DNA from: Massilia mucilaginosa
GTDB lineage: Bacteria; Pseudomonadota; Gammaproteobacteria; Burkholderiales; Burkholderiaceae_D
Length of the DNA: 64,000 nucleotides
Assembly (NCBI RefSeq): GCF_011682145.1
Contig: NZ_WHJH01000015.1
Location: 62,001-126,000 of the forward strand
Direction: 5' to 3'
The notes beneath the pieces were generated by a model. It was given only the letters and a program-made list of their open reading frames with translations, was not told where the DNA came from and did not search any database. This document shows positions 1 through 64,000 of this stretch, in pieces (positions within the stretch are counted from its first letter, which is position 1; every line of letters begins with the position of its first letter). The position numbers and the translations under genes are program-made.

Positions 1-1212
1 CATCCGGTCAAGCCCGATGGCGCGATCGACTTCGCCGGGCATGGCCTGATCAGCCGCGCGGGCGCTGAAGAGAGCATGGTCCTGCTCAAGAACGCGAATC
101 GAATGCTCCCTTTGCGCAAGGACGTGAAAACGATTGCAGTGATCGGTGGCTACGCCGACAAGGGTGTTTTGTCCGGCGGCGGGTCGTCGCAGGTGTATCC
201 GATTGGCGGCAGCGCGGTCAAGGGTTTGCTGCCGGCCACGTGGCCCGGTCCCGTGGTGTACCACCCCTCCGCGCCGGTGACCGAAATCGGCAAGCTGGCG
301 CCCGCAACCAGGGTCGTTTTCGACAGCGGCGCCGATCCTGCCGTGGCGGCGCAACTGGCCGCCACGGCGGATGCGGTCATTGTCTTCGGCACCCACTGGA
401 TTGGTGAAGCCAACGATGCGGTGGATCTGTCGCTGCCGGACAAGCAGGATGCCTTGATTGACGCCGTCGCCAGCGCCAATCCGCGCACCGTGGTGGTGCT
501 GGAAACGGGCGGGCCGGTCCTGATGCCGTGGCTCGACAAGACCGCGGCGGTGCTGCAAGCCTGGTACCCGGGCACGCGCGGCGGCGAGGCGATCGCGCGC
601 GTGCTGTTCGGCGACGTCAATCCGTCCGGTCACCTGCCGGCCACCTTCCCGGCATCGCTGGCCCAACTGCCGCGCCCCGTGCTCGATGGCGACCCGGCCA
701 AGCCGCAGATGCAGTTCAAGGTCGATTATCACGAAGGCGCTGCGGTCGGCTACAAGTGGTTCGACCTCAAAAAGCACAAGCCGCTGTTCCCGTTCGGGCA
801 TGGCTTGTCGTACACGCAGTTTGCGTATTCAGGCCTGGCGGGCGAGTACAAGAACGGCCAGCTGCAGGTGCGCTTCAAGGTGGCTAACACGGGCAAGGTG
901 GCCGGCAAGGACGTGGCGCAACTGTATGTGGCGCCAGTCGGCGCTCGCTGGGAAGCGCCCAAGCGCCTGGCCGGCTGGGACAAGGTCGACCTGCAGCCGG
1001 GCGAAAGCCGCGACGTGACCCTGACGGTGGAGCCGCGCATGCTGGCCGTGCTCGATGGCCCGTCCAAGACCTGGCGCATCGCCAGGGGCAAATACAAGCT
1101 GATACTGGCGCAGGATGCCGCCGGCACCGGTGAAAGCAGCATCATGGTCGACCTGCCCGCGCGCACGCTCGACCTTCATGGCAAAGCACTTCCTTCAAAC
1201 GTGAAAAGGTAG
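1..1212 (+). CDS. Glycoside hydrolase family 3 beta-glucosidase-type enzyme, C-terminal part (5' end outside window)
   Basis: The reading frame is open to base 1, so only the C-terminal part, about 400 residues, is present. What is visible is the GH3 C-terminal alpha/beta sandwich, beginning near SMVLLKN and containing the GEANDAVDLSLP stretch that should carry the acid/base Glu. A NPSGHLPATFP segment and a fibronectin III-like domain (about the last 120 residues) follow. The nucleophile Asp domain lies upstream and cannot be checked. Family knowledge says GH3 enzymes remove terminal beta-glucosyl or related residues from oligosaccharides. The gene is only 6 nt from the next ORF, so it is co-transcribed with the mannanase, galactosidase and esterases. 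A role in trimming glucomannan-derived oligosaccharides is inferred; beta-xylosidase or beta-mannosidase-like specificity cannot be excluded. Confidence 0.9.
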   Translation, partial: HPVKPDGAIDFAGHGLISRAGAEESMVLLKNANRMLPLRKDVKTIAVIGGYADKGVLSGGGSSQVYPIGGSAVKGLLPATWPGPVVYHPSAPVTEIGKLAPATRVVFDSGADPAVAAQLAATADAVIVFGTHWIGEANDAVDLSLPDKQDALIDAVASANPRTVVVLETGGPVLMPWLDKTAAVLQAWYPGTRGGEAIARVLFGDVNPSGHLPATFPASLAQLPRPVLDGDPAKPQMQFKVDYHEGAAVGYKWFDLKKHKPLFPFGHGLSYTQFAYSGLAGEYKNGQLQVRFKVANTGKVAGKDVAQLYVAPVGARWEAPKRLAGWDKVDLQPGESRDVTLTVEPRMLAVLDGPSKTWRIARGKYKLILAQDAAGTGESSIMVDLPARTLDLHGKALPSNVKR

Positions 1213-1218
1213 AACGCG

Positions 1219-2556
1219 ATGATCAAGATGAACCAAGTGGTTGCGGCATTGGCGATGGCGGGTCTGGTCGGTGGCGCGGCGGCAGCGGCGGCGCCGGTGA
1301 GCACGGCGGGAAAGAGCGAGTTCGTGACGGTCAAAAAGACGCACTTCGCGCGCAAGGGCAAAACGTATTACATCGCTGGCGCCAATTTCTGGTACGGCGG
1401 CTATCTGGGTTCGCCGTCCGGCGTGGGCGAGCGCGCGCGCCTGCGCAAGGAGCTCGACACCATGAAGGCGATCGGCATCAACAACGTGCGCGTGCTGGCC
1501 GTCTCCGAAAAAACCGACATGAGCAGCGCCGTGCGCCCGGCCACCACCAACGGCCCGGGCAAGTACGATGAAGACCTGCTGGCCGGCCTCGACTTCCTGG
1601 TCGATGAACTGGGCAAGCGCGATATGACCGTGGTGCTTTACCTGAACAACTTCTGGCAATGGTCGGGCGGGATGACGCAGTACCTGAACTGGTTCGAAGG
1701 CACGCCGGCGCTCGACCCGAACGTGACCAAGGATTACGACGACTACATGGCCAGGACGGCGCGCTTCTACGCCAACAAGGAGGCGCAGAAGGAGTATCGC
1801 GGCACGATCAAAAAGATCGTCCAGCGCGTCAACACCATCAACGGCAAGCCTTACCGCGACGATCCGGTGATCATGTCGTGGCAACTGGCGAACGAGCCGC
1901 GTCCCGGCAACGGCAAGGCCAGCGACAAGGAAAAGGCGATCTATACCACATGGATCGCCGAAACGGCGCAGTACATCCATGAACTCGACAAGAACCACCT
2001 GGTCAGCAGCGGCAGCGAAGGCCTGGCCGGCTCGGCGCAGGACGCCAAACTGTTCATGGCCTCGCATTCGTCGAAGCACATCGACTACCTGACGTACCAC
2101 CTGTGGCCGAAGAACTGGGGCTGGTTCGATTCCAAAAAGCCGGTCGAGAGCTGGAACGGGGCGATCGCCAAGAGCCGCGATTATCTGAACTCGCACATCG
2201 ACATGGCAAGGACAATGGGCAAACCGATCGTGCTGGAAGAATTTGGCCTGGACCGCGATGGCGCGTCCTTCGACATCAAGGCCGGCACCAAAATCCGCGA
2301 CCGCTTCTACGGCGAGATTTTTGAGCTGATCGGCCGCCGCGCCGCCGCCGGCGACCCGATCGCAGGCTGGAACTTCTGGGCCTGGGGCGGCGCCGGACGC
2401 GCCGCCAACGCCGACTACTGGTGGAAGCAGGGGAACGACTTCATGGGCGACCCGCCGCAGGAAGAGCAGGGCCTGTACTCGGTGTTCGACGCCGATGCCA
2501 GCTCGCTGGCGCTGATCAAGGACCACGCCGACAAACTGCGCTCACTCCAGAAGTAA
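1219..2556 (+). CDS. Secreted GH5 endo-beta-1,4-mannanase
   Basis: This 445-residue protein starts with an Ala-rich signal peptide (about residues 1-26), so it is exported. The TIM-barrel shows GH5 hallmarks: N225-E226-P227 with E226 as acid/base, the YHLW stretch near H294, and LEEFG with E341 as the likely nucleophile. The AGANFWYGG start and overall spacing resemble the plant/bacterial endo-mannanase subfamily (GH5_7), which hydrolyses internal beta-1,4-mannosidic bonds. The start at 1219 gives a full signal peptide; an in-frame ATG three codons later is an alternative. It lies between the GH3 gene and an alpha-galactosidase, which supports a galactomannan or galactoglucomannan substrate. 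Subfamily placement is inferred from motifs only. Confidence 0.88.
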   Translation: MIKMNQVVAALAMAGLVGGAAAAAAPVSTAGKSEFVTVKKTHFARKGKTYYIAGANFWYGGYLGSPSGVGERARLRKELDTMKAIGINNVRVLAVSEKTDMSSAVRPATTNGPGKYDEDLLAGLDFLVDELGKRDMTVVLYLNNFWQWSGGMTQYLNWFEGTPALDPNVTKDYDDYMARTARFYANKEAQKEYRGTIKKIVQRVNTINGKPYRDDPVIMSWQLANEPRPGNGKASDKEKAIYTTWIAETAQYIHELDKNHLVSSGSEGLAGSAQDAKLFMASHSSKHIDYLTYHLWPKNWGWFDSKKPVESWNGAIAKSRDYLNSHIDMARTMGKPIVLEEFGLDRDGASFDIKAGTKIRDRFYGEIFELIGRRAAAGDPIAGWNFWAWGGAGRAANADYWWKQGNDFMGDPPQEEQGLYSVFDADASSLALIKDHADKLRSLQK

Positions 2557-2575
2557 GCCTGTCGAGAGGACGACC

Positions 2576-3784
2576 ATGAACATCATCAAGACGCTGTTGA
2601 TCCCGGCGGGACTGCTGCTGGCCGCGAACGCCCATGCGCAGAAGTTCGAGAACCTCGCGGCGACGCCGCAAATGGGCTGGAACAGCTGGAACAAATTCGC
2701 CTGCAATATCGATGAAAAACTGATCCGCGAAACGGCCGACGCCATGGTCAGGATCGGCATGAAGGACGCCGGCTACGAGTACGTCAACATCGACGACTGC
2801 TGGCACGGCAAGCGTGACAAGAACGGCAACATCGAGCCCGATCCCGAGCGCTTCCCGTCGGGGATGAAGGCGCTGGCCGACTACGTGCACGCCAAAGGCC
2901 TCAAGCTGGGCATCTATTCCGATGCCGGCGCCACCACCTGCGGCGGCCGTCCGGGCAGCCGTGGTCACGAATACCAGGATGCGATCACCTACGCCGCCTG
3001 GGGCATCGACTACGTCAAGTACGACTGGTGCGATACCAAGGGCCTGAACGCGGCCGCCGCCTACACCACCATGCGCGACGCCATCCGCAGCGCCGGGCGG
3101 CCCATGTTGTTCAGCATGTGCGAGTGGGGCGACAACAAGCCGTGGGAGTGGGGCGCGGATATCGGCCATTCGTGGCGCACCACCGGCGACATTTATCCGT
3201 GCTGGGATTGCGAGATCAATCACGGCTCCTGGTCCGCCTTCGGCGTGCTGCGCATTCTCGACAAGCAGGCCGGCCTCCGCAAGCACGCCGGTCCGGGGCA
3301 CTGGAACGACATGGACATGATGGAAGTCGGCATGGGCATGACCGAGGACGAAGACCGCGCCCACTTCTCGATCTGGGCCATGATGGCGTCGCCCCTCATC
3401 TCGGGCAACGACCTGCGCTCGATGCCCGAGTCCACCCGCAAGATCCTGACCAACAAGGACGTCATCGCCATCAACCAGGACAAGCTTGGCGTGCAGGCGT
3501 GGAAATTCATGTCCGAAGGGACGCTGGAGCTGTGGGCCAAACCGCTCGCCAATAACGAATGGGCGCTGATGATCCTGAACCGGGGCGCCGGCGCCATCAA
3601 CTTCAAGGTAGACTGGAAAAAGCACAAGATCGGCGATGACCTGAGCAAGCGCGAACTCGATATCAACAAGACCGCCTACCGCTGGCTTGAGGCCTGGAGC
3701 GGCAAGACGGGCGATACCGCCAGGGCCCTCGACCTCACCATTGCATCGCACAGCGTGGCGATGCTTCACCTGAAAGTAAAGTGA
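2576..3784 (+). CDS. Secreted GH27 alpha-galactosidase
   Basis: The 402-residue protein has a signal peptide ending near AHAQ (residue 22). The GH27/melibiase fold is clear from MGWNSWN, NIDDCW and KYDWC, where D150 is the expected nucleophile, and from RTTGDIYPCW, where D205 matches the acid/base position. A beta-sandwich C-terminal domain follows. Enzymes of this family remove alpha-1,6-galactosyl side groups from galactomannan and galactoglucomannan, which opens the backbone to the neighbouring mannanase. Length is typical for a two-domain GH27 enzyme. It follows the GH5 gene by 19 nt in one operon. Isomaltodextranase-like specificity within GH27 is the main alternative but is less likely here. 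Confidence 0.93.
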   Translation: MNIIKTLLIPAGLLLAANAHAQKFENLAATPQMGWNSWNKFACNIDEKLIRETADAMVRIGMKDAGYEYVNIDDCWHGKRDKNGNIEPDPERFPSGMKALADYVHAKGLKLGIYSDAGATTCGGRPGSRGHEYQDAITYAAWGIDYVKYDWCDTKGLNAAAAYTTMRDAIRSAGRPMLFSMCEWGDNKPWEWGADIGHSWRTTGDIYPCWDCEINHGSWSAFGVLRILDKQAGLRKHAGPGHWNDMDMMEVGMGMTEDEDRAHFSIWAMMASPLISGNDLRSMPESTRKILTNKDVIAINQDKLGVQAWKFMSEGTLELWAKPLANNEWALMILNRGAGAINFKVDWKKHKIGDDLSKRELDINKTAYRWLEAWSGKTGDTARALDLTIASHSVAMLHLKVK

Positions 3785-3790
3785 CCGTTC

Positions 3791-4534
3791 ATGAACTTGC
3801 GTATTCTTTCCATCCTGATGGCCGGCGCCCTGGCCGGCCATCTCGCGCACGCGCAAACTCCCGCTACGGCAGGCGTGCAGACCTGCGCGCTCAACATCAA
3901 GCCGCGTGCGCAGGAATACCCGTGGATGTCGATCATGCGCTGGAAGCGCATGCATGAAGATCAGCTGGCGCTGGCCGACAAGGGCAATGTGGACTTGATG
4001 TTCCTTGGCGACTCGATCACCGAAGGCTGGCCGCGCGACATCTGGGACGCCAGTTTCGGCGCCTACAAGGCGGGCAATTTCGGCATCGGCGGCGACAATA
4101 CCGGCAATGTGTTGTGGCGCTTGCAGGACAAGCGCATGGCCAGGCTTTCGCCCAAGGCGATCGTGCTGCTCATCGGCGTGAACAACTTCGGGCTGTGCGA
4201 CGAGAAACCGGAGCAGGTTTTCGCAGGCATCAAGGCGGTGGTCGCGGCCTTGCGCAAGCAGTATCCGGACGCGCGCATCCTGCTCAATGCCGTGCTGCCG
4301 GCCGGCGAATTGGCAAAGAGCGAACGGCGCCAGAATGTCGTTGCGCTCAACAAGATGGTGGCGACCCTGGACGACGGCCGCCACGTCGTTTTCCGCGACT
4401 ACGGCGCATCCTTCGTACGGCCCGACGGCAGCATCGGCACCGACATCATGGGCGACCATCTGCACCTGACCCAAAAGGGCTACGCCATCTGGGCCGACAC
4501 CATGCTGCCCGACGTGAAAAAGCTGATGAAGTAA
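3791..4534 (+). CDS. Secreted SGNH/GDSL-type esterase (carbohydrate acetyl-esterase candidate)
   Basis: The 247-residue protein has an N-terminal signal peptide ending near AHAQ (residue 22). SGNH-hydrolase blocks are visible: block I FLGDSITEGW with S75 as nucleophile, block II IGGDNTGN with the oxyanion Gly, block III IGVNNFG with the Asn, and block V GDHLHLTQKGY giving the D222/H225 pair. The closest look-alikes are PAF-acetylhydrolase-like and carbohydrate acetyl-esterase proteins. The start is 6 nt after the alpha-galactosidase stop. The genomic setting suggests that it removes O-acetyl groups from hemicellulose, but this is an inference because SGNH specificity is not readable from motifs. 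Confidence 0.85.
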   Translation: MNLRILSILMAGALAGHLAHAQTPATAGVQTCALNIKPRAQEYPWMSIMRWKRMHEDQLALADKGNVDLMFLGDSITEGWPRDIWDASFGAYKAGNFGIGGDNTGNVLWRLQDKRMARLSPKAIVLLIGVNNFGLCDEKPEQVFAGIKAVVAALRKQYPDARILLNAVLPAGELAKSERRQNVVALNKMVATLDDGRHVVFRDYGASFVRPDGSIGTDIMGDHLHLTQKGYAIWADTMLPDVKKLMK

Positions 4535-4537
4535 ATC

Positions 4538-5587
4538 ATGAGCCGCAGCGCGCTGGCGATGGCACTGATGCTTGCTGTTGGCCAGGCCTGGGCCGAGCCG
4601 CCGGTGCGCGCGGACGACTCGCGCATCGCGCGCATGGGCAGGACCGTGGCGCAGGCCGACGGCAGCCTGCGCTTCGCGTATCCCGGGGTGCGGCTGTCGC
4701 TGTCGTTCGAGGGCAAGACGCTGTCGGTCGACGCCGCCGCCAGCGGTGAGCGCAGTTATCTTGAAGTCGTGGTCGACGGCGGGGCCGCGCGCATCATCCG
4801 CCTGTCCGCAACGCCGCAGGCCATCGGCTTGGTGAACGAGTGCCAGGCTGGCGTTCACCGCGTCGACATCCTGCACCGCTCCGAAAGCTGGCACGGCGTC
4901 GTGACGCTGGCCCGCTTTGTCACCGACGGCGTGCTGCTTGCCGCGCCGGCGCTCCCGCAGCGCAAGATGCTCGTTCTGGGCGATTCGGTCACCTGCGGCG
5001 AAGCCATCGACCGGGTGCAGGGCAAGGACAAGGATTCGTCGTGGTGGAATCCGCGCGCATCCTACGGCATGCTGGCGGCGCAGGCGCTCGACGCGCAGGT
5101 TCATTTGGTGTGCCACGGCGGACGGGGACTGGTGCGCAGCTGGAACGGCCGCACTGCCGACGACAACCTTCCCGATTTCTACGAGCTGGCCATCGCCAGC
5201 GAAGGCCGGCCGGTGCGCTGGGACCACGCCGGCTACGATCCCGATCTGATCGTCAGCGCGATCGGCACCAACGATTTCAGCCCCGGTATTCCGGCGCGCG
5301 CGGCCTACGTGAAGGCCTACGAGAAGCTGGTGCGCACGCTGCTGCGCAATCATCCGCAGGCGCAGATCGTGCTGACCGAAGGCGCCATCCTCAATGGCGA
5401 GCGCAAGGCCGCCTTGACGCGCTACATCGCGCAGACCATCGAACGTGTCGGCAGTCCCCGGGTGCATGCGGCGGCGTCGCTGCACCATTCCGGCGACGTG
5501 ACCGATGCGCATCCCACCAAAGCGCAGCACGCGGCGATGGCGCGCGAACTGGTTCCCCAGCTTCGCGCCGTCACTGGCTGGGAATAA
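4538..5587 (+). CDS. Secreted CE2-type acetyl (xylan/mannan) esterase
   Basis: This 349-residue protein has a signal peptide to about residue 19, an N-terminal jelly-roll-like domain (about 25-135) and a C-terminal SGNH domain. That two-domain order is characteristic of carbohydrate esterase family 2. The nucleophile is S150 in LVLGDSVTCGE, the oxyanion Gly is in HGGRG, GTND supplies block III, and D323/H325 in DAHP complete the catalytic set. CE2 enzymes remove acetyl groups from the 6-position of hexosyl residues in mannan and glucomannan, as well as from xylan. It is the last gene of the operon, 3 nt after the previous stop, so translation may be coupled. Confidence 0.85.
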   Translation: MSRSALAMALMLAVGQAWAEPPVRADDSRIARMGRTVAQADGSLRFAYPGVRLSLSFEGKTLSVDAAASGERSYLEVVVDGGAARIIRLSATPQAIGLVNECQAGVHRVDILHRSESWHGVVTLARFVTDGVLLAAPALPQRKMLVLGDSVTCGEAIDRVQGKDKDSSWWNPRASYGMLAAQALDAQVHLVCHGGRGLVRSWNGRTADDNLPDFYELAIASEGRPVRWDHAGYDPDLIVSAIGTNDFSPGIPARAAYVKAYEKLVRTLLRNHPQAQIVLTEGAILNGERKAALTRYIAQTIERVGSPRVHAAASLHHSGDVTDAHPTKAQHAAMARELVPQLRAVTGWE

Positions 5588-5628
5588 AAAGAGCCGGTGC
5601 GCCGCAACATCGTTCGCGGCAGACCGGC
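5586..5628 (-). terminator. Rho-independent terminator of the TonB receptor gene
   Basis: The stem is GCCGGT (5593-5598) plus GCCGC (5601-5605) pairing with GCGGC (5616-5620) and ACCGGC (5623-5628), with a 2x2 internal mismatch and a 10-nt loop. On the minus strand it is followed by CTC and five T (5590-5586). It lies 40 nt after the receptor stop. It may also slow plus-strand transcription leaving the glycoside-hydrolase operon, though no T-run follows on that side. Confidence 0.7.
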
Positions 5629-5667
5629 CCAAGCCACCCAGCTAAATGGGATCAGTAACAAAGAGGT

Positions 5668-8340
5668 TCAGTAAGTCATGCCCACGCGCACGCCGAACAT
5701 GCGCGGTTCGACGAAGCTCGCCTGCATGAAGCCACCGAACACCGAGTCGCCGCTGGTCTTGGCGTGGCTGTTGGCGACATTGCGCACGAAGGCTTCGGCA
5801 TGCCATTTATCGTCCGGCGAATCGAGCCGCACCGACGCATCGCCCATCGCATACGCCTTCTGATAGCGGCCGATATGCGCGAACTCGGAATTGCGCAGAT
5901 CGAAGTAGGCCTTGTCGCGCCAGTTCACCTTGACGTACGGCGTGACGCGGTAGCCGCCGGCCAGTTCGAACTCCTGCGAGAAGCTCAGGTTGACCTGGTA
6001 CTTGGGCGTGTTGGGCAGGTGGTTGCCATCGATGTTGTACAGCCGGCGGCCGATCAGCGCTTTGTCCGGGCCGTTGTAGATGGCGGGGCAGGGTTCGATG
6101 CCCAGTTCCGCGCGCAGGTCGCCGCACTGGTACTCGTCGCTGAATTCCTTGAAGTTGTGCACCTCGGTGTTGATGTAGGCGAAGCCGCCGCCGATGCGCG
6201 CACCGCGCCACGGCCGCCAGTCCGCTTCGATCTCGAGGCCGGGAATATCGACCTTGCCGACGTTGATGGTGCGCCAGGCGTCGTACACATCGCACTTGGG
6301 CTGGTCGGCCGGGCAGGGCTGGCCGTTTTCGGGAATGATCTGGTTGATGAAGTAGGTGCCGGTCAGCTGCATGCCCTTGTACTTCATGAAAAAGGCGGTG
6401 GCCGAGAGGCGCAGGCGGTTGTCGAGGAACTTGCCCTTGTAGCCCAGTTCATAGTTGGTGATGGTTTCGGGATCGTACGGCAAAAAGGTCTCCACGCCCG
6501 GCTTGCCGTCGGCGCACAGGCGGTAGTTGCACGAGTCGGTCTTGTCGGCGAAACCGCCGGCCTTGTAGCCGGTCGATACCGAGGCGTAGGCCATCTGGTT
6601 GGGGTTGATCTGCTTTTGCAGGCCGATGCGCCAGGTGGTTTTCTTCCAGGTTTCCTTGTGATCGTTGGAGGTCGGCGCGGGGTAGCCTGCGTACGCGCCA
6701 AGACCGCCGCCGGCCCCCATGTCGGTCGACAGGTCGGTGCCGTTGTGGACCCGGAAGCCCGGCGTGCCGGGGATGCCGCGGTTGTACCAGCCGCGGTAGT
6801 AGGCGGTGTCGCCGATCCAGTTGCGGCCATACACTTCGCCGCCCTTGTCTTCCTTGCTGTCCGACGAAAAGCGCGCGCCCAGGGTGCCGGTCCAGGTGGG
6901 CATGAACTTCCAGTCGGCCTGCGCGAAGGCGGCCTTGGCGTCGACCTGGCGGTTCGGCTGGTGATACAGCACGCTGCCCGGATCGCCGTACGGCTTCTGG
7001 ATCACATTGGTGATTTCATAGTCGATGCGGTTGCGTTCGTGCATCCAGAACAGGCCCGCCACGTACTGCACCGGGCCGAGCGTCTGCTTGAGCTGCGCCT
7101 CGTGCACGGTGGAGAGGTAGCGCGAGTCCATGGTGCGGTGGAAGATGTCGGTCAGCGGCCAGGTGCCGTAGTCGCCGCCGGCGACGTTGGGGTACTTGCC
7201 GTTGACCTGGAACGGAGCGGGGTGCTGCATGCCCCTGTCGTCGTCGGTGGTTTCCTTGCGGCGCTGGTCGGCGACCTGGAAGTGGTAGTCGACGCTGGCG
7301 GTGTCGCTCAAATTCCAGTTCACGCCCGCGCGCACGGTGCGGATGTTCAGGTTCGTCTCGCCCGGCACGTTGATGTTGATGTCCCATTTGCCGCCGGTGC
7401 AGGCGTAGCGCGTGCCGGCGCCCGCGTCGCAGTCGCGAAAGGTGGACCCGCCGGCGCCGGAGTCCTGGAACTCTTCGTACACCAGGCGCGCCGTGAGGTT
7501 CTTGTTGATCTTGAGGGCGGCTGCCACGCGCGCGGCCCACTGGTTTTGGTTGGTGTAGAAGTCCTTCTTGCCCACCTTGTGGTTGAAGCGCTGGTCGACA
7601 TCGGGAATGCCGTCGGGGATCCAGCCGTAGGCCGGCGCATTCGCTTCGCTCAGGTCGCGCAGCTGGTTGGCATAGCCGTCGCGCCGCACTGTCATGTAGG
7701 TCGCGCGCAGGGCCAGCATGTCGTTGACGACGACGTTCTGCACGATGTTGGCCTGTTTCTTGTTGTAGTTGCCAAGTTCCAGATTGGCCTTGCCGTAGTT
7801 ACCGGAAAAGTCCGGCTTGGCCGAGATGACGTTGACGCTGCCGCCGGTTGAATTGCGGCCGAACAGGGTGCCTTGCGGGCCGCGCAGCACTTCGAGCTGG
7901 TCGATGTCGAACATCAGCGCCTGCGCGCCTTGCGGGCGCGGCGAGTACAGGCCGTCGACGTGAAAGCCGACCGCCGGATCGCCCGTTTCGGTGAAGTTGG
8001 TCGAGGTGATGCCGCGGATCGTGATCTGCACCGCCGAATCGAGGCCGGTGTTTTGGATGACGACGTTGGGAATGTCGCCGGCCAGGTCCCTGAGGCTGGT
8101 GGCGCCCTTGCGCGTGAGCTGGTCCTGGCTCAGGGCGGTGACGGCCAGCGGCGTGCGCAGCAGCGAGGTGGAATGGCGGGTGGCGGTGACGTTGACTTCC
8201 TGGATCTGGTTCGGGTCGTTGCTGGCGGGGATGGTGCTGTCGGCGGCGCTGGCGGTTTGCGCGTGTGCTGGCAGGACCGCACAGCCGAACGCGCTGGCGA
8301 CCGCCAGACTCATGAGAGTCCGTGTCGTTGTGAATCGCAT
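5668..8340 (-). CDS. TonB-dependent outer-membrane receptor
   Basis: The 890-residue precursor has a signal peptide to about residue 27 (PAHAQ). A plug domain follows, with EVNVTATR near the TonB-box position, LRGPQGTLFGRNSTGG and GSVNVISAKP. A long beta-barrel ends in an aromatic-terminated last strand (GMTY). Such receptors import large or scarce ligands across the outer membrane using TonB-ExbBD energy. It converges on the mannan-degrading operon, so oligosaccharide uptake is the natural hypothesis. Siderophore or vitamin transport cannot be excluded because the ligand is not readable. The start has a good AGGAGA ribosome site. No susC/susD-type lipoprotein partner is present, as expected outside Bacteroidetes. 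Confidence 0.9.
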   Translation of the reverse strand: MRFTTTRTLMSLAVASAFGCAVLPAHAQTASAADSTIPASNDPNQIQEVNVTATRHSTSLLRTPLAVTALSQDQLTRKGATSLRDLAGDIPNVVIQNTGLDSAVQITIRGITSTNFTETGDPAVGFHVDGLYSPRPQGAQALMFDIDQLEVLRGPQGTLFGRNSTGGSVNVISAKPDFSGNYGKANLELGNYNKKQANIVQNVVVNDMLALRATYMTVRRDGYANQLRDLSEANAPAYGWIPDGIPDVDQRFNHKVGKKDFYTNQNQWAARVAAALKINKNLTARLVYEEFQDSGAGGSTFRDCDAGAGTRYACTGGKWDININVPGETNLNIRTVRAGVNWNLSDTASVDYHFQVADQRRKETTDDDRGMQHPAPFQVNGKYPNVAGGDYGTWPLTDIFHRTMDSRYLSTVHEAQLKQTLGPVQYVAGLFWMHERNRIDYEITNVIQKPYGDPGSVLYHQPNRQVDAKAAFAQADWKFMPTWTGTLGARFSSDSKEDKGGEVYGRNWIGDTAYYRGWYNRGIPGTPGFRVHNGTDLSTDMGAGGGLGAYAGYPAPTSNDHKETWKKTTWRIGLQKQINPNQMAYASVSTGYKAGGFADKTDSCNYRLCADGKPGVETFLPYDPETITNYELGYKGKFLDNRLRLSATAFFMKYKGMQLTGTYFINQIIPENGQPCPADQPKCDVYDAWRTINVGKVDIPGLEIEADWRPWRGARIGGGFAYINTEVHNFKEFSDEYQCGDLRAELGIEPCPAIYNGPDKALIGRRLYNIDGNHLPNTPKYQVNLSFSQEFELAGGYRVTPYVKVNWRDKAYFDLRNSEFAHIGRYQKAYAMGDASVRLDSPDDKWHAEAFVRNVANSHAKTSGDSVFGGFMQASFVEPRMFGVRVGMTY

Positions 8341-8475
8341 CTTGTCTCCTGTTTTCCATTTGGAATATGTGCGCGCGGCTTGTGCGAGCCCGCTTGGCGT
8401 TTATATGCAACACAGTGGTGACCCGCCAGCTGTGGCAAGCGATGCAGCCTTGCGTGTATGGACGAATCGACTGAA

Positions 8476-8537
8476 TCGAGTATTGCACTCGAAAAATCGG
8501 AGGGTCAAACGATTCCCTGAAACCTCGGGGAGTTTCA
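8476..8537. promoter_or_regulatory. Two short palindromes upstream of the TonB receptor, possible operators
   Basis: TCGAGT (8476-8481) and ACTCGA (8487-8492) form a perfect inverted repeat with a 5-nt spacer. TGAAAC (8518-8523) and GTTTCA (8532-8537) form another with an 8-nt spacer. Both lie in the 370-nt non-coding stretch between the receptor start (8340) and the next gene (8732), which otherwise shows no gene. They could bind a sugar-responsive regulator, but no cognate regulator is adjacent. Confidence 0.3.
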
Positions 8538-8731
8538 TGGGATTTACTAAACAGGGTGGGGAGCACGCAGACCAGTTATGCGCAATGAATTCGCCTCCAT
8601 TTGGCCGCGAACGACATAGTTTGAACCGAATGCTTGTCGCTCAGGTCTAACATCCATATACCTGCTGCTTTTGCCTGTCGTGGCAGAAGCTTCATTTTGC
8701 GGCATCGAACGTGGCGTCTGAGGATAAAACA

Positions 8732-8926
8732 ATGAAAGCGCTTAAATCAAAGGTGAGAACCAATGCGGTGCCGAAGAACGCAACATTACCCGTTCGCATT
8801 CCGTCAAAGATTGCGAACCCCGTAGCAGATAACCCGTATGCCATGTCGCCACAGGAGGCGGCAAAGGCACTTCGACGGGACGGGATCGTGACGGCCAAAG
8901 GGCGGCTTGCGCGTATTTTCAGGTGA
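8732..8926 (+). CDS. Small protein, putative antitoxin-like partner of the next gene
   Basis: The 64-residue basic protein starts at an ATG with AGGA 8 nt upstream; an in-frame GTG at 8711 is less likely. It has no signal peptide. The C-terminal half, MSPQEAAKALRRDGIVTAKG, looks like a short helical segment of the kind seen in small partner proteins of toxin pairs, but no family was recognised with certainty. Its TGA overlaps the GTG of the next gene (GTGA), indicating translational coupling. Base composition is visibly less GC-rich than the flanks, suggesting acquisition by transfer. The antitoxin role is an inference from gene order and size. Confidence 0.6.
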   Translation: MKALKSKVRTNAVPKNATLPVRIPSKIANPVADNPYAMSPQEAAKALRRDGIVTAKGRLARIFR

Positions 8927-9621
8927 TTGCCGGTCAGCTGCTGCTGGCCTATCACGGATGCGATATCACGACGCGTGACGATCTGGTCAGTGGGAGACTT
9001 GTCCATCTTGATCCTAGTCAAAATTCCTATGACTGGCGTGGACCTGGCGTCTATTTCTTTGAAGGCGATTGTGAGAGAGCGGACCTGTTCGCAAACGCTT
9101 CCCATAGCAATCCCGAAAAGATGTACACCGCGAGGCCAATTGGTACGCCAGCCGTGGTCGGCGCCATCCTCCGGGTGCAGAGTTGGCTGGACATGACGCC
9201 CCAGGCGGGAATCAACGAGTTCGACAAGGCCTATCAAGGCATGTTAACCGGCATGGCAGCCGTTGGCATTCCGATGCCTGAAAATCGCGCCGCTGGTGAA
9301 GATGATACCGATGTCATTCTTCGCAGACTCGACAATGCCGTGTTCACGTTTATTCATCACGTTCGTGCGAACCACGATCCACCATTGACACCGTTTCAAG
9401 CAGTGCGTGGCGCCTTCCCGCAAGGTGCCGAGATGGCGCCGAAATCCGGCTTTCGCAAAGGAACGCATATTCAGGTTGCCCTGTGCGATCCTGGCTGTGT
9501 GGAGGGATGGTTCCTTCCTATTGGCGAGCATCTCTTATCGGATCAGGAATATGACAATGCCATTGCAAGACGGGATGCGATGGCGTTCAAGCGTAAGCCC
9601 AGAAAGCGTCTTTTGACATAG
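8923..9621 (+). CDS. ADP-ribosyltransferase-like toxin candidate
   Basis: The 232-residue protein uses a GTG start overlapping the upstream stop by 4 nt. It is cytoplasmic, with no signal peptide. The N-terminal region reads AYHGCD, then SQNSYDW and GPGVYFFEGD, followed by a helix beginning RADLFA. This His ... Tyr-Phe-x-Glu spacing recalls small ADP-ribosyltransferase-fold proteins that form toxin modules with a short upstream gene. I recognise the pattern but not a named family, so the catalytic assignment is tentative. The C-terminus is rich in Arg/Lys. Composition is lower in GC than the neighbours. Alternatives are an uncharacterised nuclease-like or stress protein. Confidence 0.55.
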   Translation: MIAGQLLLAYHGCDITTRDDLVSGRLVHLDPSQNSYDWRGPGVYFFEGDCERADLFANASHSNPEKMYTARPIGTPAVVGAILRVQSWLDMTPQAGINEFDKAYQGMLTGMAAVGIPMPENRAAGEDDTDVILRRLDNAVFTFIHHVRANHDPPLTPFQAVRGAFPQGAEMAPKSGFRKGTHIQVALCDPGCVEGWFLPIGEHLLSDQEYDNAIARRDAMAFKRKPRKRLLT

Positions 9622-9759
9622 GTTCGCGCGGCAAGTGGGGCAGGTATTGGCTGGGCGTCCGGTGCGTATACCGGATACTTACTGCAAGGCTCGTCGTCAC
9701 TTGGCCATCAAGCCGGGTGCGGTGCTGTCTCTTTTGTGAGGAGATCGCCTGGCTGAAGA

Positions 9760-10026
9760 TCAGTCATTGCACCCCGGTGCGGTCGCCCGCTCCAGCGCCC
9801 CCAGCCACTGCATCGCATGTTCGCGGCTGCTGCCGCACATCTCTTCCGACGGCTGCAAGCCGCCGCAGAACGCCGGCCGTTCCGGCTTGCCGAAAATCAG
9901 GCAGCGCTTGTCCGCGCCAAGCTGGATACAGCGCTCGCCCGCGGCTTTGCCATGGGGCATGCCGGGAATCGGACTGGTGATGGAAGGGGCGGTGCAGCAG
10001 GCGCCGCAATTGTCACGGCAATTCAT
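9760..10026 (-). CDS. YkgJ-family cysteine-cluster protein
   Basis: The 88-residue protein begins [11 protein letters not shown] and contains further cysteines in ERCIQL, KRCLIFG and AFCGG, plus CGSS and a C-terminal PGCND. This matches the UPF0153/YkgJ family of small putative Fe-S or zinc-binding proteins. The biochemical role of the family is unknown. It is divergent from the FadR-type regulator, with about 95 nt between starts, so it may share the operator region, but its sequence gives no functional link to sugar-acid metabolism. The 138 nt downstream (9622-9759) hold no recognisable gene. Confidence 0.85.
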
Positions 10027-10090
10027 GCCATCTCATTTCTGTGGGTGATTCTACGTCGCCCAAGTATACACCCCATCCAATCATAAGATG

Positions 10091-10116
10091 TCGTACAACT
10101 ATTCAAGTTGTATAAT
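10091..10116 (+). promoter_or_regulatory. Promoter/operator of the FadR-type regulator
   Basis: TACAACT (10094-10100) and AGTTGTA (10106-10112) form a perfect inverted repeat with a 5-nt spacer. It overlaps a consensus TATAAT (10111-10116). The left arm extends to TCGTACAACT, whose complement AGTTGTACGA recurs exactly at the kdgD promoter (11025-11034). This makes it a strong candidate for autoregulation by the GntR/FadR protein. No good -35 is visible. Confidence 0.65.
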
Positions 10117-10122
10117 ATGCGC

Positions 10123-10878
10123 ATGACACCATCCACACCTGCCCAGGCGCTGCCGCCACCCCGCAAGAAACACCGCACCCTTGCCCAAGGCGTGGTCGAG
10201 CACATCACGGGCAGCATCCAGCAGGGTGTGCTCAAGCCCGGCGACAAGCTGCCGACCGAGTCGGCCATCATGGAGCAGCACGGCGTGAGCCGCACCGTGG
10301 TGCGCGAAGCCATCTCGCACCTGCAGGCGGCCGGCTGGGCGCAGACCCGGCACGGCATCGGCACCTTCGTCATCGAACGCAGCAACGCGGGCCTGGCGAT
10401 CAACGCCGAGAGCATCGTCACCGTCATGGACGTGCTGGCGATGCTGGAACTGCGCATCAGCATGGAGGCCGAAGCGGCCTGGCTGGCGGCGGCCCGGCGC
10501 AGCGAAGCGCAGGTGGCCGAACTGGCCAAGGTACTGGGCGCCATGCAGCGCAGCGTCGCGCGCGGAAGCCCCGCCGTTGACGCCGATGTGCAGTTTCACC
10601 TGCTGATCGCGCAGGCCACCGGCAACCGCTATTTCGTCGATATCCTGAGCCAGCTGGGCACCACCATCATCCCGCGTGCGCGCATCAACATGCCGCAGCT
10701 CGGGCACGACGATCCGGCCGCCTATCTGGAACGGGTCAACCGCGAGCACGAAGACATCTTCAACGCGATCCTGCGCAAGGACCCGGAAGCGGCGCGCGCC
10801 GCCATGCGCACCCACCTGAGCAACAGCCGCGAACGCCTGCGCCAGGCGCAGCAGCAACTCGAGTCGAACGGGGCCTGA
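10123..10878 (+). CDS. GntR-family (FadR subfamily) transcriptional regulator of the sugar-acid operon
   Basis: The protein is about 250 residues. A winged helix-turn-helix occupies roughly residues 15-85, including GDKLPTESAIMEQHGVSRT and the wing GIGTFVI. An all-helical FCD effector domain with metal-ligand-type histidines (FHLLIAQATG and later HL) follows. FCD regulators usually repress and release DNA on binding an organic acid. The kdgD operon lies directly downstream on the same strand and shares its operator motif, so local control of sugar-acid use is inferred. Start choice: TTG at 10108 and ATG at 10117 are possible, but a TATAAT ending at 10116 would place the transcript start near 10123. 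That suggests a leaderless mRNA starting at this ATG. Confidence 0.88.
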   Translation: MTPSTPAQALPPPRKKHRTLAQGVVEHITGSIQQGVLKPGDKLPTESAIMEQHGVSRTVVREAISHLQAAGWAQTRHGIGTFVIERSNAGLAINAESIVTVMDVLAMLELRISMEAEAAWLAAARRSEAQVAELAKVLGAMQRSVARGSPAVDADVQFHLLIAQATGNRYFVDILSQLGTTIIPRARINMPQLGHDDPAAYLERVNREHEDIFNAILRKDPEAARAAMRTHLSNSRERLRQAQQQLESNGA

Positions 10879-10904
10879 TCCCGCCGGCCCACCGATTGCC
10901 CCCA

Positions 10905-10930
10905 CGGGAGCCTGCCCGCCGGCGCTCCCG
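10905..10930 (+). terminator. Hairpin after the FadR-type gene, possible weak terminator
   Basis: CGGGAGC (10905-10911) pairs perfectly with GCTCCCG (10924-10930) around a 12-nt loop, 26 nt after the regulator stop. No T-run follows, so it may be a pause or Rho-dependent site. The rest of 10879-11006 shows no gene. Confidence 0.3.
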
Positions 10931-11006
10931 CTGATCTGCGCTTCCCTCCCGCTTTCCGCCTTCCCAGTCCGCCCCGGCGCCTCCGCCATCCGTCTCAACG
11001 TTGTGC

Positions 11007-11046
11007 TTGCTTATGTCGAAGACTAGTTGTACGATGACGTATCACT
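11007..11046 (+). promoter_or_regulatory. kdgD promoter with FadR-type operator
   Basis: A possible -35 TTGCTT (11007-11012) and -10 TACGAT (11030-11035) are 17 nt apart. Overlapping the -10 is a 22-bp interrupted palindrome at 11025-11046, with arms AGTnnTACG and CGTAnnACT separated by four bases. The 10-mer AGTTGTACGA is identical to the complement at 10091-10100 in the regulator's own promoter. A repressor bound here would occlude RNA polymerase. Confidence 0.6.
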
Positions 11047-11080
11047 AGTGCCAAACAACCCGCCTATATCTGGAGACCCC

Positions 11081-11992
11081 ATGAATCCGCAAGAACTCAA
11101 ACACATCCTGTCGTCCGGCCTGCTGTCGTTCCCGCTGACCGACTTCGACGACCAGGGCAATTTCAACGCGCGCACCTACGCCGAGCGCCTCGAATGGCTT
11201 GCTCCGTACGGCGCCAGCGCCTTGTTCGCGGCCGGCGGCACCGGTGAGTTCTTCTCCCTGACCCCAAGCGAATACTCGGACGTGATCCGCACCGCGGTCG
11301 ACACCTGCCGTGGCAAGGTGCCGATCCTGGCCGGCGCCGGCGGCCCGACCCGCACCGCGATCGCCCTGGCCCAGGAAGCCGAGCGCCTCGGCGCCCACGG
11401 TATCCTGCTGCTGCCGCACTACCTGACCGAAGCGAGCCAGGATGGCCTGATCGCCCACGTCGAAGCGGTCTGCGCTTCCGTCAAATTCGGCGTCGTCGTC
11501 TACAACCGCGGCCAGTGCCGCCTGACCGCCGACTCGCTCGAAAAACTGGCCGCGCGCTGCCCTAACCTGATCGGCTTCAAGGACGGCATCGGCGACATCG
11601 AACTGATGGTGCAGATCTGGCGCCGCATGGGCGACCGCTTCAGCTACCTGGGCGGCCTGCCTACTGCCGAAGTCTACGCAGCGGCCTACAAGGCGCTGGG
11701 CACCCCGGTGTACTCGTCGGCCGTCTTCAACTTCATGCCGAAAATGGCGATGGACTTCTACCACGCCGTTGCCGCCGAAGACCACGCGACCACCAACCGC
11801 CTGCTCGACCAGTTCTTCCTGCCTTACCTCGACATCCGCAACCGCAAGGCCGGCTACGCAGTCAGTATCGTCAAGGCCGGCGCGCGCCTGGTAGGCCACT
11901 CGGCCGGCCCGGTACGCGCGCCATTGACCGACCTGACGGCCGAAGAAGACGCGATGCTGGAGAAGCTGATCAGCGCCCAGGGCGCCCAATAA
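11081..11992 (+). CDS. kdgD: 5-dehydro-4-deoxyglucarate dehydratase
   Basis: The 303-residue protein belongs to the DHDPS/N-acetylneuraminate lyase aldolase family. The N-terminal MNPQELK, the [13 protein letters not shown] block, Y141 in VVVYNR and the Schiff-base K167 in GFKDG match 5-dehydro-4-deoxyglucarate dehydratase (EC 4.2.1.41). That enzyme decarboxylates and dehydrates the glucarate/galactarate intermediate to 2-oxoglutarate semialdehyde. The [12 protein letters not shown]-terminus is also typical. The ATG at 11081 has GGAG 5 nt upstream; an upstream TTG at 11027 lies inside the operator and is rejected. The next gene encodes the enzyme for its product. A deoxy-arabinonate dehydratase of the same family is the main alternative. 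Confidence 0.92.
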
Positions 11993-12027
11993 TCCCGATC
12001 GAGGAACCGATTTTGGAGATCAAAGAT

Positions 12028-13608
12028 ATGCAAATCAATGGAGAAATGGTCATCGGCCAACGCACCCTGCGCGGCACGGCCGGCGTGGTGCGCGCGATCG
12101 ACCCGTCCCGCAACGACGCGATGGGCCCGGACTTCGGCCTGGCCACCGACGCCGACGTCGATGCCGCCTGCGCCCTGGCGCAAAGCGCCTTCGACGCCTA
12201 CCGCGGCACCACGCTGGAACAGCGCGCGGTCTTCCTGGAGACCATCGCCGAAGGCATCCTCAATCTCGGCCCCACCTTGATCGAACGCGCCGCGTTGGAG
12301 ACCGGCCTGCCGACCGCGCGCCTGGAGGGGGAGCGTGGCCGCACCGTCAATCAACTGCGCCTGTTCGCCAAGGTCGCGCGCGACGGCTACTTCATCGACG
12401 CCACCATCGATTCGGCCCTGCCGGATCGCGTGCCGCCGCGCCCCGATCTGCGCCTGCGCAAGATCCCGCTGGGACCGGTCGCCGTGTTCGGCGCCAGTAA
12501 CTTCCCGCTGGCCTTCTCGGTCGGCGGCGGCGACACCGCCTCGGCGCTGGCCGCAGGTTGCCCGGTCGTGGTCAAGGCGCACGGCGCCCACCTCGGCACC
12601 TCGGAACTGGTCGGCAAGGTCATTCAAAAAGCGGTGGCCGACTGCAAACTGCCCGAAGGCGTGTTCTCGATGCTGTTCGGCGAAGGCCGCCAGATCGGCC
12701 AGCGCCTGGTCGACCATCCGGCCATCAAGGCGGTTGGCTTTACCGGCTCGCGCCAGGGCGGCCTGGCGCTGATGCGCACCGCGGCCCTGCGCCCGGAACC
12801 GATCCCCGTGTACGCAGAAATGAGCAGCATCAATCCGGTGTTCCTGCTGCCGGCGGCCTTGTCAAGCGACCGCGCCGCCGTGGCGCAAGGCTTCGTCGAT
12901 TCGCTGACCCTGGGCGTCGGCCAGTTCTGCACCAACCCGGGCCTGGTCATGGGCCTCAAGGGCGACCATTTCGACCAGTTCGTCGAAGCGGCAGCAAGCG
13001 CGCTGCAAGCCAAGGGCGCCGGCACCATGCTCACCCCCGGCATCCACAAGGCCTACGTCGGCGGCGTGGAGCAGCTCTCCGGCATCGACGGCGTGACCCT
13101 GGTCGCGCAGGGCAAGGAAGATGGCGCCGGCTGCGCGGCGCAAGCCTCGCTGTACGTGTGCGACGCGGCCACCTACCTGTCCACCCCTGCGCTGGAATCC
13201 GAGATTTTCGGGCCGTGCGCCTTGCTGGTGCGCTGCCGCGACGCCGAGCAAATGCAGCAGGTTGCCGAACACCTCGAAGGCCAGTTGACCGCCACCGTGC
13301 ACGCCCTGGCCGCCGACCGCGCCCATGCCGCCGCGCTGCTGCCGGTCCTGGAACGCAAGGCGGGCCGCATCCTGTTCAACGGCTACCCTACCGGCGTCGA
13401 AGTGGCGCATGCCATGGTCCACGGCGGCCCGTTCCCGGCCACTTCCGACAGCCGCAGCACCTCGGTGGGCGCGTCCGCCATCGACCGCTTCCTGCGTCCG
13501 GTGTGCTACCAGAACGTGCCGGCGGACTTGCTTCCGGAGGCGCTGGCCGACCATAATCCACTGGGCCTGACCCGCCTTGTCGACGGAGGCATGCAACAAC
13601 CCAAGTAA
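12028..13608 (+). CDS. 2,5-dioxovalerate (alpha-ketoglutarate semialdehyde) dehydrogenase
   Basis: With the ATG at 12028 (GGAG 9 nt upstream) the protein has 526 residues. It is an aldehyde dehydrogenase: [16 protein letters not shown] gives the cofactor region, VGFTGSR the glycine motif, E264 in [10 protein letters not shown] the general base and C301 in GQFCTNPG the nucleophile. The long form with these motifs matches NADP-linked ketoglutarate semialdehyde dehydrogenase, which yields 2-oxoglutarate. It sits 35 nt after kdgD and uses the product of KdgD. An in-frame TTG at 12013 lies just upstream of the ribosome site and is not preferred. Confidence 0.92.
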
Positions 13609-13694
13609 GGCTGGTCGCGCTGCCGTCGATACAAGGTGTGGAGACGCCTGGCGGCAGCGCGCTGTTTCTAAAAACAACCATAAAGAAGCGACCG

Positions 13695-15062
13695 ATGAAC
13701 CAGCAAGTCATAGGCAAGTACCGGTGGACCATTTGCGCCCTCCTGTTCTTCGCCACCACCATCAATTATCTGGACCGCCAGGTCCTGAGCCTGTTAGCCA
13801 CCGACCTGTCCAAAGAATTCGGCTGGTCGAATACCGATTACGCCAACATCACGGCGGCCTTCCAGTTTGTGTACGCGTTTTCGATGCTGTTCGCCGGCCG
13901 CGTGATCGACAAACTCGGTACCAAGCGCGCCTTCGTGCTGGCCATTACCATCTGGTCGCTCGGCGCGATCATGCACGCGTTTGCGATTGGCGTGGGCGAG
14001 GGCATCAACGGCGTCCTGACCAGCCTTGGCATGACCGTGGTGCCGGTGTCGATCGCCGGCTTCATGATGTCGCGCGCGGTGCTGGCGCTGGGCGAAGCGG
14101 GTAACTTCCCCGCCGCGATCAAGGCCACCGCCGAATACTTCCCCAAGAAGGAACGCTCGTTCGCCACCGGCATCTTCAACTCCGGCGCCAACGTCGGCGC
14201 GATCCTGGCGCCGCTCACGGTGCCGGTCATCGCCGCCGCGTGGGGCTGGCAGATGGCCTTCATCATCATCGGCGCCATCGGTTTTGTGTGGATGGCGCTG
14301 TGGATGGTGTTCTACGATACCCCGGCCGAACAGAAGCGCATGGGCAAGGCGGAACTCGATTACATCAACAGCGACTGCGCGGTGGTGCCCGAGCCGGTTG
14401 CCGGTGTCGTCAAGCCGAAGACCTCGTGGTTCAAGCTGCTCGGCTACCGCCAGACCTGGGCCTTCGCGCTCGGCAAATTCATGACCGACGGCGTCTGGTG
14501 GTTTTTCCTTTTCTGGCTGCCCAAGTACCTGGCCGCGACCTATGGCCTGAAAGGCACCGACATCATCGTGCCGCTGGCCGTCTTGTACAGCATGACCATG
14601 GTCGGCAGTATCGGCGGCGGCTGGTTCCCGACCTGGTTCATCAACCGCGGCGACAATCCCTACGACGGCCGCATGAAGGCCATGCTGTGCATCGCCTTCA
14701 TTCCGCTGGTGGTGTTGCTGGCGCAGCCGTTCGGCTACATCAGCTTCTGGGTACCGGTGATCCTGATCGGCATTGGCGCCTCCGCGCACCAGGCCTGGTC
14801 GGCCAACATCTTCACCACCGTGTCCGACATGTTCCCGAAACATAGCGTCGGTTCGGTGGTGGGCATCGGCGGCATGTTCGGCGGCATGGGCGGCGTTCTG
14901 TTGACCAAGCTCGGTGGCTGGCTGTTCGACTATTATGGTGCGCTGGGCCAGATCAGTACCGGCTACATGATCATGTTCTCGATCTGCGCGCTGGCCTACC
15001 TGGCGGCATGGATGATGATGAAAACACTGGTGCCGCGTTACCGCGAAATCACCGATCTGTAA
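13695..15062 (+). CDS. MFS sugar-acid/hexuronate transporter (ACS family)
   Basis: The 455-residue inner-membrane protein has about 12 hydrophobic segments. The N-terminal signature YRWTICALLFFATTINYLDR is characteristic of anion:cation symporters such as the hexuronate (ExuT) and glucarate/galactarate (GudP) carriers. A basic cytoplasmic loop occurs near residues 210-230. It is followed 7 nt later by the lactonase gene and preceded by the two catabolic enzymes, so it very likely brings in uronic or aldaric acid by proton symport. A GTG at 13638 would add 19 non-membrane residues and is not preferred; the ATG at 13695 directly precedes the conserved start. Exact substrate is unresolved. Confidence 0.88.
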   Translation: MNQQVIGKYRWTICALLFFATTINYLDRQVLSLLATDLSKEFGWSNTDYANITAAFQFVYAFSMLFAGRVIDKLGTKRAFVLAITIWSLGAIMHAFAIGVGEGINGVLTSLGMTVVPVSIAGFMMSRAVLALGEAGNFPAAIKATAEYFPKKERSFATGIFNSGANVGAILAPLTVPVIAAAWGWQMAFIIIGAIGFVWMALWMVFYDTPAEQKRMGKAELDYINSDCAVVPEPVAGVVKPKTSWFKLLGYRQTWAFALGKFMTDGVWWFFLFWLPKYLAATYGLKGTDIIVPLAVLYSMTMVGSIGGGWFPTWFINRGDNPYDGRMKAMLCIAFIPLVVLLAQPFGYISFWVPVILIGIGASAHQAWSANIFTTVSDMFPKHSVGSVVGIGGMFGGMGGVLLTKLGGWLFDYYGALGQISTGYMIMFSICALAYLAAWMMMKTLVPRYREITDL

Positions 15063-15069
15063 GGGCATT

Positions 15070-15963
15070 ATGAGCACGCAAGCGAGCATCGAAAAAGTAC
15101 CGGACGTGCACTGCGCGGTGGGCGAAAGCCCGCTGTGGAGCGCCGCGGAGGGCGCCTGGTACTGGGTCGACATCCTGGGCCGGCGCATCTGGCGCCTCGA
15201 TGCCGCAAGCGGCGAACAGCGTATCTGGTTCACCACCGAAATGCCGGCCTGTATCGCGCTCACCGAGAGCGGCGGCCTGGTGGCCGGGATGGAAACCGGC
15301 GTGTTCGAGCTCACCATGGACATCGAGGTGCATGTCCGCGCCGCGCTGCTCGCTGCGCTGCCCGGCATGAAACAGGGCATGCGCTTCAACGATGGCCGCT
15401 GCGACCGGCAGGGGCGGTTCTGGAGCGGCACGCTGTACCTGGACAAGCCTGAACTGCGCGCCGAGGGAAGCCTGTACCGCTACACGCGCGAGCAGGGCTT
15501 TTCGGCGCCGCTGGTATCGAACCTGGTGGTGCAGAACGGCCTCGGGTTTTCGCCGGACGGGCGCACCATGTATTTGTCCGACTCGCACGTATCGCGCCAG
15601 CTGATCTGGGCCTTCGACTACGACACCGACAGCGGCACGCCGACCAATCAGCGCATGTTGGTCGACATGAACGCCCATCGCGGCCGTCCCGACGGCGCGG
15701 CGGTCGATGTCGACGGCTGCTACTGGATTTGCGGGAACGACGGCGGCTGCCTGCTGCGCTTCACGCCCGAGGGCAAGCTCGATCGCACCATCGACCTGCC
15801 GCTGCTCAAACCGTCGATGTGCAGCTTCGGCGGCCCCGGCATGGACACCCTGCTGGTCACCTCGATCGCGGCCGGCAGACTGCCCGAAGACAGCGAATCG
15901 GGCGCTGTGCTGCTGGTGCGCCCGGGCGTGCAGGGCATGCCGGAGACCGCGTTTCGCGCATGA
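15070..15963 (+). CDS. SMP-30/gluconolactonase-family sugar lactonase
   Basis: The 297-residue protein is a six-bladed beta-propeller lactonase. The metal ligands known from the family are all present at matching spacing: E19 in VGESP, N107 in RFNDGR, N156 in QNGLGF and D208 in RPDGAA. Proteins of this family hydrolyse aldono- or aldaro-lactones using one divalent metal. Next to kdgD, it probably opens galactaro- or glucaro-lactones made by uronate dehydrogenase, although no uronate dehydrogenase gene is present in this window. It has no signal peptide, so it acts in the cytoplasm. It is the last operon gene, with a clear terminator 3 nt after its stop. Confidence 0.9.
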   Translation: MSTQASIEKVPDVHCAVGESPLWSAAEGAWYWVDILGRRIWRLDAASGEQRIWFTTEMPACIALTESGGLVAGMETGVFELTMDIEVHVRAALLAALPGMKQGMRFNDGRCDRQGRFWSGTLYLDKPELRAEGSLYRYTREQGFSAPLVSNLVVQNGLGFSPDGRTMYLSDSHVSRQLIWAFDYDTDSGTPTNQRMLVDMNAHRGRPDGAAVDVDGCYWICGNDGGCLLRFTPEGKLDRTIDLPLLKPSMCSFGGPGMDTLLVTSIAAGRLPEDSESGAVLLVRPGVQGMPETAFRA

Positions 15964-15966
15964 ATA

Positions 15967-15988
15967 CGGGCCTGCGGGCCCGGTTTTT
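15967..15988 (+). terminator. Rho-independent terminator of the kdgD operon
   Basis: CGGGCC (15967-15972) pairs with GGCCCG (15977-15982) around a TGCG loop and is followed by G and five T (15984-15988). It sits directly after the lactonase stop codon. Confidence 0.88.
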
Positions 15989-16003
15989 CGCTAAGATGGG
16001 AGC

Positions 16004-16525
16004 ATGAAGCTCCAACGACTCAATCCAGCCCACGCCCCGGCATACCGTGCGATCACGCTCGAAGCGCTCGATCTGCATCCGGACGCCTACACCTCCAGCG
16101 CCGAAGAACGCGCGCTGCGTCCCGCAGCATGGTGGGAGGCGCGCCTGAACCCCGATCCGGACTTTAACGAAGTGGTGCTCGGCGCTTTCGACGACGACGG
16201 CGCGCTCGTCGGCACGGCCGGCCTGTCGTTTGAAGCGCGCGAAAAGGGCCGCCACAAGGTCACCTTGTTCGGCATGTACATCACGCCGCGCTGCCGCCGT
16301 GCGGGCCTTGGCGCGCAATTGATGAACGCCGCGCTCGATTACGCCAGCGCGCGTCCGCATGCAAAAATCATCCAGCTCACGGTCACCGAACAGAACGCGG
16401 CTGCCCGCGACCTGTACCAGCGGCTCGGCTTCGCCGTCTTTGGCGTTGAACCGTACGCCATCGCGCTCGGCGAGCGCTATCTGTCCAAGGTTCACATGTG
16501 GCGCGCACTGGCGGACCTGGACTGA
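16004..16525 (+). CDS. GNAT-family N-acetyltransferase
   Basis: The 173-residue protein shows the GNAT fold. An acetyl-CoA pyrophosphate-binding loop, RRAGLGAQLM, follows the FGMYITP strand, and a later LTVTEQNAAARDLYQRLGF segment is typical of motif B. It starts 15 nt after the preceding terminator and so probably has its own weak promoter or depends on read-through. The acceptor (protein, antibiotic or small amine) cannot be deduced. It converges with the NTF2-like gene, with one base between stop codons. Confidence 0.87.
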   Translation: MKLQRLNPAHAPAYRAITLEALDLHPDAYTSSAEERALRPAAWWEARLNPDPDFNEVVLGAFDDDGALVGTAGLSFEAREKGRHKVTLFGMYITPRCRRAGLGAQLMNAALDYASARPHAKIIQLTVTEQNAAARDLYQRLGFAVFGVEPYAIALGERYLSKVHMWRALADLD

Positions 16526-16526
16526 G

Positions 16527-16955
16527 CTATTTGGCCTTGCGCGACGACCAGTGAAAATGCAGCACCACCCAGCCGTCGCCCTTTTTCTCCAGGATGGCGG
16601 TCTCGGTGCCCACCGCGTTGATGGCCTTGCCCTTGAAGGCTCCCCTGGTTTCGACCTCGTCGAGCAGGATCGCCACATTGCCTTCGAGCCGTTCCTTATG
16701 GCGCACCACCCTGCGCGTGGTCACCCTGGCAAAGGCAATGTCGTTGGCCAGGTGGTGATCCACGTACTCGCTGCGCGAACGTTCCACGTGACCGGCCTCG
16801 TAAATGACGGCCTCGGGACTGAGCAGCGTCATCGCGCGCGCCTCGTCGCCCGCGTGCAGGGCGGCGTGGAAGGCCGCCAGCGTTTCGCTGGGCGTCGCCG
16901 CCCGGGCCTGGAGCGACGCCAGTGCGATGACGGCAAGCAGAACGAATTGGCGCAT
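16527..16955 (-). CDS. Exported SnoaL/NTF2-like protein (DUF4440 type)
   Basis: The 142-residue protein has a signal peptide ending near ARA (residue 19). A compact NTF2-like fold follows: an N-terminal helix pair (SETLAAFHAALHAGDEARAMTL), then beta strands ending in WVVLHFHW. Such domains can bind small ligands or act as enzymes, but no specific reaction can be assigned. It is the last gene of the minus-strand copper operon, 28 nt after the multicopper oxidase. An accessory role in the periplasm is likely but unproven. Confidence 0.8.
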   Translation of the reverse strand: MRQFVLLAVIALASLQARAATPSETLAAFHAALHAGDEARAMTLLSPEAVIYEAGHVERSRSEYVDHHLANDIAFARVTTRRVVRHKERLEGNVAILLDEVETRGAFKGKAINAVGTETAILEKKGDGWVVLHFHWSSRKAK

Positions 16956-16983
16956 CAGCTTCTTTCAATGGTTGAAAAAAGCG

Positions 16984-18378
16984 TCAGTGTGCATGATTTT
17001 TGCCCGGTTTGGTCACTTGCAGCACCTTCTCGCCCGGTTTTGCCGCCATTTTGTCGGCATCCGGGGCACGCACCGGCTCCGGCCTGGCAATCCCGCCTTC
17101 CTTCCACTCGTATGCCACGCTGCCCGGCGGATGCTTGTACCAGCCCGGGTCCTTGTAGTCGCCGCGCGCCAGGCCTTTGCGCACCTTCATCATGGTGAAC
17201 ATGCCGCCCATGCCGATGCCGCCGAACGGACCGTAGCCGGTCATCATCGGCAGCGTGTTGTCCGGCAGCGGCATCTCCATCTCGCCCATGTCGGCCATGC
17301 CCTTGTCGCCCATGACCATGTAGCCCGGCACCAGCTTGTTGATCTTGCCGAGCACCTCGCGCTGGTCGACTCCGATCAGGGTCGGCACGTCGTGGCCCAT
17401 GGCGTTCATGGTGTGGTGCGATTTGTGGCAGTGGAAGGCCCAGTCGCCCGGCTCGCTGGCGACGAACTCGATCGCGCGCATCTGGCCGACCGCGATATCG
17501 GTCGTCACTTCCGGCCAGCGCGAGGCCGGCGGAGTCCAGCCGCCATCGGTGCCGGTGACCGTGAATTCGTGGCCGTGCATGTGGATCGGGTGATTCGTCA
17601 TGGTCAGGTTGCCGACCCGGATGCGCACCTTGTCGTTGTGCGCGATCACCATCGGGTCGATGCCGGGAAAGGCGCGGCTGTTGAAGGTCCACAGGTTAAA
17701 GTCGAGCATCGTGTTGACCTTGGGCGTATAGCTGCCCGGGTCGATGTCGTAGGCGTTCAGCAAAAAGCAGAAGTCGCGGTCGACCCGCATGAAGTTGTGG
17801 TCCTTGGGGTGGGTGATCCAGAAGCCCATCATCCCCATCGCCATCTGCGTCATTTCGTCGGCGTGCGGGTGGTACATGAAGGTACCGGGACGCTTCGCCA
17901 CGAATTCGTAGACGAAGGTCTTGCCCGGATCGATGCCGGGCTGGGTCAGGCCGGTCACGCCGTCCATGCCGTTCGGCAGGCGCTGGCCGTGCCAGTGCAC
18001 GCTGGTGTGCTCGGGCAGTTTGTTGGTGACGAAAATGCGTACCCGGTCGCCTTCCACCACTTCGATGGTCGGTCCCGGCGACTGGCCGTTGTAACCCCAC
18101 AGGTTGGCCTTCATGCCGGGCGCGATTTCGCGCACCACCGGCTCGGCCACGAGGTGGAACTCCTTGACGCCGTCTTTCATCCGCCACGGCAGGGTCCAGC
18201 CGTTGAGGGTGACCACCGGGTTGTACGGGCGGCCGTTGGGCGGCGTCAAAGGCGGCTGGGTCGATGCCTTGTCCATGATGACCGCTTCCGGCAGCGATGC
18301 GGCGCCGGCGCGCGAGACCAGCGCCGTGCTGACCGCAAGCGCGCCCGCGCCAGTGAAGAAATTTCTACGTGAGACCAT
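16984..18378 (-). CDS. Periplasmic multicopper oxidase (copper resistance)
   Basis: The 464-residue protein carries a twin-arginine signal (SRRNFF, residues 3-8), consistent with export of a folded cupredoxin. All four copper-binding signatures are present: HWH at 128-130, HPH at 170-172, HPIHMHGH in the third cupredoxin domain, and HCHKSHH followed by Met near the C-terminal third. These bind the T1, T2 and T3 coppers. Family members oxidise Cu(I) to the less toxic Cu(II). A Met/Gly-rich stretch near residues 345-395 could bind extra copper. It lies in the copZ operon, 13 nt after the TolC-type gene. A laccase role on phenolics is an alternative. Confidence 0.92.
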   Translation of the reverse strand: MVSRRNFFTGAGALAVSTALVSRAGAASLPEAVIMDKASTQPPLTPPNGRPYNPVVTLNGWTLPWRMKDGVKEFHLVAEPVVREIAPGMKANLWGYNGQSPGPTIEVVEGDRVRIFVTNKLPEHTSVHWHGQRLPNGMDGVTGLTQPGIDPGKTFVYEFVAKRPGTFMYHPHADEMTQMAMGMMGFWITHPKDHNFMRVDRDFCFLLNAYDIDPGSYTPKVNTMLDFNLWTFNSRAFPGIDPMVIAHNDKVRIRVGNLTMTNHPIHMHGHEFTVTGTDGGWTPPASRWPEVTTDIAVGQMRAIEFVASEPGDWAFHCHKSHHTMNAMGHDVPTLIGVDQREVLGKINKLVPGYMVMGDKGMADMGEMEMPLPDNTLPMMTGYGPFGGIGMGGMFTMMKVRKGLARGDYKDPGWYKHPPGSVAYEWKEGGIARPEPVRAPDADKMAAKPGEKVLQVTKPGKNHAH

Positions 18379-18391
18379 CTTGCATGTCCTT

Positions 18392-19807
18392 TCAATGTTG
18401 GGCCGGAGCGGCGCTGGGCGCTGCGCTGCCGGCGCGTGGCATGGCGGCTACGGCGTCGCCGCTGCCGGTCAGCGCGGCCTGCAGGGCGGCGTCGGCGATC
18501 CAGTAATCGCGCTGCGCTTCGATGGCGGCGTTGACGGCAACGACCTGCTCGCGCGCGTCGGCCAGCAGTTCGAAGACGCTGATCAGCATGCCGTTGTAGC
18601 GCAGCAGCTGTTCGTCGGCGATGCGTTTTTTGAGCGGCACCACTTCGTCGCGGTAGTGGCGTGCCAGGTCGTAGGCGGTGCGGTAGCCCGCGTAGCTTTC
18701 GCGTACCTGCGAACGCGCATCGACAGCCAGGCCGGCGGCGCGGTGCACGGCCTGCATGTACATCGTCTCGGCTTTGGCCACCCTGGCGCCGCCCCAGTCG
18801 AACAGGGGGATCTGCAGTTCGATTTCGTAGCCGGTGGCGCGCTCGCCGGTTTCGCCGGTGTTGCGCAGGTAGCTCAGGTCGAGCAGGTTGACGAAGCGGG
18901 TGGTGCGGGTCAGGCCCAGCGACGATGCCAGGCCGGCCAGTTCCTTTTGCGCCATCAGCATGTCGAGCCGGTTGCCCATGGCCTGGGCTTCGGCACCCTG
19001 CACCTCGCGTGGCGCCGCCGGCAGGTCGGGCAGGCGTACGGGCAGGGTGAAGGCGGCCGGATTCGAGACGCCCATCAGGCGCGTGAGCCTTTCGCGCTCC
19101 AGGGTGCGGGCCTGGCGCGCGCGCGCCAGCTGCGCCACCGAATCGGCGTAGAACGCCTGTTCGCGCGCGTGCTGTAATTTGCTCCAGTTGCCGGCCAGCG
19201 CCATGCGGCGCGCCAGTTCGGCGCTCGCTTCGGCGGCGTTCTTTACCTGCTCCATGTACTCGGCGCTTTGCTGGGCGGCCACCGCCCCGTACCAGGCGCG
19301 CCGGGTGGCGTCGGCGGTGCGCAGCACCTCGCCGGCGGCGCGCATTTGCGCCTGTTCGTAACGGCGCCGTTCGAGGCGGGTGGCGACCGGCATGGTCAAC
19401 AGGCCGATCACGGGCAGCATCAGCTTGCGCTCGATCTCGACGCCCTCGTGGCTCTTCATGCGGCCGAAACTGAACACCGGATTGGCGATGCGGCCGGCCT
19501 GCACCAGGTCCGCCTCGGCGATGCCCAGTTCCGCATAGCCGGCTTGCAGGCTGCGGTTATTGAGCAGGGCGATGGTGACCGCGTCTTCGGCCGACAAGGG
19601 CCTGGACAGCAAGGCCGTGACCTGCTGTTCGACATTGCCGGTGCCCGGTGCGCCGGCGGGAATGGCGTCGCCGGTGCGCTGCTGCGCGAGCTGGCGCACC
19701 TCGGCGTAGCCGCCGTCGGGCGCGAACGATGCGCAGCCGGCAGCAAAGGCGCAGATGCCAGCGAGCGCGATGCGGCGCAGCGGAGTGGATAATCGTCGCA
19801 TCGTCAC
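18392..19807 (-). CDS. TolC-family outer-membrane efflux lipoprotein of the copper operon
   Basis: The 471-residue protein has a lipoprotein signal with FAAGC (Cys25) and two TolC-type repeats rich in long amphipathic helices (for example ELARRMALAGNWSKLQHAREQ). The start is GTG, overlapping the upstream stop as GTGA; an ATG two codons later is possible. Family members form the outer-membrane channel of tripartite pumps, yet no RND pump or membrane-fusion gene occurs here, so it may work with a pump encoded elsewhere or act alone in copper handling. In several proteobacteria a similar TolC-type gene sits next to a multicopper oxidase. Confidence 0.87.
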   Translation of the reverse strand: MTMRRLSTPLRRIALAGICAFAAGCASFAPDGGYAEVRQLAQQRTGDAIPAGAPGTGNVEQQVTALLSRPLSAEDAVTIALLNNRSLQAGYAELGIAEADLVQAGRIANPVFSFGRMKSHEGVEIERKLMLPVIGLLTMPVATRLERRRYEQAQMRAAGEVLRTADATRRAWYGAVAAQQSAEYMEQVKNAAEASAELARRMALAGNWSKLQHAREQAFYADSVAQLARARQARTLERERLTRLMGVSNPAAFTLPVRLPDLPAAPREVQGAEAQAMGNRLDMLMAQKELAGLASSLGLTRTTRFVNLLDLSYLRNTGETGERATGYEIELQIPLFDWGGARVAKAETMYMQAVHRAAGLAVDARSQVRESYAGYRTAYDLARHYRDEVVPLKKRIADEQLLRYNGMLISVFELLADAREQVVAVNAAIEAQRDYWIADAALQAALTGSGDAVAAMPRAGSAAPSAAPAQH

Positions 19808-20148
19808 TCCTTGTGCTGGTGGCCGTGGTGCGGGGCGGGCTTGGCCGGCTCCGCGCTCTTTTTCATGCCGCTCATATCGTGCCCGGCATGGGGATCGTCA
19901 AGCTTGGGCGCATCCGGTTTTTTGGCGGCGTCCATGTTGTGGTTCATGTGACCCATGTGGCCCATCTGGCCGGGCCGTTTGAGCAGCTGTTCGTTGGTGT
20001 CCTTCCAGGATGCCGCTTGCGGCTCCCGGTAGGTGCGGTACCCGGCAAAGGCCGAGTCGTAGGCAAGTGGAGCGGCGCTCGTTTGCGCCAGCGCCGGCGG
20101 CATGGCGGCGGCAAGCAGCAGCGGCCATATCAGGCGAAGGGAATTCAT
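19804..20148 (-). CDS. Periplasmic His/Met-rich small protein, probable copper binder
   Basis: The 114-residue protein starts at 20148, giving a clean signal peptide ending near ALAQ (residue 22); a longer upstream frame is rejected because it runs into the promoter side without a signal. The C-terminal half contains repeated metal-type motifs: QMGHMGHMNHNM, HAGHDMSGM and a terminal HHGHQHK. Met-His clusters of this type bind Cu(I)/Cu(II) in the periplasm. It is coupled to the TolC-type gene by a 4-nt overlap. No named family was recognised; the copper role rests on composition and operon context. Confidence 0.75.
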   Translation of the reverse strand: MNSLRLIWPLLLAAAMPPALAQTSAAPLAYDSAFAGYRTYREPQAASWKDTNEQLLKRPGQMGHMGHMNHNMDAAKKPDAPKLDDPHAGHDMSGMKKSAEPAKPAPHHGHQHKE

Positions 20149-20204
20149 GACAACCTCAATCGTGTTGGTTAAAAGACGCTGGTCCGTGGACGGACCAAGG
20201 GCAT

Positions 20205-20561
20205 TCAGGCGATCGGGGAGTGAGGAGGACGTTCCAGGCCGCCCGGGATGTGCGCCGTCACATGCATGGGGGCGTAGGCAATCAATTCGGAGGCGAGCGG
20301 GGGCGCGGTGCCCGGTGCGGGACATGCCGGGGCGATGGCCATGCCCACGCAGCAGAAGGCGCAGTTACTGCACTTGGCGGCGCTGTCCGGCGTGGCGCTG
20401 CCCGGCTCGTCGCAGTGGCCCTCGTCCATGCTGGCGGCGGCGGCATGGCTGGCGAGCGGCGCGGTGGCCGCTTCGCACAGCGCCGACGATGCCGCTGCGA
20501 AACCCTGCAAGGGAATCGCGAGCAGCATCAGCCACATCAGCAATGTTCGGAAGCATTTCAT
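20205..20561 (-). CDS. Exported Cys-rich small protein of the copper operon (DUF2946-like)
   Basis: The 118-residue protein has an N-terminal hydrophobic signal (MKCFRTLLMWLMLLAIP) and a central AKCSNCAFCCVG cluster. A Met and His scatter follows (APMHVTAHIPGG). This arrangement resembles the DUF2946 group of short exported proteins found in copper loci, but the match is by pattern only. Four closely spaced cysteines suggest metal binding or thiol chemistry in the periplasm. It lies 44 nt after copZ and before the His/Met-rich protein in the same direction. Confidence 0.7.
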   Translation of the reverse strand: MKCFRTLLMWLMLLAIPLQGFAAASSALCEAATAPLASHAAAASMDEGHCDEPGSATPDSAAKCSNCAFCCVGMAIAPACPAPGTAPPLASELIAYAPMHVTAHIPGGLERPPHSPIA

Positions 20562-20605
20562 GGACAAAGTCTAGCACATGGAAAATCGGGGCCGCGCCGT
20601 GCGGA

Positions 20606-20803
20606 TCAAGCGGCCTTGGCGGGATAGCCGGCCTCGGCCAGGCTGGCGAGCACCTCGTCCTGCGCCGCCGTCGTGTTCAGCTCGATGGTGCGCGCCGGTA
20701 TGTCGAACGTGACGACGGCATCCTGGTCGAGCTCCTTGACGGTCTTGTTGATGACGCCGGCACAATGGCCGCAGCTCATCTCGGGAATACTCAGCTTGAT
20801 CAT
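20606..20803 (-). CDS. copZ: Copper chaperone, heavy-metal-associated domain
   Basis: This 65-residue single-domain protein has the ferredoxin-like HMA fold with the MSCGHC metal site (CxxC at residues 11-14). CopZ-like chaperones carry Cu(I) in the cytoplasm to the P-type ATPase. It is the first gene of the minus-strand operon, directly behind a CueR-type promoter and divergent from copA, which fits delivery to CopA. Mercury or zinc binding is possible for this fold but unlikely in this setting. Confidence 0.9.
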   Translation of the reverse strand: MIKLSIPEMSCGHCAGVINKTVKELDQDAVVTFDIPARTIELNTTAAQDEVLASLAEAGYPAKAA

Positions 20804-20836
20804 GGTGGAACTCCTGTTGGTGAATGGAATAGCGCC

Positions 20837-20867
20837 ATTGTCGACGTTCCCACCGTGGGAAGGTCAA
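20837..20867 (-). promoter_or_regulatory. CueR-type promoter for copZ
   Basis: On the minus strand TTGACC (-35, 20867-20862) and GACAAT (-10, 20842-20837) are separated by 19 bp, the over-long spacer typical of MerR-family promoters. The spacer region 20844-20864 is a near-perfect palindrome with arms ACGTTCCCAC and GTGGGAAGGT, matching the known CueR operator pattern. Confidence 0.88.
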
Positions 20868-20880
20868 GCGGTTTTTTCGC

Positions 20881-20911
20881 TTGACCTTACTATAATGGGA
20901 AGCTTGAGCAT
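20881..20911 (+). promoter_or_regulatory. CueR-type promoter for copA-cueR
   Basis: TTGACC (20881-20886) and a weak -10 GAGCAT (20906-20911) are again 19 bp apart. The intervening element begins ACCTT and ends GGGAAGCT, a more degenerate CueR box. Its -35 lies in the right arm of a perfect inverted repeat GGTCAAGCG / CGCTTGACC (20862-20870 and 20878-20886), so the two divergent promoters are mirror images. Confidence 0.8.
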
Positions 20912-20941
20912 GGTGGCATTGGAGTTGTAAAGGAGCTTGAA

Positions 20942-23131
20942 ATGACGACTATTACTATGCAGGACGCCGCCGAAACCACGCTTGAGGTGGGCGGCATGAC
21001 ATGCGCCTCGTGCGCCGGACGGGTCGAAAAAGCCTTGCGCGCGGTACCTGGCGTGCAGGGCGCCACCGTCAACCTGGCCACCGAGAAAGTATTGATTACC
21101 GGCGCAACGCTCGATCCGGCCCAGCTGATCGCGGCGGTCGAACGCGCCGGCTATTCGGCCAGCGCGCCCGCCGAGGCAGCGCCGCCGCCGGCGCCGGCGC
21201 GTGGACTGTCGGAACCGGCCGAGATCGCGATCGCCGCCGCCCTCACCATGCCCTTGCTCGCACCCATGCTGCTGGCCGCTGTTGGCATCGACGCGATGCT
21301 GCCGGCCTGGGTCCAATGGCTGCTGGCCACGCCGGTGCAGTTCTGGATCGGCGCGCGCTTCTACCGTTCCGCCTGGAAAGCACTGCTGGCCAGGAGCGGC
21401 AATATGGACTTGCTGGTCGCGCTCGGCACCACGGCCGCGTACGGCCTGAGCCTGTACCAGTGGCTGGGCCAGCCGCAGCAGCATGGCGCGCACCTGTATT
21501 TCGAGGCGTCCGCCGTGGTGATCACCCTGGTGCGCCTGGGAAAATGGCTGGAAACGCGCGCCAAGCGCCAGACCACCGAAGCCATTCGCGCCCTGCAGTC
21601 GCTGCGCCCGGAGACGGCGCGCGTGCGCCGCAACGGTGTGGAAAGCGACATTCCGATCAGCAAACTCAAGGTCGGCGACGAGGTCGTGATCCGTCCCGGC
21701 GAGCGCATTCCGATGGATGGCGACGTGATCGAAGGCGCCAGCCACGCCGACGAATCGATGCTGACCGGTGAAAGCCTGCCCGTGAGCAAAGACGTGGGCG
21801 CGCGCGTGATCGGCGGCGCGGTCAATGGCGAAGGCCTGCTGCTCGCCCGCGCCAGCGCCATCGGCGCCGAAACCGTGCTGGCGCGCATCATTCGCGCGGT
21901 CGAGGATGCGCAGGCGGCCAAGGCGCCGATCCAGCGCCTGGTGGACAAGGTCAGCGCCGTGTTCGTGCCGGCCATCGTGGTCATCGCGCTCGCTACCTTC
22001 TTCGGCTGGTGGCTGGCCAACGGCGACTGGAGCGCGGCACTGCTCAACGCGGTGGCGGTGCTGGTGATCGCCTGCCCGTGCGCGCTGGGGCTGGCGACGC
22101 CGACGGCGATCATGGCCGGCACCGGCGTGGCCGCCGGATACGGCATCCTGATCAAGGACGCCGAAGCGCTCGAACTCTTGCATGGCGTCACCGTGGTCGC
22201 GTTCGACAAGACCGGCACCCTGACCGCCGGCAAGCCGCGCCTGACCGCGTATGTCCCCGCGCACGGCGACCAGCAAGCCTTGCTGGCGCTGGCGGCCGCC
22301 GTGCAGCAGGGCAGCGAACATCCGCTGGCGCGCGCGGTGGGCGACGCGGCGCGGGCGGCGGGCATCACCCCGGCGCCGGCGGCCGGCACGCGTGCCTTGG
22401 CCGGGCTGGGGGTTGCCGCCACGGTCGATGGGCGCGCGCTGCTGCTCGGCAACGCCGCACTGATGCGCCAGCACGGCGTCGACATCGCCGCGCTCGCCGC
22501 GCAAGGGCAGGCGCGCGAGGCGTCCGGCGAGACGGTCTCGTGGCTGGCCGAGGGTCCGCGCCTGCTCGGCATGCTGGCCTTCGGCGACGCGCTCAAGCCG
22601 CACAGCCGGCAAGCGATCGAGCGGCTGCACGCGGCCGGCATCCGCACGGTGATGCTGAGCGGCGACAATCCCGGCAGCGCGCGCCATATCGCGGACCAGC
22701 TCGGCATCGACGAGGTGCACGCGCAGGTGCTGCCGGAGGGCAAGGCGGCGATCATCGCGGCCCTGCGCGCCAAAGGCGAACGGGTGGCGATGGTGGGCGA
22801 CGGCATCAACGATGCGCCGGCCCTGGCGGCGGCCGATATCGGCGTGGCCATGGGCAGCGGCACCGACGTGGCGATGCACACGGCCGGCGTGACGCTGATG
22901 CGGGGCGATCCGCGCCTCTTGGTCGACGCCATCGACATCTCGCGCCGCACCTACAGCAAGATTCGCCAGAACCTGTTCTGGGCGTTTGTGTTCAACGTGA
23001 TCGGCGTGCCGCTGGCCGCGTTCGGCTTGCTCAACCCGATGATTGCGGGGGCGGCGATGGCATTTTCGAGCGTATCGGTGGTCAGCAATGCGCTGCTGCT
23101 CAAGCGCTGGGTAGCGGGAGGAACGGCATGA
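20942..23131 (+). CDS. copA: Cu(I)-exporting P1B-type ATPase
   Basis: The 729-residue inner-membrane pump has one N-terminal HMA domain with MTCASC (CxxC at residues 21-24) and about eight membrane helices. The transmembrane CPC site is at 378-380, the phosphorylated D422 is in DKTGT, and the ATP-site signatures LSGDNPGSA and [10 protein letters not shown] are present. These identify a P1B-1 ATPase that exports Cu(I) from the cytoplasm. AAGGAG precedes the start. Its last codons overlap the cueR start (ATGA). Control by the divergent CueR-type promoter is visible in the sequence. Confidence 0.95.
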
Positions 23132-23526
23132 CGACAATGAACATCGGCGAGACGGCCAAGGCCTCGGGCGTGTCGGCCAAGATGATCCGGCACTACGAAT
23201 CGATCGGGCTGATCGGCGAGGCGCAGCGGACCGATGCCGGGTATCGCGTGTATGGGCCGCAGGATGTGCAGGTGCTGCAGTTCATCCACCGCAGCCGCGA
23301 GCTGGGCTTTTCGCTGGAACAGATCAAGACCCTGCTGGCCTTGTGGCAGGACAAGCACCGCGCCAGCAAGGATGTGCGCGCGATGGCCAGGCAGCATATC
23401 GCCGAGCTGGACCGCAAAATCGGCGATATGCAGGCCATGAAGCGCACCCTGGAAAAGCTGGCCGGCGCCTGCCATGGCGACGAACGGCCGGATTGCCCGA
23501 TCCTCGATGATTTGTCGCTTGGGTGA
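23128..23526 (+). CDS. cueR: CueR-type MerR-family copper-responsive regulator
   Basis: The 132-residue protein starts at the ATG overlapping the copA stop, with GGGAGG upstream. The N-terminal winged helix ([20 protein letters not shown]) and coiled dimer helix are typical of MerR proteins. The C-terminal loop CHGDERPDC gives the two cysteines seven residues apart that bind Cu(I) in CueR. The protein bends DNA at promoters with a 19-bp spacer, exactly the type found upstream of copZ and copA. It is therefore expected to control both sides of this island. Confidence 0.93.
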
Positions 23527-23623
23527 GCCCGGTGTCGACAAGCGCTTCGCGCGTTGCATGCAGCATGGTTCTGGCATGTGGCCCGGCATTTTCTTGACGC
23601 GCAAGCCTGCCCGCACCCGGCCG

Positions 23624-25460
23624 TCACAGGGCCGTGCGAATGACCTGTTTGCGCGGCTTCTTTTTGACGGCGGGCTTGAGCACCCTTGCCACCGTCTCGC
23701 CGAACCGGTCCGGCTCGCCCGCGGCGGCGCGCTGTTTCAGCTCATCGATGGTCTCCTTGCGGTTTTTGCTCAAGTGCAGCAGCATGCGCAGGCTGGCGTC
23801 GGCCTGGTCCGGCTGCTCGGCCAGTGCGGCCGCCTCGGCCATGTTTCTCCAGCCCTCCAGGTGGTCGGGCGCGGCGTCGAGCAGGTCGCCGAGCGCCTCG
23901 CGCGCACCCTCGTAGTCGCCGGCGCCGATCAGCGCGGTGCCGAGCTTGCTGCGGGCTTCGATGTTGGCGCCATTGAGCTGGACCGCGAGGCTAAATGACA
24001 GGATGGCCATATAACTTTGCTTGTCGAGTAAATCCTTGGTGCCTTGTTCCAACAGTCCTGCCGATGTGGTCATTTCGATGTCCAACGCCGGCTTCCGGGG
24101 CTTGGCTTGCGCCATCAGGGTACGCACCGTCTCCCAATCCTTGGCATTGACGGCAAGCAGGATCGGTGGCAGCGGCTTGAAGGGCTGGTTGACGTGCACC
24201 TTGACCGGGGCAAGCGGTGCCGCCGCTGCCGCCGCCGCCCTGGCAGCCGGCACGGGTGTGGGCGGCGCGGCCGGGTCGTTGACCAGCTTGTACAGCAAGG
24301 CGCAAACGATGACCGTCGAGAGCAGCGAGATCGCCAGCGAGACCAGGTCCGGGCCATTGTCTTGGGACGCCTGTTCCGGTGCCGGCGTGGGCGCCGGCTG
24401 GCCGTACTGCGGCGCGCGCCTGGCAAGTGCCGTCTGGCGGGTGCGCTGCGAGCGCTTGATGCGCCGGTTATCGCGCCAAATGGCCAGCAGCAATAGAACG
24501 CCGACCGCCGCAAAACGTTCCATCTTCATTTCATGAAGAAAACTGGTGGACGCCAGGCCGGCGACCATCAGCGCCGTCGTGGCAAGCAACGGCGCGATCC
24601 TGCCGCGCACCATGTGGTTTCCCTTTACCTTGTTGGGCGGCAGCGCGTCGGTCACCATATTGGCGTTGTTGGTGCCGTCGACCCAGGCCTTGTATTGCTT
24701 GCCGCCGTACGCGATGAGCACATGGCCGACCGGTACATACACTGCCGAGGTGTCCCAGCTGGTGCTGGCGTTCCAGTGCCAGTCGCGCTGCCTGTCGCCT
24801 TGCGCGTGACGCTTCACTAGCGTCCCGATCACCTCGTCCGCGCGCTGCGCGGCGCTGGGCAACGCGGCGGCGTTGGGTGTCGGCGAGTATGGCTCGATTT
24901 CCACGCCACTGTGATAAGCGCTCTTGAACGGCGTGGCCAGGATGATGCAGTACAAACGTTCCAGCAACGGCAAGGCTGCCGCCGGCAGGCTGTTGCCTCC
25001 GTAGTCGAGCAGGGTAAATTTGCCGGCGTCCTGGCCGCTGGCAGGGCGCCAGTCGACGACAGTGCGCGTCTTGGTCACCGCCACTCTCTGCGACTGGCCA
25101 TCCACCTGGCGGTTCACATGGTCGACATAGGTTTCGGTCCGGCTGTAGCCGAACGAGGCTGTCCACGACGCGGTGTACGACACGGCGTGGGCAAAGCAGG
25201 GCAGGTAGGAAGATTTGACGGACAGCACGGCGCGCTCGACCATGTCGTCCGGCACCAGATCGTTCAACGACAAGTACCGCAGCACCCCGCATGCGAAGGC
25301 CTTGTCGTCGACCGAGAGCGGAATGAGCCGTTGCCCCGTCTTGCCGGCCGTCGGTGCGGCGCGCGGAATCGGCGTCACCGTCTCGCAATAATCGCATTGC
25401 AATGCTTGCAAGCTGGCCGCCGCATCCCTGGCAGATCAATGGGTCCAACTGTGCCGTCAT
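23624..25460 (-). CDS. Zinc-ribbon membrane protein with C-terminal TPR-like domain, apparent frameshift near the N-terminus
   Basis: The natural start is the ATG at 25460 with AGGA upstream, encoding MTAQLDPLICQGCGGQLAS. The partner half of this zinc ribbon, LQCDYCET, is in another frame entered at about 25405-25411, so CxxC...CxxC is split by one missing or extra base. The second frame then runs 595 codons to 23624. It has a soluble region (about 30-270), hydrophobic segments near 285-310 and 315-325 and again near 375-395, and a helical TPR-like end (about 450-560). A Lys/Arg tail closes the protein. No specific function is recognised. Either a sequence error, a true mutation or recoding explains the break. 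Function would be membrane-associated. Confidence 0.7.
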
Positions 25461-25572
25461 CGCATCCTCAAAAATGAACTGTTCCCGTAGCAATAGCATA
25501 CGTGATGATGTTGCTTTAGGAAATGTTTCTACCCGAAGCCCGCCGTGCGCATCCGTGGCGTCGTCGCGGCGT

Positions 25573-26782
25573 TCATGGTTGCCGCTCCAGCGCGGACCAG
25601 ATCGGCTCGAATTGCTGCATCCGGCGTGCAAAACGATCCTCGTCCGCGCCACCCATGTCGCTGTTCATCAAGAACAGCTTTCCGGTCCCCGTCACCGGGT
25701 CGAACGCCATGAAGGTGCTCACGCCCGGATCGCTGCCCGAATGGCCGATCTGCCCGTTGGCCGAATGGCGCCAGAACAGGCCGCCGTTCGGTTCGCTTTT
25801 CGGACTGTCGGCCGGAATCGCATCGTCCGCGAACTGCTTGTCGAACAGCAGCCTGAACGATGCCTTGCCCAGCAAGGCGGACTCGCCCCGATAGCCCTTG
25901 ATCATTTCCACCAGGTAGATCGCCAGGTCGTCGGCCGAACTGATCAAGCCGCCGTCCGGATAGGTAATGAGCGAATACAGCGGATACGCCCGCTTCTCGA
26001 TGTCGTACAGGCGCGCATGGCGCCGCCAGCGCGTCGTCGATGGCCCAGCTGGTATGGCGCATGCCCAGCGGCTGGAAAATATGCGTCCGGCAAAACGCAT
26101 CGAAACGCTGCCCGCTCCTGAGTTCGATCAGATAGGCCGCCAGCGCCGCCCCGATGTTGGAATACGCGTAGCTGCTGCCGCTCGGCGCCTTGCCGAAGTT
26201 GCTCGCCTTGAAGGTGCGCCCCTCGGCCGCCAGGTAATTCTTCAGAAAACCATCGAGCGAGGTGTCGCTGCGCCCGGGCACGGTGAACTCGCGCACGAAG
26301 CGCTTGAGCAAGGGGCTGCGCCGGTCCGAATAGGCATTCAGGTAGTACGAGTGCCCGTACACCTCATCGTCATCGACAATGCCCGAGGTATGCGTCACCA
26401 GATGGCGGATGGTGATCGGCCCCGCGCCCGGATGCGGATTATCCACGCGAAACGGGAGCACCGCATTGATCTCGGTATCGAGCGTGAAATAGCCAAGCTC
26501 GACCGCCTTGGCCAGCGCCACCCCCACCACCGTCTTGCTGACCGAGCCCACGTTTTGCACGGTATCGGTCCGATAAGGCCGCTTTGCCTTGATATCGGCA
26601 TAGCCGAAACCGTGCCGGTATGCGACCCCATCCTTGGTCACGCTCGCCACCGCAAACCCGGTAAAGCCCGCGCGCCGATGCAGCGCCTCCAGCTCGCCGG
26701 TGAGGGCCTGGTGGTCCGGCTGCGCCTGCGCGCCGGTGCAGCAGGCCAGCAGCATGGCCAGGAGTAATCGTCTCATCGACAT
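25573..26782 (-). pseudogene. Exported serine beta-lactamase-like hydrolase (class C/esterase family), broken by a frameshift
   Basis: The start codon gives a signal peptide (to about residue 20). SVSKT (SxxK nucleophile motif) and YAYSNIG (YxN motif) are in the first frame. After AIDDALA near 26020 the sequence continues only in a second frame as RHARLYDIEKRAYP and carries the third motif GHSGSDPG to the stop at 25573. Joined, the two parts give a full-length family protein of about 400 residues, so one base is missing or extra in the CTGGCGGCGCC run. These hydrolases act in the periplasm on peptides, esters or beta-lactams. It may be a real pseudogene or an assembly error; the neighbouring gene also shows one break. 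Confidence 0.75.
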
Positions 26783-26804
26783 TCCCGTTCGTTCAAATAC
26801 GGCA

Positions 26805-26869
26805 TTTTTACATTTCCTTTACGACAACGTGCCAACTCTTTAGAAATTTTTTATGGCTGCGCCGATACG
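26805..26869 (+). promoter_or_regulatory. Porin promoter with KdpE-like element
   Basis: CAACTCTTTA (26833-26842) and GCCGATACG (26861-26869) are separated by 18 nt. Exactly the same two blocks with the same spacing occur in front of kdp (27672-27708). Upstream, TTTTTACA (26805-26812) and TTTACG (26818-26823) add further T-rich repeats. Confidence 0.6.
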
Positions 26870-26914
26870 ATTTGCCGTGTCTCCGTTTTCCACCACAGCC
26901 AAGAAAGAAGCACC

Positions 26915-27637
26915 ATGAAGATCGCCATTGTCGCAGCCGCCCTGTTGTCGTTCTCCGCCCACGGCGCGACCGAGTTCAGTACCAACGCCGCCCTCACCAG
27001 CGACTACCGCTATCGCGGCATCTCGCAAACCCGCCTCCAGCCGGCCGTGCAGGGCGGCGCCGACCTGGTGCACAAGCCATCCGGCTGGTACGCCGGCGTG
27101 TGGGCCTCGGCCATCAAGTGGACCGGCGACGCCGGCGGCGACGGCAAGGTCGAACTCGACGTCTACGCCGGCCAGCGCGGCGCGCTGGCGGGCGGCATCG
27201 GCTACGACGCCGGCGTGCTGACCTACGCCTACCCATCCAACCGGCTCGGCCACGTGGCGGGCTTCGCCAACGCCAACACCACCGAGGTCTATGGCCAGCT
27301 GTCGTACGGCGTGGCCTTGCTCAAGTATTCGCACGCGCTGACCAATCTGTTCGGCTACGTCGACAGCAAACACAGCGGCTATCTCGACCTGGCCGCCAAT
27401 CCGGATCTGGGCAACGGCTTCGTGCTCAACCTGCACGCCGGGCGCCAGCGCGTGGCGGGCAACGGCGCCGCCAGCTACACCGACGTCAAGATCGGCGTGA
27501 CGCGCGACGTCGGCGGGGCGAGCGTGGCGCTGGCCGCCATCGGCACCAATGCCGGCAAGGCCGCCTACGCCTCGCCCGCCAACGGCAAGTTCCTCGGCAA
27601 GACGGCCTTGCAACTGACCGTCAGCAAGACGTTCTAA
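26915..27637 (+). CDS. TorF-family putative porin
   Basis: The 240-residue precursor has a signal peptide ending near AHGAT (residue 18). The mature part begins EFSTNAALTSDYRYRGISQT, the hallmark of the TorF/Gcw_chp outer-membrane barrel family. Alternating hydrophobic strands end in an aromatic C-terminal strand (VSKTF), as expected for BAM recognition. Family members are predicted small porins of mostly unknown substrate. It lies just upstream of kdp and shares a spaced promoter element with it, so it may be co-induced at low potassium and aid cation entry. That link is an inference from the promoters. Confidence 0.88.
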   Translation: MKIAIVAAALLSFSAHGATEFSTNAALTSDYRYRGISQTRLQPAVQGGADLVHKPSGWYAGVWASAIKWTGDAGGDGKVELDVYAGQRGALAGGIGYDAGVLTYAYPSNRLGHVAGFANANTTEVYGQLSYGVALLKYSHALTNLFGYVDSKHSGYLDLAANPDLGNGFVLNLHAGRQRVAGNGAASYTDVKIGVTRDVGGASVALAAIGTNAGKAAYASPANGKFLGKTALQLTVSKTF

Positions 27638-27656
27638 GGGCGGCGTTTACGCTTTG

Positions 27657-27708
27657 TTTACACCGGCGCGGCAACTCTTTACACCGTTTTTAGACGCTTG
27701 CCGATACG
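27657..27708 (+). promoter_or_regulatory. kdp promoter with KdpE-like repeats
   Basis: TTTACACCG occurs twice (27657-27665 and 27678-27686), 21 bp apart or two helical turns, and a T-run TTTTTA follows. This resembles the T-rich KdpE target of the Escherichia coli kdp promoter. Within it CAACTCTTTA (27672-27681) and GCCGATACG (27700-27708) repeat the porin promoter blocks at identical 18-nt spacing. Confidence 0.65.
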
Positions 27709-27744
27709 CTCATCAATAACAAAACCAATTCGTTCGAGGGTGAT

Positions 27745-27837
27745 ATGGACCTGATTTTCATCGGAGCGCTCCTGCTCTTTTTCGGCCTGGCCTGCGCTTT
27801 CGCAGCCGGCTGCGCCACCCTGGGGGACAAGACATAA
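27745..27837 (+). CDS. 30-residue membrane protein preceding kdpF
   Basis: The small ORF has a GAGGG ribosome site and encodes one hydrophobic segment with two cysteines ([19 protein letters not shown]) and a short charged end. Its TAA overlaps the kdpF ATG by one base (TAATG), indicating coupled translation in the kdp operon. Short membrane ORFs at this position are recalled from other kdp loci of beta- and gammaproteobacteria, but no function is known to me. It may assist assembly or stability of the KdpFABC complex. Confidence 0.65.
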
Positions 27838-27923
27838 TGGAACCCGTCTACATCGCCGGCCTGGTGGCCGCCGGCCTGCTGGCCTACCTGGTCCATGCGC
27901 TGCTCAACGCGGAGGACCTGTGA
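27837..27923 (+). CDS. kdpF: KdpF subunit of the potassium-transporting ATPase
   Basis: The 28-residue peptide is one membrane helix ([20 protein letters not shown]) ending AEDL, a pattern typical of KdpF, which stabilises the KdpABC complex. It is coupled on both sides: its start overlaps the preceding small ORF and its TGA shares a base with the kdpA ATG. Confidence 0.88.
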
Positions 27924-29704
27924 TGACCATGCAATCGATGGCGCTGCTGGGCGCCTTCCTGGTCGTGCTGCTGGCGCTGGCCTGGCCGCTTGGGCGTCTG
28001 CTGGCAAAGGTCGGCGAGGGCGGCGCCGTGCCCGGCCTGGGCTGGCTGGCACCCGTGGAGCGGCTGCTGTACCGCCTGGGCGGCGTGCTCCCGGAAACGG
28101 GAATGGGCTGGAAATCGTATGCCGTCGCGCTGCTGGTGTTTAACGGTCTCGGTGCGCTGTTCGTGTACGGCGTGCAGCGCCTGCAAGCGTACTTGCCGCT
28201 CAACCCGCAGGCGCTGGCCAATGTCAGCCCGGATTCCTCGTTCAACACCGCCGTCAGCTTCGTGGCCAACACCAACTGGCAAGGCTACGGCGGCGAGCAG
28301 ACCATGAGCTACCTCACGCAGATGGTCGCGCTGACCGGCCAGAACTTCTTTTCGGCCGCCACCGGCATCGCCGTCGCCTTTGCGCTGATCCGCGGCTTCA
28401 GTTCGCGTTCGGCCGCGTCGATCGGTAACTTCTGGGCCGACATCACCCGCTCGACCCTGTACGTGCTGCTGCCGCTGTCGCTGGTGTTCGCGGTGTTCCT
28501 GATGGGGCAGGGCGTGGTCCAGAACTTCGACAGCTACCAGGAGGTGCAGCTGATCGATCCGGTCGCGTATTCGGTCGCCACGCCAGGCGCCGATGGCCAG
28601 GCCGTGACCGAAGCCAAAGTCGCCACCACCCAGACCATCGCCATGGGGCCGGTCGCCTCGCAGGAAGCGATCAAGCTGATTGGCACCAATGGCGGCGGCT
28701 TCTTCAACGCCAACTCGGCCCACCCGTACGAAAACCCGAGCGCGCTGTCGAACTTTGCGCAGATGCTGGCGATCTTCCTCATTCCCGCCGCGCTGTGCTT
28801 CGCTTTCGGACGCATGGTCGGCGACCTGCGCCAGGGCTGGGCGGTGCTGGGGGCCATGAGCCTGATCTTCGTGCTCGCTACCAGCGTGGTGATGAACGCC
28901 GAACAAGCCGTGCATCCGCAACTGGCGGCGCTGGGCGTGGACCAGGGCGCGAGTACCTTGCAAGCCGGCGGCAATATGGAAGGCAAGGAAGCGCGCTTCG
29001 GCATCGCCGCCTCGTCCCTGTTCGCCGCCGTGACCACGGCCGCCTCGTGCGGCGCGGTCAACGCCATGCACGACTCGTTCACGCCCATCGGCGGCATGGT
29101 GCCGATGCTGCTCATGCAACTGGGCGAAGTGGTGTTCGGCGGGGTCGGTTCGGGCCTGTACGGGATGCTGGTGTTCGCCATCATGGCGGTCTTCATCGCC
29201 GGCCTGATGATCGGCCGCACGCCGGAATACCTGGGCAAGAAGATCCAGGCCTTTGAGATGAAAATGACCTCGATCGCCATTCTGGTCACCCCGCTGCTGG
29301 TCTTGAGCGGAACCGCGCTGGCGGTGATGCTGGACGTGGGCCGTGCGGGCGTCGCCAACCCGGGCGCGCATGGCTTCTCGGAGATTCTGTACGCCTTCAG
29401 TTCCGCCGCCAACAACAACGGCAGCGCCTTTGCGGGCTTGTCGGCCAATACGCCGTTCTACAACACCATGCTGGCCATCGCCATGTGGTTCGGACGCTTT
29501 GGCGTGATCGTGCCGGTGCTGGCGATTGCCGGCGCGCTGGCCGCCAAGCCGCGCCTGAAAGAGAACGCCGGCACCATGCCCACGCACGGCCCCATCTTCA
29601 TCGGCCTGCTGGTCGGGGTGGTGATGCTGGTCGGCGTGCTCAATTACGTCCCGGCGCTGGCGCTCGGTCCCGTCGTCGAGCATTTGCAGCTCTACACCAA
29701 ATAA
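27923..29704 (+). CDS. kdpA: KdpA, potassium-binding channel-like subunit
   Basis: The protein has 593 residues from the ATG at 27923; a GTG at 27920 overlaps the kdpF stop. It is a polytopic inner-membrane protein of the potassium-transporter superfamily, with four pore-like repeats. Signatures include [49 protein letters not shown] and [13 protein letters not shown], all typical KdpA selectivity-filter surroundings. Together with KdpB it makes the high-affinity ATP-driven potassium uptake system. The length matches the family. Confidence 0.96.
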
Positions 29705-29720
29705 ACCCACATCGGAGCCC

Positions 29721-31823
29721 ATGATGTCGCAAGCAATCCCGCTGCCACCGGCAGCGACCACCCGCAAGACGCTCACCTTGTTCGACTCGGCGCTGATTGG
29801 CCCGGCCATCCTCGACGCCGTCATGAAGCTGGGACCGCGCACGCAACTGCGCAGCCCCGTCATGTTCGTCGTCTACGTCGGCAGCATCCTCACCACCTTG
29901 ATGTACTTCCAGGCCGTCGCCGGCAAGGGCGATGCCGACAGCGGCTTCATCCTGGCGATCGCCGTCTGGCTATGGTTCACCGTGCTGTTCGCGAACTTCG
30001 CCGAAGCGCTGGCCGAAGGGCGCAGCAAGGCGCAGGCCGCGTCCCTGCGCGGTCTCAAGCAGACCGTCAGCGCCAAGCAACTGGCCACGCCCAAATACGG
30101 CACCACCTGGCTGCCGGTCCCCGGCGCCGATCTGCGCAAGGGCAATACCATCCTGGTCGAAGCGGGCGACGTCATTCCCATCGACGGCGAAGTGATCGAA
30201 GGCGTGGCTTCGGTCGACGAAAGCGCCATCACGGGCGAATCGGCGCCGGTGATCCGCGAATCGGGCGGCGATTTTTCGGCCGTTACCGGCGGTACCCGCG
30301 TGCTGTCGGACTGGCTGGTGGTGCGCGTGTCGGTCAATCCCGGCGAGACCTTTTTGGACCGCATGATCTCCATGGTCGAAGGCGCCAAGCGCCAGAAAAC
30401 ACCCAACGAGATCGCGCTCACCATCCTGCTGGTGGCGCTGACCATCGTGTTTTTGGTCGTCACCGTGACCCTGCTGCCGTTTTCGCTGTTCGGCGTGGCG
30501 GCGGCCGGGGCGGGCAAACCGGTCAGCGTCACGGTGCTGATCGCGCTGCTGGTGTGCCTGATCCCGACCACCATCGGCGCGCTGCTGTCTTCCATCGGGG
30601 TGGCCGGCATGAGCCGCATGATGGGTGCGAACGTCATCGCCACCTCGGGCCGCGCGGTGGAAGCGGCCGGCGACGTCGACGTGCTGCTGCTGGACAAAAC
30701 CGGCACCATCACGCTCGGCAACCGCCAGGCCGCCGGCTTCTTCCCGGCGCCGGGCGTCGCCGAGCAGGAACTGGCCGACGTGGCGCAACTGGCCTCCCTG
30801 GCCGACGAAACCCCGGAAGGGCGTTCCATCGTGGTGCTGGCCAAGCAGCGCTTCAACATCCGCGAGCGCGACATGGCCAGCCTGCAGGCCAGCTTCATCC
30901 CGTTCAGCGCCAACACGCGCATGAGCGGGGTCGATATCGGCGCGCGCCAGGTGCGCAAGGGCGCGGCCGATTCGGTGAAAAAGCATGTGGAGGCGCTCGG
31001 CCTGCCGTATCCGCCCGAGATGGCGCGCACCGTCGACGATGTGTCGCGCCGCGGCAGCACGCCGCTGGTGGTGGTCGACGACGGCCGCGTGATGGGCGTG
31101 GTTGAGTTGAAGGATATCGTCAAGGGCGGCATCCGCGAGCGCTTTGCGGAACTGCGCCGCATGGGCATCAAGACCGTCATGATCACCGGCGACAACAAGC
31201 TGACCGCCGCCGCGATCGCCGCCGAAGCGGGGGTGGACGACTTCCTGGCCGAGGCCACGCCCGAAGACAAGCTCAAACTGATTCGCAGCTACCAGGCCGA
31301 GGGCCGGCTGGTGGCGATGACCGGCGACGGCACCAACGACGCGCCGGCGCTGGCCCAGGCCGATGTGGCGGTGGCCATGAACTCGGGCACCCAGGCCGCC
31401 AAGGAAGCGGGCAACATGGTCGACCTGGATTCGAATCCGACCAAGCTGCTGGAGATTGTCGAAATCGGCAAGCAGATGCTGATGACGCGCGGCTCGCTCA
31501 CCACGTTCTCCATCGCGAACGACATCGCCAAGTATTTCGCGATCATTCCGGCGGCCTTTGTGGGCACCTATCCGCAGCTCAAAAGCCTGGACGTGATGCG
31601 CTTGACCAGCCCCGATTCGGCCATCATGTCGGCGGTGATCTTCAATGCCCTGATTATCGTGGTGCTCATTCCGCTGGCGCTCAAGGGCGTGCGTTACCGG
31701 GCCATTGGCGCGGCGGCCCTGCTGCGCCGGAACATCCTCATTTACGGTGTGGGCGGCATTGTGCTGCCGTTCATCGGCATCAAGCTGATCGACATGCTGC
31801 TGTCGGCGCTTCACCTGGTCTAG
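29721..31823 (+). CDS. kdpB: KdpB, catalytic P-type ATPase subunit
   Basis: This 700-residue inner-membrane protein carries D325 in DKTGT as the phosphorylation site, TGESAPV in the actuator domain and [20 protein letters not shown] in the hinge, matching class IA P-type ATPases. It hydrolyses ATP to drive potassium through KdpA. A second ATG directly follows the first, and GGAG precedes them. It begins 16 nt after kdpA. Confidence 0.96.
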
Positions 31824-31836
31824 AAAGGACACCTTC

Positions 31837-32415
31837 ATGCAAACCACTTTTCGCCCCGCCATCATGCTGTTCGGCGCACTGACCCTGGCCGTGGGCGTAC
31901 TCTATCCGCTGGCGGTGACCGGGATCGGGTACGTCGCCTTTCCGGACCAGGTGCGCGGCAGCCTGGTGACGAGTGAGGGCAAGACGGTCGGTTCACGCCT
32001 GATCGGGCAGTCGTTTTCATCGCCCGGGTATTTTTGGGGCCGGCCGTCGGCGACCGGGCCGATGGCCAACAATGCCGCTGGCAGTTCGGGCTCGAACCAG
32101 GGGCCGCTCAATCCGGCGCTGGTGGAGGCGGTCAAGGGCAGGGTGGCCGCGCTGCGGGCGCTAGACCCGGGCAACACGGCCCTGGTGCCGGTGGACCTGG
32201 TAACGGCATCGGCCAGCGGACTCGATCCTGAGATCAGCCTGGCGGCGGCGCAGTATCAGGCGGGCCGGGTGGCGAGCGCGCGCAAGATACCGCGCGAGCG
32301 GGTCGAGTCGATCATCAAGGAGAAGGCGATCGTGCCGATGCTGGGCGTATTCGGCGAGGCGCGCGTCAATGTGCTGGCGCTGAACCTGGCGCTCGATGCG
32401 GCGTATACTCGGTAA
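31837..32415 (+). CDS. kdpC: KdpC subunit
   Basis: This 192-residue protein has one N-terminal membrane helix and a periplasmic domain with the family signatures GSRLIGQSF, YFWGRPSAT and SGLDPEISLAAA, ending RVNVLALNLALD. KdpC is an essential accessory subunit that helps ATP binding by KdpB. It begins 13 nt after kdpB and precedes kdpD by 20 nt. A good ribosome site (AGAAAGGA) is present. Confidence 0.95.
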   Translation: MQTTFRPAIMLFGALTLAVGVLYPLAVTGIGYVAFPDQVRGSLVTSEGKTVGSRLIGQSFSSPGYFWGRPSATGPMANNAAGSSGSNQGPLNPALVEAVKGRVAALRALDPGNTALVPVDLVTASASGLDPEISLAAAQYQAGRVASARKIPRERVESIIKEKAIVPMLGVFGEARVNVLALNLALDAAYTR

Positions 32416-32435
32416 AGTGTGTAACCAAGGCGGCC

Positions 32436-35138
32436 ATGTCCCCAACTGATCCCCAACGCCCCGACCCCGACGTCCTGCTGGCCCAGGTCCGGACCGAGGA
32501 ACGCAAGGCGGCGCGCGGCAAGCTGCGCATCTACTTCGGCGCCTCGGCCGGCGTCGGCAAAACCTGCGCCATGCTGGCCGCCGCCCGCAAGCTGCGCGCC
32601 GATGGCCTCGAGGTGCTGGTCGGCGTGCTCGAAACCCACGGCCGCGCCGACACAGCCGCCCTGCTCGACGGCCTTCCCCGCCTCGCACAGAGCACCTTGT
32701 CCCATCGCGGCAAGACGCTGCACGAGTTCGACCTCGATGCCGCCCTGGCCGCCGCCCCGGCGCTGATCCTGGTCGACGAACTGGCCCACTCCAACGCCCC
32801 CGGCTCGCGCCACCCCAAGCGCTGGCAGGATGTGGAGGAGCTGCTGGCGGCCGGCATCGACGTGTTCAGCACCGTCAACGTGCAGCACCTGGACAGCCTG
32901 AACGACGTGGTCGGCGGCATCACCGGGGTGCGCGTGGCCGAAACCGTGCCCGACACCGTGTTCGACAACGCCGACGAAGTGGTGCTGGTCGACCTGCCGG
33001 CCGACGAACTGCTGGCGCGCCTGCGCAGCGGCAAGGTGTATCAGCCGGAACAGGCCGAACGCGCCTCGAAAAACTTCTTCCGCAAAGGGAACCTGATCGC
33101 CCTGCGCGAGCTGGCCCTGCGCCGCACCGCCGACCGCGTCGAGGACGACGTGCGCGCCTACCGCATCGAAAAGTCCATCGACACGGTCTGGAAGACCGGC
33201 GGCGCGCTGCTGGCCTGCGTGGGGCCGCGCGCGGACGCCGAGCATGTGGTGCGCAGCACCGCGCGCCTGGCCGGCCAGCTGGGCGCCGACTGGCACGCCG
33301 TGTACGTCGAAACGCCGGCCCTGCAGCGCAAGCCGCCGGCGCAGCGCGAACTGATCCTGAAAACGCTGCGCCTGGCGCAGGAACTGGGCGCCGGCACGGC
33401 GGTGCTGGCGGGGCGCGACGTCGCCGCCACCATCGTCGACTATGCGCGCGAGCACAATGTGTCGAAGCTGGTGCTGGCGCGCGCGCAGCCGTCCTGGCCG
33501 TGGCGCCGTTCGCACCACGCCCGCATCGCCGGCGCCGCGCCGGACATCGACCTGATCGAAGTCGGCGCCGGCAAGCCGCGCCCGGCCGCCACGGCGCCGG
33601 AAACCAACACCGTCACCCTCGCCCTCGACAGCGGCAAACGGCGCGCCGCGGCCTACGCCTGGTCGGGCGCGGCCAGCCTGGCCGCCGCGCTGCTGCTCTC
33701 GCCCCTGGTCGGCTACGTCGACCTGGCCAACATCGCCATGCTGTTCCTGCTGGTGGTGCTGCTGGTGGCGGTGCGCTTCGGACGCGGACCGTCGGTGCTG
33801 TGCACCTGCCTGTGCGTCGCCTTCTTCGACTTTTTCTTCGTCACGCCGCGCTTCACGTTCAACGTCTCGGACCTGGAATACCTGATCACCTTCGGCGTGA
33901 TGCTGGCGGTGGGCCTGATCACCGGCCACCTGACGGCCGGCCTGCGCTTCCAGGCGCGCGTGGCGGCGCACCGCGAGCGCCGTTCGCGCGCGCTGTACGA
34001 ATTCGCGCGCGAGCTCTCCGGCGCGCTCCAGACCGAACAGATCGTCGACACCACCAAGGACGCCATCGCCCGCACCTTCCGCGCGTCCGCCACCCTGCTG
34101 GTGCCCGATGCCGATGGACGCCTGCAAGCTCCGCCAGGCGCCAGCGCCGACCTGGGCGTGGCCCAGTGGGCCTTCGACCATGCGCAGAGCGCGGGCCTGG
34201 GCACCGGCACCTTGCCGGCCAGCCCCCTGTTCTACCTGCCGCTGGTGGCCCCCATGCGCACGCGCGGGGTGCTGGCCATCGCCCCCGAGCGGCAGCGCTC
34301 GATACTCATACCCGAGCAGCGCCAGCAGCTCGACACCTTCGCCGCGCTGGCCGCCATCGCGCTCGAACGGGTGCACTACATCGAGGTGGCGCAGGACGCG
34401 CTGGTGAACATGGAATCGGAGCGCCTGCGCAATTCGCTGCTGGCGGCGCTCTCGCACGACCTGCGCACGCCATTGACCCTGCTGGTCGGACTGTCGGAAG
34501 CGCTGGCCTCGTCCACCCCCGCGCTGGCCGCGCCGCAGCGCGAGATGGCCGCCATCCTGCACGAGGAAGCGCTGCGCATGAGCGCCCTGGTGGCCAACCT
34601 GCTGGAGATGGCGCGCATCCAGAGCGGCCAGATCACCTTCAACATGCAGTGGCAGCCGCTCGAAGAAGTGGTCGGCAGCGCCTTGCGCGCCTGCGCCGCG
34701 CCGCTGCGCGCGCACAGCGTGCGCACCGAACTGGCGCCCGGCCTGCCGCTGGTGCGCTTCGACGCGGTGCTGATCGAACGGGTCTTGTACAACCTGCTGG
34801 AGAACGCGGCCAAGTACACGCCGCCCGGTTCGGCCATCGTGATCGGCGGCGCGCGCCATGGCGCCTGGCTGCAAATGAGCGTCTGCGATGACGGTCCGGG
34901 CTTCCCGCCAGGCCGCGCCGAGACCCTGTTCGAGAAGTTCGCGCGCGGCGAGCGCGAGTCGGCCAAACCGGGCGTCGGCCTGGGCCTGGCGATCTGCCGC
35001 GCGATCATCGAGGCACATGGCGGTAAAATCGAGGCTGGCGCGTCGCCCACCGGCGGCGCGGCCCTTGTAATGACATTGCCGCTCGGGACCCCACCGCCCG
35101 GCCCCGAACCAGAAAGCCCCGACTTGCCCGATGACTGA
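32436..35138 (+). CDS. kdpD: KdpD sensor histidine kinase
   Basis: The 900-residue protein has the KdpD N-terminal domain with Walker A GASAGVGKT (35-43) and the DELAHSNAPGSRHPKRWQ stretch. A universal-stress-like domain (about 250-370), four membrane helices (about 405-510), a GAF-like domain and a kinase core with H674 in LSHDLRTP complete it. The ATP-binding boxes are NLLENAAKYTP and GVGLGLAI. KdpD senses potassium limitation and phosphorylates KdpE. It overlaps kdpE by 8 nt. Its inclusion directly behind kdpC makes the whole locus one operon. Confidence 0.95.
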   Translation: MSPTDPQRPDPDVLLAQVRTEERKAARGKLRIYFGASAGVGKTCAMLAAARKLRADGLEVLVGVLETHGRADTAALLDGLPRLAQSTLSHRGKTLHEFDLDAALAAAPALILVDELAHSNAPGSRHPKRWQDVEELLAAGIDVFSTVNVQHLDSLNDVVGGITGVRVAETVPDTVFDNADEVVLVDLPADELLARLRSGKVYQPEQAERASKNFFRKGNLIALRELALRRTADRVEDDVRAYRIEKSIDTVWKTGGALLACVGPRADAEHVVRSTARLAGQLGADWHAVYVETPALQRKPPAQRELILKTLRLAQELGAGTAVLAGRDVAATIVDYAREHNVSKLVLARAQPSWPWRRSHHARIAGAAPDIDLIEVGAGKPRPAATAPETNTVTLALDSGKRRAAAYAWSGAASLAAALLLSPLVGYVDLANIAMLFLLVVLLVAVRFGRGPSVLCTCLCVAFFDFFFVTPRFTFNVSDLEYLITFGVMLAVGLITGHLTAGLRFQARVAAHRERRSRALYEFARELSGALQTEQIVDTTKDAIARTFRASATLLVPDADGRLQAPPGASADLGVAQWAFDHAQSAGLGTGTLPASPLFYLPLVAPMRTRGVLAIAPERQRSILIPEQRQQLDTFAALAAIALERVHYIEVAQDALVNMESERLRNSLLAALSHDLRTPLTLLVGLSEALASSTPALAAPQREMAAILHEEALRMSALVANLLEMARIQSGQITFNMQWQPLEEVVGSALRACAAPLRAHSVRTELAPGLPLVRFDAVLIERVLYNLLENAAKYTPPGSAIVIGGARHGAWLQMSVCDDGPGFPPGRAETLFEKFARGERESAKPGVGLGLAICRAIIEAHGGKIEAGASPTGGAALVMTLPLGTPPPGPEPESPDLPDD

Positions 35139-35829
35139 TCCCGCCCCCACCGCCCTGCTGGTCGAAGACGAGCCGCAGATTCGCCGCTTTGTGCGCGCCG
35201 CGCTCGAAGACGAGGGCTGGGTGGTGTTCGAGGCGGCCACCATGCAGCGCGGCCTGATCGACGCCGGCACCCGCACGCCCGACCTGGTGGTGCTCGACCT
35301 CGGCCTGCCCGACGGCGACGGCATCGCCTTCATCGCCGACCTGCGCACCTGGTCGTCGGTGCCGGTGATCGTGCTGTCGGCGCGGGTGGGCGAGGCCGAC
35401 AAGATCCGCGCGCTCGACGCCGGCGCCGACGACTACCTGACCAAGCCGTTCGGCGTGGGCGAGCTGCAGGCGCGCGTGCGCGCCACCTTGCGCCGCCAGC
35501 GCAAGAGCGGCGCCGCTCCCGCCGCGCTGGTGCGCTTCGGCGACGTCAGCGTGGACTTGCAGGCGCGCCGCATCACCCGCGCCGGCCAGCACGTGCACCT
35601 GACCCCGACCGAGTTCCGCCTGCTGTCGGTGATCGTCGCCAATGCGGGGCGGGTGGTCACCAATCCGCAGCTGCTGCGCGAGGTGTGGGGGCCGTCGCAC
35701 GCCGAAGATGGCCACTACCTGCGCATCTACATGGGCCACCTGCGCCACAAGCTCGAAGACGATCCGGCGCAGCCGCGCTACCTGCTGACCGAAACCGGCG
35801 TCGGCTACCGCCTGCTGGCGCAGGACTGA
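35131..35829 (+). CDS. kdpE: KdpE response regulator
   Basis: The 232-residue OmpR/PhoB-type regulator has the acidic pair E12/D13, phosphoacceptor D56 in VVLDLGLP, the TKPFG lysine and a C-terminal winged helix (LTPTEFRLLSVIV ... GVGYRLL). It activates kdp transcription and should bind the T-rich repeats at 27657-27708, probably also the similar element before the porin gene. It is co-translated with kdpD and is followed after one base by the degenerate AAA+ regulator. Confidence 0.95.
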   Translation: MTDPAPTALLVEDEPQIRRFVRAALEDEGWVVFEAATMQRGLIDAGTRTPDLVVLDLGLPDGDGIAFIADLRTWSSVPVIVLSARVGEADKIRALDAGADDYLTKPFGVGELQARVRATLRRQRKSGAAPAALVRFGDVSVDLQARRITRAGQHVHLTPTEFRLLSVIVANAGRVVTNPQLLREVWGPSHAEDGHYLRIYMGHLRHKLEDDPAQPRYLLTETGVGYRLLAQD

Positions 35830-35830
35830 C

Positions 35831-37291
35831 ATGCACGCGCCCTTTTCCCTGCTCGACGCCGAAAACACCCTGGCCTCGCCGGTGCCCGTGCCGGCCGGAC
35901 GCGCCGCCCAGATGCTGGCGCTGACCATCCTCTGGCATCCCGAGCCGGCGCGCATCGGCCAGCAGTTCATCGCCCCCACGCGCGCGGCCGACATTGCCGT
36001 GAACCGCTTGGCGCCCCTGTTCGGCGCCCTGGCGGGCGACGGCGCGCCGCTCGCTCACCGCCGCATCGCGCGCGATTCGCTGCGCCTGCGCCGCCATCGC
36101 GACGATGGCGTGAGCCTGCTGCTGCCGCAAAGCCGCATGCGGGTGGAACTGAACGGCGCCATGCTGGCCGCGCCCGAGACGCGCTGCACGCCCGAACAGG
36201 TCGATTGCGGCCTGGTGATCGGCCTCGGTGGCGTGGTGCTGCTGTGCGTGCACTGGATGGACCGGCTGCCGCAGCCGAGCGCCATCGGGTCGCTGGTCGG
36301 GGTCGGCAGCGCCGCGATCCGCGTGCGCGAGCTGATCCGCCAGGTGGCCGCGACCGACCTGCCGGTGCTGCTGCTCGGTGAAGCCGGCAGCGGCAAGGAG
36401 CTGGCGGCGCAGGCGATCCACCAGGCCAGCGCGCGCTGCCGCAGCCCGATGCACACCGTGAACATGGCGACCGTCGGCGAGTCGCTGGCCGAGACCGACC
36501 TGTTCGGGGCCGGCACGGGCGCCTTCGCCAGGGCCGGCGACGGCATCGTGTTTCTCGACAAAATAGGCTGTGCGCCGCCGGTGGTGCAGGCGATGCTGCG
36601 GCGCGTGCTGCAAACGGGCGAGTACCGCCCGTCCGGCGCGCGCATGAAGGAAGCGGCGAAGGCGCGCCTGATCGCCGCCAGCGACCATGACCTGCACGAC
36701 GGCAGTTTCAACCAGGCCTTGCTGCGCCGCCTGGAAGCGCTGGTGGTGCACCTGCCGCCGCTGCGCGCGCGGCGCTGCGATATCGGCGTGCTGGCGCTGC
36801 ATTTCATGCAGGCCTGGAGCGCGCGCACCGGCAAAACCCCCGAGCTGCCGCTCGCGTTCATGAGCCAGTTGTGCAATCACGACTGGCCCGGCAATGTGCG
36901 CCAGCTCGGCAGCGTGGTGCAGCGTGCCATGAGCGCCGTCCAGGCCGGCCAGCCGCTCGATGTCGACGCGCTGGTGCCGGGTGTGGCGAACCGGCCGGCG
37001 CGCACCCGGCCCAACAGGCTGGCTCCGCAGGCGGTGCTCGACGCGCTGGAGGCCAACGGTTGGCTGATCCGCAACGCGGCGCTGGCGCTGGGCGTGTCGC
37101 GCCCGTCGATGTACAAGCTGATGGAAGCGCATCCGGCGATCCGCGAGATCGGCCAGATTGCGCCGGCCGAGATCGAGGCGGCGCTGGCAAGCCACGGCGG
37201 CGACGCCGGGCGCTGCGCCGCCGCCCTGAAGACCCCGAGCGAAGCGCTGCGGCGCTACTTGCGCGGGCGCGCCGCCGCCAACGTGTTGTGA
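35831..37291 (+). CDS. Degenerate sigma-54-activator-like AAA+ protein with FHA-like N-terminus and two Fis-type HTH motifs
   Basis: This 486-residue protein starts one base after the kdpE stop. Residues about 25-145 look FHA-like. The AAA+ core keeps Walker A (GEAGSGKE, 183-190) but the Walker B acidic Glu is Lys244 (VFLDKIG). The GAFTGA loop region is shortened to LFGAGTGAFARAGDG, so contact with sigma-54 and normal ATP hydrolysis seem lost. WPGNVRQL remains. Two Fis-like helix-turn-helix units follow (about 395-430 and 440-480). It is best read as a DNA-binding protein that no longer activates sigma-54. A link with potassium control is suggested only by position at the end of the kdp operon. 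Confidence 0.8.
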   Translation: MHAPFSLLDAENTLASPVPVPAGRAAQMLALTILWHPEPARIGQQFIAPTRAADIAVNRLAPLFGALAGDGAPLAHRRIARDSLRLRRHRDDGVSLLLPQSRMRVELNGAMLAAPETRCTPEQVDCGLVIGLGGVVLLCVHWMDRLPQPSAIGSLVGVGSAAIRVRELIRQVAATDLPVLLLGEAGSGKELAAQAIHQASARCRSPMHTVNMATVGESLAETDLFGAGTGAFARAGDGIVFLDKIGCAPPVVQAMLRRVLQTGEYRPSGARMKEAAKARLIAASDHDLHDGSFNQALLRRLEALVVHLPPLRARRCDIGVLALHFMQAWSARTGKTPELPLAFMSQLCNHDWPGNVRQLGSVVQRAMSAVQAGQPLDVDALVPGVANRPARTRPNRLAPQAVLDALEANGWLIRNAALALGVSRPSMYKLMEAHPAIREIGQIAPAEIEAALASHGGDAGRCAAALKTPSEALRRYLRGRAAANVL

Positions 37292-37317
37292 AGCGGGCGC
37301 GCCCACCAAGCGAGCGC

Positions 37318-37772
37318 ACGCCGCTGGCCTATGTGCTGCCGTTCGTGCCGACGCTGACGGCGCCGCTGGCCTGGCGGCGCTCGTAGCGCTGGCCGGCCAG
37401 CAGCTCGGCAACAAGAACATGTTCTACGCGCTCCAAATCAAGGGCCGCGTTAGCGGCATCTCCACGCGCGCCATTCCCGCCCAGGTCCGGCCGTACCGGC
37501 CGCTGGCCGAGGTGTCGAAGTCGCAGGACGTGTTCACGCACGCCGCCGTGGCGGGCGCCCTGGCCGGCATCCACAGTCCGAGCCTGAGCAAGGGGCAGCG
37601 TGCCGGGCTACCACTGGCACTTCATCCCGGACGAGCGCAGCTTCGCCGGCTGGAAGTGGAGCTGCCGCTGAACGAGGACTTTGCCAGGGCCGACCAGGAC
37701 AAGGACCGCGCCGCCGGACTGCGCAAGGTCGAGAGCGCGCAGCATGACAAGGACGGCGGGCACAAGCCCTGA
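37318..37772 (+). pseudogene. Decayed alpha-acetolactate decarboxylase gene
   Basis: Pieces of the enzyme are scattered over frames. TPLAYVLPFVPTLTAPLA is in the frame ending at 37386, and NKNMFYALQIKGRVSGI and RPYRPLAEV plus GALAGIHSP are in the frame from about 37390. GYHWHFIPDERSFAG (with two of the metal-binding His) is in a third frame from 37606, and NEDFARADQDKDRAAGL returns to the second frame. The N-terminal part is missing and the third His region (normally GGH) reads AGW. The functional enzyme converts acetolactate to acetoin. With several indels and a truncated start this is a relic, not an assembly slip. Confidence 0.7.
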
Positions 37773-37836
37773 TTCCGAAGCGCGGCATGCCGCTGGCGTA
37801 AAATAGGCTTTCTGTCAATACAATGGAACCATTGCC

Positions 37837-38520
37837 ATGCGTAAAATTGCTCTCCTGTCCGCCCTGGTCCTGGGCACCGCCTGCCTCACGTCGTCCGCCC
37901 AGACAATCGACAAAGATACCTTGCCTGGGAACTATTTCTTGAAAGGGGTGAGGGAAGTCGGTTCCGAGATATGGCTCGGCAAAAATGGCAAATTCCAGTA
38001 CATGCTCGCCTATGGCAATCTCGACCAGGGAACCGAGGGTGTCTGGGAGGTCAAGCAGGATCGTGTGGTGTTGACGTCGGTACCGGGGCCGATGTTGTTC
38101 AGGTTGGAAAAGGAAACCGATTTCACGCCAAAGAAAGAGCCGCAGCCCGGCACATGGGTCGCGGTCGTTCGCGCAGACGATTTTTATGTCAAAGAGGTCG
38201 AGGTCAAATTCGAAGCCCAGTCGGGAAAAAGTGTGACGGTGAGCGGTACCGTTCCCAAAACCGGCGAGGCGATTGCCGAGATGCCTGCCAGCGAGGTGTG
38301 GGTGCGCACCGGCTTGCGGCGCAAGGGCAGCAAGGATGAGTGGCAATGGGTGGCGGTTCCTCCAGCGCGCGCCAGCACCCGCATCGCCGGTTTCCGGCTG
38401 ACGAACCAGATCTCGGCCATGACCGGGTTCGCCTCGATGGAATTGACGGTAGGCAAGGATGGCTTGATCCCCGATGAGGCGTCGGGCCTGTCGACGGGCG
38501 TCTATAAAAAAGCGCAGTGA
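37837..38520 (+). CDS. Exported protein of unknown function
   Basis: This 227-residue protein has a clear signal peptide ending near SSAQ (residue 22). The mature region is mostly beta-rich with no known motif (GNYFLKGVREVGSEIWLGKNG; SVTVSGTVPKTGE). It begins a short run with the SUKH-like gene 12 nt downstream. I do not recognise a family. The first part resembles lipocalin-like or DUF-type beta domains, but this is weak. A role in the periplasm or at the cell surface is all that can be supported. Confidence 0.7.
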   Translation: MRKIALLSALVLGTACLTSSAQTIDKDTLPGNYFLKGVREVGSEIWLGKNGKFQYMLAYGNLDQGTEGVWEVKQDRVVLTSVPGPMLFRLEKETDFTPKKEPQPGTWVAVVRADDFYVKEVEVKFEAQSGKSVTVSGTVPKTGEAIAEMPASEVWVRTGLRRKGSKDEWQWVAVPPARASTRIAGFRLTNQISAMTGFASMELTVGKDGLIPDEASGLSTGVYKKAQ

Positions 38521-38532
38521 AAGACGCGAGCC

Positions 38533-38982
38533 ATGGATAGCATCGACCTGTTGAAGACGCGCTGGGAAGCGCAAGGTATCGCGCTGCTGCCGGGTGAGTC
38601 CGCGCTGAAGGTGCACATGGCGTTTGCCAGCGCCGGCGCCACGCCCGCCGCGGACGTGCTGGCCCTGTACCGCAAGCTCGGCGGCATGGATGATATGGAC
38701 AATGCGTTCTTTCGCCTGTGGCCGCTGGACGAAGTTATCAAGCAAAACGTCAAGCGCTCCGCCGCCGGAGTGCAGTTTTCCGACTACATGATAAGTTGCT
38801 GGAATTTCACGGTCAAGGCGGTCGATGACACGCGCAGTGAAGTCTACATCGACTACTGCGACGATGCGCAGGAGCCGCTGCTTGTCGCCGGCAGCCTGGC
38901 CGAATTTTTCGACATCTGCGCCTCCGCGGAAGCGTCCCGCGTGCTCAATCCCGATTACGTCAAGCTCAACAGAGCCTCTTGA
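38533..38982 (+). CDS. SMI1/KNR4 (SUKH)-like protein
   Basis: The 149-residue cytoplasmic protein resembles the SUKH superfamily. It has a long N-terminal helix pair, then DVLALYRKLGGMDDM, RLWPLDEVIKQN and a late YIDYCDD...AGSLAEFFD segment like the typical C-terminal strand-helix. Many SUKH proteins are immunity proteins against contact-dependent toxins. No toxin gene is adjacent; the preceding gene encodes an exported protein of unknown function 12 nt upstream, which could be its partner. Function is inferred from fold resemblance only. Confidence 0.7.
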   Translation: MDSIDLLKTRWEAQGIALLPGESALKVHMAFASAGATPAADVLALYRKLGGMDDMDNAFFRLWPLDEVIKQNVKRSAAGVQFSDYMISCWNFTVKAVDDTRSEVYIDYCDDAQEPLLVAGSLAEFFDICASAEASRVLNPDYVKLNRAS

Positions 38983-39072
38983 GCGTGGATCTGCCGCACA
39001 GGCGCGGTTATGCGCTCATTGTGCAGATCCATGTACAATCGAGCCGGTTTGCATATTCAAGGGTGAACGGCA

Positions 39073-39978
39073 GTGGATCAATTGTTGGCAATGCGCGCCT
39101 TTGTCCGGGTGGTCGAGACCGGCTCTTTCAGCCGCACCGCCGACCAGCTGGCGCTGCCGCGCTCGACCGTCAGCAAGCTGGTCACCGATCTTGAAAAGCA
39201 TCTCGGCATCAAGCTGATGCAGCGCACCACGCGCGCGGTCGCCGCCACGGCGGACGGGCTGGAATACTATCGCCACGCGCTGCGGCTGGTGGCCGAAGTG
39301 GACGATATCGATAACGCCGCGCGCGGTAAGACCCTGAAACCCGGCGGGCATCTGCGCATCGATGCGCCGGCCTCGTTCGCGAACTGCCTGCTGATCCCGG
39401 CGCTGCCCGATTTCCAGCGCGCCTATCCGGATGTCACCATCGCCCTCGGCATTAGCGACCGCCACGTCAATATCGTGGGCGAGGGCGTCGACTGCGTGAT
39501 CCGGGCCGGCCGCCTCGATGACACCAGCATGATCGGCCGCAAACTGGCCGATCTCGATTACGTCACCTGCGCGACGCCGGCGTATCTGGCGCGCATGGGC
39601 ACGCCGTCCACTCCGCACGAGCTGCAGGCCAGGCATGTGCAGGCCGCGTACTTCTTTGGCGCGAGCGGCAAGCCGGAGCCGCTCATTTTCGAACGGGGCG
39701 GCGAGCGCGTCGAGATGCATCGCAGCGTGTTTTCGACCAACGACGGCAATGGGCTCAAGGAGATGCTGGTCGCCGGCCTGGGCGTGGGCCAGCATTTCAG
39801 GCGCATCGTGCAGCCGTATCTGGATGCGGGGCAGCTGGTTCCCCTGCTGGAGGACTGGTCGCGCCCCGCCTTCCCTTTGCATGTGATCTACCCGCCCAAC
39901 CGGCACCAGAGCGCCAGGCTGAAGGTGTTTATCGACTGGGTGATGCGCACCTTCGGCGACGCGCCGCGCACGCCCTAA
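39073..39978 (+). CDS. LysR-family transcriptional regulator
   Basis: The 301-residue protein starts with GTG behind AAGGG. The N-terminal winged helix (MRAFVRVVETGSFSRTADQL, then LPRSTVSKLVTDLEKHLG) and LysR-substrate domain are clear, with the RTTRAVAATADG junction common in the CrgA/DmlR-like subgroup. It converges on a RidA-family gene, with 18 nt between stops, so it does not obviously drive it. Its target and effector cannot be named. Confidence 0.92.
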   Translation: MDQLLAMRAFVRVVETGSFSRTADQLALPRSTVSKLVTDLEKHLGIKLMQRTTRAVAATADGLEYYRHALRLVAEVDDIDNAARGKTLKPGGHLRIDAPASFANCLLIPALPDFQRAYPDVTIALGISDRHVNIVGEGVDCVIRAGRLDDTSMIGRKLADLDYVTCATPAYLARMGTPSTPHELQARHVQAAYFFGASGKPEPLIFERGGERVEMHRSVFSTNDGNGLKEMLVAGLGVGQHFRRIVQPYLDAGQLVPLLEDWSRPAFPLHVIYPPNRHQSARLKVFIDWVMRTFGDAPRTP

Positions 39979-39996
39979 CCCGGCCCGCCGCGTCAA

Positions 39997-40398
39997 TCAG
40001 GGAACGATGGCGCTGACGCGGATTTCCACGCGCATGGCCGGGTCGCCCAGCGCGGCCACGCCGAGCGAGGTCCAGATCGGCGCCTGGGCCGGCATGTACT
40101 GGCGGAACAGCTTGACCATCGTCTCGTTCACGCCCGGCCCGAAGCCGCCCGCGTGGTACGAATTGACGTGCACCACATGCTCCCAGCCGGCGCCCGCCGC
40201 CGCCAGGGTGCGGGTCAGGTTATCGAAGGCTTGCGCGATTTCGTCTTCCAGCAGGGCCGGAAACTGCCAGTCGTCGCTCCAGCCGCCCTGGCCCGAGGTG
40301 TCGATGCGCTTGCCGATCTTGACCGCTTGCGCGTAGTGCATATTGGCCAGCTGGCGCTCGCCGTAACCGGGCGTGACGAAAAATTCGGGCTTGTTCAT
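39997..40398 (-). CDS. RidA/YjgF-family enamine/imine deaminase-like protein
   Basis: The 133-residue protein starts at 40398 with GGAA upstream; a longer frame to 40524 adds an unlikely leader. It carries family features: DTSGQGGW, a central SYHAGGFGP region and the C-terminal RVEIRVSAIV, where the Arg would contact the substrate carboxylate. RidA-type proteins hydrolyse reactive enamines from PLP enzymes. The sequence is of a divergent subgroup (FxxPGYGERQL start), so a different small-molecule role is possible. Confidence 0.85.
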   Translation of the reverse strand: MNKPEFFVTPGYGERQLANMHYAQAVKIGKRIDTSGQGGWSDDWQFPALLEDEIAQAFDNLTRTLAAAGAGWEHVVHVNSYHAGGFGPGVNETMVKLFRQYMPAQAPIWTSLGVAALGDPAMRVEIRVSAIVP

Positions 40399-40616
40399 GG
40401 TGTTCCTTGGTTCGGTGGAGGGATGGCGGCTGGTGCTCTGCATCAAGCCGGCAATCATCTTATTGGATTCAAAGCGCGAACAAAATACGCGATTCATGCC
40501 ATCACTATCCACCATCGCGCACAATCCAAATGCAGGTAGAAAGTTTCTGTTAAGCTAGATAAACGAGTTGCAATTGGGGCAACGTTGGCAGCGGCCAAGC
40601 TGAGAGGAGAAATACA

Positions 40617-41357
40617 GTGGCAGACATCGACCATGTCCTGATCGTGGATGACGACCGCGACATTCGCGAGCTGGTCAAGGCCTACCTCGAAAAACAGGGA
40701 CTGAGTTGCACCGCGGTGGAAGACGGCCGCGCGATGCGCTTGGCGCTGCAACGGGCCACGCCCGACGTCATCGTGCTCGACCTCATGCTGCCCGGCGACG
40801 ACGGGCTGGCCCTGTGCCGCGAGATCCGCTCCGGCAAGCAGCGCGCCATTCCGATCCTGATGCTCACCGCGCGCGACGATGAAACCGACCGCATCGTCGG
40901 CCTGGAGCTGGGCGCCGACGACTACATGTCCAAGCCGTTCGCGGCGCGCGAACTGCTGGCGCGCATCCGCGCCGTGCTGCGCCGCACGCGCATGCTGCCG
41001 CCCAACATGCAGGCGAGCGAAACGGCGTCCCTGATCGGCTTCGGCGCCTGGCGCCTCGACCTCGTGGCGCGCCATCTGCTGGCCGAGGACGATGTCGCGG
41101 TCGCGCTGAGCAGCGCCGAATACCGGCTGCTGCGGGTCTTCCTCGACCATCCGCAACGGGTCCTCACGCGCGATCAACTGCTGGAACTGACCCATGGCCA
41201 CGATGCGCAGGCCTTCGACCGCTCGATCGACATCCTGGTCAGCCGCCTGCGCCAGCGCCTGCGCGACGACCCGCGCGAGCCGCGCTACATCAAGACGCTG
41301 CGCAGCGAAGGGTATGTGCTGTCCTGCCCCGTCACGCCACTGGCGGGTACGGCGTGA
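40617..41357 (+). CDS. OmpR-family response regulator
   Basis: The 246-residue protein starts with GTG after GAGAGGAG. The receiver domain has D11-D13, phosphoacceptor D55 in VIVLDLMLPG and the KPF lysine. A winged helix follows, with SSAEYRLLRVF and a terminal TLRSEGYVL. It most resembles OmpR-like regulators. It is coupled to the sensor kinase gene by a 4-nt overlap. No target or signal is evident; the 218 nt upstream (40399-40616) hold only the divergent promoter region. Confidence 0.93.
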   Translation: MADIDHVLIVDDDRDIRELVKAYLEKQGLSCTAVEDGRAMRLALQRATPDVIVLDLMLPGDDGLALCREIRSGKQRAIPILMLTARDDETDRIVGLELGADDYMSKPFAARELLARIRAVLRRTRMLPPNMQASETASLIGFGAWRLDLVARHLLAEDDVAVALSSAEYRLLRVFLDHPQRVLTRDQLLELTHGHDAQAFDRSIDILVSRLRQRLRDDPREPRYIKTLRSEGYVLSCPVTPLAGTA

Positions 41358-42709
41358 AACGCCTCGCCGCGCGCCTGCGCGCACTGGCGCCGGACAGCCT
41401 GTTCGCGCGCCTGACCCTGATTTTGCTGGCGGGACTGGCAGCGGCCCAGTTTCTCTCCGCGATGCTGACTATCGAAGAACGCAACGACGCCAGCATGGGC
41501 GCGATGATCGATTATGTCGAAGTCGACCTGCGCACCGCCGTCGCCCTGCTCGACCGCCTGCCGCACGACGAGCGCGCGGCCTGGCTGCCACGCCTCCAGC
41601 GCGGCGGTTACCGCTATGCGCTTGGCGCCGGCGAGGCCGGCCCGCCGGTGACGGCGCCGCACTCGCTGCGCCTGCTCGCTTCGGTCAGGCGCGCGCTCAC
41701 GCCCGGCCATGCCTTCAACGCGAACGCGCTCGCCGGCGATGCCGAACGCTTCCAGGTGCATGTGCCGCTGGCTGACGGGCAGCCGCTGACGGTCGACTTC
41801 CGTCCGCGCCGCGGCCTGCCGCTGTCGGAGCGCCTGCCCTACATGCTGGCGGCGCAGCTGGCGCTGGTGGCGCTGGCCTGCTGGCTGGCGGTGCGGCTGG
41901 CCATTCGCCCCCTGCGCACGCTGGCGCAGGCGGCCGACGCGCTCGGGCCCGACCTGCGCCCGGTGCGCATGCCCGAACAAGGCCCGTCCGAAGTGGTGGC
42001 GGCCGCGCGCGCCTTCAACGCCATGCAGCAGCGCATTGCCGCCTACGTCGACGAACGGCTGCGCATCCTGGCGGCGATCTCGCACGACTTGCAGACGCCG
42101 ATCACGCGCATGCGCCTGCGCGTCGACCTGATGGACGAATCGCCGCAGCAGCAACGCCTGATCGACGATCTCCAGCACCTCGAAGACCTGGCGCGCCAGG
42201 GAATCGGCTATGCGCGCGCCATGCACGGCCAGCTGGAAGCGGCGCGCGCGATCGACCCCAACGACCTGCTCGACGCCATGGCGCTCGACTACCGCGACAG
42301 CGGCGCCGATGTGGCCTATGCCAGCGCGGGCGGCGCGCCGGTGCTCACTCCTTTCTGCACGCGTCCGGGCGCCTTGCGCCGCGTCGTCACCAACCTGGTC
42401 GACAACGGCTTGAAGTATGCAAGCGAGGTGCGGATCGAGATGGAACGCGCGGCGCCGGAGCTCATCACGATCCGGGTGCTCGACCGCGGGCCGGGCATCC
42501 CCGAGGCGGCGCTGGAGCAGGTCTTCGAGCCGTTCTACCGCTTAGAGAGCTCGCGCAACCGCGACACCGGCGGCACCGGCCTGGGGCTCGCCATCGCGCG
42601 CCAGCTGGCACTCACGCTCGGCGGCGGCCTGACCCTGCACAACCGGCCCGGCGGCGGGCTGGAAGCGCGGCTGGTGCTGCGCGCGGTTCAGCCGAAAGTG
42701 AACGCGTAG
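41354..42709 (+). CDS. Sensor histidine kinase, EnvZ-like
   Basis: The 451-residue inner-membrane kinase starts with GTG overlapping the regulator stop (GTGA). Two membrane helices (about 20-40 and 155-180) flank a small periplasmic domain of about 115 residues. HAMP (RPLRTLAQAADALG), a dimerisation helix with H244 in ISHDLQTPI, and ATP boxes (VDNGLKYA, DRGPGIP, GTGLGLAI) follow. Its 3' end overlaps the convergent thioredoxin-like gene by 22 nt. The signal it senses is unknown. Confidence 0.93.
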   Translation: MKRLAARLRALAPDSLFARLTLILLAGLAAAQFLSAMLTIEERNDASMGAMIDYVEVDLRTAVALLDRLPHDERAAWLPRLQRGGYRYALGAGEAGPPVTAPHSLRLLASVRRALTPGHAFNANALAGDAERFQVHVPLADGQPLTVDFRPRRGLPLSERLPYMLAAQLALVALACWLAVRLAIRPLRTLAQAADALGPDLRPVRMPEQGPSEVVAAARAFNAMQQRIAAYVDERLRILAAISHDLQTPITRMRLRVDLMDESPQQQRLIDDLQHLEDLARQGIGYARAMHGQLEAARAIDPNDLLDAMALDYRDSGADVAYASAGGAPVLTPFCTRPGALRRVVTNLVDNGLKYASEVRIEMERAAPELITIRVLDRGPGIPEAALEQVFEPFYRLESSRNRDTGGTGLGLAIARQLALTLGGGLTLHNRPGGGLEARLVLRAVQPKVNA

Positions 42710-43758
42710 ACCTCGGCGCCGCTGTCGAGAAAACGAATCTCCACGCGCCGCTGTTCGACCGAACCTGACTGCCTGACCAGCTGATACAGGCGCGTGGCCG
42801 TGACCATGCCGTTGCCGTCGACATCAATGTCGGCGCCGTGGTCCGCACCCGGCGCGCGGCCATCGACGCTGACCTTGATGCGCACCGGACGCCCGCCCTG
42901 GCCGGGTCCCATCACCAAATGCAGGTCGCGCGCCCGGAACTTGTGCGCGATGGCGCCGCCCGCCAGTTCGGCCCGTGCCGCTTCGGCGTGCACGGTCCAG
43001 CGTCCCGACAGCCCCCACTGGTTCAGGCCAAGCTGGCCCACCGAATACTGGTGCGCCACGTCGCTGCGCACGCCTTCGGGCGAATTGAAGCCGGTCGCCT
43101 GGCGATAGCCGACGTAGGTCTCGGCCGAATCGAGTTCGCGCAGGTCGGGCGCCATCTGCTCCGCCGGCTTTGGCGGATCGACCAGCGCGGCATCGACCGG
43201 CGCCCCGCGCGCCTCCGCCAGCAACGACTGCATCGCCCGTTCCAGCTTGTCGTAGCCGCCTTCGCCCACCTGGCGGTAGCGGATCTTGCCGTTGGCGTCG
43301 ACCAGATACCACGCGGGCCAGGCGTTGTTGCCCCAGGCCTGCCAGAGGCGGTGGTCGCTGTCGAGCGCCACCGGAAAATCGATCTTGAAACGGCTCACGG
43401 CGGCGCTGACGTTGGTCAGGTCTTTTTCGAACTTGAACTCGGGCGAATGCACCCCGACCACCGTCAGGCCCTGGGCCCGGTACTTGTCGGCCCAGGCCCG
43501 CACGTACGGCACCGTGCGGATGCAGTTGATGCAGGAGTAGGTCCAGAAATCGACCAGCACCACCTTGCCGCGCAGTTGCGCGGGCGTCAGCGGCGCGCTG
43601 TTGAACCAGGTGGTCGCGCCGTCGAAGCCGGGCATGCTGGCCTGCACCGGCAGGCTGCTGCGGTAAGGACTGGCGGCGCTGCTGCCGGACGACATCGACA
43701 AGGCGGCCACGCCGAGGACGGCGACGCATCCGAGTGCGGCGATGGAATAGCGCTTCAT
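42688..43758 (-). CDS. Exported thioredoxin-like protein with DipZ-type C-terminal domain
   Basis: From the ATG at 43758 the protein has 356 residues; a start at 43782 would add eight residues. A signal or anchor helix is at about 5-25. The thioredoxin domain (about 35-180) has the redox pair CINC in FWTYSCINCIRTVP and resembles TlpA/DipZ proteins. The remaining part (about 210-355, ETYVGYRQATGF onward) matches the carbohydrate-binding-like C-terminal domain of DipZ, here without the CcdA membrane domain. It should act in periplasmic thiol reduction. It follows the cupin gene by 20 nt in the same direction. Confidence 0.85.
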   Translation of the reverse strand: MKRYSIAALGCVAVLGVAALSMSSGSSAASPYRSSLPVQASMPGFDGATTWFNSAPLTPAQLRGKVVLVDFWTYSCINCIRTVPYVRAWADKYRAQGLTVVGVHSPEFKFEKDLTNVSAAVSRFKIDFPVALDSDHRLWQAWGNNAWPAWYLVDANGKIRYRQVGEGGYDKLERAMQSLLAEARGAPVDAALVDPPKPAEQMAPDLRELDSAETYVGYRQATGFNSPEGVRSDVAHQYSVGQLGLNQWGLSGRWTVHAEAARAELAGGAIAHKFRARDLHLVMGPGQGGRPVRIKVSVDGRAPGADHGADIDVDGNGMVTATRLYQLVRQSGSVEQRRVEIRFLDSGAEVYAFTFG

Positions 43759-43778
43759 GGCGGCTCCCTTGATCAATC

Positions 43779-44210
43779 TCATTTTGCGAGAACGAAGACG
43801 GGCTTGTTCTTTTCAACCAGATAGGTCGCCAGTTCCGCGCTGTTACCGGTCGAGACATTCTTGGCCGAGTGCGCCGCGCCGGCCGGAATGTACAGGGACT
43901 CGCCGGCATTGAGGCGGATGGTCTTTCCGTTCATTTCATATTCGACCGTGCCTTCGAGGACGTAGGCGATTTCCACGCCGGGGTGCACGTGTTTCGGGGC
44001 CGCAGCGCCCGGTGCGAAATCGACGCGCACCTGGATCGCCTCGCGCTTGCCGTCGAAGTCGTGGCGGACCGATTCGGTGCGGGCGAGGCCCTTGGCGTCG
44101 AACTGCTGCGCGCCGGCCGCCGTCGACAACAAGCCGGCGCCCGCCATGAGCATGGCGCAGGCCGCGTTGCGTACGAACGATGGACGGATGTGCTTGTGGA
44201 TGGCGTTCAT
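43779..44210 (-). CDS. Exported cupin-domain protein
   Basis: From the ATG at 44210 (AAGGAGA upstream) the protein has 143 residues with a signal peptide ending near GAQ (residue 36). The cupin core is PKHVHPGVEIAYVLEGTVEY followed by SLYIPAGAAHSAKN, supplying two of the usual metal ligands in each motif. Such single-domain cupins may bind metals or be enzymes or sensors. Together with the thioredoxin-like gene it forms a two-gene exported operon, hinting at oxidative-stress defence, but no substrate is known. The 272 nt upstream (44211-44482) contain no recognisable gene. Confidence 0.85.
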   Translation of the reverse strand: MNAIHKHIRPSFVRNAACAMLMAGAGLLSTAAGAQQFDAKGLARTESVRHDFDGKREAIQVRVDFAPGAAAPKHVHPGVEIAYVLEGTVEYEMNGKTIRLNAGESLYIPAGAAHSAKNVSTGNSAELATYLVEKNKPVFVLAK

Positions 44211-44482
44211 GGTGATTCTCCTTTGAGTTTGCCGATGCGCACCAGGCCAGGGTGGCTTGCTGCGTCGACAGGAACCATTAGACCTTTTCGGTGTTTCCGC
44301 CCGATGTCGGGAAAGGGCCCCAGATCGCGCTCTGCGTGTCCAAAGCGGCACTGGAAACAATCCGACACAAATCCATGGGTGATTCATGTGTTTTTGATCA
44401 TTGTAATTTCTATGAGGTAATTATGCTGTCATAGTCCGCGTGCATGATGTCCCTGCAAATTCGCAAGTTGTGTGAGACATCC

Positions 44483-46069
44483 ATGAAGATTCCCCATTTT
44501 TCCACCGGCACCCGCGTGGTCGGCTCGTTTTCCCTGGTGCTGCTGATCATGGCCGGCATGACCGGCGCCTCGCTGTGGCGCCAGCAGGCGGCCGAACTGG
44601 CCATGACGAGCCTGGTGGATGTGCACCTGGCCAAGCAGCAGGTATTGTCGGAGCAACTGGCGACGGCGCGCCTGAACGGCTCGCGCACCTCGGCCATTGC
44701 GCGCAGCGACAGCCTGGAAGTGGCCGACTACTTCCAGGCCCAGCTCGACGCGGGCGAGAAGGCGCTGCGCCAAACCGAAGAACGCCTGGCCGCGCTCTCG
44801 CCCGGACTTGAGGAGCGCCAGCTGTGGCAGAGCGTGGTGCAGCGCAAGCAAGCCTACGCGGCGGTACGCGGCGAGGTATTCCGGTTCAAGGAAATCGGGC
44901 GCACGCAAGATGTCGCCACCCTGGCCGGGACCACCCTCGAATCGACCTTCAACGCCTACGTGGCGGCGATGGAAGCGGCCTTGCAGTACCAGAGCGCGCA
45001 GTCGCAGGCGCTGGCGGCGGCCTCGGTGCTGCAGTTCCACCGCAGCCGCAACCTGCTGGTCGGACTCGGGCTGGCCGCGCTGGCCGTGGCGGCCCTGCTG
45101 TCGTGGATGCTCACGCGCGGCATCGTGGCGCCGCTGAAACGCGCGGTGGGGCTGGCCGAGCGCGTGGCGCAAGGCGACCTGCGCATGTCGATCGAGCATG
45201 CGCGCGCCGATGAAATCGGCCAGTTGTTTACCGCGCTCTCCGACATGTCGGCGCGCCTGGCCAGCACGGTCGGCAAGGTGCACGAAGGCGCGCTGGCGAT
45301 CGACCTGGCATCGCGCGAGATTGCGGAAGGCAATTTTGAACTGTCGGGGCGCACCGAGCAGCAGGCGGCCGCGCTGGAAGAAACGGCCTCGTCGATGGAA
45401 ACGCTGACCGACGCCGTGCGCCAGAACAGCGCCAACGCGCGCCTGGCCAACGCGCTGGCGGAATCGGCCGAAAGCGTGGCGCGCGAGGGCAGCCGGGTGG
45501 TGGCCGAAGTCATGCACACGATGACGCACATCAACGACTTCGGCAAGAAAATCGCCGACATCACCAGCGTGATCGACGCCATTGCGTTCCAGACCAACAT
45601 CCTGGCGCTCAACGCCGCGGTGGAGGCGGCGCGCGCGGGCGAGCAGGGCCGGGGCTTTGCGGTGGTGGCCTCGGAAGTGCGCAGCCTGGCGCAGCGTTCG
45701 GCGGCGGCGGCGCGCGATATCCATACCTTGCTGGGCAATTCGTCGGCCAAGATCGTCAACGGCAGCGAGCTGGCGCAAGCGGCCGGCGCCACCATGGACG
45801 AGATCATGCTGCGGGTGCAGAAGGTGACCACGATCATGGGCGCGATCAGCATGGCCACCAGCGGGCAGGAGCACAGCATCGGCCAGGTCAGCAGCGCGAT
45901 CCGGGCGATGGACGGCGTGACCCAGCAGAACGCCAGCCTGGTGGACGAAGCGGCGGCGGCGTCGGGCGCGATGCGCGGGCAGGCGCGCGAACTGGCGCGC
46001 ATGGTGGCGTATTTCCAGACCGGAAGGCAGGCCGATGCGGCGCGGCCGCTGCTGATTGGTGCTCAGTAG
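44483..46069 (+). CDS. Methyl-accepting chemotaxis protein
   Basis: From the ATG at 44483 the protein has 528 residues; an upstream ATG at 44444 would add 13 residues before the first helix. Two membrane segments (about 12-32 and 190-212) enclose a four-helix-bundle sensor region without recognisable ligand motifs. HAMP follows (ARGI-like VAPLKRAVGLAERVAQGDLR). The cytoplasmic signalling tip includes IDAIAFQTNILALNAAVEAA, typical for contact with CheA/CheW. No che genes are nearby, so it is an orphan receptor. Confidence 0.93.
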   Translation: MKIPHFSTGTRVVGSFSLVLLIMAGMTGASLWRQQAAELAMTSLVDVHLAKQQVLSEQLATARLNGSRTSAIARSDSLEVADYFQAQLDAGEKALRQTEERLAALSPGLEERQLWQSVVQRKQAYAAVRGEVFRFKEIGRTQDVATLAGTTLESTFNAYVAAMEAALQYQSAQSQALAAASVLQFHRSRNLLVGLGLAALAVAALLSWMLTRGIVAPLKRAVGLAERVAQGDLRMSIEHARADEIGQLFTALSDMSARLASTVGKVHEGALAIDLASREIAEGNFELSGRTEQQAAALEETASSMETLTDAVRQNSANARLANALAESAESVAREGSRVVAEVMHTMTHINDFGKKIADITSVIDAIAFQTNILALNAAVEAARAGEQGRGFAVVASEVRSLAQRSAAAARDIHTLLGNSSAKIVNGSELAQAAGATMDEIMLRVQKVTTIMGAISMATSGQEHSIGQVSSAIRAMDGVTQQNASLVDEAAAASGAMRGQARELARMVAYFQTGRQADAARPLLIGAQ

Positions 46070-46090
46070 TCACTTTTGCGGCATGTGCTT

Positions 46091-46516
46091 TCAATAGCGC
46101 GAGCGCGTGAAAATGGTCGCCCGGACAACCATCTTGGTCGGTGCGGGTGGAAACTGGAGGCGGATGGTCCAGTTGCCATCTGCCGGGGCAGCTAACGCGT
46201 TCAGTTGAAACACACCTCCCGACAACGGCGGGAAGCGCTCGCTACCGGGCTCGAAGCTCAGGCGAGCATCGCTGGAGGATAGTACCGGGTTCCCGCCCGG
46301 ATCAAGCAAGGTGAAGGTAGTGCCCTGCACCGGAACGATCAGGGCGAATCCAAGGGTGTCGGCGCCGGCGACGCTGAACGTTAAATCGAGGGAACGCATG
46401 CCAGGCACGACATCGGCGGTCACTGTTTCACTCAAGTTCAGCGTAGCGGGAACAGTTTGGGCTTGAGCGACAGAAGCGCTTAAGCAACACATCGCAACAA
46501 GCAGTAGCAACTTCAT
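46091..46516 (-). CDS. Exported protein of unknown function
   Basis: From the ATG at 46516 this is a 141-residue protein with a classical signal peptide ending AQAQ (residue 19-20). The mature region is beta-rich, with alternating hydrophobic strands (SLDLTFSVAGADTLGFALIV; GNWTIRLQFPPAP), recalling pre-peptidase C-terminal-like or P-domain folds but without a firm match. A longer frame to 46681 lacks a signal peptide and is rejected. Composition is visibly less GC-rich than the neighbourhood. Periplasmic or secreted location is the only supported statement. Confidence 0.6.
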   Translation of the reverse strand: MKLLLLVAMCCLSASVAQAQTVPATLNLSETVTADVVPGMRSLDLTFSVAGADTLGFALIVPVQGTTFTLLDPGGNPVLSSSDARLSFEPGSERFPPLSGGVFQLNALAAPADGNWTIRLQFPPAPTKMVVRATIFTRSRY

Positions 46517-46794
46517 CGTGGCAACAAAATTGAGGTGGTAGCGGCCGCAGGTAAGCGGACATTCGACGGGATGGTTCATTGCTCGCCTCGGCTCGTGCGT
46601 GTCAGTGGAACTCGGTGATGGCAATGTCGTTTGCACGAGGCTTATCCGCGCTCGCTGCTCCTGGACGGAGAAAATTGTCATCGCGTGTAAACTGCGTGCT
46701 GCCCAGTGTGCTCAAATGGGCGGTACCCACTAATGTTCTCGATACAACAGGAAGAGCGCCAGCCGACACCAGTACGGTCACCCAGGAAAGGTCA

Positions 46795-47036
46795 ATGAGA
46801 ATTTTTTAGTGCTGACGTCGATTGCACTCTGCGCTATTCAAACGATATCAGGATGTCAGGAGCGCGTGCTCCCAGTTGAAAATCAGCACGGAAAGACGAC
46901 GGTGATGACGCCATCCCCAGAACCAATTGGCACCGCCAGGATGCTTGCTGACCGCTCGTATGTAAAAATCTTTGAGCACGTCCGGGGACTGAAGCCGGGG
47001 GAGGAAAAGAGCGTCCCGCCCTTTTCCGAACCGTAG
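46795..47036 (+). pseudogene. Small lipoprotein gene with a frame break in a poly-T run
   Basis: An ATG at 46795 with AAGG upstream reads MRIF and then meets TAG after six T (46802-46807). With seven T it would continue as a perfect lipoprotein signal, MRIFLVLTSIALCAIQTISGC, followed by about 60 polar residues (QERVLPVENQHGK ... PPFSEP). A GTG at 46809 in the second frame gives only a truncated signal. The break may be a sequencing or assembly slip, true loss, or slippage-based phase variation. No function is recognised; the preceding 278 nt hold no other gene. Confidence 0.5.
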
Positions 47037-47090
47037 GGAATTCATCGACACTGCGCGGCCACGACGCATGGCAGCGCACTACGCGACGCG

Positions 47091-48224
47091 CTAGCCGGCT
47101 TGCTGGAACGCCGCCCGGAACGGCATGCTCATGGTCGCCCGCGTTCCTTGCGCCAGCGGTGCGATGAGCAGCGCGGCGCGCGTGCCGAAACCGGTCTCCA
47201 GGCGCGCGCGGATATTGATCAGCGCCACGCCATTGCCGGCGCTGCGGCGCGCGTGCCCGAGGCCGACGCCATCGTCATCGACCACGATCTCGAGCACGCC
47301 CTCGCGCACCGCTGCGCTGATGCGCACGTGGCCGCCTTCCAGCCTGGGGCCGACGCCGTGCTGCACGGCGTTTTCGACCAGCGGCTGCAACAGCAGGGGC
47401 GGCATCAGCGCCTGGCGCGCGGCGTCGCTGGCGTCGATGGAAAACGCCAGGCGGCTGCCCATCCGGATCTGCATCAGCAGCAGATAGTTGTGGGCCGTTT
47501 CCAGCTCGGCGCCAAGGCTGCTGTCGCTCGCGCGCATCTGCCCGAGGCTGGCGCGCAGGTAGTCGGTGAAGGATTCCAGCATCAGCTGCGCGCGCGCGGC
47601 GTCGGTGGCGATCAGGCTTTGTACATTGGCCAGGGTATTGAACAGGAAGTGCGGCTCGATCTGCGCCTGCAGCATGCGCAACTGCGATTCGGCGGCTTGC
47701 TGCGCCAGCGCCTTTTCCTTGGCGCGGAATTGCCACCAGACCCAGTTGGCGGCCAGGATCAGCAGCGCGAAAATGGCGAACTTGAGCTGCACCATGGGCG
47801 CGGCCGCCAGTTTGTGCCAGACATTGACCGCGTACACCTGCCCCAGCACGGCGTAGCCGGCGCGCACGCCGAGCGCGGCGCCGGCGAACAGGATCGCGCT
47901 CATCAGTGCGACGGGGCCCCAGCCCTGCATGGCGGACAGGGCCTCGATCCACGCATCCGGCAGCAGCCATTCGCAGGCGCGCATGAGCAGCAGCATGCTG
48001 GCGGCGGCGCAGGTGCCGAACAGGAGATTGTTGGAGAGCGAGCTGATCCACCAAGCCAGCTCGGCCTTCGCCATCAGGAACACCGACACCAGCATCAGCA
48101 CCAGCGTCACCGCGAGCGCGAGTCCGATGGCGGCCAGCAGGCGTGCCCACCATGGCTCCTCGCGGCGCTTTTTCAGGATCGGAAAATTGCGCAAGGCTTG
48201 CTGTAAGGTGGGGCGGATATCCAT
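47091..48224 (-). CDS. LytS/YehU-type sensor histidine kinase
   Basis: The 377-residue protein has four hydrophobic segments (about 30-50, 65-82, 105-122 and 148-165). A His_kinase domain follows, with H192 in LQAQIEPHFLFNTLANVQ and ATP-binding boxes LVENAVQHGV and DDDGVGLG. This is the LytS/AlgZ class, which works with LytTR regulators. A LytTR regulator is encoded at 49468-50211 on the opposite strand, separated by the FGE-like gene, so the pair probably belongs together. The signal is unknown. Confidence 0.9.
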   Translation of the reverse strand: MDIRPTLQQALRNFPILKKRREEPWWARLLAAIGLALAVTLVLMLVSVFLMAKAELAWWISSLSNNLLFGTCAAASMLLLMRACEWLLPDAWIEALSAMQGWGPVALMSAILFAGAALGVRAGYAVLGQVYAVNVWHKLAAAPMVQLKFAIFALLILAANWVWWQFRAKEKALAQQAAESQLRMLQAQIEPHFLFNTLANVQSLIATDAARAQLMLESFTDYLRASLGQMRASDSSLGAELETAHNYLLLMQIRMGSRLAFSIDASDAARQALMPPLLLQPLVENAVQHGVGPRLEGGHVRISAAVREGVLEIVVDDDGVGLGHARRSAGNGVALINIRARLETGFGTRAALLIAPLAQGTRATMSMPFRAAFQQAG

Positions 48225-48253
48225 GGGGAAAAGAGTGTAGCAGCTTCGCCGGC

Positions 48254-49252
48254 TCAGCTTTTCGGGCGCGCGATCTCGGCCAGCGCGGCGCGGCGCGCGC
48301 GCTCCTTCTTCTGCGCCTCGGCCAGTTCGAGGTCGAAGGGGCCGGGGGCGGCATCGGCGCCGGCCGGGCCGCCGCTATCCTGCGCCACCCGGAAGCCTTC
48401 CAGCGCACCGATGAAGTCGGCCGGCATGGCGCCGCGGTGGCTGGCGTGATAGCCGCGCCAGTGCCAGCTGCCGCCGCGCACCACGCGCGCCTTGCAGGCG
48501 GGATCGACCCAGGCGCTGCCGTCGGCGGGCGCGCCGGCGTAGGTCTCGTGATCGCAATCCTGGACGAATTCCGCGATATTGCCGAGCGTGTCGTGCAGGC
48601 CGAAGGCGTTCGCTTCGTACATGCCGACGATGCTGGCGTAGCCGGCCTTGTCGTCGCACGGCATCACGCCCACGTGCTCGCGCGATTCGAGGCCGTCGAA
48701 GTCGCGCCGGATGGCCGCCTCGGCGGAGCGGTCGGCCAGGTTGGCGTAGCGGCAGGCGGCGGTTTCCTCGTTGCCGAAAAAGTAGCGGCCGCTGCTGCCG
48801 GCGCGGCTGGCGTATTCCCATTCCGCTTCGCTCGGCAGGCGGTATGGTTTGCCGGTCTCTTTGGCCAGCCAGGCGACGTAGGCCTGGGCGCCGTTCCAGC
48901 CGATGCAAGTGGCCGGTTCGAACTTGCTGAGCGACTGCAGGGTGGCGCCGTCGACGAACTCGTTGGGTACGCTGGTGAACCAGCGCTTCGACGCCATTTG
49001 CAGGCACATGCGCGGCGCCTTGTATTTGGTGGCCTCGACGAAACGCTGGAATTCGGCGGCGGTGACTTCATATTTTCCGATCCTGAACGCCTTGAGCGCG
49101 ACGCTGCGCACCGGTTGCGTATAGGCGGTGCGCACGCTGCCCATCAGAAATTCGCCGCCCTTGATCGTGACCATCTGCGGTTCGATCGGCGCCGCCACGG
49201 CGGCGTTGGCGAGAAGGAGAAGGGAAACGGCCAGGGTGGGTCGCTTGAACAT
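48254..49252 (-). CDS. Exported formylglycine-generating-enzyme-like (SUMF1 fold) protein
   Basis: From the ATG at 49252 the protein has 332 residues, with a signal peptide ending near AVAAP (residue 21). The SUMF1/C-type lectin-like core is visible in VTIKGGEFLMGS, YEVTAAEFQRFVEAT, YRLPSEAEWEYASRAG and VVRGGSW, ending in EGFRVAQ. The segment that carries the catalytic cysteines in true formylglycine-generating enzymes reads HASHRGAMP, without Cys, so sulfatase activation is unlikely. Related proteins serve as binding or scaffold domains. It lies directly upstream of the sensor kinase gene in the same direction (about 30 nt), and its product could modulate that sensor in the periplasm. A charged C-terminal tail of about 40 residues is unusual. 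Confidence 0.85.
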   Translation of the reverse strand: MFKRPTLAVSLLLLANAAVAAPIEPQMVTIKGGEFLMGSVRTAYTQPVRSVALKAFRIGKYEVTAAEFQRFVEATKYKAPRMCLQMASKRWFTSVPNEFVDGATLQSLSKFEPATCIGWNGAQAYVAWLAKETGKPYRLPSEAEWEYASRAGSSGRYFFGNEETAACRYANLADRSAEAAIRRDFDGLESREHVGVMPCDDKAGYASIVGMYEANAFGLHDTLGNIAEFVQDCDHETYAGAPADGSAWVDPACKARVVRGGSWHWRGYHASHRGAMPADFIGALEGFRVAQDSGGPAGADAAPGPFDLELAEAQKKERARRAALAEIARPKS

Positions 49253-49467
49253 GGCGTGCCTGAGGGTGGGTTGAGATGCACGCAGGATGGCAGGGGGCGA
49301 GCGCGCGCGCATGCCCGCCGCGACGGATCGACAGGCGCGGCGACGAATCGCCATCCGCGCTGACGAACGGCAGCCGGTCGCAGCCGGCGCCGATTCGTCG
49401 CGCCGTGCTGGCGCTGGCGCAAGAAGCCGCACTACAATGGCCCCATGACCTCCTTCTTCCTTCCCCG

Positions 49468-50211
49468 ATGCGCGCCCTGATCGCCGACGACGAGCCGCAC
49501 CTGGCGCGCTTCCTGCAACAGCAGCTGGCGACCTTGTGGCCGGAGCTGGAGATCGTGCAGCTGGCTGAGAACGGCGTCGAGGCGGCGCGCGCGATTGCCG
49601 CATTGCAGCCGGACCTGGCCTTCCTCGACATCCAGATGCCCGGGCTGACCGGACTGGAGGTGGCGCAGGGCATCGAAGGGCCGACCAGGGTGGTGTTCGT
49701 GACCGCCTACGACAGCCATGCGGTCGAGGCTTTCGAGCATGCCGCGCTCGATTACGTGCTCAAGCCGGTCAGGGCCGAGCGCCTGGCGCGCACCCTGGAG
49801 CGCATCAAGGCCGCCTGCGCGCCGATGCAGGCCGATGCGCGCCTGTCGCTGGCGCTGGCGCGCTTGCTGGCGCTGCCCGCGCAGCCGCGCCTGCGCTACA
49901 TCCGCGCCGGACAAGGCGAGCTGACCTTCCAGGTCGCGGTGGAGAACGTGCTGTTCTTCCACGCCGACGACAAATACACGGTGGTGACCACGGCGGCCGG
50001 CGAACACCTGATCCGCACCCCGCTCACCGAGCTGGCGGCGCAGCTCGATCCCGAGCAGTTCTGGCAGGTGCACCGGTCCACCCTGATCAACCTGGCGTTT
50101 TTGGATGGCACCCGGCGCGACGAGAGCGCACGCCTGTTCGTGCGCATGCGCGGCTGCCAGCGCGAGCTGCCGGTCAGCCGCGCCTTCGTGCACCTGTTCC
50201 GGGCGATGTAG
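49468..50211 (+). CDS. LytTR-family response regulator
   Basis: This 247-residue protein has a receiver domain with D7-D8, phosphoacceptor D54 in LAFLDIQMPG and K in LKPV, and a C-terminal LytTR DNA-binding domain (about 140-245, including ADDKYTVV and FWQVHRSTLINL). It pairs with the LytS-type kinase at 47091-48224. The start at 49468 is chosen because the receiver fold begins exactly there; a longer frame to 49276 overlaps the FGE-like promoter region. It converges with the tla3 relic, one base apart. Confidence 0.9.
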   Translation: MRALIADDEPHLARFLQQQLATLWPELEIVQLAENGVEAARAIAALQPDLAFLDIQMPGLTGLEVAQGIEGPTRVVFVTAYDSHAVEAFEHAALDYVLKPVRAERLARTLERIKAACAPMQADARLSLALARLLALPAQPRLRYIRAGQGELTFQVAVENVLFFHADDKYTVVTTAAGEHLIRTPLTELAAQLDPEQFWQVHRSTLINLAFLDGTRRDESARLFVRMRGCQRELPVSRAFVHLFRAM

Positions 50212-50212
50212 C

Positions 50213-50470
50213 TCAGAAGCTGTGTTTCACCCCTTTGGTGGAAGGGAAATACGGGCGCTTGATGGCGGCATCGCGCTTGATCTGCTCAGCCGTGGGCGGC
50301 ACCACCAGCAGCACGCTGGCGCCATCAATCCGGCGCAGGTTGAGCACCAGCGTCGCGCCGCCGCTCTGGCGTCCGGCCATCGAGGCCAGCGCCACGCCCA
50401 CATACGCGCTGGCGGCGCCGGTGTCGCCCAGGATGCGCGCGAGATCGTAGCCGCGCAGCGGCCCGCGCTC
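50213..50470 (-). pseudogene. Leftover 3' end of a second tla3-type adaptor gene
   Basis: About 85 codons from GYDLARILGDTGAAS to the stop are clearly homologous to the end of the full tla3-type gene at 51017-52492, both in protein (ASMAGRQSGGATLV, DAAIKRP, FPST) and in DNA. Nothing upstream in this frame belongs to the gene, because the small membrane-protein gene ends right there. The pattern fits a tandem duplication followed by deletion. It is probably not translated as a separate protein, since no start lies at its beginning. Confidence 0.75.
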
Positions 50471-50729
50471 AGCCAATCCAGGCAAACAGGCCGGCGGCGG
50501 CGCAACCGACCACCGTGGCGCCGACCACGACTTGCAGCACGCGTCCGGCCGGTTCGGGCCCCGCCGGCGCGGCGCCGGCACCGGCACTGGCTGCGGCCGC
50601 CTCGGCGGCGACCACCACCAGCGGCAGCGGTTCGGGGCGCAGCGGGGCCAGGTGGCCGGTGCCGGGCGGGGTGGCCAGTACGCCGCTCAGGTCGTCCTGT
50701 GGGTATTCTTCAGTGCTGCTGGTGGACAT
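50469..50729 (-). CDS. Small Pro/Ala-rich protein with C-terminal membrane segment
   Basis: The 86-residue protein starts at 50729 with GGA upstream. The first half is polar and Pro-rich (STEEYPQDDLSG; PLRPEPLP), an Ala-rich stretch follows and a hydrophobic C-terminal helix (VLQVVVGATVVGCAAAGLFAW) ends the chain. It lies 27 nt after the PAAR gene in the same direction. I do not recognise a family. A tail-anchored inner-membrane protein, possibly linked to the effector island (immunity or chaperone), is an inference from position. Confidence 0.5.
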   Translation of the reverse strand: MSTSSTEEYPQDDLSGVLATPPGTGHLAPLRPEPLPLVVVAAEAAAASAGAGAAPAGPEPAGRVLQVVVGATVVGCAAAGLFAWIG

Positions 50730-50756
50730 GGGACAGTTCCGTCGGTAGGTGGGGTT

Positions 50757-51017
50757 CTAGGCATCGACCGTGGCGTTCGCGGTGCAGATGACCATGCTGG
50801 TGCAGGCGCTCTTGTGGCCGTGCAAGGTCAGCGGAATCGCTTCGTCCAGAGTCGCGCCATCGCCCTCGATGATGGGGTTGATGCCGTGCAGCGGGCAGCT
50901 GACCAGGTCGCCCACGCGGGCCACCCGGCGGCCGTCGATGGTGAAGCTGCCACTGGCCTTGATGACCTTGCCGCCGTGGGTGGTCATGTCGCCTTCGCAA
51001 CAGATTGGACGGTCCAT
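50757..51017 (-). CDS. PAAR-domain protein (type VI secretion spike tip)
   Basis: The 86-residue protein is a single PAAR domain: three repeats around MDRPICCEGDMTTHGG, GRRVARVGDLVSCPLHG and a late DEAIPLTLHGHKSAC, with conserved His/Cys ligands for the tip metal. PAAR proteins cap the VgrG trimer and sharpen the spike. Its ATG shares a base with the tla3-type stop (TGATG), so it is co-translated with the lipase island. No extension with a toxin domain is attached. Confidence 0.88.
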   Translation of the reverse strand: MDRPICCEGDMTTHGGKVIKASGSFTIDGRRVARVGDLVSCPLHGINPIIEGDGATLDEAIPLTLHGHKSACTSMVICTANATVDA

Positions 51018-52492
51018 CAGAAGCTGTCCTTCACGCCGGCGGTGGAGGGGAAAAACGGGCGCTTGATGGCCGCGTCCTTTTTCATCTGTTCGGCGCTGGG
51101 CGGCGTGACCAGCAGCAAGGTGGCGCCATCGTTGCGGCGCAGGTTGGCGACCAGGGTGGCGCCGCCGCTCTGGCGCCCGGCCATCGAGGCCAGCGCCACG
51201 CCGACGAAGCTGCTGGCCGCGCCCGTGTCGCCCAGGATGCGCGCCAGGTCGAAGCCGCGCTTGGGGTCGAGCAGGTCGAAGTCGTCGTCGAGCGCGTGCA
51301 GGCTTTGCACCAGCGGCACGAAGCGTTCGCCGCTTTTGCGGTCGTCCAGGACGCTGCCGTAGTCGTAGAAAATGCGCACCGGCAGCTTGCCGCCCAGCGG
51401 CGCCAGCGCGGCGCGCAGGGCGGTTTGCATGCGCGCCACTTTTTCAAGCGCCTTGACCGGCTTGCCGGCGGCGTCCAGCCAGGACACCACCTGCGGGCGG
51501 TGCACCGTGCCCAGGTTTTCCAGGTGGTCGAACTGGTCGACCTGGAACTGGGTCCAGGGCTTGGCCAGGAAGGGCGTCGGCACGAACGGCGTGGGTGGAT
51601 TTTTCTTCCAGCCGGCAAACTCGGACCAGTTGCGCGAGAAGCGGCCGCCGCGGTTCTTGACCACCATGGTGTCGGCCACGAACGGGGCGAACGGACGCAG
51701 GCGCTCGACGCGCGCGCGCTGCGCCAGCACCAGCATGGCGAAGCTGTCGCTGACCACGCGCGCCTGCTTGGGGCGGTAGACTTGCTCGGCCGCCAGTTTT
51801 TCGTAGCGCGGCGGGTCGCTGCGCTTGAAGCTCAGGGCGCGGTGCATGGCGCTGTCCTTGGCGGCCACGCCGATGGCGGGCACGTCGGCATTCTGCTCGA
51901 AGGTGGAGAACAGGGTCTGCCACAGCGCGTCGGGCTCGTCGTTGAGATAGGAATTGACCACCTGGCCGCTCTGGGTCAGCAATTCGCGGAAGGAACCGGG
52001 CGCGGTGTAGGGGCCGCCGACCGTGGTCACGACGATGCTGACCGCGTTCGATTTGCGGCTCAGTTCACGCGCTTCGCCGCCTTCCGGCTCGCCGAACGCG
52101 GGCGCGACCACCGAGATCGGCAGCGGATAGCGGTCCATGAATTCGCGCACCGCGGCGTCGATGGTGTCCATGTTGCGCTTGGCCGCCATCATCTGCCATT
52201 CCGGCAAGGTCTTCGGATATTGCTTGGGATCTTGGGAGACGATGTAGTTGCCGTTGCTCTCCTGTACCGCCTGCCACAGGTTGGCCTTGGGATAGTCGGG
52301 GTGGTTGCGCCAGGTTTCGACGGCAACGCCGACGCCGACCAGTTCGAGCGAGTCGATCGGCGGAAATGTGCTACCTGTTTGCGTCTGCGACATAAGAGGG
52401 TCCATCTTGTGAATGAGGGTCGGTGCGGCACCCCAGGCGGGCGCGGCGAGCAGGGCGGCGAGCGCCCAGGCGCGCGGCGCTGTGCGGCGCAT
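51017..52492 (-). CDS. Tla3-like type VI lipase adaptor (DUF2875 type)
   Basis: From the ATG at 52492 the protein has 491 residues with a signal peptide (MRRTAPRAWALAALLAAPAWG). The soluble part (from about 45) has the features I associate with the DUF2875/Tla3 family: LELVGVGVAVETWRNHPDYP, FMDRYPLPISVVAPAFGEPEG, and a C-terminal GRQSGGATLVANLRR with DAAIKRPFFPS. In Pseudomonas aeruginosa Tla3 helps load the Tle3 lipase on VgrG2b from the cytoplasm; here a possible signal peptide makes location uncertain. It is coupled to the lipoprotein (TAATG) and PAAR (TGATG). The family name is recalled by pattern, not search. Confidence 0.75.
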   Translation of the reverse strand: MRRTAPRAWALAALLAAPAWGAAPTLIHKMDPLMSQTQTGSTFPPIDSLELVGVGVAVETWRNHPDYPKANLWQAVQESNGNYIVSQDPKQYPKTLPEWQMMAAKRNMDTIDAAVREFMDRYPLPISVVAPAFGEPEGGEARELSRKSNAVSIVVTTVGGPYTAPGSFRELLTQSGQVVNSYLNDEPDALWQTLFSTFEQNADVPAIGVAAKDSAMHRALSFKRSDPPRYEKLAAEQVYRPKQARVVSDSFAMLVLAQRARVERLRPFAPFVADTMVVKNRGGRFSRNWSEFAGWKKNPPTPFVPTPFLAKPWTQFQVDQFDHLENLGTVHRPQVVSWLDAAGKPVKALEKVARMQTALRAALAPLGGKLPVRIFYDYGSVLDDRKSGERFVPLVQSLHALDDDFDLLDPKRGFDLARILGDTGAASSFVGVALASMAGRQSGGATLVANLRRNDGATLLLVTPPSAEQMKKDAAIKRPFFPSTAGVKDSF

Positions 52493-52692
52493 TACTGGGG
52501 CGCCTGCGGTTTGCATAGCGGCAGCGAGGTATCCTTGGGGTCGCCGGTACAGAATTCGCGTTTCGGCGCAAAGGCCGTGAAGCAGCCGCTGCTTGACATC
52601 AGCACCCCCATGAGCGCGATGGCCGGCAGGACGCGGCGCGCGGCCGGCAGGCGCGATGTGCAATGTTGAATTAACCTTAATGCGAGCTTCAA
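52492..52692 (-). CDS. Tiny lipoprotein between lipase and adaptor, immunity candidate
   Basis: The 66-residue protein uses a TTG start overlapping the lipase stop (TTGA), with GGAGG upstream. The lipobox MSSSGC places the lipidated Cys at residue 37, leaving a mature part of about 30 residues with two more cysteines (EFCTG, PLCKP). Its TAA overlaps the adaptor ATG. The position and lipidation fit an immunity protein for a periplasm-acting lipase, as known for Tli proteins. However, the mature chain is far shorter than known Tli3, so it may be a degraded or different protein. No family is recognised. Confidence 0.65.
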   Translation of the reverse strand: MKLALRLIQHCTSRLPAARRVLPAIALMGVLMSSSGCFTAFAPKREFCTGDPKDTSLPLCKPQAPQ

Positions 52693-54536
52693 TGTCGTCC
52701 TCCACGGGGAAAGGCATGTTGATGATTGAGGCGCTGGTTTTCGTCGAAGCGCTGCTGGGTTGTTTCGGAAATCACGAAGGGGGCCAGGGTGCCCACGGTG
52801 CAGGCGTCGGTGAAGGCCGGCAGCTTGCCCGGATGTAAGCCGTCCGCCGAATGGTAATGGAAATTGCCATTGATGACGTCGCGTTCGCCGGCGCCGATCT
52901 CGCCGTCGAGCATGGCGACGATCTCCGGCCCCGGCGGGGCGAAGGCGGCGCTGTCGAGCGTCTTGTCGTTGACCACGCCATGCCAGTTGGTGCGCCAGTC
53001 GGCCGCCGCGCGCAGGAAGGTGATCCATTTCACGTCGTTGGTCTTGAGAATCTTGCTGATGCCGATGCAGAGATCGTAAGCGACCGCTTTCTGGCTGTGC
53101 ATGGGGTTGCTGACGATGCTCGAGTGGTAGGAGTTTTCCCCTTCGCGATTCATCCAGCGCGCCTTGGCCTGTTCCGCCGTCTCGCCCTCCAGCATGCCTT
53201 CCTGGCCCTTTTTGGTGTAGGGACTGGTGGCGCCGATGGAGGCGTCGATCGGGCCGTTCTGCAAGGCGGCGGCGCCCATGTCGGGCAGGAACGGCACATG
53301 CAGCGGCTCGGCGTTGATGAAGCGCTTGCGCCCGAAGGTGTGGCCGACATTCCACTTGAAGTGAATCTTGTACTGGTAGGGCGCGGAGCCGACCGGCGGC
53401 GCGTCCGCATTCTTGCCCAGTGGCGAGGCGAACATGCGCTGGTAAAAGCGGCTGCCGAGTTTCTGGCGCATGTCTTCGTACACGCCCCACCAGCCGATCC
53501 CCTGGATGTTGGGCAGGCCGACGGTGGCGTCGTCCGGGCTGAAGTAGAGAAACACCTTGCCGCGGTTGTCGCGCTCCATCCTGGCGGCCGCTTCCCACAG
53601 GCGGCCGACCACGCCGTCGCCGTCGGTCTTGAGGCTGGCGAAGGCGGGCACGGTGGCCGGCGACGTGGTCATGAAATCGGCCACGATCTTGCGCAAGGTT
53701 TCTTCGCGCGCGTGCGCGGTCTGCTGATCGCCGCCGGTCTGGAAGGTTTCGATGAACGGTTCTTCGAGGCTGTAGGGCGGGTTGTTGAGCACCACCGTAT
53801 CGGCCTTGATGCCGGCGCCTTCCTTGCCCAGCATGGCGTGCGCCAGCAGGGTGACGAAACAGCCCTGGCTGTGCGCGATGATATTGACCGGCTCGTTGGG
53901 CGACTTCTTGCGGATGATGCGCAGCAGGGCGGCCAGGCGCTGGGCCGCCAGCACCATGTAGGTCCGCGGCGGCGCGCTCAGCAGCGGGTGGGTGCCGTCG
54001 TCCGGATCGGCGCGCCGGATCGCCCAGTTGCGCCGGAAACCTTCGCCGAACATGTCGGGAATATTCGTGGTGGCGTTGGCGAACGGCCCGCCGTTCTTGC
54101 CGAAGCGCTTGTCGATCCGGTTGCCGTAGCGGTCCAGGTATTCCTTGTGCGGCTGTTCGGTGTCGGCCTGCGCGCTCTCTTCGCGGAAGCCCCAGTAGAA
54201 CGGGATCACCGACGAGGTGCCCTGGTCGGGCTTGCGCTGGAAGTACACCTTGTCCGGGTCGGGATGGATATCCTCGACCGTGTAGTCGCCGGTTTTCCTG
54301 GTGGGCGGCAGGGCCCAGTCGCCGGCCAGGATATCCTTGCGGTCCAGGCGCGTGTTCAGGCCGGCGCACAGGCCGGCCTCCTGTCTGGCGAAGGCTTCGC
54401 CCACATCGTTCACCCCGTGCACCAGGATGGTAATGCAGGGCATGCTGCGCTTGATCGGAATGCCCGCCGTCGACTTGCTGGTCAACAGGATCTGTTCTTC
54501 ATTGCCGGGTACCACCAGATTGTCCTGCTCGCTCAT
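52689..54536 (-). CDS. Tle3-type type VI secretion phospholipase effector
   Basis: From the ATG at 54536 the protein has 615 residues without a signal peptide. The alpha/beta-hydrolase core shows the oxyanion motif VHGVND (39-44) and the nucleophile elbow AHSQG with S223; a strand-helix order of this type and the long C-terminal region (about 330-600) fit the Tle3/DUF3274 lipases delivered by VgrG. Such enzymes hydrolyse membrane phospholipids in target cells. It overlaps the VgrG stop by 4 nt (ATGA), so it is co-translated with its likely carrier. The downstream lipoprotein and Tla3-like adaptor complete a known lipase set. Specificity (phospholipase A versus others) cannot be told. Confidence 0.82.
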   Translation of the reverse strand: MSEQDNLVVPGNEEQILLTSKSTAGIPIKRSMPCITILVHGVNDVGEAFARQEAGLCAGLNTRLDRKDILAGDWALPPTRKTGDYTVEDIHPDPDKVYFQRKPDQGTSSVIPFYWGFREESAQADTEQPHKEYLDRYGNRIDKRFGKNGGPFANATTNIPDMFGEGFRRNWAIRRADPDDGTHPLLSAPPRTYMVLAAQRLAALLRIIRKKSPNEPVNIIAHSQGCFVTLLAHAMLGKEGAGIKADTVVLNNPPYSLEEPFIETFQTGGDQQTAHAREETLRKIVADFMTTSPATVPAFASLKTDGDGVVGRLWEAAARMERDNRGKVFLYFSPDDATVGLPNIQGIGWWGVYEDMRQKLGSRFYQRMFASPLGKNADAPPVGSAPYQYKIHFKWNVGHTFGRKRFINAEPLHVPFLPDMGAAALQNGPIDASIGATSPYTKKGQEGMLEGETAEQAKARWMNREGENSYHSSIVSNPMHSQKAVAYDLCIGISKILKTNDVKWITFLRAAADWRTNWHGVVNDKTLDSAAFAPPGPEIVAMLDGEIGAGERDVINGNFHYHSADGLHPGKLPAFTDACTVGTLAPFVISETTQQRFDENQRLNHQHAFPRGGRH

Positions 54537-57133
54537 GCCTTGTCCTTCCAGACCTTGATATCGGCGATGCGCATCACGTCTTTCTCCGCCAGTTTGGTCA
54601 AGCCATCCTTGCCGGTCTTGCCTTCGATAAGCTGGCCGTCGTCGAGCTTGATTTTGTAGTTGTGATTGTCGAGTTTGTCGAGCTTGTCGCCATCGCGGTG
54701 CAGCATGAACTTGCGCCCGGTGCCGCCGACCTCGAACTTCGGCATGTCCTGCTTCATGCTGCCCGGCCCGGTGAACGCGCGCGCGGCCGACTTGAAGATC
54801 AGGTTGCCCGGACAAACGATTTCGATATTCCCGCCCGACAGTTTGATGTAGGCGCCGCCGCTGGTGAGCGTGATGTGCTTGTCGGCCGCCATCAGGATGT
54901 GGTCCTTGGTCGAGAGCATGGTGATGCTCTTGTCGGCCGTGATTTCGATGGCGTTGTGCTGCGCCTGCTGGATCAGTTTGCCCTTGTTGGCGATGCTGCG
55001 GATGTCGCCGTCGAGCGCGAACTGTTCGATATCCTTGCCGGCCGTTTGCAGGATCGACTTGCCGGCGTAGTGCTGCTGGTTGTGGCGGGCCACGGTGTCC
55101 ATGTTCTTGCCGGCAAAGTGGGTCTGGTCCATCGGGGTGGCGCTGGCGATGCCGGCCGCCGCCGTGAGCGCAATCACCGGCACCCCGCCCGGCATGCGGC
55201 CCTTGTCGCCGCTTTCGTCGCCGCTGCCGTGGCCGAGCGCGCTGACCGCCTCGGTCAGCGACTCTTGCGGCTTGGGATCGCGGGCGCCGCCTTCGTGCTG
55301 CTCGGCGGCCTCGCCCAGGCTCCTGGCCAGGTCCAGCGCCTGTTCCAGGCAGCGCACCAGCTCGTCGCGGCTCAGGGTGCCGCCGACGGCGCGCGTGCGT
55401 CCGTCGGTACTGAGCAGCAGGCCGCGCGACGCGCGCAGCGCGCCGGCGCCGTTGGTTTCCAGCGCGAAGCCTTCGCCACGGCTGTCCTTGCGCCCCATAT
55501 TGTCTTCGATGCGGGTGATGTGGCCGAGCGAGAGCTGGCTGTGCTGATGGTCGCTTTTGAGCTGGGCCTGGATCTGGCCGCCCGAATCGTCCAGCACCAG
55601 ATGGTTGCTGCGCCCGCCCGCCGCATTGCCGCCGCCGGGTGTCAGCTCGCGGCTGCGGATGCCCATCAGGGCTTTCTGGTCCGCCACCTTCCACGGCGGC
55701 ATATTGTTCTCGTTGTAGACCGCGCCCGAAATGATCGGCCGGTCGGGGTTGCCGTCGAGCCAGACCACCACCACTTCCTGGCCCTTGCGCGGAATCGCAT
55801 GCGCGCCCAGTTCGGCGCCGGCCCAGGGGCTGGACACGCGCAGCCAGGCCGAGCTGCGTTCATCGTTGCTGCCGACCCGGTCCCAGTGGAACTGCACGCG
55901 CACGCGGCCGTAGGCATCGGTGAACACATCCTCGCCGCCCGGGGTGACCACGGTGGCCGTCTGCGGCGCCAGGATGCGCGTTGGCGTGCTGTTGTAGCCG
56001 CGTCCCGGACGCCAGGGGATGCGCTTGCGGATGCAGGTGAAGTGGTTGCTGTAGTCGGACGGGGTATCGCCGTGCTGAAGGTAATTGTTGCTGATCGAAT
56101 GGTGCACGCCGACGATCAGGAACTCGTTCTGCCCGGCGCCGTCGGCGTCGTCATGGAAATGCTCGGCCAGGCGGAAGCTGCGGCCCGGCATGCTGAAGCG
56201 GTTATTCCCGCGCGCGGTAAAGTGCTTGCCGCTCGCTTCGATTTCTTCCATGCGCAGGCGGGCCTGGTCGGCCCCGGCGGCGCTGTCGGCAAAACCGTAG
56301 GCGCCGGTGTATTCGTAGGATTCGATCTTGAGTACCGTGCCCTGCTGGTTCACGGTCGGCACGTCCGTATGGGCCGGCTGCGGATGCTTGAAGTCGAAGC
56401 TGGCCAGCGCCACGCTGGCCGCGACCAGGTCGCGCACGGGCGACCAATCGCCGATCGCATCTTCTTCCAGCGCGCCGCCGTGGCGCTGGAAGCGCACGTC
56501 CGGCCTGCCGTCGATGGGCGCGGCCTGGGGCGAATCGTCCGACAGCACCAGCTTGTGCCCGCTGGCCGTGTGCTCGTACCAGTAATGCCAGCCGGCCGCT
56601 TCCCAGCGCCGGTGCAGGTAGTTGTGGTCGTCTTCGGCGAACTGGCAGGCCATGGTCATGCGCGTCTCGGGCGCGCGCAGGCGGCAATCCCAGTCGGGAT
56701 GGGTGCCGTAATCGTCGAAGATGCTGGTGGTCTGGTCGCGCAGGGTGGCGTCGTGGAAGACGTAGTTGTCGCGCCGCAGCTTGAGGTAGGCCAGCCAGGG
56801 TTTCAGGAGCATCGAGTAAAACGCCACGCTGCCATCGGTGCCGGTGAGCTGGAAGGCGAACACGTAGCCGTTGAAGTAGCGCAGGGAACCGTCGCCGCGC
56901 ACCAGTTCGATGGTGACCATCTTGCCCTGCACATCCTTGAGGGCGATGCTGGCGTTATCGGACAGCACTTCGAGGTTGTACTCGAAGTCGCGCGACAGTT
57001 CCTCGCGCGCCTCCAGGCGGTTGGCCAGCAGCACATCGTCCGGCCCGTCCGCGTGCGGAAAGGTCAGGCGCATGATGCGATTGTGTTGCCGGTTGAGCGC
57101 CATCGACGCGACCGCCGCAGAAATACTACCCAT
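54533..57133 (-). CDS. vgrG: VgrG spike protein of type VI secretion
   Basis: The 866-residue protein has the gp27-like N-terminal half (about 20-400) with SREELxx-type LEAREELSRDFEYNLEVLS, and the gp5-like OB fold with YGRVRVQFHWDR. A DUF2345-type beta-prism region starts about 540, and a C-terminal extension (about 800-866, GGTGRKFMLHRDGDKL) may bind the lipase. VgrG forms the trimeric tip of the secreted tube. No core type VI structural genes are in the window, so this is an orphan vgrG island. The gene starts the minus-strand effector operon. Confidence 0.95.
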   Translation of the reverse strand: MGSISAAVASMALNRQHNRIMRLTFPHADGPDDVLLANRLEAREELSRDFEYNLEVLSDNASIALKDVQGKMVTIELVRGDGSLRYFNGYVFAFQLTGTDGSVAFYSMLLKPWLAYLKLRRDNYVFHDATLRDQTTSIFDDYGTHPDWDCRLRAPETRMTMACQFAEDDHNYLHRRWEAAGWHYWYEHTASGHKLVLSDDSPQAAPIDGRPDVRFQRHGGALEEDAIGDWSPVRDLVAASVALASFDFKHPQPAHTDVPTVNQQGTVLKIESYEYTGAYGFADSAAGADQARLRMEEIEASGKHFTARGNNRFSMPGRSFRLAEHFHDDADGAGQNEFLIVGVHHSISNNYLQHGDTPSDYSNHFTCIRKRIPWRPGRGYNSTPTRILAPQTATVVTPGGEDVFTDAYGRVRVQFHWDRVGSNDERSSAWLRVSSPWAGAELGAHAIPRKGQEVVVVWLDGNPDRPIISGAVYNENNMPPWKVADQKALMGIRSRELTPGGGNAAGGRSNHLVLDDSGGQIQAQLKSDHQHSQLSLGHITRIEDNMGRKDSRGEGFALETNGAGALRASRGLLLSTDGRTRAVGGTLSRDELVRCLEQALDLARSLGEAAEQHEGGARDPKPQESLTEAVSALGHGSGDESGDKGRMPGGVPVIALTAAAGIASATPMDQTHFAGKNMDTVARHNQQHYAGKSILQTAGKDIEQFALDGDIRSIANKGKLIQQAQHNAIEITADKSITMLSTKDHILMAADKHITLTSGGAYIKLSGGNIEIVCPGNLIFKSAARAFTGPGSMKQDMPKFEVGGTGRKFMLHRDGDKLDKLDNHNYKIKLDDGQLIEGKTGKDGLTKLAEKDVMRIADIKVWKDKA

Positions 57134-57526
57134 AAGAATTGCTTCCTTAATCAGGCGTTATATAACCATAAAGCATAGTATCTGAACAACGTGTTGACTG
57201 TCAGTCATATTGCTTAAAAATAATTGGTGTGTATTTACGTGCAAGTCGCTGCTGCGGGGCAAGCCGGGGGCCGGGGCGATGCGGCAAAACAACAGATGAG
57301 CTTGCTGGTATGGGGATCGTGCCCCAAAAATCGGGAATCCGGCGCGCGTGATGGGCGGCGTGGCGTGGGGGCGATCACCTTTGCAGTTGTGCAGGTTGGG
57401 CAGAGCCGCCCTCGTTATCGTTTCACATCTGCCGATTCTATTAGACGCGGCATCGTGGGTATCCAGGTGCTACCTGTTCGTTGCCATCGACGCTGTCGCG
57501 GGCGCTCGCCTGCCTGCAAAAATCGC
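57134..57526. other. 393-nt non-coding stretch upstream of vgrG
   Basis: The part next to vgrG is AT-rich (about 57150-57240, including TTAAAAATAATTGG) and probably carries the promoter of the effector operon. ORFs across it lack ribosome sites and continue antisense into the PEP-CTERM gene, so they are rejected. No terminator hairpin was recognised. Confidence 0.55.
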
Positions 57527-58384
57527 TCAGCCAACCCGCTTGCGGCGCGCCGCACCGGCGACCAGCGCCAGACCGGCAATCAGCATCGCATAGGTCGCCG
57601 GTTCCGGCACCGGACTGGTCGATAGCGTCGTGTCGACCGATTCAGCGTTGGCCGACACGCCGATCCACAGCTTCAGGTTCCGCGATGTCGACTTCGTGTT
57701 CTGGAACATGATCGATAAGCGCTCGCTTGCCGACTGCGAGAACGGCAGGTCCGGGTTGCTATTGCCGAGCGGCGCTGTCAACTTGAACGTCGCGCTCGCA
57801 TTCGGGTAGGCACTAGACCATGTGTCGTCGAAGCGCATGGAGGCCTGGAAGTTGGAATTTTCCCTCAGGATATTTGTACGTGGCAGTGACGTCGCCACGC
57901 TGCCACTGGCGTCGGCGAAGAAGTTGATCTGCGTACCAGGCGAGAGGACGAATTCTTCGATCAACATGACATTCCGGGCGCGCGCCGACCGCTTATAGCC
58001 GACGCTGCCCGTGGTCGACGCGGCCGTGTGAAAGGCCAGGTTCTGGAAATGTTGTCCGCTGACGGTCGCGACCATGGTGCCCTGGGGGACGGAAACGCTG
58101 GCATCGAGATCGCGGCTATACAGCGCGCGTGTCACGTCCTCGCTGGCCTCTCGCGTGGTGCGTAGTCCGCTCTCGTTGATCTCGGCGCCCGCCACCGTGC
58201 CAGGGTAGCTGGGATTGTGCGGCTTGACGATCGAGAGCGATGGCGCGATGCCGTCGTTTGGCAGCAGGTCCACCAGCGAGTACGAAAAATTGTTCAATGT
58301 GCCTTCTGCGCTCACTTGCGCGCTGGCGGACAGCGGGGCGGCGAACGTTACGCTTAATGCCAGCGCGGTAACAATTGTCTTCAT
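57527..58384 (-). CDS. PEP-CTERM exported protein, paralog A
   Basis: From the ATG at 58384 the protein has 285 residues with a signal peptide ending near ASAQ (residue 23). The C-terminal sorting signal is complete: SPVPEPATYAMLIAGLALVAG then RRKR. It should be processed by an exosortase and attached at the outer surface. The N-terminal mature part (AEGTLNNFSYSLVDLLPNDG) is nearly the same as in the next gene, showing tandem paralogy. The biochemical role is unknown. No exosortase or EPS gene is in the window. Confidence 0.9.
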   Translation of the reverse strand: MKTIVTALALSVTFAAPLSASAQVSAEGTLNNFSYSLVDLLPNDGIAPSLSIVKPHNPSYPGTVAGAEINESGLRTTREASEDVTRALYSRDLDASVSVPQGTMVATVSGQHFQNLAFHTAASTTGSVGYKRSARARNVMLIEEFVLSPGTQINFFADASGSVATSLPRTNILRENSNFQASMRFDDTWSSAYPNASATFKLTAPLGNSNPDLPFSQSASERLSIMFQNTKSTSRNLKLWIGVSANAESVDTTLSTSPVPEPATYAMLIAGLALVAGAARRKRVG

Positions 58385-58470
58385 GAAAATCCTTGGTGGG
58401 TAATGAGCGGGTCTTACACAGAATGCGGCAAGCCAGTGCGCTACACGGGGAGGCGCCGTCCGGCAATCGT

Positions 58471-59343
58471 TCATTTGCCTCGGACCGCCCGGCGGCGACG
58501 GACTGCGCCGGTGACCATGGCCAGTCCGGCAAGCAGCATGGCCGTGGTGGCCGGCTCAGGTACGGGGCTTGCTTGCAGCGGGCCGGCGTCATAGGTGCGC
58601 GCAAGCGAGACCAAGCTGATGTCCAGCTTCAGATTCGATGAAAACGCCGAGTCGTTGTCGAACGTGATCCAGACGCGCTCGCTGGCAGACATCGTCGCCG
58701 GAGGACTGTCGCCGAGCTTGCCGTTCGATGCTGCCACGCCGATGCGTTTTGATGCGAATCCGGTCTGGCTGTTTTGCACGTAGGCCTGTAAGGAAAAATT
58801 CGCCTGGGTTTGCGCATGTTCCTGGAGCGCATTGCCTTTTGGCAGCGTGGTCAAGGCGCTGCCGTTGAAATCTGCGAAAAACGACACCTGCGTGCCCGGC
58901 GAGAGCACAAATTCGGTGATCTTGGAACTGGCGTACGAACTGACCGACCGGTGTGTCGCCGGGGTGCTGGTCGTCGACGCCACGGTGTGCAATTGCAATG
59001 AATGAAAATCCGTACCAGTCACGCTCGCGTTTCCCATGCCGGCAGGCGTGCCGAGCTTGGTCGCGAGGTCGCGGTTATACCGCGTTGTGGATTGCTGGCG
59101 GTTGTCGCTAAACTCCGGATCAACGGTGTCGAACTGCCTCAGATAGCTGGACACGTCGCTGCCGCCGGCATCCTCCTTGGGCCGGACGATGCTGAGGGAC
59201 GGGCCAATGCCATCGTCGGGCAACAAGTCGATCAGCGTGTACGAGAAATTGGTCAGGCTACCCTCGGCGCGAATCTGCGCGTGGGCCACTATCGGTGACG
59301 CCAGCGTGGCCGCCATGACCACACCTACGGCGAATTTGTTCAT
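58471..59343 (-). CDS. PEP-CTERM exported protein, paralog B
   Basis: From the ATG at 59343 the protein has 290 residues with a signal peptide ending AHAQ (residue 23). It shares AEGSLTNFSYTLIDLLPDDG and LSPGTQVSFFADFNGS with paralog A and ends in SPVPEPATTAMLLAGLAMVTG followed by RRRR, the PEP-CTERM sorting signal. It sits 86 nt upstream of paralog A in the same direction. Divergence between the two in the middle regions suggests an old duplication. Function unknown; surface location is inferred from the sorting signal. Confidence 0.9.
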   Translation of the reverse strand: MNKFAVGVVMAATLASPIVAHAQIRAEGSLTNFSYTLIDLLPDDGIGPSLSIVRPKEDAGGSDVSSYLRQFDTVDPEFSDNRQQSTTRYNRDLATKLGTPAGMGNASVTGTDFHSLQLHTVASTTSTPATHRSVSSYASSKITEFVLSPGTQVSFFADFNGSALTTLPKGNALQEHAQTQANFSLQAYVQNSQTGFASKRIGVAASNGKLGDSPPATMSASERVWITFDNDSAFSSNLKLDISLVSLARTYDAGPLQASPVPEPATTAMLLAGLAMVTGAVRRRRAVRGK

Positions 59344-59541
59344 GGGTTGCCTTAGTCGATTGACAATATTGTCGAAAAGGACAATATACCAGTGCGCGTT
59401 GCGCATGCGATGGCTTGTTGCTAATTGATCACAAGATTCACCCTGATATCCGACTTCCGGCTCAGTTGCGGCGCTGCTTGGCCATCAAGGCCCTTCTTTC
59501 CGTCCGCATGGGCGGCAAGAGCATGGCGCGCTCGTGCCGGA

Positions 59542-61176
59542 TCAAATCCGGTCCAGCAACTGTTGTCCGGCCCGCTCGCTGAGCACCAGCACCAGCTTGA
59601 GCCTGGCGCGGGTCATGCCCACGAACAGCTTGCGCAGGACCAGCGCGTCGAGCTGTTCGAAGTCGATTTCGGTGAAAATCACCGCCGGCGCCGACTGGCC
59701 CTTGAAGCGGTACACCGACTCTGCCAGCAAGCCGCCGTCGCGGTAGATCGGGGTGCCGAACAGGTCGTATTCGCCGGTGAAGGAGTGCAGCGTGTGCGCC
59801 TCGCTGAGTTTGTCGAGGCGCAGGATGGCCGACTTGTCGCGGCCGCGAAACGAGGCGATGGCGATATCGTGGCGCGCGAAGCCGGCACCCAGGCACAGGG
59901 TGACCGCGCGCCGCGTCTGCGCCAGCATGGCCTCGGTGTCGCCGTCCGGATACATCAGCTCCTCGATGTCGGCACCCTTGAAGGGGCTGCCGGCCTGCAC
60001 CGGTGGATGGACGGCGCCGATCGAGGCCAGCATGTCGATGATCTGGCGCGGGCTGCGGAAGTTGGTGTCGGAATGCAAGGTGACCCAGCCCGGCAGCGGC
60101 ACCGTGGGGCGCCCGTACAGGTTCTGGTTGGGGTCTTCCAGCCAGATGGCGCGGCCCTCGTCCTTGAGCATGCGCAGCAGGATGTCGCGCCAGGCCAGCG
60201 AAAAATCCTGGCCCTCGTCGACGATCAGCACATCGTATTTCCAGCTCTCCGGCAGGGCGGCGCCGGCCATGCGCGCTTCGATCCGGTCCCACACGCCGGG
60301 CGCGGCGTAGTCGGGAATGTGGCCCTGGGCGCGCAGGAAGGCGTCGCTGAGCATGTGGAAGGTCGCCACCCGTCCGCCGGCGGGCACCAGCTGCCCGATA
60401 TGGTCCGCCAGCGGCCGGTTGTAGCACACGTACAGGGGCGCCAGGCCGGCCTCGATGGCACCCGCGTATTCGGCCAGCGCCAGCTGGGTCTTGCCGCTGC
60501 CGGCGGTGCCGGACACGCGCAGGCGGAACGGGGCAAATTCCAGCTTGCGGGCCCAGATCGCCAGCCCGCCCGACAGGCGCGTGACCATGGCCGCCGCATT
60601 GCCGATCATGGCGCTCGGATCGGGCCGCAGGCTGAGCATGTTGCCGAGGAAGCGCGTGACCTTCTCGAACTGCTCGCCCGGTTTGCTGTCGGTGATGGGC
60701 AGGATCTCGCGGATCACCCGCGCCAGGCGGTCTTTATTGGTGGCGTCGATGATGTGGCGCGGATCGATCCCCGCCAGTTGCGCATTGCGCACCAGGTAGT
60801 CGGGGCAGTACAGCAGGTAATCGATGGACAGTTCGCCGCCGAAGCGCTCGCTCAGGCCTTTGATGGAGCGCAGCAGGTGGTTGGCGACCTTGCGCGGCTT
60901 GCCCTCGTAGTGCTTGACCAGGCCGTCGGCCGTTTCGTTGAGCAGGCCCGATTTCTGCTCGATCAGCAGCAGGCGCCCGTTCGGCGCGACGAGGATGAAG
61001 TCGATCTCGCCGAAGGCCGAAAAACCGTTCTCGACATTGGTCCAGTGCACGCCGTGGTAGATGCGGTACGGGGCATCAAGCAGGGTGCGTTCGAGATAGC
61101 CCAGCGTCTCGATCTCGCGCACGGCGGTGCCGGTGACCGCCATCTCTTGCCAGCCGGTAGGATGAATGTGGGCCAT
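59542..61176 (-). CDS. NERD-domain SF1 helicase
   Basis: The 544-residue protein joins an N-terminal NERD nuclease-related domain (about 20-125, with GEIDFILVAPNGRLLLIEQKSG, where Glu, Asp and the E-x-K set are present) to a UvrD/SF1-type helicase. Helicase signatures are GTAGSGKTQLA (Walker A), VLIVDEGQDF (Walker B), NFRSPRQI and the late RKLFVGMTRARLKLVLV. NERD-helicases are thought to process nucleic acids; some belong to defence islands. Here it is alone between PEP-CTERM genes, so a repair role is equally possible. No start problem: the ATG lies at the natural N-terminus. Confidence 0.88.
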   Translation of the reverse strand: MAHIHPTGWQEMAVTGTAVREIETLGYLERTLLDAPYRIYHGVHWTNVENGFSAFGEIDFILVAPNGRLLLIEQKSGLLNETADGLVKHYEGKPRKVANHLLRSIKGLSERFGGELSIDYLLYCPDYLVRNAQLAGIDPRHIIDATNKDRLARVIREILPITDSKPGEQFEKVTRFLGNMLSLRPDPSAMIGNAAAMVTRLSGGLAIWARKLEFAPFRLRVSGTAGSGKTQLALAEYAGAIEAGLAPLYVCYNRPLADHIGQLVPAGGRVATFHMLSDAFLRAQGHIPDYAAPGVWDRIEARMAGAALPESWKYDVLIVDEGQDFSLAWRDILLRMLKDEGRAIWLEDPNQNLYGRPTVPLPGWVTLHSDTNFRSPRQIIDMLASIGAVHPPVQAGSPFKGADIEELMYPDGDTEAMLAQTRRAVTLCLGAGFARHDIAIASFRGRDKSAILRLDKLSEAHTLHSFTGEYDLFGTPIYRDGGLLAESVYRFKGQSAPAVIFTEIDFEQLDALVLRKLFVGMTRARLKLVLVLSERAGQQLLDRI

Positions 61177-61339
61177 GGAATGGGGCGCTGCGCTGTGGTG
61201 GTGAATGTAATATTGTATGTCTGCTTACAGGGAAGAACCGCACGCTTGCGCGCGTGCGCTATTTGTTGTCGATGCGGCATTTGTACGACACTTTATAGAT
61301 GCCAATTTGTTAATCTGGTGGTTCATCCAGGAGACCACC

Positions 61340-61891
61340 ATGCTCAAACGTTCCTTGCTCACCGCCGCCATTGGCGCCGCCATGCTGGCGCCCGCCGCCC
61401 AGGCGGCATCGACCCTCAGTCAGTTTACCTATACCGGCTTCTTGCACGAAGAAGCGGGGCAGTTCCTGCCGAACGCGCAGATCTACGGGTATTTCGAAAC
61501 CGAGGATCTGAACGGCGACGGGGTACTGGAACGCAGCGAGGTGACTTCCTTCGTGCTCAACGGCCAGCAATATGTCGGCTGGTGCGGCCCGGAAGTGTTC
61601 CTGTGCGGATTATTCGAATTTTCCTATGCGCCCGGCGCGGCCCTCAGTTTCAATACCGCCTGGAGCACCGACCCATGGAACGAGAACGGCGTCGCGGGCG
61701 GCGAGGCGACCAGCGGCTTCGAGGTCAGGGAATATTCATTCTGGAACGGCAACGCGGCGTCGTATACCTTGCGCTGGACCGAGGACACCATGTTCGAGAT
61801 TTCGCCGGTGCCCGAGCCGGCCACCTATGGCATGCTGGCGCTGGGGCTGGGCGTGCTGGCGCTGCGCAGCCGGCGCCCGCGCCGCCCGTAG
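61340..61891 (+). CDS. PEP-CTERM exported protein, type C
   Basis: From the ATG at 61340 (AGGAG 6 nt upstream) the protein has 183 residues with a signal peptide ending AQAA (residue 22). The C-terminus SPVPEPATYGMLALGLGVLAL followed by RSRRPRR is a PEP-CTERM signal. The middle contains an EF-hand-like DLNGDGVLERSE, possibly a calcium site. It is not closely related to paralogs A and B. The 163 nt upstream hold its promoter and that of the divergent helicase. Function unknown. Confidence 0.9.
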   Translation: MLKRSLLTAAIGAAMLAPAAQAASTLSQFTYTGFLHEEAGQFLPNAQIYGYFETEDLNGDGVLERSEVTSFVLNGQQYVGWCGPEVFLCGLFEFSYAPGAALSFNTAWSTDPWNENGVAGGEATSGFEVREYSFWNGNAASYTLRWTEDTMFEISPVPEPATYGMLALGLGVLALRSRRPRRP

Positions 61892-61917
61892 GCGGAGCGG
61901 GCAAGCCCTTTCAGGCG

Positions 61918-61938
61918 CGCCGCCCGGCCCGGGCGGCG
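61918..61938. terminator. GC-rich hairpin between convergent genes
   Basis: GCCGCCCG (61919-61926) pairs with CGGGCGGC (61930-61937) around a 3-nt loop, extended by one pair at 61918/61938. It lies between the stops of the PEP-CTERM gene (61891) and the convergent membrane-protein gene (61946). There is no T-run, so it may work by Rho-dependent or bidirectional pausing. Confidence 0.5.
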
Positions 61939-61945
61939 GTTGCGC

Positions 61946-62755
61946 TCACAGCGCGATGTTGAGCTTGGTGCCCGCAGCGAGCAGCCAGGAAACCAGCAGC
62001 AGAAACACCACGAAGGCCTGAAAGATCACGACCAGCCGGCGGCAATCGGCATCGCTCTCGAACATTCTTGGCCGGTCGTATCCGATGCCGACCATGTAGG
62101 CCGCGAACGCCGTGGCCAGGTAGTGCACCGCACCGAACATCTCGCCCAATTCTCCCTTGCGTGGATGATCGATCAGAACATGCGACAAAATGACGAGCAC
62201 CAGATAGATGGCCGCAACCGGCAACGGCGGCAGGTACAGGCCGATCGACTCCACGTAGCGCCTGATCGCCGGACGCGAGCGCGCCAGCAGCGGCAGCACC
62301 AGATTGTGGGCGATACCGGTGATGAAGATCAGCTTCAGAATGATTGTCTTGTGCAAGCTGCCGCTGCCGAGCGCCAGGTTGTGCAAATTGGTTTCGGCCT
62401 GACGATTATGCTGACGGAAGAATTCGGAACTTTCCACGCCGAGCACGCGCTGGAACCAGCTGATTTCCTCGCATGCCGCCAGCCCCACCAGTAAGCTCAG
62501 TCCGGCAATGCCAAGCACTTCCAGGCTCCATGGCGGTACGCGGCGGGCGCGCTCCACCGCCACCATGCCAAGCATCACGGAAATAGCGGCAAAACAGAGA
62601 AACTGCATCCATTCGACCAGCCGGTCCTCTGCCAGCAAGCCCCAGAGGGGAGCCGGATCGGTGCCGGACAAGGTGCATGCGTAGGCGAGCACACCCGCGT
62701 TAATGCCGATCGCAGCGAAGTACGCCGGATGAATATACCAATTGCGTTTTGTCAC
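61946..62755 (-). CDS. Polytopic membrane protein of unknown function
   Basis: This 269-residue protein has about seven hydrophobic segments. The central block EEISWFQRVLG ... NRQAETNLHNLALG is a pattern I have seen in uncharacterised bacterial membrane proteins, often near polysaccharide genes, but no reaction is assigned to it. The two adjacent Glu and the conserved Trp/His could form an active site in the membrane. It is the last gene of a minus-strand run with the next two genes (gap about 50 nt). Function cannot be named. Confidence 0.75.
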   Translation of the reverse strand: MTKRNWYIHPAYFAAIGINAGVLAYACTLSGTDPAPLWGLLAEDRLVEWMQFLCFAAISVMLGMVAVERARRVPPWSLEVLGIAGLSLLVGLAACEEISWFQRVLGVESSEFFRQHNRQAETNLHNLALGSGSLHKTIILKLIFITGIAHNLVLPLLARSRPAIRRYVESIGLYLPPLPVAAIYLVLVILSHVLIDHPRKGELGEMFGAVHYLATAFAAYMVGIGYDRPRMFESDADCRRLVVIFQAFVVFLLLVSWLLAAGTKLNIAL

Positions 62756-62806
62756 AGACCTAACTCCACTTAAGATTAAAAAACGACCGGGCTTGCGCGC
62801 GCGGCA

Positions 62807-63466
62807 TCATGCAGTCGTCGCCGCCGCACCCGCACCCGCACCCGCACGCGCAGCGGACAGCGTCCAGCCATGCCGGTACGCGGCTGCGAGCGAGCACAAG
62901 GCCCAGCCCCATAACAAGGGGTCGAGCAGCGCATCCCACAGGTTGCCCGTGGGTAGCCGCGGTACGGCAAACAGCAGCAATGCCCCGAGCACCGCGACCG
63001 ATTGCACGCGTGCCTGGCCACGCACGATCGCGGCCGAACAGAGGACGGCGAGCAGCAGCGCCAGCAGCGGTGCGCCGCGTGGACCAAAGCCCGCATAGAA
63101 CAAACCCAGCGAGAGCAGGCCAATGGCATCGAGGTACAGGGCCGCGCCCGCGACGGCGATCAGCGCCGCCAGCTGGGCGGACATGACTTTCTTCTCGGGC
63201 TTGCCTTGCCAGGCGAAGTGTAACTTGGCCGCACTGAGTCCGACAAGCAAGGCGCTTGGCCATTGGAAAACCAGGCCCAGCCAATAGGCCGGCGCCCCTT
63301 CGCCTGGCAGTGCCTGCAGCACGGCGGCGCACACGGCGATGGCGGCGAGCCGGGCGCGCGAGAGCGCCCATGCGCGCGGCCAGGCCGCGCTGATCAAGGC
63401 AGCGAGCACGATCGCCCATGCCACCCGCCCGTAAAAGATCTGCCAATCCAGTTCCGGCAAGCTCAT
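62807..63466 (-). CDS. Polytopic membrane protein of unknown function
   Basis: The 219-residue protein is very hydrophobic, with about six membrane segments (AIVLAALISAAW; YLDAIGLLSLGLFYAG). It ends in an Ala/Gly-rich tail that corresponds to a short repeat in the DNA (62820-62860). Its ATG shares a base with the stop of the sialidase-like gene upstream (TGATG), so the two are translated together. No family is recognised. Confidence 0.7.
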   Translation of the reverse strand: MSLPELDWQIFYGRVAWAIVLAALISAAWPRAWALSRARLAAIAVCAAVLQALPGEGAPAYWLGLVFQWPSALLVGLSAAKLHFAWQGKPEKKVMSAQLAALIAVAGAALYLDAIGLLSLGLFYAGFGPRGAPLLALLLAVLCSAAIVRGQARVQSVAVLGALLLFAVPRLPTGNLWDALLDPLLWGWALCSLAAAYRHGWTLSAARAGAGAGAAATTA

Positions 63467-64000
63467 CAGAATTCCCCTCCATAATTGATCCGGTAGACGT
63501 GATGCGCGATGGCGGTGCGGCGCGAGGTGTAGGTCACATGGAGCTCGTTGCCGAGCTGTTGCAGCGTCGGGTATGAAAATTCTTCACCGGCACTACCGCT
63601 GGCCACGTCAAACAGGGGCTCCCATGAGCGCGCGTCTTTTGAGATGGAAAGACGAAGAATGTTGCGATCGGATCCACCCGTTTCCACGTGGTTGTGCAGA
63701 AGCAGGAAACCGCCTTTGGTGAGCTGTTGCGCAGCCACCGAACTGGAGTGATTGGGAAGATCGAGCGCAGGCAAATCCTCCCAGCTGGCGCCGCCATCCC
63801 GGCTGACCGCCTGCTGCACGCGACGCTCCGGGCCGGAGTCGCGCATCCACGCATGCGCTTCGACCGCCGAGACCGGCACCAGGGCCGGCTGCAGCGACGT
63901 GGTCCTGGTGCCGATGCGCGCCAGCGAGCTTGGATTTCCGGTTTCGTCGAAGGCCATGAAGATCGGATATTTGATGCCGAGCTCAAAGTAGGCGGGCAAC
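63466..64000 (-). CDS. BNR/Asp-box sialidase-like protein, C-terminal part (5' end outside window)
   Basis: The frame is open at the right edge, so only about 177 C-terminal residues are seen. An Asp-box SRDGGASWEDLP and a second degenerate SKDARSWEPL are visible, followed by EEFSYPTLQQLGNELHVTYTSRR. The TSRR segment near the end carries an Arg typical of the sialidase-type propeller triad. The protein is probably an exo-sialidase-like or other beta-propeller glycosidase. It is coupled to a polytopic membrane protein, suggesting work at the envelope on surface polysaccharide. Enzymatic specificity cannot be judged from this part. Confidence 0.8.
   Translation of the reverse strand, partial: LPAYFELGIKYPIFMAFDETGNPSSLARIGTRTTSLQPALVPVSAVEAHAWMRDSGPERRVQQAVSRDGGASWEDLPALDLPNHSSSVAAQQLTKGGFLLLHNHVETGGSDRNILRLSISKDARSWEPLFDVASGSAGEEFSYPTLQQLGNELHVTYTSRRTAIAHHVYRINYGGEF

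Follow-up and report, generated by a model that had tools for sequence, protein, structure and literature searches.

In a 64,000-nucleotide stretch of the genome of Massilia mucilaginosa, a bacterium of soil (the window), a gene for a putative outer-membrane porin, torF, lies directly ahead of the genes for the Kdp potassium pump. In E. coli, the sensor kinase KdpD phosphorylates the response regulator KdpE when potassium is scarce. Potassium is commonly assumed to pass the outer membrane freely via general porins. The locus raises the question of whether a porin can belong to the KdpE response and, if so, what it does there. We conclude from promoter sequence that regulation of torF by KdpE is strongly supported.

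Organization of the torF-kdp locus

The torF gene (26915..27637, + strand) encodes a 240-residue member of the TorF (Gcw_chp) family, assigned by TIGR02001, PF09694 and a predicted barrel. On its 5' side, a gene which we take to be serine-hydrolase-like (25529-26782, - strand) seems to run on in a different frame (ORF 25573-26100) and has the look of an interrupted gene. Downstream of torF, all on the + strand, are kdpF (27837..27923, 28 residues; TIGR02115, 29.0 bits, cut-off 26.85; PF09604, 34.7 bits, cut-off 21.2), kdpA (27920..29704; TIGR00680, 757.7 bits, cut-off 387.7), kdpB (29721..31823; TIGR01497, 1083.3 bits, cut-off 527.9), kdpC (31837..32415; NF001454, 247.6 bits, cut-off 178) and the sensor kinase gene kdpD (32436..35138), whose almost full-length match to NF007793 (1110.5 bits) is slightly below the cut-off of 1123. 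The response regulator gene kdpE, which the first-pass annotation had placed in the same locus, is indeed there (35131..35829, + strand; NF007820, 356.3 bits, cut-off 325; alignment to 4kny).

For comparison, the best 80 kdpA loci of other genomes were assembled, most of them from Oxalobacteraceae. A small hydrophobic open reading frame of 30 residues (27745..27837, + strand) just 5' of kdpF is conserved in this set: a loose count of the start motif puts similar peptides (MDxVFIGA...GCDKLG) at this position in 66 of the 80 loci. It has no match in NCBIfam or Pfam. One base past the end of kdpE begins a gene for a sigma-54-activator-type protein (35831-37291), for which all NCBIfam matches fall below cut-off and for which a match was found among the 80 loci in L005 only. 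A sigma-54 regulator is described as adjoining Kdp in Acidihalobacter aeolianus (PMC9062700).

A 65-bp element shared by the torF and kdp promoters

The proposal of a common element began with two blocks, CAACTCTTTA and GCCGATACG, said to be spaced by 18 nt ahead of both the porin gene and kdp. The pair CAACTCTTTA-N18-GCCGATACG is indeed found at two places in the window, 26833-26869 (porin) and 27672-27708 (kdp), while 100 dinucleotide-preserving shuffles contain a mean of 0.00 such pairs even with spacings of 16-20 allowed. The repetition of TTTACACCG 21 bp apart in the kdp copy (27657 and 27678) was likewise recovered. Both 37-mers are preceded at the same distance by a TTTAC-N6-TTTAC direct repeat, overlooked in the first-pass annotation, and the whole element measures 65 bp (26807-26871 for the porin, 27646-27710 for kdp). 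Its spacing is fixed throughout, running from two TTTAC half-sites 11 bp apart through a second TTTA pair to the -10.

In the porin promoter the KdpE box (26807..26823, + strand) is formed by TTTACA (26807-26812) and TTTACG (26818-26823) around the spacer TTTCC, a repeat with a 5-bp spacer as in E. coli (PMC3264566). The second half-site pair, TTTAGA/TTTATG (26839..26855, + strand), was placed by an alignment of 30 promoters and overlaps the presumed -35; the predicted -10 box TACGAT (26866..26871, + strand) aligns with those of the 30 promoters and with E. coli TACCCT, and transcription of torF would start at about 26878. The kdp promoter has its box at 27646..27662 (+ strand; TTTACG at 27646-27651 and TTTACA at 27657-27662, spacer CTTTG), located by pattern and matrix, and promoter pattern and alignment place a second pair, TTTACA/TTTAGA, at 27678..27694 and a predicted -10 box, TACGCT, at 27705..27710 (both + strand). 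The earlier description of the 37-bp stretch as the KdpE element therefore stands in part: the shared element is real, but the 37-mer consists mostly of the second pair and the -10. We rejected the 37-mer as the KdpE footprint itself, since the canonical box is the upstream repeat, 10-26 bp 5' of the first base of the 37-mer; the 37-mer itself comprises the second pair and the greater part of the -10. With half-sites starting at 0, 11, 32 and 43, and hence on roughly one helix face, a second KdpE dimer is likely, probably on the tandem pair that overlaps the -35.

A distance of 839 bp separates the two promoters, which share a strand, as might be expected had the kdp promoter been recently duplicated without function. 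Such a fresh copy would not be expected to show the observed profile, in which identity between the promoters reaches 95% at the half-sites and -10, falls to 51% over the remainder of the element and is 29-32% beyond it, a pattern indicative of selection. A chance match is opposed by the genome-wide count: TTTAC-N6-TTTAC-N10-CAACTCTTTA has two matches in 7,702,761 bases, the torF and kdp promoters, and the backwards-read control pattern has none in the whole genome.

KdpE-type promoters in relatives and in E. coli

A flexible-spacing pattern matched the kdp promoter in 56 of the 80 loci, and all 56 had identical lengths for the box (16 bp), the spacer (12 bp) and the stretch from second pair to -10 (37 bp). 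This 16+12+37 bp layout is common to the window porin, window kdp and E. coli kdp promoters. The E. coli promoter was matched at 100% in the E. coli collection, the matched 80 bases stopping 23 bp before kdpF, and has the same register, with two TTTA half-sites 5 bp apart at an equal distance to the -10. Its second pair occupies the same register as well but reads TTTG (TTTGCG/TTTGCA), whereas both window promoters have TTTA.

The E. coli KdpE site is reported as TTTATA and TTTACA with 5 bp between them, with a footprint from -72 to -50, and paired changes to the TTTA of either half-site abolish KdpE binding (PMC3264566). The boxes at 26807-26823 and 27646-27662 have this form, 6-bp TTTA direct repeats with 5 bp between. 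The window KdpE also keeps the residues matching E. coli R193, R200 and T215 (alignment to 4kny, numbering shifted by two), described as important for DNA binding (PMC3264566).

Among 30 matrix-picked promoters, seven of the eight TTTA columns of the second pair are invariant and the eighth is conserved in at least 90%, making this pair at least as invariant as the first. Mean conservation in 16 non-redundant torF promoters is 95% at the half-sites, 84% at the -10, 61% in the rest of the element and 43% in the flanks, figures that lean towards the half-sites given that the sites were selected by matrix.

Matrix searches of the window and the genome

A weight matrix was built from 55 kdp promoters of other species, with the window and its nearest relative (L005) excluded and no porin promoters included. 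This kdp-only matrix scored the window kdp promoter at 81.0 bits and the porin promoter at 45.8 bits; the next row, at -18.7, overlaps the porin site, and the best position elsewhere in the window reached -28.3. A two-part matrix tolerating small spacing changes was used at a threshold of 12 bits, and in its reversed-sequence control none of 3,048,810 positions exceeded 5 bits. A further model, R1, drew on 30 promoters of other species, including the porin promoters of relatives, and was applied to 150 of 690 first-look candidates in the window's own genome. Within these 150, the kdp site had an E-value of 6.8e-15 and the porin site one of 1.7e-9; nothing else in the 7.7-Mb genome fell below E 2, the lone other row being a partial match (E 2.46).

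OmpR-family regulators in general bind direct repeats (PMC3264566), and the resemblance at torF could in principle reflect another member of that family, or mere sigma-70 consensus, with KdpE uninvolved. We consider this very unlikely, as the porin site was recovered by a matrix made from kdp promoters alone, has half-sites of the E. coli KdpE type, placed as they are in E. coli, and belongs to a gene physically tied to kdpDE loci. The lack of a third site below E 2 among the 150 of 690 scored candidates also argues for KdpE itself.

Linkage of torF to kdp across genomes

A torF gene is present in 62 of the 80 kdp loci: upstream of kdp in 31, right after kdpE in 25, between kdpC and kdpD in four, after kdpC at a contig end in one (L074), and on the opposite strand 2.8 kb past kdpE in one (L019), where the site has a 1-bp longer spacer. 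In the Collimonas loci L070, L072 and L077, torF occupies the place between kdpC and kdpD. A KdpE-type promoter was found at 27 of the 31 upstream copies, directly 5' of torF in 16 (L031 being marginal at 12.6 bits) and before a short gene run ending in torF in 11. In the other four (L015, L024, L035 and L053) the contig ends within 600 bp. The element is thus conserved near torF in relatives, an outcome that favors the original proposal. These sites, together with controls free of chance matches, count against a fortuitous resemblance in the window; with the shuffles, the genome pattern count and the identity profile, they lead us to reject chance or simple promoter duplication, which we regard as having a negligible probability.

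The torF copies right after kdpE have no KdpE site of their own by the two-part matrix (0 of 25), and their co-regulation needs read-through across kdpE-torF gaps of about 75-340 bp (measured in 18 of the 25). A site precedes kdp itself in 73 of the 80 loci, 55 of which form the matrix training set. The seven loci in which no kdp site was detectable include L031, L071, L073 and L080, where the sole detected site lies before torF, together with L050, L052 and L081. In 18 of the 80 loci torF was not found within the available stretch, many of these stretches being ended by contig ends. Six torF-less loci (L021, L036, L051, L052, L082 and L084) have full 10-kb flanks, so Kdp can occur without a neighboring torF.

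Of 97 family genomes sampled, 45 carry the site, and torF lies within 12 kb of it in 25 of these (own genome included) versus about 0.9 expected. The other 20 site-bearing genomes, of which several assemblies are fragmented, have no torF within 12 kb, and four of them have no torF match at all. One torF near a KdpE-type site (G022:C18:188810-189568) contains a single in-frame TAG, attributable to decay or to sequencing error. Cellvibrio mixtus J3-8, a gammaproteobacterium, has a kdpABCDE-torF locus that also includes DHDPS and small-protein genes; this locus is Oxalobacteraceae-like and was perhaps laterally moved.

Further operons with KdpE-type sites

KdpE-type sites in relatives also precede operons that encode a small protein together with a DHDPS-family enzyme and, in some cases, a ParA-like ATPase. 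The small protein/DHDPS operons are often beside kdp (e.g., L008 and L054) and have no obvious potassium link; in L105, 1.8 Mb of a single contig lie between the operon and kdp, and in the draft assemblies of L121, L126 and L131 the operon is on separate contigs from kdp. The small protein has no Pfam match. An open reading frame of 59-73 residues with a hydrophobic C-terminal segment lies behind a KdpE-type site in three genomes of one genus (L124 +1216, L125 +1864 and L127 -4050).

Sister copies of torF linked to glnK-amtB

The window's own genome contains four torF genes. The closest paralogue of the window copy is 66% identical and has glnK and then amtB directly downstream. A 398-genome sample of the phylum yielded 22 close relatives from other genomes; 17 of them adjoin glnK-amtB, two adjoin kdp and three adjoin neither. 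Elsewhere, this porin lineage is found mostly beside glnK-amtB, whereas the window torF is beside kdp.

Promoter types were compared by seeking a KdpE site within 1.4 kb and a sigma-54-like site (TGGCAC-N5-TTGC, at most one mismatch) within 420 bp. The 41 amt-linked copies had a KdpE site in none and a sigma-54-like site in 27, against 8 of 820 in the shuffled control, while the 68 kdp-linked copies whose upstream sequence spanned 400 bp or more had a KdpE site in 31 and a sigma-54-like site in none; among six unassigned copies, a KdpE site was found in one and a sigma-54-like site in one. From these counts, the type of promoter before torF tends to match that of the partner transporter. Taking this contrast with the torF sites, their register and conservation, and the linkage to kdp, we infer both KdpE binding and induction by low potassium: torF is very likely a KdpE target, as judged from sequence, and low potassium would very probably induce it.

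A single origin of the kdp-linked porins was not supported. In a torF tree of 85 rows, from which 32 of 117 had been removed (long branches, distant rows and near-copies), the kdp label needs six changes and well-supported branches force four; one origin appeared in 0% of 200 bootstrap trees, in a bootstrap that had not settled. We suggest tentatively, at somewhat under even confidence, that KdpE of Oxalobacteraceae runs a true regulon and not just one operon, and that TorF proteins form outer-membrane channels admitting small monovalent cations, recruited repeatedly to Kdp (through KdpE) or to GlnK-AmtB (through sigma-54).

The TorF protein

Window TorF matches its family profiles over the full length (TIGR02001, 169.6 bits, cut-off 47.15; PF09694, 181.9 bits, cut-off 24). 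The AlphaFold model is a barrel (pLDDT 93.9) with 13 strand elements, two of which were counted as one strand, and TorF is probably a small 12-stranded porin according to this model. The C-terminal phenylalanine is invariant in 37 TorF rows. NanC and KdgM, which carry acidic oligosaccharides, are the nearest solved folds to the predicted barrel and share its 12-strand form. They differ from TorF in sequence, aligned residues being 7-12% identical; the KdgM/NanC family profile had no match to window TorF, and Gcw_chp was the only Pfam match up to E 0.01.

Inward strand residues of window TorF are mostly acidic, with facing guessed by alternation and two strands not clearly amphipathic. KdgM and NanC pass acidic solutes, whereas the predicted TorF wall is itself acidic inside, and in the model it probably favors monovalent cations. 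Outside the strands there are 11 K/R versus 4 D/E, and the mature protein carries a net charge of +4. The amt-linked copy has the acidic wall as well (4 vs 10), which is hence no marker of kdp-linked copies.

That torF is a KdpE target need not mean that its product carries potassium, and the porin might instead fill another role at low potassium or under osmotic stress, for example in reshaping the envelope or in letting a different solute or a metal through. The candidate regulon is not one of transport alone, given the small protein, the DHDPS-family enzyme, the ParA-like ATPases and the 59-73-residue open reading frame. The nearest solved folds are sugar porins and the TorF loops are K/R-rich, and in Rhizobium etli a porin beside kdp, though another porin, affects copper tolerance (PMC6011978). 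Against this, porins of this lineage elsewhere mostly adjoin glnK-amtB, whose substrate resembles potassium, and the predicted inward face is mostly acidic. We regard a different role as rather unlikely, and consider it reasonably likely that TorF carries potassium.

Proposed role and comparison with known systems

The reading that we prefer, and consider likely as a whole, is that KdpE induces a small porin serving Kdp at low potassium. Scarce potassium would lead KdpD to phosphorylate KdpE, which would bind the TTTAC direct repeats 5' of torF and kdpFABC, a second dimer probably occupying the tandem pair over the -35, and would activate a promoter of the sigma-70 type whose -10 is weak. Production of the inner-membrane Kdp pump would then go together with that of the small TorF porin in the outer membrane, and TorF would raise potassium influx to the periplasm. 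The ammonium ion is about the same size as potassium, and the glnK-amtB-linked paralogue, apparently under sigma-54 control, may do likewise for ammonium.

A KdpE-wired porin in many Oxalobacteraceae kdp loci, with an ammonium-channel sister, would suggest that the passage of small cations through the outer membrane is under regulation and can be limiting for scavenging. If so, outer-membrane permeability to potassium and ammonium is a regulated scavenging step, and high-affinity potassium uptake may have its own outer-membrane gate in these bacteria. The Gcw_chp family (PF09694), which Pfam lists as of unknown function, would also gain a testable role.

Both the regulator and the protein family are known. 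A KdpE-controlled porin was not among the matches listed from titles and abstracts of the open-access literature, and the pairing of KdpE with a porin, as proposed here from sequence, was not found described among those matches. The Shewanella namesake TorF is listed as a porin of the TMAO reductase system (PMC5955497). For Collimonas, the available portion of a transcriptome report gives induction of kdpFABC (log2FC 2.2-3) in strain PMB3(1) and does not mention TorF (PMC12542777). On plasmid p42e of Rhizobium etli, the 1,017-bp porin gene of RopAe lies close to kdpA-kdpE (PMC6011978), a likeness to the present locus in that an outer-membrane protein gene adjoins the kdp cluster. RopAe differs by its description, being linked to copper transit and described as another porin, with KdpE control not mentioned in the available part of that account (PMC6011978). 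In E. coli, kdpFABC has been called the sole KdpE target (PMC7657598), whereas the KdpE-type site is present at torF in this genome and at further operons in relatives.
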